The notes under the pieces: generated by a model
Databases searched by the model: none
What the model was told of the DNA's origin: nothing
Seen by the model: only the letters and a program-made list of their open reading frames with translations
Shown: positions 1 through 32,830 of the stretch, in pieces
How the letters are laid out: each line of letters opens with the position of its first letter
Position numbering within the stretch: position 1 is the first letter of the stretch
Made by a program: the position numbers and the translations under genes
Assembly (NCBI GenBank): GCA_903925075.1
Contig: CAIYDQ010000231.1
Coordinates: 1-32,830, forward strand
From: an uncultured Geobacter sp.
GTDB lineage: Bacteria > Desulfobacterota > Desulfuromonadia > Geobacterales > Geobacteraceae
Direction of reading: 5' to 3'
Length of the DNA: 32,830 bases

Positions 1-88
1 CGAGAAGCGCCGTTATCAAGGTCGAGATGAGGAATCCGAGTATGAAAGGGTACCCCTCGGCAGCAATCGGGGTATGTGTGTTGCGCAT
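1..88 (-). CDS. psd: Phosphatidylserine decarboxylase, N-terminal part (runs off window)
   Basis: Only the first 29 codons are present. The ATG at 88 is preceded by an AGAGGT ribosome site. The peptide begins MRNTHTPIAAEGYPF and runs into a hydrophobic stretch, as in the short, membrane-associated proteobacterial phosphatidylserine decarboxylases, which make phosphatidylethanolamine from phosphatidylserine. A psd gene near the ilv genes is typical of Geobacter, which supports the call (established gene order, recalled and not searched). It is separated from ilvN by about 175 bases and has its own promoter at 207-236. The catalytic and processing site lies outside the window, so the assignment rests on the N-terminus and context. 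Confidence 0.6.
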   Translation of the reverse strand, partial: MRNTHTPIAAEGYPFILGFLISTLITALL

Positions 89-206
89 CTAGTACCTCTT
101 GAAGGTTATTCGAAAAACCGTTTTGCGACAGCCGGTCCGAAGGCGCCGGTCAGCCATCGGTAACGGCAAAGAGGCCGCAATCGGGCGGTTCCCGCAGCAA
201 AGCGCG

Positions 207-236
207 ATTATAGCCCGAAAACGGCCCCTCTGGCAA
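207..236 (-). promoter_or_regulatory. Sigma-70 type promoter for psd
   Basis: Minus-strand TTGCCA (231-236) and TATAAT (207-212) are separated by 18 bases. The start of transcription would fall near 200, giving psd a leader of about 110 bases. It sits just downstream of the ilvN stop, so psd can be transcribed independently of the ilv genes. Confidence 0.65.
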
Positions 237-262
237 TGAAAGAAGCTTGAGCGCCGGGAGGC

Positions 263-754
263 CTACCCCCTCCATCCCTTGGCGCCGCGGCCGATCACCA
301 CCGGTCCCGTGCTCACCAGTTCCTTCAGGCCGAGCGGGCGCAGCAGTTCCACCATGGCCGAGACCTTGGCGGGGGACCCGGTAGCCTCCAGGGTGTAGGA
401 CTTGGGAGTGACGTCGATCACCTTGGCGCGGAAAATGTCGGCGATGCGCAGCACCTCGGCGCGGCTCGACTCCTCGGCTGAGACCTTCACCAGCACCATT
501 TCCCGCTCGATGGCGCTCTCCGCCTCGAAATCGATCACCTTGATCACGTCGATCAGCTTGTTCAACTGCTTGGTGATCTGCTCGATGATCTGCTCGTCCC
601 CCCGGGTGACGACCGTGATCCTGGACAGCGATTCGTCGTTGGTGGGGGCTACGGTAAGCGAGTCGATATTGAAGCCGCGCCCGGAAAAAAGCCCGACGAC
701 GCGGGAGAGGACGCCGAATTCGTTCTCCACCAGCACTGCGATGGTATGTCTCAT
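263..754 (-). CDS. ilvN: Acetolactate synthase small (regulatory) subunit
   Basis: This 163-aa protein is the regulatory subunit of acetohydroxyacid synthase, the first common step of valine, leucine and isoleucine synthesis. It has an N-terminal ACT domain (about residues 3-75, with the typical MRHTIAVLVENEFGVLSRV start and GRGFNIDSL segment) and the C-terminal small-subunit domain (about 85-160). Length matches the family. It confers feedback control by valine on the catalytic subunit. A GGAGGG site precedes the ATG. It lies 22 bases after ilvB and is the last ilv gene here. In the Geobacter gene order known to me ilvC usually follows, but here psd follows instead. Confidence 0.97.
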   Translation of the reverse strand: MRHTIAVLVENEFGVLSRVVGLFSGRGFNIDSLTVAPTNDESLSRITVVTRGDEQIIEQITKQLNKLIDVIKVIDFEAESAIEREMVLVKVSAEESSRAEVLRIADIFRAKVIDVTPKSYTLEATGSPAKVSAMVELLRPLGLKELVSTGPVVIGRGAKGWRG

Positions 755-776
755 AAAAATCCCTCCAGAGAATCCG

Positions 777-2471
777 TTAAGAAGCCAGCACCATTTCGGT
801 CAGCGAGGCGCCGGCGGGCACCATCGGGAACACCTTCTCCTCGCGCGCGATCTTGAACTCCATCAGCACCGGGCCGGGCGTGGCGAACCCCTTTTTGATG
901 ACCTCGTCCACCTCGGCGGTCTTGGTCGCCTGCAGCCCGGTGGCGCCGAAGGCCTCGGCCAGCTTGACGAAATCGATGGGGAGTTCCATGCAGGTCGAGG
1001 AATAGCGCTTGTCGAAGAACAGCTCCTGCCACTGGCGCACCATGCCCAGGAAGTTGTTGTTCAGGATGACGATCTTCACGTTGAGCCGGTTCTGCACGAT
1101 GGTGGCCAGCTCCTGCAGGTTCATCTGAAAGCCGCCGTCGCCGCAGACCACGATCACCTGCCGGTCGGGCAGGGCCGCCTGCGCCCCCATGGCGGCGGGG
1201 AGGCCGAAGCCCATGGTGCCGAGACCGCCCGAGGTGAGGAGCGTACGGGGCTTGGTGAAGCCGAAGAACTGGGCGGTCCACATCTGGTGCTGGCCGACGT
1301 CGGTGGCGACGATGGCGTCCGGCTCGGAGAGCGCGCGCAGCCTCTGAATCACGTATTGCGGTTTGATGATGGTTTTCGACTGCTGGTAGGTCATCGGCTG
1401 CTTGGTCTTCCAGTCGGCGATCTCCTCAAGCCAGGGAGCGAGCTGGGAATCGCCGGATTCGACCTTGCGTTCCTCGATCACCTTCAGCATCTGCAGCAAC
1501 ACCTCGCGCACGTCGCCGACGATGGGGAGGTCGACGCGCACGTTCTTCTTGATCGAGGTCGGGTCGACGTCGATGTGCACGATCTTGGCGTGCGGTGCGA
1601 AGGAGGCGATCTTGCCGGTGACCCGGTCGTCGAAGCGCGCGGCGACGGCGATCAGCACGTCGCAATGCGAGACCGCCATGTTGGCGTAGTAGGTGCCGTG
1701 CATGCCCAAAAGGCCAAGCGAGAGGGAGTCGTCCTCAGGGAAGGAGCCGAGCCCCATCAGGGTGGTGGTGACCGGGATGCCGAGGCGCTTGGCGAGTGCC
1801 GTCAGCTCGGGGGCGGCGTTGCCCAGGATGACGCCGCCGCCGACGTAGATCACCGGCTTCTTGGCGTGGGTGATCATGGCGATCGCCTTTTCCACCTGCT
1901 TTGGGTGCCCCTCGACGGTCGGCTTGTAGCCGCGTATCTCCACGGTTTCCGGGTAGTGGAACTCGGCCTGCGCCATCTGCACGTCCTTGGGGAGATCTAT
2001 CAGGACCGGCCCGGGGCGACCGGTGCGGGCGATGTAGAAGGCCTTTTTCACGATCAGCGCCAGGTCCTTCACGTCCTTCACCAGGAAGTTGTGCTTGGTG
2101 CAGGGGCGGGTGATGCCGATGATGTCCGCCTCCTGGAAGGCGTCGTTGCCGATCAAACCGGTCGGGACCTGCCCGGTGATGATCACCATCGGGATCGAGT
2201 CCATGTAGGCGGTGGCGATGCCGGTGATGGTGTTGGTGGCGCCCGGCCCCGAGGTGGCGATGGCCACGCCGACCTTGCCCGTGGCCCGCGCGAAGCCGTC
2301 GGCCGCGTGCACGCCGGCCTGCTCGTGGCGGGGCAGAATATGCCGGATCTCCTTGAAGGAGAAGAGTTCGTCGTACAGGTTGATTACCGTACCGCCGGGG
2401 TAGCCGAAGACCGTATCGACCCCTTCCAGCTTCAGACACTCCAAAAGTATGCGTGCGCCGTTCATTTTCAT
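777..2471 (-). CDS. ilvB: Acetolactate synthase large (catalytic) subunit
   Basis: This 564-aa thiamine-diphosphate enzyme condenses pyruvate with pyruvate or 2-oxobutyrate. The N-terminal TPP-binding domain contains RHEQAGVHAADGFARATG with the catalytic glutamate. The central FAD-type domain and the C-terminal domain follow, the latter with the TPP/Mg motif GDGGFQMN...ILNNN. Length and domain order are those of the family. The start at 2471 has a GGGGGA site; a second in-frame ATG two codons later is possible. It lies 36 bases after ilvD and 22 bases before ilvN, so the three genes form an operon, and IlvN should bind IlvB. Confidence 0.98.
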   Translation of the reverse strand: MKMNGARILLECLKLEGVDTVFGYPGGTVINLYDELFSFKEIRHILPRHEQAGVHAADGFARATGKVGVAIATSGPGATNTITGIATAYMDSIPMVIITGQVPTGLIGNDAFQEADIIGITRPCTKHNFLVKDVKDLALIVKKAFYIARTGRPGPVLIDLPKDVQMAQAEFHYPETVEIRGYKPTVEGHPKQVEKAIAMITHAKKPVIYVGGGVILGNAAPELTALAKRLGIPVTTTLMGLGSFPEDDSLSLGLLGMHGTYYANMAVSHCDVLIAVAARFDDRVTGKIASFAPHAKIVHIDVDPTSIKKNVRVDLPIVGDVREVLLQMLKVIEERKVESGDSQLAPWLEEIADWKTKQPMTYQQSKTIIKPQYVIQRLRALSEPDAIVATDVGQHQMWTAQFFGFTKPRTLLTSGGLGTMGFGLPAAMGAQAALPDRQVIVVCGDGGFQMNLQELATIVQNRLNVKIVILNNNFLGMVRQWQELFFDKRYSSTCMELPIDFVKLAEAFGATGLQATKTAEVDEVIKKGFATPGPVLMEFKIAREEKVFPMVPAGASLTEMVLAS

Positions 2472-2507
2472 AAAATCCCCCAGGTAAGGCTAAAGACGTT
2501 TTGCATT

Positions 2508-4169
2508 CTAATCCGCCGTGGTGATGGCGCCGGTGTGGGCGGAGGTGACGACTTTGGCGTAGCGCGCCAGCCACCCTTTCTTGATCTTCGGCTCGGGGGC
2601 GCTCCAACGGCTGCGCCGCTCGGCCAGCACGTCGTCGCTCACCAAGAGCTTCAGCGAACGCGCCGGGATGTCGAGTTCGATGGCGTCGCCGTCCTCGACC
2701 AGGGCGATCGGCCCGCCTACCGCCGCCTCGGGCGAGATGTGGCCGATGCAGGGGCCGCGGGTGCCGCCGGAGAAACGGCCGTCGGTGATCAAGGCCACGC
2801 AGTCCCCGAGGCCAAGACCCATCAACGCCGCGGTCGGCGCCAGCATCTCCCTCATGCCGGGCCCCCCCTTGGGCCCTTCGTAGCGGATCACCACCACGTC
2901 GCCGCTCTTGACCACGCCCCCCATCATGGCGGCCATGGCCCGCTCCTCGGAATCGAAGCAGCGCGCCGTGCCGGAGAATTTCATCATCGCCTCGGAAACG
3001 CCGGACTGCTTGACCACCGCCCCCATGGGCGCGATGTTGCCGAACAGCACCGCGATCCCCCCTTCCTTCTTGACCGGGTCGGAAAGCGGATGAATGACCG
3101 ACTCGTCCACCCCCTCAAGGCTCGCGGCGAGCTGGCGGGTGGTGAGGCCGAAGACGGTCTGGCAATCCTTGATCTTGTCGCCCAACTGCTTCAGCACGCC
3201 GGCCACGCCGCCGGCCGCATCCAGGTCTTCCATGAAATGCTCGCCGGCCGGGTTCATCGAGGCCAGTTGCGGAGTCTCCTTGGCGAGGATGTCGAAGGTC
3301 TCCAGCGGCAGCTCAACCTCGGCCTCGTGCGCGATGGCGAGCAGATGCAGCACCGTGTTGGAGGAGCCGCCCAGGGCCAGGTCGACCCGGATGGCGTTCT
3401 CGAAGGCCTCGCGGGTCATGATCGAGCGCGGCGTGACGTTGTCCCGCACCATGCCGACGATGCGCTCGCCCGAGGCGAAGGCGATGCGCCTTTTCAGGGC
3501 GGAGACGGCCAGCGCGGTGCCGCAGCGCGGCAGGCTCATGCCGAGGGTCTCGGTCAAGATCGCCATGGTGTTGGCGGTGAAGAGCCCCTGGCAGGAACCC
3601 ATGCCCGGGCAGGCGTTCTCCTCGCAGCGGGCCAGTTCCTTGTCGTCGATCACCCCCGCCTTGTAGCGCGCCATCGCCTCGAAGGTGTCGGTGACGAAGG
3701 AGTAGCGACGCCCCGCGTCGCCGCGCCCGCTCATCATCGGCCCCGCGGTCACCACGATGCAGGGTATGTCGAGACGCGCCGCCGCCATCAGCATGCCCGG
3801 CGTGATCTTGTCGCAATTGGTGAGCAGCACCAGGCCGTCCAGCCGGTGCGCCTCCGCCACCGACTCCACCATGTCGGCGATCAGCTCGCGGGTGGGAAGC
3901 GAATAGTGCATCCCCTTGTGTCCCATGGAGATGCCGTCGCAGACGCCGGGGATGCCGAAGAAGAAGGAATAGCCGCCGCCGGTGTGGACCCCTTTCTCGA
4001 TGAAGCGCTCCAGGTCCCGCATGCCGACGTGTCCGGGGATCAGGTCGGTGAAACTGGTGGCGATGCCGATGAAGGGCTTGCCCATTTCGCTTTCCGGCAG
4101 GCCGGTTCCTTTCAGCAGCGCGCGGTGCGGCGTGCGTTCCAAGCCTTGGGTGATGGTGTCGCTGCGCAT
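2508..4169 (-). CDS. ilvD: Dihydroxy-acid dehydratase
   Basis: This 553-aa Fe-S enzyme of the IlvD/Edd family dehydrates dihydroxy-acids to the 2-keto acids of valine and isoleucine. The family features are visible: [17 protein letters not shown] near the N-terminus, [14 protein letters not shown] with a cluster cysteine, and [18 protein letters not shown] with further cluster cysteines. The C-terminus carries [17 protein letters not shown]. The ATG at 4169 is chosen over the upstream in-frame codon because AAGGGG lies seven bases before it and [16 protein letters not shown] is the usual family start. It is the first gene of the ilvDBN operon, with a promoter at 4282-4310. Confidence 0.98.
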
Positions 4170-4281
4170 ATAAGTTCCCCTTGAACCGGCGGCGATCAAA
4201 GTTCGAGATCGGCAAACGGTCAGTTGATATAGGCAAAAAGCGTGTAGTTAAGAGAAGTTATCAGAAAACGGATGAAGGCCC

Positions 4282-4310
4282 AAGATAATACATTAAGAGG
4301 AAACTGTCAA
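4282..4310 (-). promoter_or_regulatory. Promoter of ilvDBN
   Basis: Minus-strand TTGACA (4305-4310) and TATCTT (4282-4287) are 17 bases apart. This places transcription start about 105 bases before the ilvD ATG. I saw no run of branched-chain codons in a leader peptide, so there is no direct sign of classical attenuation. Confidence 0.65.
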
Positions 4311-4327
4311 CAGCAACTAGAACGGCG

Positions 4328-5020
4328 TTAATTAGCTTCTCGTCGCCGTTTTGCCAGTTCCGCCTCGGAGGCGCGCAGGTAGGTGGGGTTCAACAGGGGG
4401 AGCGGGGTGTAGTTTCCCTGCCGGGCGGCGTCAAGCGCGATGAGCGCGCCGGCGGAGGCGCGCGGCAGATCGGCGTGCCAGGGGGCGAAGAGGGCGAGCT
4501 CGCCCAGGGTCGAGCGGATCAGTTCGCGGTAGCGGACCGCCCCCTCGCCCAGGAACAGGGTCGGGGAGTCGATGCCGGCCAGGAAACGCTCCGGCGACAG
4601 CACGGCGTCGGGGGTCGCCGCTTCCGGCAAGGCGCCGCAGCGGTAGAGCGCGGCATAGACCTCCCCCTTTCGGGCATCGAACATGGGGGCGACCGGCGCG
4701 CAGCCGAAGGGGAGGTTCATGGCGAGCATGGCGAGGGAAGAAAAGCCGACCACCGGTTTGCCGGTGGCCAGGGCCAGCCCCTTCACGGTGGCGATCCCCA
4801 CCCGGACTCCGGTGAAGGAACCGGGGCCGAGCGAGACGGCAAAAGCGTCGAGGGAGTCGGGGGTGAGGCCGGCGGCGGACAAGAGCTGGGAGATCGAGGT
4901 CAAAAGCCGCCCGGAGGCTAAGCGGTCCTCGCCCAAAAGGCTTTCGCCCAAAAGGCGCTCGCCGTCGCTGAGCGCCACGGACGAGCAGTTGCTGGAGGTG
5001 TCGATGGTCAGTATTTTCAC
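4328..5020 (-). CDS. tsaB: tRNA t6A37 threonylcarbamoyltransferase complex subunit TsaB
   Basis: This 230-aa ASKHA-fold protein starts with MKILTIDTSSNCSSVAL and carries SLGPGSFTGVRVGIATVKGLA. Both segments are diagnostic of TsaB (YeaZ), the non-catalytic partner that, with TsaD and TsaE, places threonylcarbamoyl on A37 of ANN-decoding tRNAs. The start is GTG with only a weak ribosome site, 30 bases after the rseP stop, so it is likely co-transcribed and perhaps translationally coupled. It is the last gene of the long housekeeping run; the ilvD promoter lies immediately beyond its stop, overlapping no coding sequence. Confidence 0.95.
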   Translation of the reverse strand: MKILTIDTSSNCSSVALSDGERLLGESLLGEDRLASGRLLTSISQLLSAAGLTPDSLDAFAVSLGPGSFTGVRVGIATVKGLALATGKPVVGFSSLAMLAMNLPFGCAPVAPMFDARKGEVYAALYRCGALPEAATPDAVLSPERFLAGIDSPTLFLGEGAVRYRELIRSTLGELALFAPWHADLPRASAGALIALDAARQGNYTPLPLLNPTYLRASEAELAKRRREAN

Positions 5021-5050
5021 GAAAATCCGATGGGCGGCAAGGGCCGGTTT

Positions 5051-6112
5051 TTACGCCTTGATGAACATGCGTGCGATGTCGTTGTAGAAGGCCAGCATCA
5101 TCAGGCTGATCAGCAAGACCAGCCCCACCTGCTGGGCGATTTCCCGGGCGCGCTTGCTGACCGGCCTGCCGATGACCAGTTCGATCAGGAAAAACGCCAG
5201 ATGGCCGCCGTCCAGGATCGGCACGGGCAGCAGGTTCAGCACCCCGAGGTTGACCGACAACAGCGCCACGAAGGCGAGGAAGCTGACTCCTCCCGCCGCC
5301 GCCTGCTGGCCGGCCATCTTGACGATCATGATCGGGCCGCCGATGCTGTTGAGCGGTATGGCGCGCTCCACCAGGCGGACCAGCGAGAGCGCGGTCAGCT
5401 TGATGACGTTCCAGCACTGCGCGCTTCCCCTGACCACCGCCTCGCCGGCCGGGAAATGCTCGATCACCGAGTCGCCGGAGGCCACCACCCCGATGACCGG
5501 TTGGGTGACCGTGTCTCCCAGGAGGTTCTTGGCGGTCCTGCTCTCCGGCGTCATGGTGAATTTCAGGGAAGCCGCTCCGCGCTGCACCTCGACCTGCATC
5601 GGGGTGAGTTTGCCGGTGGCCACGATCTGGGCGAAATCCTCCCAGCGGCTGACCGGCTTGCCGTTCACCGCCGTGATCTTGTCGCCGGCCAGCATGCCGG
5701 CCTTGGCGGCGGGCTTGCCGGCCAGGACCTCGCCGATCTTGGTGGTGGGGGTCGGCACCCCGACCAGGAATATGATGATGAAGATGACCCAGGCGAACAG
5801 CAGGTTGAACACCGGCCCGGCGGCGACGATCAGGATCCGTTGCAGCGCCGGTTTGTGGGCGAAGGAGCGCTGAACGTCCTCTTCGGAGAGTTCCACCTCC
5901 TCGCCCTCCCCGACCATCTTCACGTAGCCGCCAAGCGGCAGCGCGGAAAGGAGGTACTCGGTCTCGCCCACCTTTTTGCCCAGGAGCTTGGGGCCGAAAC
6001 CCAGGGAAAACTTCTCCACGCCCACGCCGAACATCTTGGCGAACAGGAAGTGACCGAACTCGTGAATGAAAATAAGAGCCCCGAGGGCGATGATGGCGAA
6101 CAGTATGCTCAT
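5051..6112 (-). CDS. rseP: RIP metalloprotease RseP (site-2 protease)
   Basis: This 353-aa integral membrane zinc protease has the catalytic HEFGH motif in its first transmembrane segment, followed by a periplasmic PDZ domain (GEVLAGKPAAKAGMLAGDK, roughly residues 110-195). The C-terminal membrane segments carry NLLPVPILDGG, the second metal-binding motif. The family performs intramembrane cleavage of anti-sigma factors and signal-peptide remnants. One PDZ domain and about 350 residues fit the shorter form of the family; E. coli RseP has two PDZ domains. The ATG at 6112 has AGGAAGGA just upstream and is preferred over the longer frame. It lies between dxr and tsaB, the standard order. Confidence 0.95.
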   Translation of the reverse strand: MSILFAIIALGALIFIHEFGHFLFAKMFGVGVEKFSLGFGPKLLGKKVGETEYLLSALPLGGYVKMVGEGEEVELSEEDVQRSFAHKPALQRILIVAAGPVFNLLFAWVIFIIIFLVGVPTPTTKIGEVLAGKPAAKAGMLAGDKITAVNGKPVSRWEDFAQIVATGKLTPMQVEVQRGAASLKFTMTPESRTAKNLLGDTVTQPVIGVVASGDSVIEHFPAGEAVVRGSAQCWNVIKLTALSLVRLVERAIPLNSIGGPIMIVKMAGQQAAAGGVSFLAFVALLSVNLGVLNLLPVPILDGGHLAFFLIELVIGRPVSKRAREIAQQVGLVLLISLMMLAFYNDIARMFIKA

Positions 6113-6212
6113 AAATCCTTCCTCCGCCGCGGCCAGCCCGACTTTCGGCTCCCCGGCACGCCGATCCACCCGATGCAGTGTAGCATACGGGGGACAGGAG
6201 CGCTAAATAGAA

Positions 6213-7370
6213 CTACCGCTGCACCCCGAGGACGTCCCTGGCGGTCGCCCTCCCCCAACGGTCCGCTTCCAGCACCTCTTCGATGCTCGCGAGCGAGTGC
6301 GCGACATGCAGGTCCATGACCCTCTCGATCGATTCCGCTATCGCCATGAAGCCGATCTTCCCTTCCAGGAAGGCCTCCACCGCCACTTCGTTGGCGGCGT
6401 TCATCACGGCCGGCATGCTCTCGCCCGATCGGGCGGCGCGGTAGGCGAGTTGCAAAGCGGGGAAGCGGTCGGAGTCCGGATTGAAGAAGGTGAGCCCGGA
6501 AAGGGCGGTGAGATCGAGCGGCTTGACCCCGGAGGCCACCCGCGCCGGATAGGTAAGGGCATAGGCGATGGGACCCTTCATGTCGGGCACCCCCAACTGC
6601 GCGATGACGCTGCCGTCGATGTACTCCACCATGGAGTGGATGATGCTCTGCGGATGGATGTTGACGGCGATGCGCTCGACCGGGATGTCGAAGAGCCAGC
6701 GCGCCTCGATCACTTCCAGCCCCTTGTTCATCATGGTGGCGGAGTCGACGGTGATCTTTCTTCCCATGCTCCAGTTGGGATGATTCAGGGCATCGGCCAC
6801 GGTGGCGTTTCGCAGCCGCTCCTTGTCCCATTTCAGGAAGGGACCGCCTGAAGCGGTCAGGATCACGCGGTCGATGTCCTCGTTGCGGTGCCCCGCCATC
6901 GACTGAAAAACGGCGCAGTGCTCGCTGTCCACCGGGTAGAGCTTGACGTCCTGCTCGCGCACAATGGCCATGATCAGGTGGCCCGCCGTCACCAGCGTCT
7001 CCTTGTTGGCGAGCGCCACGTCCTTGCCGGCCATGATGGCGGCGGCGGTCGGCACCAACCCGGCCGCGCCCACGATGGCGGCAACCACCATGGTGGTCTG
7101 GCTGGCGGTGGCGGCGGCGATCATCCCTTCCACCCCGTACAGTATCTCGGGCTTCTTGCCGGTGAGCATGCGGCTCAACGCCCGGGCTTTCTCGGCGGTC
7201 AGCACCGAGACCATTTCCGGGCCGAAGGACTCGATCTGAGTCTTCAGCAGTTCCAGGTTGTTGCCGCCGGTGAGAGCCACCACCTGAAAGGCGTCGGGAT
7301 GGGCCGCCACGACTTCGAGGGTGCTGACCCCGATGGAGCCGGTCGAGCCGAGAATGGTCAGTTTTTTCAT
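6213..7370 (-). CDS. dxr: 1-deoxy-D-xylulose 5-phosphate reductoisomerase
   Basis: This 385-aa protein is the second enzyme of the MEP isoprenoid pathway, converting DXP to MEP with NADPH. The NADPH-binding start [20 protein letters not shown], the [12 protein letters not shown] segment, and the metal and substrate-binding [10 protein letters not shown] and TASGGPF segments are all present. Length matches the family. The ATG at 7370 follows a GAGGT site; the upstream TTG in the same frame lacks support. Isoprenoids from this pathway feed the UppS step encoded two genes upstream. Confidence 0.98.
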
Positions 7371-7402
7371 GGTACCTCGCAACTGGTAACAGCGTCTAAA
7401 TG

Positions 7403-8194
7403 TCAGCGCAAAAAGAAATATGCATAGTAGAAGGCGGCGGGAGCGGCGAACAGTATGCTGTCCAGCCTGTCCAGAATGCCGCCGTGCCCGGGGAAGATGG
7501 TGCCGGAATCCTTGACGCCGCAGCTCCTCTTGAGCAGGGATTCAAACAGGTCGCCCAGTTGCCCGAGCACGCCCAAAAGGAGGGCGGCGGCGACGCAGTC
7601 GGCGGGTGTCAGCTCCGGGAAAAACAATAAGCGGGAGACGAACGCGCCCAAGAGGCTGCCGGCCAGGCCGCCGAGGGAACCTTCAACGCTTTTCTTGGGA
7701 CTGACGGCGGGGTAGAGCTTGGTCCTGCCGAGCGAGGAGCCTACATAGAAGGCGGCGGAATCGCCGCTCATCACGATCACCATGATCAGGAACAGCCAGG
7801 GGACGCCGTGGGGCAACATCCGGATCATGATCAGGTGCGAAAGGAGCAAAGGGACGTAGAGAAAGCCCATCAGCACCAGCGCCGCATCGGCGGCCGAGCG
7901 CCTGATATCCTGCAGCCTGAAGAGGGCGAGCAGGGAAAACGCCAGCACCAGCAGGGTGAGCGTCATGAGCTGAACGAAGGGATCGGCGGCGAAGACCGAG
8001 AATACGGCCAGAGCGCCCGCCAGCGCGGCCCCCCTCCCCTCGCCGCGGCGCGACGGCAGCGCCATCCGGTAGAACTCGTCGAGTCCCGAAAGCGCCAACA
8101 GGAAGACCAGCAGGGAAAACTGGAACGCCGTCGCCTTCAAGGTGAAAAAAATCAAAAGCGGCAACAGCAGGGCGGCGGTGGCGAGTCGTTTGAT
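7403..8194 (-). CDS. cdsA: Phosphatidate cytidylyltransferase (apparent AUC start)
   Basis: CdsA makes CDP-diacylglycerol from phosphatidate and CTP in the inner membrane. The protein is strongly hydrophobic with several membrane segments. It ends with the family signature: [13 protein letters not shown] followed by [11 protein letters not shown]. An in-frame TAG at 8204-8206 limits the 5' end. TAGGAG at 8201-8206 lies six bases before an in-frame ATC at 8192-8194, which would give a normal 263-aa protein beginning [12 protein letters not shown]. The only other near-cognate starts (CTG 8170, CTG 8167, TTG 8164) lack a ribosome site and would cut into the first membrane helix. The gene identity is firm; the AUC initiation is inferred. 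Confidence 0.9.
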
Positions 8195-8212
8195 GGCGCG
8201 CTCCTATCGGCG

Positions 8213-8264
8213 CTTGAGCGTGTTTCCCGTCGGCCCCTGCGGCGGCGGGCGAAGATCGCTCAAG
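8213..8264 (-). other. Hairpin between uppS and cdsA
   Basis: A perfect 8-bp inverted repeat, CTTGAGCG at 8213-8220 and CGCTCAAG at 8257-8264, encloses a GC-rich loop of 36 bases that can fold further. It ends just upstream of the cdsA ribosome site. It has no following T run, so it is not an obvious terminator. A role in cdsA translation is possible but unproven. Confidence 0.4.
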
Positions 8265-8283
8265 GCGTGGCAGATGAGATGAT

Positions 8284-9027
8284 TCATTCCTGCCCTTGGC
8301 GCAACTGGTCGCTGGTCATGCCGAAGCGGCGCTCCCTGGCTTGGTAGTTGCGAAAGGCGATGGCCAGTTGGTTCTTGTCGAAATCCGGCCAGTTGACCTC
8401 GGTGAAATAGAGCTCGGCGTAGGCCAATTGCCAGAGCAAAAAGTTGCTGATGCGCATCTCGCCGCTGGTCCTGATCAGCAGGTCCGGCTCCGGGATGCCG
8501 CCGGTAAAAAGGGATTCGGTGAAGAGACGCTCGTCGATGGCCTCCGGGTCGAGCCGGCCCGCCTGCACCTCGATCGCCAGCTTCTTCGCGGCCGAGACGA
8601 TCTCCTGCCGTCCGCCGTAGGAAAGCGCCAGCGTCAAGAGCATGCCCCGGTTCCCCGCCGTCTTCTGGATGGCGGCGTCGAGCTCCACGTTGACGTCCGC
8701 GGGAAGGTCCGCGCGCTTGCCGATCACGTTGAAGCGGATGTCGTTTTGCATCATGCGCGCGGTGGAATCCCGGACATACTTCTTCAACAGGGCCATCAGC
8801 GCCTTGACCTCGGTCTTGGGCCTCAGCCAGTTTTCCGCCGAGAAGGCGAACAGCGTCAGGTAGCGAATGCCCAGACGCGAACATTCGTCGACGATCACCC
8901 GGACCGTCTCCACTCCCTTTTGATGTCCGACGATGCGGCGCAGCATCCGTTTCTTCGCCCAGCGGCCGTTGCCGTCCATGATGACGGCCAGATGCCCCGG
9001 GAGGTTTTCCGGCTTTAACGTATCCAT
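8284..9027 (-). CDS. uppS: Undecaprenyl diphosphate synthase
   Basis: This 247-aa cis-prenyltransferase makes undecaprenyl diphosphate, the lipid carrier for peptidoglycan and other cell-surface glycans. It shows HLAVIMDGNGRWAKKR with the catalytic Asp of the family, YLTLFAFSAENW, and the C-terminal PEPDLLIRTSGEMRISNFLLWQ block. Length fits. The ATG at 9027 is two codons inside a possible GTG start at 9033; the AGGGTGG sequence overlaps both, so the exact start is uncertain. It stands between frr and cdsA as in many bacteria. Confidence 0.97.
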   Translation of the reverse strand: MDTLKPENLPGHLAVIMDGNGRWAKKRMLRRIVGHQKGVETVRVIVDECSRLGIRYLTLFAFSAENWLRPKTEVKALMALLKKYVRDSTARMMQNDIRFNVIGKRADLPADVNVELDAAIQKTAGNRGMLLTLALSYGGRQEIVSAAKKLAIEVQAGRLDPEAIDERLFTESLFTGGIPEPDLLIRTSGEMRISNFLLWQLAYAELYFTEVNWPDFDKNQLAIAFRNYQARERRFGMTSDQLRQGQE

Positions 9028-9102
9028 AGCCACCCTAAAAACAAAAAATCCCCTAAAGCCGGGGGTTTGCGCAAAACGGAGCCGTCAGCGCGCGGTGAAA
9101 AG

Positions 9103-9125
9103 GCAGGGGGGAAAGCCCCCCCTGC
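9103..9125 (-). terminator. Probable intrinsic terminator after frr
   Basis: GCAGGGGGG at 9103-9111 pairs with CCCCCCTGC at 9117-9125 around a five-base loop. On the minus strand it is followed by CTTTT. It sits just downstream of the frr stop. The T run is short, so termination is probably partial, because uppS and the following genes lie in the same direction. A second small hairpin followed by ATTTTTT lies at about 9045-9064. Confidence 0.5.
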
Positions 9126-9136
9126 GCGGAGGGGGG

Positions 9137-9694
9137 TTAGACCTCCATCACCTCTTTTTCCTTATGGAGCAGCACCTCGTCGATCTTGGCGACGTGGCTG
9201 TTGGTGAAGTCCTGGACCTCCTTCTCGGCGCGCTTCAGCTCGTCCTCGGAGACCTGCTTGTCCTTCTCCAACTTTTTCAGCGCATCGATGGCGTCGCGCC
9301 GGATGTTCCTGAGGGCGACCTTGGCGTCTTCCGCGTCCCTCTTCAGCTGCTTGACGATGTCCTTGCGGCGCTCCTCGGTCAAGGGGGGGAGGTTCAGCCG
9401 GATCACCTTGCCGTCGTTGGCCGGGGTGAGGCCGAGGTTGGCGTTCATGATCGCCTTTTCAATGGGCTGGATCATCTTCGGGTCCCAGGGCTGAATGGTG
9501 ATGGTCCTGGCCTCCGGCACGGCGAGGGTCGCCACCTGGTTGATCGGCGAGATCGAGCCGTAAAACTCGACCTTGACCTCCTCCAGAAGCGAGGTGCTGG
9601 CGCGGCCGGTCCTGACCCGCTGATATTCCTTTCTCAGTGCCTCGATGCTCTTGTCCATGTGGACGTTCATGTTGGCGATGACATCCTTGATCAT
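9137..9694 (-). CDS. frr: Ribosome recycling factor
   Basis: This 185-aa protein, the usual RRF length, splits post-termination ribosomes together with EF-G. The long helical domain carries RTGRASTSLLEEV, VPEARTITIQPWD and the C-terminal RRDAIDALKKLEKDKQVSED segment, all family hallmarks. It begins MIKDVIANMNVHMDKSIEAL and starts right after the pyrH stop (9696), so the two are probably translationally coupled. A terminator-like hairpin follows. Confidence 0.98.
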   Translation of the reverse strand: MIKDVIANMNVHMDKSIEALRKEYQRVRTGRASTSLLEEVKVEFYGSISPINQVATLAVPEARTITIQPWDPKMIQPIEKAIMNANLGLTPANDGKVIRLNLPPLTEERRKDIVKQLKRDAEDAKVALRNIRRDAIDALKKLEKDKQVSEDELKRAEKEVQDFTNSHVAKIDEVLLHKEKEVMEV

Positions 9695-9695
9695 G

Positions 9696-10415
9696 CTAAT
9701 CTCCTTTCACGATGGTGCCGATCGATTCGCCGCAGACGACCCGGCCGACGTTGCCGTCGGTGGTCACGTCGAAAACGATGATCGGCAGACTGTTGTCCAT
9801 GCAAAGCGAGATGGCCGTGGCGTCCATCACCTGGAGCCCTTTCCTGAGCACCTCCAGGTAGGTCAGGCTCTGGTACTTGGTGGCCGAGCTGTCCAAGTTG
9901 GGGTCGGCCGAGTAGACGCCGTCCACCTTGGTCCCCTTCAGGATCACGTCGGCGCCGATCTCCATCGCCCTGAGGCTCGCGGCCGTGTCCGTGGTGAAGT
10001 ACGGGTTGCCGGTGCCGGCGCCGAAGATCACCACCCGCCCCTTCTCCAGGTGCCTGATGGCGCGCCGGCGGATGTAGGGCTCGGCGACCTCGGCCATGGC
10101 GATGGCCGACTGCACGCGGGTGTCGACGCCGATCTTTTCCAGCGCGTCCTGCATGGCGAGCGAGTTGATCATGGTGGCGAGCATCCCCATGTAGTCGGCG
10201 CTGGCCCGATCCATCCCCTTGGAGGAGGCGGCCAGGCCGCGGAAGATGTTGCCGCCGCCGATCACCAGCGAGAGCTGCACGCCGAGTTCCACCACCCGCT
10301 TCACCTCGTTGGCTATGGTGGTGATGGTGTTGGGATCTATGCCATACCCCTGCTCGCCCCCCAGGGCCTCGCCGGAGAGTTTGAGAAGCACCTTCTTGTA
10401 ATACGGTTCAGCCAT
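9696..10415 (-). CDS. pyrH: UMP kinase
   Basis: This 239-aa amino-acid-kinase-fold enzyme phosphorylates UMP to UDP. It has [14 protein letters not shown] at the N-terminus, [10 protein letters not shown], and [13 protein letters not shown] in the nucleotide-binding region. The ATG at 10415 is chosen over the GTG at 10424 because AAGGTGA lies six bases before the ATG, overlapping the GTG. It abuts frr and is separated from tsf by a terminator, as in the standard rpsB-tsf-pyrH-frr order. Confidence 0.98.
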
Positions 10416-10446
10416 CGTCGTCACCTTGCATCGGTCGTTGATAGGT

Positions 10447-10480
10447 AAAAAAAGAGCCGCCCATTCGCATGGCCGGCTCT
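10447..10480 (-). terminator. Intrinsic terminator between tsf and pyrH
   Basis: On the minus strand AGAGCCG pairs with CGGCTCT, with an inner CCAT/ATGG extension and a GCGA loop, followed by a run of seven T residues. It probably attenuates transcription between the abundant rpsB-tsf transcript and the downstream genes. Confidence 0.8.
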
Positions 10481-10490
10481 GTGGGACGTG

Positions 10491-11141
10491 TTACGCGCCG
10501 ACCGCCGCGGCGACCTCTGCCGCGAAATCGCTTTCCTTCTTGGCAAGCCCCTCGCCGAGGACGTACTTGGCGAAGCGGCGTATGCTCATGTTCTCGCCGA
10601 TGGTGGCGATGGTCTCGTTCAGGTAGGTCTGGATGGTCTTATCCGGGTCCTTCACGTAGGCCTGCTCCAAGAGGCAGATGTCGGAGTAGAACTTGTTGAT
10701 CTGGCCGTCGATGATCTTCTCGATGATGGCTGCGGGCTTGCCGCTTTCCTTGGCCTTTTCGCGGTAGATCGCCTTCTCGCGCTCGATCAGCTCCGCCGGA
10801 ACCTCCTCGCGGCGCACGTACAGCGGGCCGGCGGCGGCGATGTGCATGCCGATGTCCCTGACGAAGGTCTGGAAGGTGTCGTTCTTGGCGACGAAGTCGG
10901 TCTCGCAGTTGACCTCGACCAGCACGCCGATCTTGCCGCCGGCGTGGATGTAGGAGCCGACGGCCCCTTCGGTCGCGGCGCGGCCGGACTTCTTGGAAGC
11001 GGCGGCCAGCCCCTTGGTGCGCAGATAGTCGATCGCCTTCTCGTGGTCGCCCGCCGTCTCGGTCAGAGCCCTTTTGCAGTCCATGAGACCTGCGCCGGTT
11101 GCTTTTCTCAGTTCGTTTACCTGTGCTGCTGTAACGCTCAC
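10491..11141 (-). CDS. tsf: Elongation factor Ts
   Basis: This 216-aa protein is the guanine nucleotide exchange factor for EF-Tu. It starts with the UBA-like N-terminal domain ([19 protein letters not shown]) and continues with [10 protein letters not shown]-type sequence (here [19 protein letters not shown]) and the core [15 protein letters not shown]. It is shorter than the 283-aa E. coli protein because it has one compact core domain, a form common in many bacteria. A GGAGG-type site precedes the ATG. It lies about 105 bases after rpsB; a GC-rich hairpin (11156-11182) without a T run lies in the gap. Confidence 0.98.
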
Positions 11142-11247
11142 GTTATCCTCCCAGTCGCCCGCGCCCTCCGAGGGGGGCGGGCTTCATAGTCTTAGTCTGT
11201 TGTTGAATGCTTCAGGTCGAAGGGTCTGGTTTCAAACCGGGCAGGAA

Positions 11248-12015
<768 letters not shown>

Positions 12016-12043
12016 GGGTATTTCTCCTTTGGTTTTTCCCTCC

Positions 12044-12101
12044 GCCAGCTAGGCATGCCGGAACCCGCCGAAGCGGGCACCACCGGCACTAATGAGCTGG
12101 C
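12044..12101 (-). promoter_or_regulatory. Three-tier hairpin in the rpsB leader
   Basis: The leader can fold into stacked helices. The outer stem is GCCAGCT/AGCTGGC (12095-12101 with 12044-12050), the middle is GCCGG/CCGGC, and the inner is CCCGC/GCGGG with a UUCG loop. The helices are separated by asymmetric internal loops. The fold ends just before the ribosome site. It resembles ribosomal-protein leader autoregulatory structures in architecture; whether S2 binds it is an inference. Confidence 0.5.
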
Positions 12102-12124
12102 GTGCGAATTTTAAACAGCAAACC

Positions 12125-12153
12125 TATATAGCACGAGAGTGCGCCGAAGGCAA
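12125..12153 (-). promoter_or_regulatory. rpsB: Promoter of the rpsB operon
   Basis: Minus-strand TTGCCT (12148-12153) and TATATA (12125-12130) are 17 bases apart, with an extended TGC before the -10. Transcription would start about 100 bases before the rpsB ATG, just before the structured leader. Confidence 0.65.
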
Positions 12154-12213
12154 GGGCATTTCGAAACGTATACCGGAGCTGGCGGCGAAGGTGTCGCGTA
12201 CAGCAAACAACTC

Positions 12214-12242
12214 TTGACATGAGGGAGCCCATCTGCTATTTA
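12214..12242 (+). promoter_or_regulatory. Promoter of tRNA-Val
   Basis: TTGACA (12214-12219) and TATTTA (12237-12242) are 17 bases apart, with a TGC extended -10. The start point falls a few bases before the tRNA 5' end, as usual for a single tRNA gene. Confidence 0.7.
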
Positions 12243-12252
12243 CACTGGGCAT

Positions 12253-12327
12253 GGGCGATTAACTCAGCGGGAGAGTGCAACCTTCACACGGTTGAAGCCA
12301 CTGGTTCGATCCCAGTATCGCCCACCA
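12253..12327 (+). tRNA. tRNA-Val (anticodon CAC)
   Basis: A complete cloverleaf can be drawn by eye. The acceptor stem is GGGCGAT/ATCGCCC (7 bp). The D stem is ACTC/GAGT. The anticodon stem CAACC/GGTTG surrounds loop TTCACAC with anticodon CAC at its centre. The T stem ACTGG/CCAGT has loop TTCGATC. The 3' CCA is encoded. CAC reads the valine codon GTG. It is a single gene with its own promoter and terminator. Confidence 0.96.
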
Positions 12328-12337
12328 AGCAAAAAGC

Positions 12338-12371
12338 AAAGGGCCAAGTCAAGCGACTTGGCCCTTTTTTT
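12338..12371 (+). terminator. Intrinsic terminator after tRNA-Val
   Basis: A 13-bp perfect stem, AAAGGGCCAAGTC (12338-12350) with its complement (12355-12367), has an AAGC loop and a run of seven T residues (12365-12371). Confidence 0.92.
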
Positions 12372-12571
12372 ATCCCTTCCCCCTGCCGCTTCACTTTCCC
12401 CCCGGCCCTTGTACAGTAAGGGAAGGGAGTTTCCTCAAAAAACATGGCAATTTCCATGAATGCGTGCTAAATGCATCTTGTTTAGTCCGTTTTTTCAGGC
12501 CGTTTCTTGAGGGCCGCACGCAACGATCGGCCTTTTCTCCCGCGCGACGCCCAACTCAGAGGTAAAACCAC

Positions 12572-13549
12572 ATGGCAACCAGAGTTTTGGTAATAGACGA
12601 TTCCAAAAGTTACCGGGAGCAAATTGTCCGCGCCTTGCAGGATGCCCAGCTTTTCGACGACTACTGCACGGCGAACGGCGGCCTGAAAGGATTCCAGTTT
12701 CTGACTGAAAACAAGGTGGATCTGATCATCTGCGATCTGGTGATGCCTCAGATCGACGGACTGAAATTTCTGCAATTGATGAAGACCAGGCCGGACTTGG
12801 GCAACATCCCGGTGATCATCCTGACGGTCAAGGCGGACCTCAAAGAAAAACTCGAAGGACTGGAACAGGGGGCCAGCGACTACCTCACCAAGCCTTTTGA
12901 CGCGGCCGAACTGGTGGCGCGCGTAAAGATCCACCTGAAAATGAAAAAGCTGCAGGATGAACTGCAATCCGCCAACGAACACTTCAAGCAACTTTCCAAC
13001 ATCGATCCGCTGACCAACCTCTACAACCGGCGCTTCTTCACCGAAGTGATCGAAGCCGAACTGCACAGGTCCAGCCGGTTTCGCTCCTACGTTTCCCTGC
13101 TGGTGGTGGATATCGACCACTTCAAGAAAGTGAACGATATCTACGGTCATCAGGCGGGCGACAGGGTGCTGTCGGCGGTTGCCGAAAAACTGCGCGAAGG
13201 GCTGCGCACCTACGACATCGCTTCTCGCTACGGCGGAGAAGAATTCGTCCTCGTCCTCCCCAACACCCCTCTTGATAAAGCCATGGAAGTCGCGGAACGC
13301 CTGCGCAAGGCGGTGCAGTCCCTCAGTTTCCTGATTCCGCTGGACAGGGTGGAGGTCACGGTGAGCATTGGCCTGGCGGCCTTTCCGACCCAGCATGTCG
13401 ACTGCTTCAATGCGCTGTTCACGCGCGCGGATGCGGCGCTTTACCGAGCCAAGCAAAACGGCCGCAACCGCGTCGAGGCGGCGGCTGAAGACGGACCCGT
13501 TTTTGAATCAGAGAAAGACCTGGCGGGATCCTTGCGAACTGTGGAATGA
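12572..13549 (+). CDS. Response regulator diguanylate cyclase (REC-GGDEF)
   Basis: This 325-aa cytoplasmic protein has an N-terminal receiver domain (about 1-122) with acidic D9-D10, phospho-acceptor D55 (IICDLVMP), T85 and K107 (LTKPF). A helical linker (about 122-142) and a GGDEF domain (about 143-310) follow. The catalytic motif is GGEEF at 221-225 and an inhibitory RxxD site is present at 212-215, so it should make c-di-GMP with product inhibition. This is the PleD/WspR-like REC-GGDEF arrangement. A terminator follows at 13589-13627. No histidine kinase is adjacent, so the partner kinase is unknown. Confidence 0.95.
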   Translation: MATRVLVIDDSKSYREQIVRALQDAQLFDDYCTANGGLKGFQFLTENKVDLIICDLVMPQIDGLKFLQLMKTRPDLGNIPVIILTVKADLKEKLEGLEQGASDYLTKPFDAAELVARVKIHLKMKKLQDELQSANEHFKQLSNIDPLTNLYNRRFFTEVIEAELHRSSRFRSYVSLLVVDIDHFKKVNDIYGHQAGDRVLSAVAEKLREGLRTYDIASRYGGEEFVLVLPNTPLDKAMEVAERLRKAVQSLSFLIPLDRVEVTVSIGLAAFPTQHVDCFNALFTRADAALYRAKQNGRNRVEAAAEDGPVFESEKDLAGSLRTVE

Positions 13550-13588
13550 CGAGGGATGCGACGAGCACCGGATCATTGGCGTGTAGAC

Positions 13589-13627
13589 AAAAAAGGAGGC
13601 CGCATCGCGAGATGAGGCCTCCTTTTT
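13589..13627 (+). terminator. Intrinsic terminator after the REC-GGDEF gene
   Basis: A long stem AAAAAGGAGGCC-CATC pairs with GATG-GGCCTCCTTTTT around a GCGA loop with one bulge. The A-rich 5' side and T-rich 3' side make it usable in both directions, so it may also serve the minus-strand zinc-ribbon gene. Confidence 0.85.
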
Positions 13628-13658
13628 AGCTATGGAAGAAAAGAGCGCGGATGCCAGG

Positions 13659-13784
13659 TTATTTCGTCTTTCCGGATCCCTTGCACATACTGCACGGGAC
13701 TTCTTCCTTCTCGTAACCGGTCTGACGGGAAGCGGTGAGAATTTTACCTGTACCTTTGCATTTTGGGCATACTAAGCTGTTCAT
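13659..13784 (-). CDS. Small DnaJ-type zinc-ribbon protein (41 aa)
   Basis: This 41-aa ORF is below usual size cut-offs but well supported. A strong AAAGGAGAAGG ribosome site lies eight bases before the ATG. The peptide holds two copies of the DnaJ zinc-binding motif CxxCxGxG, namely CPKCKGTG (residues 6-13) and CSMCKGSG (31-38), enough to bind one zinc ion. There is no J domain. Its role is unknown: it may be a stand-alone zinc-binding or chaperone-associated microprotein. It lies convergent to the REC-GGDEF gene with the bidirectional terminator between them. The ribosome-site segment AACCTTCTCCTTT (plus strand) is directly repeated upstream. Confidence 0.75.
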   Translation of the reverse strand: MNSLVCPKCKGTGKILTASRQTGYEKEEVPCSMCKGSGKTK

Positions 13785-13905
13785 AACCTTCTCCTTTTAA
13801 CCTTCTCCTTTGTCTCCTTGGTTGGTCTGCGCCGCTTTAATTGCGAAGACTATGATCCCATCTTAGCAAATAGCCCCCAAACAATCCACAGCTAAGAACA
13901 GGCGA

Positions 13906-13921
13906 TGGCACGCCTGTTGCT
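13906..13921 (+). promoter_or_regulatory. Sigma-54 promoter
   Basis: TGGCACG (13906-13912), four bases, then TTGCT (13917-13921) matches the -24/-12 consensus at every position, with ten bases between the GG and GC. It points toward the small ORFs, hemerythrin and GGDEF gene downstream; the start point would be near 13932. No enhancer-binding protein gene is in the window. Confidence 0.85.
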
Positions 13922-13955
13922 AACATTAACAGCAACTAGCGGCAAGGAGCCTTAA

Positions 13956-14084
13956 ATGGCGGCGTTACCCCATTTCCCCGCTGAAAAGGGCTGCGAAAAA
14001 TCATCCAACTGTCGCTTATTGAGCAAGTTGGACGCGCGGATTCCGGCAACCGCTTGGCAAAATTACCCTGAAGCAATTCAATGA
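13956..14084 (+). CDS. Small ORF (42 aa), unknown
   Basis: The ATG at 13956 has an AGGAG ribosome site seven bases upstream and is the first start after the sigma-54 promoter. The 42-aa product (MAALPHFPAEKGCEKSS...) has no recognised domain, signal peptide or membrane helix. It could equally be a leader peptide or part of a structured 5' UTR. It is listed because of its ribosome site and position; coding status is uncertain. Confidence 0.35.
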   Translation: MAALPHFPAEKGCEKSSNCRLLSKLDARIPATAWQNYPEAIQ

Positions 14085-14097
14085 CCTGGAGGAGATC

Positions 14098-14286
14098 ATG
14101 AAGACAGCAAACTGGTGCACCGTTCCCTCGGAAATGTATCCCGATCTGACAGGAAAAGCCCTGGCAGCCTCCGTCTACCAGCTGGACGCCTGCTTGCAGG
14201 TGGACATTTCCAACAAACCCGGTTCGCACTTCCTGACCGGTTTCGCCTTCAACGCTCGGCGTTTGCGGTTGCTGCCGGAGATGTAG
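14098..14286 (+). CDS. Small ORF (62 aa), unknown
   Basis: The ATG at 14098 follows a strong GGAGGAG site. The 62-aa product (MKTANWCTVPSEMYPDL...) contains two cysteines and a basic C-terminal segment, FNARRLRLLPEM. No family is recognised. It lies 13 bases after the 42-aa ORF and upstream of the 55-aa ORF, all in the same direction behind the sigma-54 promoter. That arrangement suggests a regulated small-protein operon leading into the hemerythrin gene. Confidence 0.5.
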   Translation: MKTANWCTVPSEMYPDLTGKALAASVYQLDACLQVDISNKPGSHFLTGFAFNARRLRLLPEM

Positions 14287-14323
14287 GCCGTCAATGGCCT
14301 CATCCATTTCCCTAAGACCAGGC

Positions 14324-14360
14324 ATCGCTGAAAACCCGCCGAAGCGGCGGACACAGCGAT
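14324..14360 (+). other. Two-tier hairpin before the 55-aa ORF
   Basis: ATCGCTG (14324-14330) pairs with CAGCGAT (14354-14360), and inside it CCGCC (14336-14340) pairs with GGCGG (14346-14350) around a GAAGC loop. It ends directly before the GGGAGG ribosome site. Without a T run it is more likely a leader structure or mRNA-processing element than a terminator. Confidence 0.45.
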
Positions 14361-14372
14361 ATGGGAGGACGT

Positions 14373-14540
14373 ATGACCAGGGCTGAGTTGGTTGATGCCG
14401 GCGCCGATCACTATCAACGTCTGAAACAAAAGATCCGGGAGAGCTCGGACGACCAGGAGAGGCGTCTTTTGCAGTTGGAAATAATAACGCTGCTGGAAGC
14501 GATGCTCTACGTCATCACCCGGATGAAGCATCTAAGCTGA
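14373..14540 (+). CDS. Small helical protein (55 aa), unknown
   Basis: The ATG at 14373 is preceded by GGGAGG. The 55-aa product is highly charged and almost entirely predicted helical by eye: residues 13-35 are rich in Q, K, R, E and D, and 33-48 (LLQLEIITLLEAMLYV) are amphipathic with a leucine pattern, so it may form a coiled coil or bind a partner. No known domain is recognised. It precedes the hemerythrin gene by 54 bases. Confidence 0.5.
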   Translation: MTRAELVDAGADHYQRLKQKIRESSDDQERRLLQLEIITLLEAMLYVITRMKHLS

Positions 14541-14594
14541 TGGAGGCCTTGCCGCAACGGTTGTCGTTACGCGCGAAGAGTCGGAGGGAAACAT

Positions 14595-15002
14595 ATGGCT
14601 ATAAAGTGGGAAGAAAACCTGAGGCTCGGCGTTGCCACGATCGACGAGCAGCATGAAGCCATGTTTTCGCAATTCGCCCTACTTTCCCGGGCAGTGCAAC
14701 AAGGCTCGTGCGACACGAAAATAAAGGAAATACTGGATTTCCTGGTCGACTATACCGAGATCCACTTTTTGGAAGAAGAAAAACTGATGGCTTTGCATGA
14801 CTATGCAGGCCTCGCAGAACAGCGGCAGCAACACGAAATATTCAAAGCGGCCATATCCACGCTGCATGAGATGGTGGCAAACCAGGTTCCCAGCAAAGGG
14901 ATTGCCATAAAGATTGATGCCGCCCTTGTCAGATACACGATCAACCACGTCCGCAAGCTCGACAGCCAGCTTGTAGAATTCATAAAATGCAGGACGGGCT
15001 AA
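14595..15002 (+). CDS. Bacteriohemerythrin
   Basis: This 135-aa single-domain hemerythrin carries oxygen on a non-heme diiron site in a four-helix bundle. The ligand pattern is visible: H20 (ATIDEQH), H57 and E61 (EIHFLEEE), H80 (QQHEIF), H118 and D123 (INHVRKLD). The N-terminal W5 context (IKWEENLRLGV) is typical. Length matches the stand-alone bacterial forms that are numerous in Geobacter. A GGAGGG site precedes the ATG at 14595. The next gene, 27 bases on, encodes a GGDEF protein with a probable diiron N-terminus, so oxygen or redox sensing coupled to c-di-GMP is a reasonable inference. Confidence 0.93.
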   Translation: MAIKWEENLRLGVATIDEQHEAMFSQFALLSRAVQQGSCDTKIKEILDFLVDYTEIHFLEEEKLMALHDYAGLAEQRQQHEIFKAAISTLHEMVANQVPSKGIAIKIDAALVRYTINHVRKLDSQLVEFIKCRTG

Positions 15003-15029
15003 TGACGCTGCTGGCAATGGAGGTGGGCC

Positions 15030-16127
15030 ATGAAGGAAGATCTCCTTTTAAGAATAATTCGTCTTTGCCGGCACCTGGACGAAACGTCGCAGGATGTGTA
15101 TCTGAAGTTTCATCGCCAGTTCAAGGAGGAGCCCCTACACTCGTTTTGGCTGCACATGTCCATCGAGGAATCTGAACACGTCAAATTTTGGCAGCGGGCC
15201 GAGCAAATAGAGGAGTTGTCGTGCCTGCCTAATTTCTTCGACGATGCCGAACAGGTGATACGGGAATTGGAGCACGCGACCCTGCGCACCAAGGAGTTGC
15301 TGCGCGGTTGCGACAAGGAGTTCACCGTGGCCGAAGCGTTCCTGATCGCCTACCGGCTGGAATTCTACCTGCTCCATTCGACCTTCAACGTGTTGTTCCA
15401 GATCTTCGGACCGGCGACCGACGGTCTCACCCCGGAAGACAACTACGAAGCGCACATCGCCGTCTTCATCACCATGCTTTCCAGCTGCGGCAGCGTGACG
15501 CCGGAACTGGAACTGCTGGGAGAAACCCTGCAACGCTTGTGGAATGAGAATAGAAAGCTGGCGCTTAGCGCAACCTCCGATTACCTGACCGGCCTCCTCA
15601 ACAGGCGCGGTTTTTTTGCGGTCGCCACCCAATTGGCCTGCCTGGCTCAAAGAAACGGCTCCTCGGTGGGGATATTGATGCTCGATATCGACCACTTCAA
15701 GGCGATCAACGACAGGTACGGACACAAAGCCGGCGATCGGGTCTTGCGCGAGATCGCCGGCCTCGTCAAGAAGTCGCTGAGAACCTCGGATCTGGTCTGC
15801 AGGTTTGGCGGCGAAGAGTTCATAGTTTTCCTGCCCGCCACCACACCCACCATGACCGCGGAAGTCGCCCAAAGGATACGGCAGGCGATAGAGAGCGCCA
15901 TCATAAACGGCATTTCACTCACCATCAGCATCGGCACCGCGGAGGGAACCGTCGGCTCGGCGCCGCGCGATCAACTGCAAAACTTCATCAAACACGCGGA
16001 CGCGGCCCTTTACCAGGCGAAAAACAGCGGCAGGAACTGCGTGGTCGACTTTGCCGGCGGTCAGACGTTTTCTTTGCGCCGAAACCAGGAGACGATCGCT
16101 TCCGCCGGTTGCGCGCCGGCGATTTGA
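15030..16127 (+). CDS. Diguanylate cyclase with probable ferritin-like diiron N-terminal domain
   Basis: This 365-aa protein has a helical N-terminal region (1-165) and a GGDEF domain (about 183-345). The active motif is GGEEF at 260-264, with an RxxD inhibitory site at 251-254. The N-terminal region has ferritin/rubrerythrin-like ligand spacing by eye: E18 in the first helix, ExxH at E47/H50 (IEESEH), E111 in a third helix (RLEFYLLH), and E140/H142 in a fourth. No signal peptide or membrane segments are seen, so it is cytoplasmic. It follows hemerythrin in the same direction. Its last 67 bases overlap the 3' end of the minus-strand thioredoxin gene. The GGDEF call is firm; the diiron domain is inferred from residue pattern. 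Confidence 0.9.
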   Translation: MKEDLLLRIIRLCRHLDETSQDVYLKFHRQFKEEPLHSFWLHMSIEESEHVKFWQRAEQIEELSCLPNFFDDAEQVIRELEHATLRTKELLRGCDKEFTVAEAFLIAYRLEFYLLHSTFNVLFQIFGPATDGLTPEDNYEAHIAVFITMLSSCGSVTPELELLGETLQRLWNENRKLALSATSDYLTGLLNRRGFFAVATQLACLAQRNGSSVGILMLDIDHFKAINDRYGHKAGDRVLREIAGLVKKSLRTSDLVCRFGGEEFIVFLPATTPTMTAEVAQRIRQAIESAIINGISLTISIGTAEGTVGSAPRDQLQNFIKHADAALYQAKNSGRNCVVDFAGGQTFSLRRNQETIASAGCAPAI

Positions 16128-16507
16128 TCCACCGTCTTCCCCTTTCGCAGCAGATGAAGGACCGGAATGCCGCGCACCGCGAAGCGCGAGGCAAGTTTCG
16201 GGTTCTCTTCGGTGTTTATCTGGATGACAGCCGCCCTTCCCGCCAATAGCTCCGCCGCTTGTCGCACCGCCGGTGCGAACGAGACGCAATGCGGTCACCA
16301 CGGCGCCCAGAATTCCGCCAGTATCGGGCCATCGAAGCGGGCGACGAAATCATCGAAGCTCCGATCGCCGACCTGCTGCGGCCGCCGGTAGAGCGCCGGC
16401 AGCAAAGCCCGGCAGTTGCCGCAGTGTCCGGGGACCCCTTCCTTTTCCGCGGGAATGCGGTTGGAGGCGCCGCATGACCTGCATTTGACCAAATATGAAT
16501 TCGGCAT
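16061..16507 (-). CDS. TrxC-like thioredoxin, probable selenoprotein (UGA at codon 71)
   Basis: The reading frame of 148 codons is interrupted once, by UGA at 16295-16297. That codon sits exactly where the first active-site Cys of WCxxC belongs: the sequence reads WAPW-UGA-PHC. The N-terminus has the TrxC zinc ribbon (C9, C12, C29, C32), and after the UGA the frame continues as a normal thioredoxin (INTEENPKLASRFAVRGIPV with the cis-proline). A hairpin with a GGC loop lies 23 bases past the UGA (16262-16278). Sec-containing UxxC thioredoxins are known in bacteria. The ATG at 16507 follows GGGGAGG. Conventional gene callers would split or truncate it. It should act as a disulfide reductase with a Sec-Cys active site. 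Confidence 0.85.
16262..16278 (-). promoter_or_regulatory. SECIS-like hairpin
   Basis: Minus-strand TCGCACC (16272-16278) pairs perfectly with GGTGCGA (16262-16268) around the three-base loop GGC. The loop begins 24 bases after the UGA and has G in its first two positions. Bacterial SECIS elements lie inside the coding region shortly after the UGA and need such a guanine for SelB binding, so position and loop fit. Confidence 0.7.
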
Positions 16508-16549
16508 AGTTGCCTCCCCTGTTCGCCCGGGAAAACCTTGGACGAAATC

Positions 16550-16578
16550 ATTGTACCTTGTTGGCTGCCTCGGTTGAA
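16550..16578 (-). promoter_or_regulatory. Possible promoter of the thioredoxin gene
   Basis: Minus-strand TTCAAC (16573-16578) and TACAAT (16550-16555) are 17 bases apart. The -10 is good and the -35 weak. The start point would lie about 35 bases before the ATG. Confidence 0.4.
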
Positions 16579-16768
16579 GGGAAAAGCGCTGGGGCCGCCG
16601 ACTGATGGGACCGGTTCGAAACAATGGGGATGGCCGCCATACCGTTGGCAATGGGGAGTGGGTCGTCCTGCCGTTTTTTCGCCAAAAACCGCCAAAAACT
16701 GCTATGGTGAAGCCTATTCCGACGATTCCGACGACAAACCGACACCATTAAAAGGCAAGGAATCCCCC

Positions 16769-18280
16769 ATGCTGGACGCTGACATACATGCCCCGATCCT
16801 GGTCACCGGCGCCACCGGCTATATCGGCGCCCGCTTGATTCCACGGCTGTTGCAGGCCGGCTATCCGGTCCGGGCGCTCGCCCGCACTCCGGGCAAAATC
16901 GGCAGCCGGCCGTGGTCCGGCCACCCCAACCTGGAGATCCGCAAGGTCGACGTCCTCGATCGAGAAGCCCTGACCGCCGCCTGCCAGGGGTGCAAGGTCG
17001 CCTACTACCTGATCCACTCCATGAACCATCTGATCCGGGACTTTCCCCGGGCCGACCGAGACGCGGCCGGCAACATGGTCGCCGCCGCCGAAGCCTGCGG
17101 CCTGGAACGCCTCATCTACCTGGGCGGACTGGGCGAAGAAGGCGTGGAGTTGAGCCAGCACCTAAGCTCGCGCACCGAGGTGGCCGACATCCTGCGCGCC
17201 GGCAGCGTGCCGGTCACGGTGCTGAGAGCCGCCATGATCATCGGCTCCGGCAGCGCATCCTTCGAGATTCTGCGCTACCTGGTCGAGCGCTTGCCGATCA
17301 TCGTCACCCCCCGCTGGATCGACGTCCCCTGCCAGCCGATCGGCGTTCGCAACACGCTGCGCTATCTGATCGGCTGCCTGGAACAGCCGGCCACCATAGG
17401 CCAGACCTTCGATATCGGGCAGGACCAGGTGGTTACCTATCGACAGCTGATGGAAATGTTCGCCGAGGAAGCAGGGCTCAGCAAGCGGCTGATCGTGGCG
17501 CTCCCCCTGCTGACGCCGCGGATGAGCGCTTTATGGATCAACCTGCTGACGCCGGTGCCGGCGGTACTGGCGCGCCCCCTGGCCGAGGGGCTGCGCAACA
17601 AGGTGATCTGCGCCGATTCCCGCATTCGAACGCTGATACCTCAGGAGTTGATCGACTGCCGCACGGCGATACATCTGGCCTTGGAGCGGGCCCGGCAGCA
17701 GGTGATAGAAAGTTGCTGGACGGATGCGGGCGAGATTCCGCCGGCGGAATGGAGCACTCCGGGCGACCCGAGTTGGACCGGAGGCACCATATACAACGAC
17801 TCCCGACAGATTTTGCTGGCGGCGACCCCCGAGGAGGTCTGGCGGGCCGTCGTTTCCATCGGTGGGGAGGCGGGATGGTACTACGGGGATTGGCTGTGGA
17901 AACTGCGCGGCTTTCTCGATCACCTGGCCGGCGGGGTGGGCCTGCACCGAGGACGCCGGGGTCCTTTCGATCTGGCGCCCGGCGAGGCATTGGACTTCTG
18001 GCGGGTGGCGGAAGTGACCAAAATGAAGCGGCTGCTGCTGGTGGCCGAAATGAAGCTTCCGGGAAAGGCGACCCTTGAATTCCGTCTGGAGGAGGTCGCG
18101 CCGGGGCAGACGATGTTGCAGCAGATCGCCCATTTTCTCCCTCTGGGGCTGCTTGGCCTGCTCTACTGGTACGCGGTCACTCCCTTTCATAATTTCGTCT
18201 TCAACGGCATGCTGAAAGGGTTCGGCAAAGTGATCGTCAAACCGGTGCTGCGCGGCCCTGAGCGCATCACCGACATTTAA
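16769..18280 (+). CDS. SDR-type NAD(P)-binding protein fused to DUF2867
   Basis: This 503-aa protein starts with an atypical short-chain dehydrogenase/NmrA-like Rossmann domain: ILVTGATGYIGARLIPRLL at residues 11-29, VRALAR, and YYLIHSM. A C-terminal DUF2867 domain (about 345-495) contains WYYGDWLWKLRGFLD and the PFHNFVFNGM segment near a hydrophobic C-terminus. The same fusion occurs in other bacteria (YbjT-like plus DUF2867). Substrate is unknown; a role in lipid or cofactor metabolism cannot be read from the sequence. The ATG at 16769 has AAGGCAAGG upstream and is used instead of the much longer open frame. It is divergent from the thioredoxin gene, separated by 261 bases that hold only promoter-like sequence. 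Confidence 0.85.
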   Translation: MLDADIHAPILVTGATGYIGARLIPRLLQAGYPVRALARTPGKIGSRPWSGHPNLEIRKVDVLDREALTAACQGCKVAYYLIHSMNHLIRDFPRADRDAAGNMVAAAEACGLERLIYLGGLGEEGVELSQHLSSRTEVADILRAGSVPVTVLRAAMIIGSGSASFEILRYLVERLPIIVTPRWIDVPCQPIGVRNTLRYLIGCLEQPATIGQTFDIGQDQVVTYRQLMEMFAEEAGLSKRLIVALPLLTPRMSALWINLLTPVPAVLARPLAEGLRNKVICADSRIRTLIPQELIDCRTAIHLALERARQQVIESCWTDAGEIPPAEWSTPGDPSWTGGTIYNDSRQILLAATPEEVWRAVVSIGGEAGWYYGDWLWKLRGFLDHLAGGVGLHRGRRGPFDLAPGEALDFWRVAEVTKMKRLLLVAEMKLPGKATLEFRLEEVAPGQTMLQQIAHFLPLGLLGLLYWYAVTPFHNFVFNGMLKGFGKVIVKPVLRGPERITDI

Positions 18281-18361
18281 CCGGACGACCGGCAGCCGCT
18301 CCCCCAGCTCAAACTGTCGCCAAATCACAAATCAGCGCCGATCTTGTTGAACCTAAAAAAA

Positions 18362-18502
18362 ACAGTTGGCCACAAAAATGCACAAAAAACACAAAAAATT
18401 CCGGTTGTTACGTCTATAAAGTGCACCAACCAAAATGGTTCCATATGCACTTACCATAAGATGTTTTTTGTGACTTTTGTGCCTTTTTGTGGCAATGAAC
18501 TG
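18362..18502. repeat. Imperfect palindromic repeat (CACAAAAA type)
   Basis: The left arm (18362-18400, CAGTT then CCACAAAAA, GCACAAAA, CACAAAAAA) is matched by its reverse complement in the right arm (18460-18502). A spacer of about 60 bases itself holds a small palindrome (GTGCACC...). Similar TTTTTGTG-rich palindromes are widespread in environmental bacterial genomes. No ORF is credible here. Confidence 0.7.
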
Positions 18503-18623
18503 CCGTATTGTTTCACTTCCCCCGGCATTCGGCGTTTCACATTTCTGCCTATTTCTGGTATGGTATCGGATTGCGCCGCCACGAGGCGGACCGACAACAA
18601 GTAACCCGGAGGTCGTTTTCCAG

Positions 18624-19445
18624 ATGAAATTCCGAATCCTGCTAGCCATCATCGCCGCCATCATCGCCACAACAACCATCGTCCAGGCAGCGCCCGCCGA
18701 ACCGAAAGCCGCCCCGCCGGCCGTCAGTCAGGGCGTCAGCGTGCCTATATTGCTCTACCATCGTTTCGGTCCGGCCGTGGTCGACGGCATGACCATCAAG
18801 ACGTCCGTCTTTGAGGAGCATCTTAAATATCTGAAAGCCAACGGCTATCACGTGATTCCGCTGCGGGCGCTGGTCGATTACTACCTCAAGAAGGGTCCCG
18901 CTCCCGCGGCGAAATCGGTGGTGATCGTCGAGGACGACGCGCACAAGTCGGTATACAGCGACATGCTCCCGCTGGCAAAGAAATACAACGTCCCGGTCAC
19001 GGTTTTTGTCTATCCCTCGGCGATTTCCAACGCGAAATACGCGATGACCTGGGATCAGCTGAGGACCCTGCAGAAAAACGGCTTCGATATCCAGTCCCAT
19101 ACTTTTTGGCATCCCAATTTCCGGCGCGACAAAAAGAAAATGGCCCCGGCGGAATTCGAGAAGTTCGTCACCGTGCAGTTGAAGAAGTCCAAGGACAAGC
19201 TGGAGAAGGAACTGGGGACCCCGGTGGATCTGCTTGCCTGGCCCTTCGGCATCTACGATGACTACCTGTTGAAGAGAGCGACGGAAATCGGCTACAAGGG
19301 GACCTTCACCATCGAGGCTCATCATGCGACGCCGAAAGACTCGGTGATGAAACTCCCCCGCTACCTCCTGATCAATTCCGATCAGGGGAAATATTTCGCA
19401 AGGATCGTCGAGGGGACTGCTCCCAAGAGGAACGTGGTTTATTGA
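18624..19445 (+). CDS. Secreted polysaccharide deacetylase family protein
   Basis: This 273-aa protein has a signal peptide (residues 1-23, MKFRILLAIIAAI...VQA) and a NodB-type deacetylase domain. PILLYHRFGP opens the domain. VEDDAHKSVYSDML corresponds to the family TFDDG motif, with the Asp pair kept but Gly replaced by Ala. DIQSHTFWHP supplies the metal-binding histidines, and WPFGIYDDYLLKRA the motif-3 region. It probably removes acetyl groups from a cell-wall or exopolysaccharide glycan in the envelope. GGAGG lies about 11 bases before the ATG at 18624. It has no polysaccharide gene neighbours and lies between two palindromic repeats. Confidence 0.88.
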   Translation: MKFRILLAIIAAIIATTTIVQAAPAEPKAAPPAVSQGVSVPILLYHRFGPAVVDGMTIKTSVFEEHLKYLKANGYHVIPLRALVDYYLKKGPAPAAKSVVIVEDDAHKSVYSDMLPLAKKYNVPVTVFVYPSAISNAKYAMTWDQLRTLQKNGFDIQSHTFWHPNFRRDKKKMAPAEFEKFVTVQLKKSKDKLEKELGTPVDLLAWPFGIYDDYLLKRATEIGYKGTFTIEAHHATPKDSVMKLPRYLLINSDQGKYFARIVEGTAPKRNVVY

Positions 19446-19451
19446 GACCCA

Positions 19452-19582
19452 AAACCCATTATCACACGGAGGCACGGGGGACACGGAGGAAACCAAGCAA
19501 AAATCTGGTACCGGGTTAACCAAAAGCCTGTAGTCTTTGACTTTCCCCGTGTCCTCCGTGCCTCCGTGTGAGTAATGGGTTT
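19452..19582. repeat. GGAGGCACGG palindromic repeat, copy B1
   Basis: Arms of about 45 bases begin AAACCCATTA-TCACACGGAGGCACGG on the left. The reverse complement is on the right (about 19540-19582), ending CCTCCGTGTGAGTAATGGGTTT. The arms share all but a few positions. It lies between two convergent genes, so it could act as a terminator-like hairpin. It belongs to the family also at 23014, 26828 and 27718. Confidence 0.85.
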
Positions 19583-19592
19583 GGTTTGGGCG

Positions 19593-20066
19593 TCATTGAA
19601 TAGCAGCGCCCGACGGGATGTCGCCGAAACGACCGCAGTAGGAAACGATTCTGGCCGCAATCTGGAAAAGCTCCGGCGTGAAAGCGAGAACCTGGGCAAA
19701 AACGGACTCGATATCCTCCTTGGCGTATTCATGGGCAATTTTGTTGCGCAGGTCCTTGATGGTACGTATCTCGTCCAACGAATCGAAAAGCCCCCGCTTG
19801 TGGGCTCGGTTAATCACGTCGATCATGGTGCCGCTGTCTTCGAATTCGACCTTATCGATGGTCCTGAAAACTTTCTGGATAATGATGTCGCTGGTCCGCG
19901 CATACCTGCTGGTAAGCGTCTCGATGGCGTCGAATTCTTCCTCGGCATATTCGGATTTCACGCCGATTTTTTCGCAAATCGCATAGGAGCGCCTCAGCCA
20001 GTAGAGAGACCGCGCAAGGATGTCCAGATCGCGGAGAAGATTCTGAACATAATCGTCGTTGGTCAC
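19593..20066 (-). CDS. HEPN toxin (HepT-like), second pair
   Basis: This 157-aa all-helical HEPN protein contains RNKIAHEY (R107, H112, Y114), the RX4HXY motif of HepT RNases; in the well-studied pair this Tyr is AMPylated by MntA to silence the toxin. The GTG start at 20066 overlaps the stop of the upstream nucleotidyltransferase by four bases (GTGA). It is the last gene of the four-gene MNT-HEPN-MNT-HEPN operon and faces repeat B1. The N-terminal region aligns with the other HEPN copy (20344-20796) but the two are well diverged. Confidence 0.85.
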   Translation of the reverse strand: MTNDDYVQNLLRDLDILARSLYWLRRSYAICEKIGVKSEYAEEEFDAIETLTSRYARTSDIIIQKVFRTIDKVEFEDSGTMIDVINRAHKRGLFDSLDEIRTIKDLRNKIAHEYAKEDIESVFAQVLAFTPELFQIAARIVSYCGRFGDIPSGAAIQ

Positions 20067-20344
20067 AGCAGCACCCCCTCTTTCAAGGCGATCCTGACGA
20101 AGGGGTCGGAGTCGTCCTTGGCAATAACTATGTCTATCTTCTGCTCGCCGATCAGTTCCCATAGCCGCCACCGGATGGGACCGGCGGCGGCGGAGCTAAG
20201 CCGGTCCGACATGATGAGCAGGTCTATATCGCCGCCGCGCTTATTGTCGTCCGCCCGCGAGCCGAAGAGATAAATCCCGGCATCCGGATCAAGCGCATGG
20301 ACCGTTTGCCGGATGGAAGACGCCTCCTGGTGGCTAAGCCGCAT
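20063..20344 (-). CDS. MNT nucleotidyltransferase antitoxin, second pair
   Basis: This 93-aa minimal nucleotidyltransferase (MntA-like) carries GSRADDNKRGGDIDLLI, the GSX9DXD catalytic motif, one residue shorter between GS and DXD than the usual GSX10DXD. The third acidic position lies in KIDIVIA. It should AMPylate and neutralise the HEPN toxin encoded next. Its ATG (20344) overlaps the stop of the preceding HEPN gene (ATGA), and GGAGAA lies six bases upstream inside that gene. It is about 60 percent identical by eye to the other MNT copy. Confidence 0.87.
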   Translation of the reverse strand: MRLSHQEASSIRQTVHALDPDAGIYLFGSRADDNKRGGDIDLLIMSDRLSSAAAGPIRWRLWELIGEQKIDIVIAKDDSDPFVRIALKEGVLL

Positions 20345-20796
20345 CAGAGTTCTCCGACATATTTTTCGCAATACTTGACGGTGCGCTGCACTCCATCCAA
20401 AAGGCTTGGAGTCAAGGACAGCACTTTCCCGAAGATTTCCTGGATTGCTTCGGGAAGATATTCGTGAGCGATATCGTTTCTCAGCACGCGAATTTCAATA
20501 AAAACGTCGCTGCTGTCGATCAGGCCTTTTTTCTCCGCCCTGTTGATCCTGTCTCTGATAGTCCCCTGCGAATCCAAATCCATTTCGTCGACAAGCCTGA
20601 AAATCTTCTGGATCAAAATATCGCTAAGCCGCGCGAACCTGCCGGTGAACGACTCGAAACTTTCCAGCTCTTCGGGCTCATACCTGTTCTTGATGCCTAT
20701 TTTAGAGCATTTATTGAACGAGTACAGCAGCACTTCCCTGGCATCGCAGAGTATTTTCAATTCATTTTGCAACAGCATTTGCATCCGATCGGTCAC
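20344..20796 (-). CDS. HEPN toxin (HepT-like), first pair
   Basis: This 150-aa helical HEPN protein contains RNDIAHEY (R106, H111, Y113), an intact RX4HXY motif. The GTG start at 20796 overlaps the stop of the first MNT gene in a GTGA junction. It shares helices such as FARLSDILIQKIFR with the second HEPN protein (YARTSDIIIQKVFR), which indicates an old duplication. The family cleaves or trims tRNA or other RNA when freed from its antitoxin. Confidence 0.85.
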   Translation of the reverse strand: MTDRMQMLLQNELKILCDAREVLLYSFNKCSKIGIKNRYEPEELESFESFTGRFARLSDILIQKIFRLVDEMDLDSQGTIRDRINRAEKKGLIDSSDVFIEIRVLRNDIAHEYLPEAIQEIFGKVLSLTPSLLDGVQRTVKYCEKYVGEL

Positions 20797-21074
20797 AGTT
20801 CAACCCCCGTCTCAAGCGCCAGTTTCACGAAAGGATTGGAATCGTCGGCGGCAAGCACGATATCTATCTTTTGTTCGCCAAGGACTTCATAGAGTCTGAT
20901 CTTGATGGACCTTTTGCTTTCAAGCGTCAGGATATCCGACATGATGAGCAGGTCGATATCGCCGCCCCTTTTGCTATCGTCGACCCTTGAGCCAAAGAGA
21001 TACAGGCGGGCTTCCGGGTCGAAGCTTTTCACCGTGGCGCGAATCGCGGCCAGTTCGGAATCGTTGAGTCTCAT
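20793..21074 (-). CDS. MNT nucleotidyltransferase antitoxin, first pair
   Basis: This 93-aa MntA-like protein has GSRVDDSKRGGDIDLLI with G28-S29 and D39-I-D41, and KIDIVLA as the third acidic region. It opens the tandem MNT-HEPN operon; AAGGA lies 11 bases before the ATG at 21074. Predicted role: AMPylating antitoxin of the adjacent HEPN toxin. Cross-talk between the two pairs is possible because the MNT proteins are closely similar. Confidence 0.87.
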   Translation of the reverse strand: MRLNDSELAAIRATVKSFDPEARLYLFGSRVDDSKRGGDIDLLIMSDILTLESKRSIKIRLYEVLGEQKIDIVLAADDSNPFVKLALETGVEL

Positions 21075-21203
21075 GCGGGAAGCTTCCTTTTTTGCTACTT
21101 ATCACAGCAGCGAAATCAATCCGATCAAATTTTCCAAGAATTTGTCGTGCGCGGAGCTAAATGCAGCAATCGCTCTGGGAGTGCGTGAATCGTTATCAAT
21201 CGC

Positions 21204-21575
21204 TCATACTGCATAAAGCGTCACTCCGTCGCGAGCAATCGAAGCCAGAATCCTGTCGCTTGCAGCCGACAGGTCGATCACGTCCACAGAAAATGGGCTG
21301 TCCAACGCAATGCAGACGATCGCCAAAAAACCTGCGGCGGAGCAGCGGACCGCCAGGTCGATGTCGAAGTCGGGAGAGGAGACGTCGTCGCGCGCCAGTG
21401 AACCAAAGAGTATGATGGCGCCGATAGTCGGATCGGCTTCCCGGAATTTGCCGATCAAGGTGAGAACTTCCTGGTGGGCGCGGCGTTTCCGGTCCGCCAG
21501 CGCCTCGGTTTGGCGAAGCGTCAGTCGGCGTTGATGATCCGCCATGCGGGAAAGCTTTTCAAAAGCAAGAGGCAT
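21204..21575 (-). CDS. Orphan nucleotidyltransferase-domain protein
   Basis: This 123-aa protein has a helical N-terminus (about 1-40, rich in R, L and Q) and an MNT-like domain with ILFGSLARDDVSSPDFDIDLAV. Its GS-to-DXD spacing is longer than in the neighbouring MNT proteins. VDVIDLS supplies the third acidic strand. The ATG at 21575 has AAAGGA eight bases upstream. No HEPN or other partner gene follows in the 130 bases before the tandem MNT operon, so it is either an orphan antitoxin or has lost its partner. Confidence 0.75.
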   Translation of the reverse strand: MPLAFEKLSRMADHQRRLTLRQTEALADRKRRAHQEVLTLIGKFREADPTIGAIILFGSLARDDVSSPDFDIDLAVRCSAAGFLAIVCIALDSPFSVDVIDLSAASDRILASIARDGVTLYAV

Positions 21576-21641
21576 TGCAACTGTCCTTTTGTGGCAAGGC
21601 AAAAACCTGTAGGCGAAAAGCACCAAAACCATTATTCTAAA

Positions 21642-22817
21642 TCATGGCACCCATTGCCGTGAAGCAAGGCAGATGGCCGGCACGGCGGTAATGCCTTCGG
21701 CAAGCGCCCAAGGCTCTCCCTCGCCGTGGCACACCACATAAAGGTGCGTCAAGCCGAGCACCTCGCGGGCCGAACGCATGGACGGCGTCACCATCGGAGA
21801 ACGCGTCAATTTGACCTCGAAACCGAGATTGCGGCCATTTTGACGGATCAGCAGGTCCAGCTCGGCGCCGGTATGCACCCCCCAAAAGAATACCTCCCCC
21901 TTCCGAGCCCCGGTGCGCCGGATGATTTCATGTATGATGAAGCCCTCCCAGGATGCGCCGCACTTTGGATGTGAAAGCAGGTTGTCCTGATCCCCGATTC
22001 CCAGCAGACTATGCAGGATGCCCGAATCCGCCACGTATACCTTAGGGGATTTCACCTCCCTTTTACCGAGATTGGTGTGCCAAGGCGGGAGCCGAAAGGC
22101 CATATAGGTCCCCTCCAGGATGTCAAGATAGCGGGACACGATTTTATCGCTCACGCCCAGAGCCCGTCCCAGTTCGCTCCCGTTCCAGGTCTGCCCGTGA
22201 TAATGCGAAAGCATGGTCCAGAACCGGCGCAGGGTGATCGCCGGCAGGCTGATGCCCAATTGCGGCAGATCCCGCTCCAGATAAGTGCGGATGAAGTCGT
22301 CGCGCCACTTTCGGCAATTGGCCGGAGTTCCGGCAAGAAAGGCACGGGGAAAACCTCCCCGCAACCATCGGTTATTCACCAACTCCGGGCCAGGTCGAAT
22401 CGGCGCGATTTCGTCCAAGGCCAAACCGTCCAGTTCATGAAAGGCAACTCTGCCGGCCAGGCTTTCAGAGGTATGAAGGATCAGTTCGGGAGCCGCGCTT
22501 CCCAGCAGCAGGAAGCGTGCGGGAGTGCCGGGCCTGTCGGCCAACACCCGCAGGAGAGGAAACAGGTCGGGGCGCATCTGGATCTCATCCAGAATCACCA
22601 GCCCGGTGAGAGCACGCAAGACGAAAGAAGGGTCGGTCAAGCGAGCCTGGTCGTCGGGGTCTTCCAGATCGAAGAATTTGACCGGGCCGGTCCAACATTG
22701 GGCCAACTGGCGCGCAAGAGTGGTCTTGCCAACCTGGCGAGGGCCGAGCATGGCCACAACCGGAGCATTGGCCAAGCTGTCGACGAGTTGATCAAGATGA
22801 GCTTGTCGTGGGATCAT
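21642..22817 (-). CDS. AAA-type ATPase with DUF4143
   Basis: This 391-aa protein of the COG1373 type has Walker A GPRQVGKT (residues 25-32), Walker B LVILDEIQ (73-80), and a sensor segment LLLGSAAPEL. A C-terminal DUF4143 domain (about 190-350) shows VYVADSGILHSLLGI and FEVKLTRSP, a PD-(D/E)XK-like strand. Such proteins are common in accessory islands and their function is unknown. The ATG at 22817 has no clear ribosome site. It lies upstream of the orphan nucleotidyltransferase, separated by 67 bases. Confidence 0.88.
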   Translation of the reverse strand: MIPRQAHLDQLVDSLANAPVVAMLGPRQVGKTTLARQLAQCWTGPVKFFDLEDPDDQARLTDPSFVLRALTGLVILDEIQMRPDLFPLLRVLADRPGTPARFLLLGSAAPELILHTSESLAGRVAFHELDGLALDEIAPIRPGPELVNNRWLRGGFPRAFLAGTPANCRKWRDDFIRTYLERDLPQLGISLPAITLRRFWTMLSHYHGQTWNGSELGRALGVSDKIVSRYLDILEGTYMAFRLPPWHTNLGKREVKSPKVYVADSGILHSLLGIGDQDNLLSHPKCGASWEGFIIHEIIRRTGARKGEVFFWGVHTGAELDLLIRQNGRNLGFEVKLTRSPMVTPSMRSAREVLGLTHLYVVCHGEGEPWALAEGITAVPAICLASRQWVP

Positions 22818-23013
22818 GTCGGGATAGTAGCATGAAATTTGGCAACAACAAACCGAATTTTCATGGCAAGCAGGTTCCATACCTCGGATTAACAAGTCGT
22901 TTTTCCATATCTGCTACTCTTGCGAAAAAGAGCGTTCGTACGGGTGCCGATAGAATTGCAACACATAAAGTGAAAAGAATTTAATCAAGTCTGCAATGGG
23001 GAACCGATGCTAA

Positions 23014-23183
23014 GTCAAAACCGATCCTCGCACGAAGGCGCGGAGGACACGGGGGAAGTCAAAGACTATAGGTTTTTGGCAGGAGCTGAGGCGGGGAGAC
23101 GTTGGTGTTGTATACTGAGCCTGGTTTTGGGTTTTGACTTTCTCCGTGTCCCCTGTGCCTCCGTGTGAGGAACAGGTTTTGAC
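23014..23183. repeat. GGAGGCACGG palindromic repeat, copy B2
   Basis: The outer ends GTCAAAACC and GGTTTTGAC mirror each other. Within them the left arm GGCGCGGAGGACACGGGGG pairs with the right arm TTTCTCCGTGTCCCCTGTG. The left arm has more mismatches than in other copies. It fills most of the 380-base gap between the ATPase gene and DUF2442; nothing else is seen in that gap. Confidence 0.8.
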
Positions 23184-23200
23184 TTATTCAATGCTTATTG

Positions 23201-23530
23201 TCAGTCAAGCACCCACTCGCCGCACCGGCAGATGGCCTCGTACATGGCGTCGGGAGCGAGGTCAAGTTCTCCCGGCCAGGTGACCGCGCCATAATGCAAG
23301 CCGACTTTTGAAAACAACTCTTCGTCCTGGAGCACAGCAAATACTCCTGCGGTCGGGGAGTGAATAAGTCCGGCCATGGCGACGATCCCTTCTCGCCCAT
23401 CGTTAAAACGTACCGAGAGTTTGAACCCAGGCAAATGGCGAACATGTGCAACTCGCCAAGGCGCCCCGGCAACGATTGAAGGCACTATTTCAATGGAGAA
23501 ATCTTCTTCGGTGTTTGCATGTGCGCACAT
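23201..23530 (-). CDS. DUF2442 protein
   Basis: This 109-aa protein has the DUF2442 pattern LPGFKLSVRFNDGREG (about 35-50) and YGAVTWPGELDLAPDAMYEA near the C-terminus. DUF2442 proteins often pair with an upstream DUF4160 gene, as at 25679-26204, and are suspected toxin-antitoxin partners. Here the upstream partner survives only as a remnant overlapping this gene's start. GGAGGA lies nine bases before the ATG at 23530. Confidence 0.8.
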   Translation of the reverse strand: MCAHANTEEDFSIEIVPSIVAGAPWRVAHVRHLPGFKLSVRFNDGREGIVAMAGLIHSPTAGVFAVLQDEELFSKVGLHYGAVTWPGELDLAPDAMYEAICRCGEWVLD

Positions 23531-23595
23531 AATTCCCAATCCTCCATCAGTTCGGCCCTATGCTAGACAGGGCTACTCCCAACTGATAATATGCC
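23485..23595 (-). pseudogene. DUF4160 remnant (C-terminal part)
   Basis: In another frame overlapping the start of DUF2442, the minus strand encodes HRAELMEDWELCAHMQTP and ends SPLK-stop. This parallels EEELMADWSLAVRGEP...EPLR-stop of the intact DUF4160 at 25935. Just upstream the frame is broken: QLGVAL continues only if five bases (TCTAG, about 23563-23567) are removed. No more of the gene is recognisable beyond about 23595. Confidence 0.6.
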
Positions 23596-23614
23596 TACTG
23601 ACAAAAATTGCTTG

Positions 23615-24628
23615 TCATAGCAACTCCCGCACCTGTTCATAATTGGCAGCCCGCTTGATACCGTCCTTGAGCGACTTCAACCTGGCAAGATCGGATATCG
23701 CGAGAATTTTATTCTGGACTTCACTCGGCACGCTGCCGAATTTAATTTCCAACATCCCCTGAATACCTTCCATCAGGCCTTTCATTTCGCCTTCCAGTTT
23801 GCCTTCCAGCTTGCCTTCCAGCTTGCCTTCCAGCTTGCCTTCCAGCTTGCCTTCCAGCTTGCCTTCCAGCTTGCCTTCCAGCCTGCCTTCGGCCATCGCT
23901 CTCTGCCTGAAACCGGACACATATGCCATTGGTTCGTCCTCCTCCAGTATGTTCATCGCCTCTTCGTCGAGTATCCTGTTTTTCATGGTATCGGTAATTT
24001 GAAGCACATCGTCGATAAATTCGAATAGTTCGATGATTTCTTCTCTCGTATACGCACGTTCGTGAAGCATTCGGATCAGTTTGCGTTTTAGATTGAACTT
24101 TTGGACTTCATCCTTACGGTAGAGGTTGTCGTATTGCACAGCCAGGCTAATGAGGGAAAAAGGATTCTGATTGTTTTGCAATTCGGTTTCGGAATAATTG
24201 GCTATACAGACGGTGTTGTAGCGATAAGTCACCATTGAACCATATACGTCATAATTGAAATCGTACTGCAGGTCCGTTTTATAGGTCAGAACCGCCAAGG
24301 CTGTTATATTCACGTCATGTTTGTCGTAAAGACGGTAAAAGTAACGGAACATTCTATTACCAAAATTTTCTTCGTGTTTACCTTGTACTTCCACATGAAT
24401 CAGCAACCATTTTTCAGTTCCATCTTTCAGGCGAACCTTTGCCAGTTTATCGGTATATTTCTTCCCTTTCTTCCCTTTAAGTTTGATCTTTTGCAGCTCT
24501 TTGTCCAAAAATTCATAACCTTGTGACAGGTCGACATCCGCATATAGCGCCGGCATGAAAAAAGACAAAAACTGCGGGAACAGTTTCTCTATTATGTTCT
24601 TCCAGAGTTCATCAAAATGAACCGCCAT
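23615..24628 (-). CDS. Rpn-family recombination-promoting nuclease (PD-(D/E)XK)
   Basis: This 337-aa protein resembles the Rpn/transposase-like nuclease family. The N-terminal PD-(D/E)XK fold has the diagnostic LIHVEVQGKHE segment (about 95-105), preceded by a lysine-rich strand (KLKGKKGKKYTDKLAKVRL). The C-terminal part is helical. Residues around 255-290 are a tandem LEGK repeat encoded by 12-bp DNA repeats, so length should vary between strains. The ATG at 24628 has AGGAA upstream. Base composition is more AT-rich than the housekeeping genes, suggesting transfer. Members are found in many copies in environmental genomes. Confidence 0.82.
   Translation of the reverse strand: MAVHFDELWKNIIEKLFPQFLSFFMPALYADVDLSQGYEFLDKELQKIKLKGKKGKKYTDKLAKVRLKDGTEKWLLIHVEVQGKHEENFGNRMFRYFYRLYDKHDVNITALAVLTYKTDLQYDFNYDVYGSMVTYRYNTVCIANYSETELQNNQNPFSLISLAVQYDNLYRKDEVQKFNLKRKLIRMLHERAYTREEIIELFEFIDDVLQITDTMKNRILDEEAMNILEEDEPMAYVSGFRQRAMAEGRLEGKLEGKLEGKLEGKLEGKLEGKLEGKLEGEMKGLMEGIQGMLEIKFGSVPSEVQNKILAISDLARLKSLKDGIKRAANYEQVRELL
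23789..23884. repeat. 12-bp tandem repeat inside the Rpn gene
   Basis: Eight units of GCCTTCCAGCTT are arranged head to tail (first unit ends TTT, last ends CCT; six are identical). Read on the minus strand they encode repeated LEGK. This is a coding minisatellite prone to slippage. Confidence 0.95.
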
Positions 24629-24681
24629 CCGCTCTGTTCCTCATTACACATTTTTCTGCATCTGCAGACTGTTACCCAACG

Positions 24682-24742
24682 ACATTAACACAATCTTCAA
24701 TAGTGGTTGACGCCAAGGTAGCCTCCGATCAGTCCTCCGTGC
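24682..24742. repeat. 61-bp direct repeat, copy 1
   Basis: Identical over all 61 bases to 26270-26330 in the same orientation. It begins ACATTAACACAATC and ends TCCTCCGTGC. Similarity continues more weakly for about 10-20 bases on each side. It lies upstream of the Rpn gene. Confidence 0.95.
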
Positions 24743-24876
24743 AAAGAACTGATTTTTCGTTGGTATTGGCAATATAGCGTCAACAGGCATTATATTCAAG
24801 TGCAATTCGTATCATCTTCAAGGGCTCCAAGCGCCCACCAAGATATCGGAGACTCGATTTTCAATGCATATAAAAT

Positions 24877-25029
24877 CCTGATTAGCGCTAATCTTCCGCT
24901 ACGAGATTGTCATCCCCGAGTGCCTTTATCGGGGATCCATGATTCCAGCGGGTTAGAGCTGGATTCCCGATCAGAATCGCTTCGGGAATGACAGCTTTGG
25001 AAGCTGGCGGAAGATTAGCACTAATCAGG
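24877..25029. mobile_element. 153-bp MITE with 8-bp target duplication
   Basis: The terminal inverted repeats are 23 bases (24877-24899 and 25007-25029, starting CCTGATTAG) with a single mismatch. Both sides are flanked by the direct repeat TATAAAAT (24869-24876 and 25030-25037). The interior has a second inverted repeat, TGTCATCCCCGA against TTCGGGAATGACA. There is no coding capacity, so it is a non-autonomous element. A related uninterrupted sequence with a single TATAAAAT occurs at about 26742, which acts as an empty-site comparison. Confidence 0.9.
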
Positions 25030-25118
25030 TATAAAATTGACTCCGCACAGACATTCCGCTAATTTTCAGGATTGCCGGGTTTTCTTGTAGGTGAGCCATA
25101 TTTGGCGAGGACGCGACC

Positions 25119-25432
25119 ATGAATAAAAACAGGTTGAAGACCTGGAGGGTGTGCAGCAGGTGCTGCGAGCGATGATGCCGGAGCTGCAGGAGCGCTACGG
25201 CGTCAAGTTTCTCGGCGTCTTCGGTTCCTATGCAACCGGCCGGCAGAGAAAGCGTAGCGATGTCGACATTTTGGTCGAGTTCACGGAGAACGCCCCGATG
25301 TCGCTGTTCAGATTCATTGCCCTGGAACTCGAGCTTGGTAAGGCCATAGGTCACAAGGTCGATCTGGTGGAGCGCGACACCTTGAAGCCGGTTATAGGCA
25401 AACGTATACTCGATGAGGTGAAGCCGGTATGA
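25119..25432 (+). pseudogene. MNT nucleotidyltransferase with 5' frameshift
   Basis: A normal-looking start (ATG 25119 after a GAGGA site, MNKNRLKT) is out of frame with the rest. Adding one C near 25142 would join it to LEGVQQVLRAMMPELQERYG. The remaining frame can be read from GTG 25151 (93 aa) and keeps GSYATGRQRKRSDVDILVEF, an intact GSX10DXD motif, plus KVDLVE. It may therefore still make a functional protein. Its partner hepT follows with an ATGA-type junction but is broken. Confidence 0.75.
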
Positions 25433-25625
25433 AGGCAAAGGAACGGTCTTCGACGGACTACCTGATGGACATGCTGGACGCTGCACAGAAAGCCGTCAGG
25501 TTCGTCACTGGTGTTAGTGTTTTGGTGCCAACGATGAGAAAATGAGCGCTGTAATCCGAAAACTGGAGGTAATCGGCGAGGCGGCCAAAAAAATTCCTGT
25601 CGATCTCCGAAGACTTTCACCGTGG
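25429..25625 (+). pseudogene. hepT (DUF86) fragment, frameshifted and truncated
   Basis: The start at 25429 overlaps the nucleotidyltransferase stop. The first frame reads SSTDYLMDMLDAAQKAVRFV, then stops. In a second frame the sequence continues as NDEKMSAVIRKLEVIGEAAK-KIP, which is DUF86/HepT sequence; one extra T in the TTTT run near 25523 would join them. The gene ends within repeat sequence at about 25611-25625, before the RX4HXY active site, so no toxin can be made. Confidence 0.8.
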
Positions 25626-25658
25626 CCCCTGTGCCTCCGTGTGAGGAACAGGTTTTGA
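25611..25658. repeat. Solo right half of the GGAGGCACGG repeat (B3)
   Basis: 48 bases match the right arm of copy B2 (about 23136-23183) with two differences, ending CCTCCGTGTGAGGAACAGG-TTTTGAC. No left arm is present. It replaces the 3' half of the hepT fragment. Confidence 0.85.
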
Positions 25659-25678
25659 CTACATCAGGCCACGGAAAT

Positions 25679-25924
25679 TCACCCTTGATTACTTCTTGGA
25701 ATAGAACGGTCATAAAGGGTTTCAGGAGCGATGTCGATTTCACCGGGCCAAGTTACCGTGCCATATTCGACACGAGCCAACGAAAAGAACGCGGCATTTG
25801 TCAAACGGCTGTAAACGGTATACTGAAGATAAGGACTCATGTCAAACGTTCGCTTTTCTCCATTACTAAAATCCAGATGCAACTTATAATTTGGGGCAGC
25901 AATTACACCGGAGACTTCGATCAT
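25679..25924 (-). CDS. DUF2442 protein
   Basis: This 81-aa protein shows the DUF2442 pattern: PNYKLHLDFSNGEKRTFDM and YGTVTWPGEIDIAPETLYD. AAAGGA lies seven bases before the ATG at 25924. It follows DUF4160 by ten bases, forming the common DUF4160-DUF2442 pair. It is a paralogue of the protein at 23201-23530, with the same TVTWPGE..(L/I)DIAP core. Confidence 0.82.
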   Translation of the reverse strand: MIEVSGVIAAPNYKLHLDFSNGEKRTFDMSPYLQYTVYSRLTNAAFFSLARVEYGTVTWPGEIDIAPETLYDRSIPRSNQG

Positions 25925-25934
25925 ATAAATTCCT

Positions 25935-26204
25935 TTAGCGCAAAGGCTCAATCGGAAATACTGGCTCACCTCTAACAGCAAGCGACCAGTCGGCCATCAG
26001 TTCTTCTTCGTGAATATCAATCCACGCCTGAAGAAGACGCAATTTTTTACCAGGCAACTGCCCTTCCAACAACGTTCCGCCAGGAATTTCAAGCACTGCC
26101 TGCACCCCCTGATATTCTACGTGGATATGCGGGAGGTTGTGCTGCTGAGCATCCATAAACAACATCCGAACAATAATTCCATAAAACATGCTAATTGTCG
26201 GCAT
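25935..26204 (-). CDS. DUF4160 protein
   Basis: This 89-aa protein has PTISMFYGIIVRMLFMD and LPHIHVEYQG, the conserved HxHV-like segment of DUF4160, then a C-terminal LLQAWIDIHEEELMADWSL and an EPLR end. AAGGAG lies before the ATG at 26204. Together with the following DUF2442 gene it forms a putative two-component module of toxin-antitoxin type; biochemical function is unknown. Confidence 0.85.
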   Translation of the reverse strand: MPTISMFYGIIVRMLFMDAQQHNLPHIHVEYQGVQAVLEIPGGTLLEGQLPGKKLRLLQAWIDIHEEELMADWSLAVRGEPVFPIEPLR

Positions 26205-26269
26205 AACGATCTCCTTAACACTAGCCTACTTCATCACTGACTACTCACAGACGATATTCCCGCCCAGGA

Positions 26270-26330
26270 ACATTAACACAATCTTCAATAGTGGTTGACG
26301 CCAAGGTAGCCTCCGATCAGTCCTCCGTGC
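26270..26330. repeat. 61-bp direct repeat, copy 2
   Basis: Perfect copy of 24682-24742. Its right end (TCCTCCGTGC, then GAGGAACGGAC) resembles the right end of the GGAGGCACGG repeats. It sits where the body of the PIN toxin gene should be. Confidence 0.95.
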
Positions 26331-26340
26331 GAGGAACGGA

Positions 26341-26378
26341 CTTTTCTGTAGCAGGACGCAGGTATCAAGGAGCAGCAT
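26341..26378 (-). pseudogene. PIN-domain toxin stub (VapC-like)
   Basis: An ATG at 26378, overlapping the end of the antitoxin gene, encodes MLLLDTCVLLQKS. MLLLDTxVLL is the canonical first strand of PIN-domain RNases with the first catalytic Asp. After about 13 codons the frame enters repeat sequence (PFLARR...), so only the first strand survives. Confidence 0.6.
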
Positions 26379-26604
26379 GGTCTGCCTCCCAGACCTCATC
26401 AATCGGAGCAATTACGTCACCAATCGCGCATTTACCTCTCAGCGACGCGAGTCGCTCCCGTGCCGGCAGACGTTCATCTGCAACCGGGGACATGCGTGCG
26501 ACGATCTTTCCGCGAGAGGCCAAGAGTACCTCTTCTCCTTTTTTCACACGGCCGAGATAATTGGGCAGGTGATTGCGAAATTCCGTTATATTCACTTTGA
26601 TCAC
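26365..26604 (-). CDS. Phd/YefM-type antitoxin
   Basis: This 79-aa protein starts IKVNITEFRNHLPNYLGRVKKGEEVLL and continues SRGKIVARMSPV, the DNA-binding fold of Phd/YefM antitoxins. The GTG at 26604 has GGAGG five bases upstream and is preferred over the TTG at 26616. The C-terminal tail (VIAPIDEVWEADHAAP) would bind the toxin. The overlapping downstream toxin is reduced to a stub, so this antitoxin appears to be an orphan. Confidence 0.82.
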   Translation of the reverse strand: MIKVNITEFRNHLPNYLGRVKKGEEVLLASRGKIVARMSPVADERLPARERLASLRGKCAIGDVIAPIDEVWEADHAAP

Positions 26605-26827
26605 GGCAACCTCCAAATGTGAAATGCACTTTCACAATCTACATATTATGGCGCATCCTGTCAATGATCGCACTGGTTGTAGACAATAATACATGTTCGA
26701 GGAGAGGACGGCGACTCGGGCTTCGCCGCATTATAAAATTGACTTCGCACCGGCATTACATTAATTATTACGAAAATGGGAAGCAGATTGCCTCCGATGA
26801 CGGAGAGGCCGATGCTTGGTCGAAATT
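26605..26827. other. Gap with degenerate coding remnant
   Basis: No intact gene is seen. Plus-strand 26733-26830 reads IIKLTSHRHYINYYENGKQ-IASDDGEADAWSKF, which looks like part of a protein but has no start and runs into repeat B4. The stretch around TATAAAATTGACT (26742) matches the flank of the MITE at 25030, where the frame reads MHIKLTPHRH, so the two are paralogous fragments of the same unknown gene. Confidence 0.5.
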
Positions 26828-26963
26828 CCGTTCCTCACACGGAGGCACGGAGGACACGGCGGGATTCAAAGTCAATAAGCCATGGTTTGAACCAGACGTA
26901 CCGCCTGATTTTGTCAGGTTTTCTCCGCGTCCCCAGTGCCTCCGTGTGAGAAATGGGTTTGAC
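26828..26963. repeat. GGAGGCACGG palindromic repeat, copy B4
   Basis: The left arm TCACACGGAGGCACGGAGG and the right arm CCAGTGCCTCCGTGTGAG are inverted. The spacer (GCCATGGTTTGAACCAGACG and TACCGCC) is also shared with copy B5, so the whole element, not just the arms, is repeated. Confidence 0.88.
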
Positions 26964-27055
26964 TGAACTTAGGCTGGTTGCCGCCTATGCACGAAGAAAG
27001 CGGTAGAGCTGTTGATCCTTTCGGGGGGACTGCTGCCTGCTCCTTATTTTCTGAC

Positions 27056-27090
27056 TTGCCTTGTAAATTTCAAATGCGATACAATTTGTA
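27056..27090 (+). promoter_or_regulatory. Promoter and operator-like palindrome of the relBE pair
   Basis: TTGCCT (27056-27061) and TACAAT (27080-27085) are 18 bases apart. The -10 is embedded in the palindrome TACAATTTGTA (27080-27090). That is a plausible operator for autoregulation by the antitoxin or the complex, as known for RelB-type systems. Confidence 0.55.
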
Positions 27091-27114
27091 ATCCTGGATC
27101 GGGGAGGTAACGAC

Positions 27115-27393
27115 ATGCCACGAGCGTCGATGATTCACGCACGAATGGAACCGGAATTAAAACAGGCTGTTGAGTGTATTTTCAAAGCCTTGGGAATTAC
27201 CACCACCGAGGCCGTGACGCTTTTTTACAAGCAAGTGAAAATGCGGCAAGGATTGCCTTTTGCCGTTGAAGTGCCGGATGAGGAACTTGACAACTGGCAG
27301 CGGGAGGAGATTCGAAACGGCCTGAAGGAGATGAAGGCCGGAGAGTTAGTTGATCATGCCGACGTCGCTAAACGCTGGTCGACTCGGCAATGA
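27115..27393 (+). CDS. RelB/DinJ-family antitoxin
   Basis: This 92-aa protein has an N-terminal ribbon-helix-helix domain (SMIHARMEPELKQAVECIFKA, then LGITTTEAVTLFYKQ, about 5-45), as in RelB/DinJ. It continues with GLPFAVEVPDEE. The C-terminus is charged and helical and should wrap the toxin. GGGGAGG precedes the ATG at 27115. It overlaps the toxin start by four bases (ATGA). Confidence 0.9.
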   Translation: MPRASMIHARMEPELKQAVECIFKALGITTTEAVTLFYKQVKMRQGLPFAVEVPDEELDNWQREEIRNGLKEMKAGELVDHADVAKRWSTRQ

Positions 27394-27665
27394 GAATTCG
27401 CTGGACTAAAGGCGCGGATCGCAATCTTGACCAAGTTGCGGAACATATCGCTCGGGACAATCCACCTGCAGCGACTGCTACGATACGGAAGATTATCGAG
27501 ACGGCACAAATGCTGGCTGACTATCCGGCAATCGGAAAACGCGGACGCGAACGTGGCTCACGGGAGTTGCATGTTGCCGGCCTTCCTTACATCGTCATTT
27601 ATGCAGTTCACGAGGAAGAACTCGTTATCATCCGAGTGCTGCATACTGCAATGAAATACCCATAA
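27390..27665 (+). CDS. RelE/ParE-family toxin
   Basis: This 91-aa protein shows the RelE/ParE fold pattern: RIRWTKGADRNLDQVAEHIARDNP at the start, LADYPAIGKRGRERGSRELHV in the middle, and LPYIVIYAVHEEELVIIRVLHT at the C-terminus. The strand order and the final VLH motif favour ParE/RelE-type toxins, which inhibit gyrase (ParE) or cut mRNA (RelE). It overlaps the antitoxin gene; both genes appear intact. Confidence 0.9.
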   Translation: MRIRWTKGADRNLDQVAEHIARDNPPAATATIRKIIETAQMLADYPAIGKRGRERGSRELHVAGLPYIVIYAVHEEELVIIRVLHTAMKYP

Positions 27666-27717
27666 TTAGCTGAGCATGAGCGGGAAGACCAAACGGTTTG
27701 GTTCTCTCCGTGAGCAA

Positions 27718-27863
27718 GTCAAACCGGTTCTCACACGGAGGCACGGAGGACACGGGGAAAGTCAAAGGCCTATAAGCTATGGTTTAAACCGGACGTACCG
27801 CCTTTTGGGTTTTTGTCTGGTTTTCTCCGTGTCCCCCGTGCCTCCGTGTGAGTAATGGGTTTC
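27718..27863. repeat. GGAGGCACGG palindromic repeat, copy B5
   Basis: The left arm runs TCTCACACGGAGGCACGGAGG and on to the GTCAAAGGCC region. The right arm TCCCCCGTGCCTCCGTGTGA is its inverse. The spacer matches B4 around GGTTTAAACCGGACGTACCG. A related TGCCTCTGTG-rich segment follows at 27888-27935. Confidence 0.88.
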
Positions 27864-27946
27864 CCTTCAAGGTGTTCAGTCTCCGATTTTCCTCTGAGTG
27901 CCTCTGTGCCCCTCTGTGGTTAACATTTTTTTGTTTTGGAGCGCCC

Positions 27947-28099
27947 TTGCCTATCCATCAGCCGAACGATAACCGACAACTGCCCAACAAGTTCAACATA
28001 TCCCCTGAATTCAGGCTGGTTGTCGCCTGTTCGTGGGACCCTAAATCTCGCGACCCCGAACAGCGGCGCAATGATATCGACGCTCTGGCAGCCGAATGA
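27947..28099 (+). pseudogene. Short ORF, possible N-terminal remnant of a nucleotidyltransferase-family protein
   Basis: A TTG at 27947 with GGAG six bases upstream opens a 50-codon frame: PIHQPNDNRQLPNKFN, then ISPEFRLVVAC, then SRDPEQRRNDIDALAAE-stop. The SPExRLxxAC...DPE pattern resembles the N-terminus of uncharacterised nucleotidyltransferase-family (NTP_transf_5-like) proteins found in polysaccharide clusters. If so, the gene is cut after about 50 residues. A similar ELRLVAAYARRK fragment lies at 26967-27010. The family call is tentative. Confidence 0.35.
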
Positions 28100-28142
28100 G
28101 CCAAGTGGAGGACTAGGAAAGGGGCTGGGGAGACACTATCCT

Positions 28143-29897
28143 TTAATTGGTGACCGCAGGCATACGGAGGTTTCTGACGAAGGCCAGCTTCTGCGGAGGA
28201 AACAGGTCCGGTCTGACCCGCTGGAAGGCAAAGGGAGGGGCGGCGTCGAAGTGATACCTCGGCACGAATTCCGGCACGATCAGTCGCAGCGACTTCACCA
28301 CGCCGGCGATATCGTAGGCGGCGGCCAGAGAGAAAAGCTGGTCGAGATCGCCGCTGACTTGACGCAGGTCCGTCTCCACCGGCGCCATGACGCGAATCTT
28401 CTTGTGCGTGGTCGGCATGATCCCCTCGCCGTCGATGAGGAGCTCCTCGAAGAGTTTTTCGCCGGGCTTCAGCCCGCTGAAAACGATGTCGATATCCTTA
28501 TAGGGAATCAGGCCGGAGAGTCTGATCAGTTCCTCAGCCAGCGACAGTATCCGGACCGGCTCGCCCATGTCCAGCACGAAGATATCACCACCCCGGCCTA
28601 TGCACCCGGCCTGCATCACCAGTTGCGCCGCCTCCGGGATGGTCATGAAAAAGCGGACCACATCCTTGTCCGTCACCGTGACCGGTCCGCCTTTCTTAAT
28701 CTGCTCCTTGAACAGCGGAATGACGCTGCCATTGGAGCCGAGCACGTTGCCGAAGCGAACGGTGGTGAATTTGGTTCTGCTGTTCGCCGCCAGCGCCTGC
28801 ACGTAAATCTCGGCGCTTCTCTTGGTGGCCCCCATGACGTTGGTCGGGTTCACCGCCTTGTCGGTGGAAACCATGACGAAATTGTGGACCTTGTATTTGT
28901 CGGCGGCGTCCGCGACCACCCGCGACCCCATCACGTTGTTGAGGACCGCCTCCGCCGGATTGTACTCCATCATGGCGACGTGCTTGTAGGCCGCCGCATG
29001 AAACACCACCTCCGGGCCGAACTCGTCGAAAACGGTCTCTACCCGGTCCCGATTCTTCACGTCCCCCACCATCGGAATGATGCGCAGATCGGGAAAAGCG
29101 GCGGTCAGTTCCTTCTCGATATAGAAAAGCGGCGTCTCCGCATGGTCGAAGAGCACCAGCTTGGCCGGCTTGAAAAGCGCCACCTGACGGCAGATCTCGC
29201 TGCCGATGCTGCCGGCCGCGCCGGTCACCAGCACCCGCTTGTCGGTGAGATAGTTGCGGATCGCCGTCTGGTCAAGCACGACCGGGTCGCGGCCCAAGAG
29301 GTCCTCGATCTCCACGTCCTTTATCTGGGACATGGAGACCTTGCCGTCGATGATCGCGGTGATGCCCGGCAGCATCTTGAAATGGGCCTTGGCCGATTCG
29401 CAGCTTTCGATCACGCTGCGCATCCGTACCTTGTCGCCGGAGGGGATGGCGAAAATAACTTCCTCGATGCTGTGCCTTCTCACCAAGGCCCTGAGGCGAT
29501 TGGTGCCGCCCAGCACGCGCACCCCCGAAAGGCGCAATCCCTTCTTATGGCGATCGTCGTCCACGAAGCCCACGATGTTGTAGGCGGAACTCGACTGCTT
29601 CCTGATCTCCTTGAGCAGCAGATTCCCGGCCTCGCCCGCGCCGATGATCAAGGTTCGTTTGCCCTTGCGCAAGGAGGGGACGAACCTTGTCTCCCGATAG
29701 ATCCGCCAGATAAGCCGGCTGGCCGCTACCATGGCGAAGAGAATGAACCAGTCGAGGATGTAGATGGAACGAGGCAGCGCGTGAGGCCCGTCCATGAAAA
29801 TCAGCAGAAATGCCGAGACCATGGAGGAGATGGTGACCACTCGGAAGATCTGGTAGGCGTCCTGAATCGAGGCGTAACGCCAGATGTTGCGGTACAT
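28143..29897 (-). CDS. FlaA1/WbpM-type nucleotide-sugar 4,6-dehydratase, 5'-truncated
   Basis: The 584-aa product belongs to the membrane-bound UDP-GlcNAc/nucleoside-diphosphate-sugar dehydratase-epimerase family used in O-antigen, capsule and exopolysaccharide synthesis. After two remaining membrane segments (about 17-36 and 43-60) come a first Rossmann domain (RTLIIGAGEAGNLLL, about 81) and the catalytic extended-SDR domain, with VTGAAGSIGSEICRQ and STDKAVNPTNVMGATKRSAE carrying the catalytic lysine. Family members normally have about four N-terminal membrane helices. Here GMYRNIWRYASI, which normally follows the third, is at the start and has no ribosome site. The open frame continues upstream to about 30046 without any ATG, GTG or TTG. 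It is therefore probably truncated. Confidence 0.85.
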   Translation of the reverse strand: MYRNIWRYASIQDAYQIFRVVTISSMVSAFLLIFMDGPHALPRSIYILDWFILFAMVAASRLIWRIYRETRFVPSLRKGKRTLIIGAGEAGNLLLKEIRKQSSSAYNIVGFVDDDRHKKGLRLSGVRVLGGTNRLRALVRRHSIEEVIFAIPSGDKVRMRSVIESCESAKAHFKMLPGITAIIDGKVSMSQIKDVEIEDLLGRDPVVLDQTAIRNYLTDKRVLVTGAAGSIGSEICRQVALFKPAKLVLFDHAETPLFYIEKELTAAFPDLRIIPMVGDVKNRDRVETVFDEFGPEVVFHAAAYKHVAMMEYNPAEAVLNNVMGSRVVADAADKYKVHNFVMVSTDKAVNPTNVMGATKRSAEIYVQALAANSRTKFTTVRFGNVLGSNGSVIPLFKEQIKKGGPVTVTDKDVVRFFMTIPEAAQLVMQAGCIGRGGDIFVLDMGEPVRILSLAEELIRLSGLIPYKDIDIVFSGLKPGEKLFEELLIDGEGIMPTTHKKIRVMAPVETDLRQVSGDLDQLFSLAAAYDIAGVVKSLRLIVPEFVPRYHFDAAPPFAFQRVRPDLFPPQKLAFVRNLRMPAVTN

Positions 29898-30089
29898 GCC
29901 CGAGGCGGCAAAAAGAACGGGTTTTTGAATGTTAACCAGATGCGCTGCTTTCGGATTTGGATTAAAGTAACCGTCAATCCTACCCCGCCTTGAAGGAAGG
30001 CTTATGCAGCAGTATTGTTGCGTGGCGGCTGCGTTGGCAGTGATTCCAGCCTAAAATAAGCCAAAATAAAATTCGGACACCTTCTCCCT
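29898..30089. other. Junction between FlaA1-like gene and beta-helix gene
   Basis: Minus-strand sequence to about 29930 still reads as FlaA1 family (QKPVLFAASG); beyond it the frame (GRIDGYFNPNPKAAH) is unrelated. No promoter or complete gene is evident. It looks like a recombination junction that removed the 5' end of the dehydratase gene. Confidence 0.5.
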
Positions 30090-31961
30090 TTACTTCAATA
30101 CCCATGATTCCCAGGCGTTGAAACCGTCAGGCTGGGAGCGCCTAAAATAATAATTACCTAATGCTGCACCAGCGTTATAAAAGTAAAGTTCCTGATATAT
30201 GTATCCGTGGCTTGGATAATAAGCCCTAGGTCGGTAGGTTAACAGTGTGCCCTTTGTTGCACCTGTTCCAGGCGGATAACCCTTAGTATTTCCTTCAAGA
30301 ATGGCCATTGACCGGCCAACCGGGAATGAATCAGGAAGTGTTTGTAGATTGAATGAAACGGCGGTGTCCGTGTTAGTTACAATTCCACAATCGTCTGTGC
30401 GCCAAGCTGGGAAGTTATGCCCGGCCCCGCCCGAGTTATTGAGATACACGCTAGAGCTCCCAGAGATTGTACTCTCCCCGAGACGGACCACCGAATATAG
30501 ACCTGTAGGCACAAATGTGTTTCCGGTGATATCAACATGGTCGCTAGTCCCAACAACGATGCCCTGTGCCGTGTACCCATCCAGGATATTGTTCTTAACC
30601 TGCAGGTTCGACCCAGCACATAATGTGATTGCAGTCAAAGGTGTGCCGCCAATTATGCTGTTATTGCTGATGTTCACATCAAGTAACGTCTGACCGCTTG
30701 CGTATCCCAGTGCGATCTGCCCTGCAAATATGTTGTTGTGGATAGTGGCGCCCCATAATTTAGCGGGGGTGCCTTCTAGATAGACTGCCCAAGCAGGAGC
30801 ACTTGATGTGTTGTTAGCCACCACCAGATTCAAAGGAGTCATCCATGGGGCATAAGATCCCGGCGCGACTTGGAGGAAAGGCCTTGTGGTATTAGTAACA
30901 TCATTACCAGTAATGATAAAGTTTTTCGGCTGCGTGACGGTAGCTATACCCAAGATTAAAGAAATGACTCCACCAGCACTCGACCTATTTGTCGGACCTA
31001 TGTTGTCGAAAGAATTATTGGCTATTTTGACGTTGCGGACCACGCCCCATGAGTACGCAGGTTCGAAATCAATAGCACCGGGCATGGACGAGCTGGTGCT
31101 GTTTTTAAACACGTTATTGGAAATAATTATGCCGTCAACATCGTCACCCGTAATGCATTGGCGATTCGCCTGATTAACCCCATCAAAAGTATTATTTACT
31201 ATGTGCACGTCTTTATTATGCCTGGCGTTCGCGGAAGTTATCAGTGATTGGTCAGAAATGGGCGTGAAGTCGGCAATATAGACCCCATCGCCCCTAAAAC
31301 CCTTTACAAGGCAATTCTCTATAGTCACGTTATTGGTGCCAGCAAGTGAAATAAGGTGGCTCTGCTCTGAAAATCCTTGTGTAGCAACTTGGCCCAATAG
31401 CTGCAAATCGTGAATACGAATATCAGTAACGTACGTTGCCGTTGAACTAGACACGGCTGATAGAGTTCCCCCGCCAATATGGGGAGATGTCTTGTTCTGG
31501 AGAATTATGCTTGTGTTCCCACTCCCCCCGATATCGTTACCCGAGTTTAGGTTGAGGGTATCGACTAGATAGGTAGTCGACCCGAGAATAACCCGTGGGG
31601 CCGCATTGAGAGCCGCCTGGAAAGCCGCCGTCATGTTGGTGGTGCCGGGCGTCGTGTTGATTCCGAAGTATTCAGGTTTTGCTTCCTTGAGTCCGGTTAA
31701 CGCGCCGCTGCCAGTGAAAGTAACGTACCCGCCACTTTCAAACCTGAGTGCTCTATCAGCGGGCCACGATATTGCCGTAGTCACCACCTGTTGCAACGTG
31801 ACCACTACGGTTTGCCCAGAAACATCGGCTGCAGTTGAGGCAATCGAAAGCGTCGGTTTGGTCACGTAGGTACCGTCCGATGAGAATACCAGCACAGCGG
31901 CACGGCTGCTCGTCGCGGAAAGGCACAGCAAGAGTACCAATAAACAGATAATATTTTCCAT
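30090..31961 (-). CDS. Secreted right-handed beta-helix protein (pectate-lyase/tail-spike type)
   Basis: This 623-aa protein has a signal peptide (MENIICLLVLLLCLSATSSRA). It then shows the N-terminal cap common to pectate-lyase-superfamily and phage tail-spike proteins (AKPEYFGINTTPGTTNMTAA, FQAALNAAPRVIL). A long run of parallel beta-helix repeats follows (about 120-520; patterns such as NVTIENCLVKGF, VKIANNSFDNI, VHIVNNTFDGV). The C-terminus (YYFRRSQPDGFNAWESWVL) resembles the ends of phage tail fibres. It probably binds or cleaves a surface polysaccharide. It is AT-richer than the housekeeping genes, suggesting horizontal origin. The ATG at 31961 has TAGGA upstream. Confidence 0.8.
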   Translation of the reverse strand: MENIICLLVLLLCLSATSSRAAVLVFSSDGTYVTKPTLSIASTAADVSGQTVVVTLQQVVTTAISWPADRALRFESGGYVTFTGSGALTGLKEAKPEYFGINTTPGTTNMTAAFQAALNAAPRVILGSTTYLVDTLNLNSGNDIGGSGNTSIILQNKTSPHIGGGTLSAVSSSTATYVTDIRIHDLQLLGQVATQGFSEQSHLISLAGTNNVTIENCLVKGFRGDGVYIADFTPISDQSLITSANARHNKDVHIVNNTFDGVNQANRQCITGDDVDGIIISNNVFKNSTSSSMPGAIDFEPAYSWGVVRNVKIANNSFDNIGPTNRSSAGGVISLILGIATVTQPKNFIITGNDVTNTTRPFLQVAPGSYAPWMTPLNLVVANNTSSAPAWAVYLEGTPAKLWGATIHNNIFAGQIALGYASGQTLLDVNISNNSIIGGTPLTAITLCAGSNLQVKNNILDGYTAQGIVVGTSDHVDITGNTFVPTGLYSVVRLGESTISGSSSVYLNNSGGAGHNFPAWRTDDCGIVTNTDTAVSFNLQTLPDSFPVGRSMAILEGNTKGYPPGTGATKGTLLTYRPRAYYPSHGYIYQELYFYNAGAALGNYYFRRSQPDGFNAWESWVLK

Positions 31962-32012
31962 AATCCTATTAATTACTTGTAGGTAATCCCGGCGCTGCCG
32001 GGAGGCTCTCAA

Positions 32013-32389
32013 AGTTTGACTTTTGCGGCGATATAAGAAAGCCTCCCCAACTGTTAACCGCTAAAGTTATCAGAAAAGGAGGCTTTCATGGACAGCGCGC
32101 AAAGTTTATGTCACATTTATGTCACACGAAATGGGATTGCAAGTATCATATTGTCTGGATCCTGAATCCGTGACGAGATTTAGTTGATAGCTCTGCCTCA
32201 GGGCCGAGAGCGTTTTTTTTTGATCCGCGCCCTGTATTATGTTAATTTTATTTTATGTTTAGCTTTGCAACACCTGTTCTCTGACAACTGAACCGTTTAC
32301 CTGCCCTGTTTGCTAACTTGCGCGCGTGTTTGGATAGGGGAGCCCCCAATGGTTCCCATGATGAGACCGTTTATTGCCTTTGCTACCTG
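32013..32389. other. Intergenic stretch before the IS1380 transposase
   Basis: It contains an inverted repeat GAAAGCCTCC/GGAGGCTTTC (about 32038-32087). An ATG at 32088 directly follows a strong GGAGG site and opens a 25-codon frame (MDSAQSLCHIYVTRNG...). That may be a gene start cut by insertion. The IS1380 end should lie in this stretch, but I could not fix its terminal repeat because the other end is outside the window. Confidence 0.4.
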
Positions 32390-32830
32390 CTATCCAAAGG
32401 CAAGGCGATGGTAGATTCCTGCAAAAGCCCCTGCGTGCGCGGTTGCGTGGCGACTGAAACGAAGCTTTAACCGCCTGCCAGTAGCGATCATGCGGCCAGC
32501 GAAGTAGATCATCTCCTGAATAACGGTCTTAATTCTTCGCCGTTTCGCCTCGTGGCGAATGATGCCTTTGCTACTCACGAGACTGATTTGTCCAACGAAG
32601 CGCAGGATGTTGTAAACCAATGCGCCGCACGCCATGACCAACTGATTCGTCGCAAACTTTCCCGACGGTAACCGTTCAAGGTCCATGTCGGTCTTTATCT
32701 CCGCATGATATTGCTCGCTCAGGCCGTGCGCCTTGTAGAGGTCTATGACCTTCTGCTCGTCATGTTTCAGACTCGTCCACCATCCTTCCAGCTCTATTTC
32801 AGGGATGAGCAGGGGCTGCCCTTTTTTATC
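32390..32830 (-). mobile_element. IS1380-family transposase, C-terminal part (runs off window)
   Basis: The open frame extends from the right edge to the stop at 32390 (146 codons visible). YKAHGLSEQYHAEIKTDMD, then LERLPSGKFATNQLVMACG, and RRRIKTVIQEMIYFAGRMI followed by RRLKLRFSRH are characteristic of the C-terminal catalytic part of IS1380 DDE transposases, with the Glu in the SEQ..AEIK region. No stop or frameshift is seen in this part, so the element may be intact beyond the window. An internal ATG at 32686 should not be taken as the start. Confidence 0.88.

Follow-up and report, generated by a model that had tools for sequence, protein, structure and literature searches.

The window analysed here, a stretch of 32,830 nucleotides from an uncultured Geobacter sp., carries a thioredoxin-like gene with a UGA codon in the middle of its reading frame, which raises the question of whether that codon is a stop or is decoded as selenocysteine (Sec). 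The first-pass annotation proposed the latter and read the gene correctly, leaving unstated that it lies on the minus strand. Its coding sequence of 148 aa spans 16064..16507 (minus strand; supported by the reading frame, family matches, a structure model and relatives), starts with ATG at 16507-16505 and ends with a UGA stop at 16063-16061. A ribosome-binding-like stretch, GGGGAGG, lies 5′ of the ATG (16513..16519), and AGGAGG-like stretches are found at this side of the ATG in many of 30 loci compared. The only internal in-frame stop is the UGA at codon 71 (16297-16295, minus strand), which is followed by a partner cysteine, Cys74, in the motif UPHC. Standard gene calling would end the gene at this UGA, making it a clean example of how such genes are cut short. 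In all probability the gene encodes a cytosolic, TrxC-like oxidoreductase of thioredoxin fold in which codon 71 is decoded as Sec, a reading built on sequence comparison and on the genes present in the source genome. On the opposite strand, a GGDEF diguanylate cyclase gene (15030-16127, plus strand) meets the selenoprotein gene tail to tail, their 3′ ends sharing 16061-16127.

The frame, the CxxC pairs and the Pfam match bear out the earlier claim that a single UGA sits between an intact zinc ribbon and an intact thioredoxin fold. The N-terminal segment at 16412..16483 (minus strand) is zinc-ribbon-like, with CxxC pairs at residues 9/12 and 29/32 (Cys9, Cys12, Cys29, Cys32), and the CxxC...CxxC pattern recurs in 84 of 87 distinct relatives; L141, L145 and L199 are without it in the aligned part. 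Against the Pfam zinc ribbon PF21352 the score is 21.7 bits, short of the 27.1 that its cut-off demands. This pattern of two N-terminal pairs is a feature of TrxC, and the pairs would be expected to bind zinc. Residues 45-142 make up a thioredoxin domain (PF00085, E 1.9e-25) that passes the Pfam cut-off, and the active site is WAPW-U-PHC. Pro115 stands at what we take, by homology, to be the cis-proline position of thioredoxins. A structure model computed from an alignment of 30 rows (the window protein and 29 relatives) has a mean pLDDT of 94.4 and has the thioredoxin fold; in a structure search the predicted structure matched those of thioredoxin and thioredoxin-2. Among PDB sequences, the lowest E-value belongs to the protein disulfide isomerase (PDI) A4 fragment 3idv (1.7e-30), as the sum of two domains (60.1 + 47.3 bits), and the best match over the whole length is thioredoxin 7ysi (92.6 bits). 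No signal peptide is visible by eye, and the protein is likely to be cytosolic.

How close this protein comes to TrxC itself can be judged from several comparisons. With thioredoxin 2 (TrxC, NF008229; chains 2ppt, 3p2a, 7ysi) it shares the CxxC pairs before the thioredoxin domain and a match over nearly the whole length, but it carries Sec in place of Cys, has PH separating the redox pair and uses Glu as the buried acid. Its score against the TrxC equivalog NF008229 is 103.3 bits, short of the curated cut-off of 125. At that score the label "TrxC-like", which the first-pass annotation also used, is preferable to TrxC proper. The distinguishing residues are those of the family rather than of this one protein: among the 87 distinct family sequences, and regardless of whether they carry Sec or Cys, PH separates the redox residues in 86 (TH in one) and Glu occupies the buried-acid position in all 87.

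Codon 71 was followed through relatives in three samples. In the order sample (58 genomes, source genome included), the UGA-bearing family is present in 40 genomes; G044 alone has a Cys version instead, and the matches in the other 17 are all to more distant thioredoxins. A class-level survey of 277 genomes gave 98 with a match at E ≤ 1e-30, in 103 rows, of which 92 belong to the UGA/Cys family and 11 are distant and without stops (seven were fetched, all TrxC-like). The 92 copies were scored codon by codon, since raw stop tallies can count terminal stops (G228 shows one TGA while its codon 71 is Cys), and codon 71 is TGA in 80, TGC in eight and TGT in four. In a collection of named genomes, search patterns that favour certain conserved peptides led to 257 confirmed stretches; of the 80 best, which were retained, 42 are family loci, with 32 TGA and 10 Cys codons, and the nearest named relatives among these include Geomonas, Citrifermentans and Geobacter. 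None of the 80 comes from a record named G. sulfurreducens. The class-level and named sets overlap, and merging them leaves 87 distinct sequences (75 UGA, 12 Cys), which are unevenly related, so that the counts are not independent events. The alignment of homologues suggested in the first-pass annotation therefore gives mostly TGA at this column (80/92), with Cys in the other 12 copies and in nine outgroup rows.

These counts bear directly on the possibility that the thioredoxin gene is simply broken, its UGA due to a nonsense mutation or to an error in sequencing. The stop is a single one, and decayed or shortened copies do exist in the family: L145 is without its first CxxC pair, and L156 (G197) is a UGA copy with two more in-frame stops, apparently decayed. 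But L156 is the only one of the 87 distinct sequences with further in-frame stops, TGA is kept at codon 71 in 80 of 92 copies, and the synonymous codons just 3′ of the UGA are fixed. Conservation of the UGA across species rules out a sequencing error or pseudogene, and we regard the chance that the gene is broken as negligible.

The fixed codons coincide with a candidate SECIS element. A hairpin with a 7-bp stem, a GGC loop and an energy of -9.9 kcal/mol lies at 16262..16278 (minus strand; 5′ arm 16278-16272, loop 16271-16269, 3′ arm 16268-16262). The hairpin had been reported at 23 bases from the UGA; it is present as described, but 23 bases is the distance to the apical loop, and the stem begins 16 bases after the UGA. 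The bacterial SECIS limits given in the available text of PMC13188914 are a loop of 3-9 nt with G in its first two positions, a stem of 4-16 bp, a loop 16-37 nt after the UGA and an energy of ≤ -7.5 kcal/mol; applied with a custom script rather than bSECISearch, they accommodate the window hairpin (GGC, 7 bp, 23 nt, -9.9 kcal/mol).

A single hairpin of this kind is weak evidence by itself, and its energy is ordinary for this GC-rich DNA. Hairpins within the limits follow 286 of 4629 codons (6.2%) in nine window ORFs, and hairpins of equal or greater stability follow 97 of 4629 (2.1%). Compared with shuffled sequences, the 43-nt and 61-nt segments fold no better (z -0.57 and -0.62), and the 27-nt segment has a z of -2.09. 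For the encoded peptide, the probability of all seven pairs forming under the codon usage of the nine window ORFs is 0.019 with G-U pairs allowed and 0.0008 with Watson-Crick pairs only. Searches with Rfam SECIS_1 gave no match in the source genome and likewise none in 14 of 14 control genomes, and no Rfam family matched at 16200-16320 up to an E-value of 10.

What takes the hairpin beyond chance is its conservation across relatives. The limits are satisfied by 74 of the 75 distinct UGA sequences and by only 2 of the 12 Cys sequences, so that the structure follows the UGA and is mostly gone where Cys is encoded. All seven stem pairs are present in 73/75 UGA sequences, the exceptions being L195, with six pairs, and L032, a UGA copy with a shifted loop that fails both hairpin tests as written. 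Within the UGA sequences the codons under the hairpin are fixed or nearly so (Pro79 CCG in 75/75, Val81 GTG in 75/75, Ala78 GCA in 73/75); Ala85, just past the hairpin, uses four codons (24, 22, 18 and 11 sequences). Residue 80 varies among Ala, Val and Ser, a variation confined to loop bases in 74 of the 75, and the loop reads GGC in 38, GGT in 32, GTC in four and GGG in one. Five sequences carry a paired stem change from C-G to T-A, at the protein-level cost of replacing Arg82 with Gln.

The first-pass annotation had also pointed to selA, selB, selC and selD as genes to look for, and all four are present in the source genome, the tRNA-Sec (selC) with a score of 76.7 bits and the anticodon UCA (tca). 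The SelD gene (L128, G000:C198:26717-27634) itself contains a UGA in frame, and downstream of it stands an 8-bp hairpin, likewise with a GGC loop. Within the order sample, tRNA-Sec scores above the cut-off in 56 of 58 genomes; G029 and G031 are without it, and the G031 assembly holds a UGA copy. Two strong tRNA-Sec matches (≥ 69 bits) per genome were seen in G004, G020, G024, G259, G229 and G232.

UGA is leaky in some bacteria, and codon 71 could in principle specify Trp or some other residue, through read-through or in a recoded genome. Read-through of this kind was rejected, because the 12 family members without the UGA, like 9/9 outgroup rows, all have Cys at this column, a dedicated tRNA-Sec and SelB are present, and UGA also serves as the terminal stop of the selenoprotein gene itself; decoding as an amino acid other than Sec appears scarcely credible. 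Together with the conserved UGA and hairpin, the fold and the active site, the Sec machinery genes argue for the earlier proposal that Sec71 is inserted and forms a Sec-Cys pair. Of the refuting conditions named with that proposal, neither a genome devoid of selB and selC nor a set of purely Cys homologues with an unconserved SECIS applies here.

Sec decoding by nature competes with termination, and the UGA sits after a complete zinc-ribbon part. One could therefore picture a conserved regulatory stop, at which a 70-residue zinc-ribbon product is the usual outcome and Sec is inserted only when selenium is plentiful. The family speaks against such a switch: the downstream thioredoxin domain is kept along its length, with invariant columns as far as Trp141 (30 rows), and among the 12 Cys copies 11 are full-length and free of stops, the twelfth, L145, being without the first CxxC pair. 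We consider a selenium-dependent switch very unlikely, and decoding of UGA71 as Sec within a full-length protein remains the preferred reading.

The coexistence of Sec and Cys orthologues allows the exchange between them to be traced. A first tree (70 rows) required three changes. A second tree, with residue 71 masked and a nearer outgroup, comprised 79 rows (70 distinct family sequences and nine outgroup rows, the decayed L156 and L173-L200 being left out); on it the family needs at least four Sec/Cys changes, and the well-supported branches also force four. The second tree leaves many forks open, and it is the outgroup together with parsimony that gives the changes their direction. The nine outgroup TrxC-like rows all have Cys (CGPC, CGYC or CGHC), with Asp at the buried acid in seven and Glu in two, and PH in none. 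Since the outgroup is Cys, parsimony favours, as the best reading, one Cys-to-Sec origin followed by three Sec-to-Cys reversions.

One of these putative reversions lies at the base of a ten-sequence clade in which no hairpin falls within the SECIS limits, although L055, L062 and L064 keep six of seven pairs. The other two Cys copies, in G259 and G044, stand alone among UGA siblings, and their hairpins, at -10.4 and -8.7 kcal/mol respectively, are still SECIS-like. The G259 copy (L147) combines TGT at codon 71 with an intact hairpin, which points either to a mistake in the assembly or to a loss of Sec in the very recent past; the G044 copy (L145:1880-2250), in which the first CxxC pair is missing, may be a decaying gene. 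Both tRNA-Sec and SelA are kept in 10 of the 12 Cys genomes, G231 and G234 being without both, and Sec has therefore mostly been given up in the thioredoxin-like protein alone. With orthologues of both kinds, among them the two Cys copies that still have the hairpin, the family offers a natural series for asking what Sec contributes to a thioredoxin and why it is lost.

Sec thioredoxins of the Geobacter group have been predicted since the mid-2000s, and the UxxC type is already known. The available parts of the earlier reports list a "thioredoxin" selenoprotein in G. metallireducens, G. sulfurreducens and G. uraniumreducens (PMC1794560) and name GSU3446 as a Geobacter UxxC thioredoxin selenoprotein (PMC1914089, Table 1); Table 1 of the former, a 2006 survey, fills the Sec/Cys conversion columns of its thioredoxin entry with dashes, as far as the accessible text goes. 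The published proteins are likewise thioredoxin homologues with an in-frame UGA from the same bacterial group, and the portions of those accounts at hand mention no zinc ribbon. They are probably orthologous to the present family, because the UGA family supplied the only stop-bearing matches to the selenoprotein in the 58 order-sample genomes. The suggestion of novelty in the first-pass annotation must accordingly be narrowed: Geobacter UxxC thioredoxins are in print, while no paper on a zinc-ribbon or TrxC-like selenoprotein architecture, Geomonas included, was found in a search with most subscription journals outside its reach. Less ordinary than the UxxC pair are its setting in a zinc-ribbon protein, with UPHC as the motif, and the Sec-to-Cys reversions.

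Sec-thioredoxins are also described from elsewhere. WP_010956703.1, which we take to be the Treponema denticola protein with Sec32 (presumably that of Kim et al. 2015), is a short thioredoxin not known to carry an N-terminal zinc ribbon, unlike the window protein. In the available passages on WP_010956703.1, Sec is likewise the first residue of the UxxC pair (PMC13188914, PMC9312934). Other comparisons arise from the active site, which is CPHC in DsbA (available text of PMC3526497) and CGHC in PDI (available text of PMC12781119). The window protein shares with PDI and DsbA the histidine before the second redox residue and the Glu in an EF-x-APW context; in contrast to them it has no visible signal peptide, has a zinc-ribbon-like part and carries Sec.

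These features suggest how the protein is most likely made and how it most likely acts. SelB with Sec-tRNA(UCA) would bind the hairpin that starts 16 nt after the UGA and deliver Sec at UGA71, the N-terminal nucleophile of the U-P-H-C redox pair. The selenolate of Sec71 would attack disulfides or other oxidised substrates, Cys74 would resolve the intermediate to a selenenyl sulfide, and reduction by thioredoxin reductase or a different thiol system would close the cycle. We infer these steps, electron donor and substrates included. The source genome has a thioredoxin reductase, as well as a stop-free match of the ordinary thioredoxin-like kind (C168, 38% identity).

The likeness of UPHC to the DsbA motif, and of its histidine to the one in PDI's CGHC, makes it possible that the protein has an isomerase-like or more oxidising role. 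We put forward, as a tentative scenario that we hold with less than even confidence, that the lineage has at its base the remodelling of a thioredoxin-2-like protein around selenium, the protein acquiring a DsbA-like PH and serving in the cytosol in such a role and not as a general disulfide reductase, after which at least three lineages would have returned to Cys. If true, Sec/Cys exchange could be traced in both directions within one enzyme.

The surroundings of the gene were compared by clustering ORFs from 42 named loci and the window, a set with many antisense frames mixed in, and by Pfam searches on 10 window ORFs. No redox partner gene was recognised among the 25 clusters listed for these 42 loci and the window. 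A polysaccharide deacetylase gene lies upstream in the window and in 12 named loci; we draw no function from this neighbourhood. A tRNA-Sec gene adjoining the Sec-thioredoxin was absent from 29 of the loci scanned for it, and at the remaining one, L049 (Geobacter sp. isolate H7geo), a tRNA-Sec (5460-5557) is located about 40 bases 3′ of the Sec-thioredoxin match (5001-5420), on the opposite strand.
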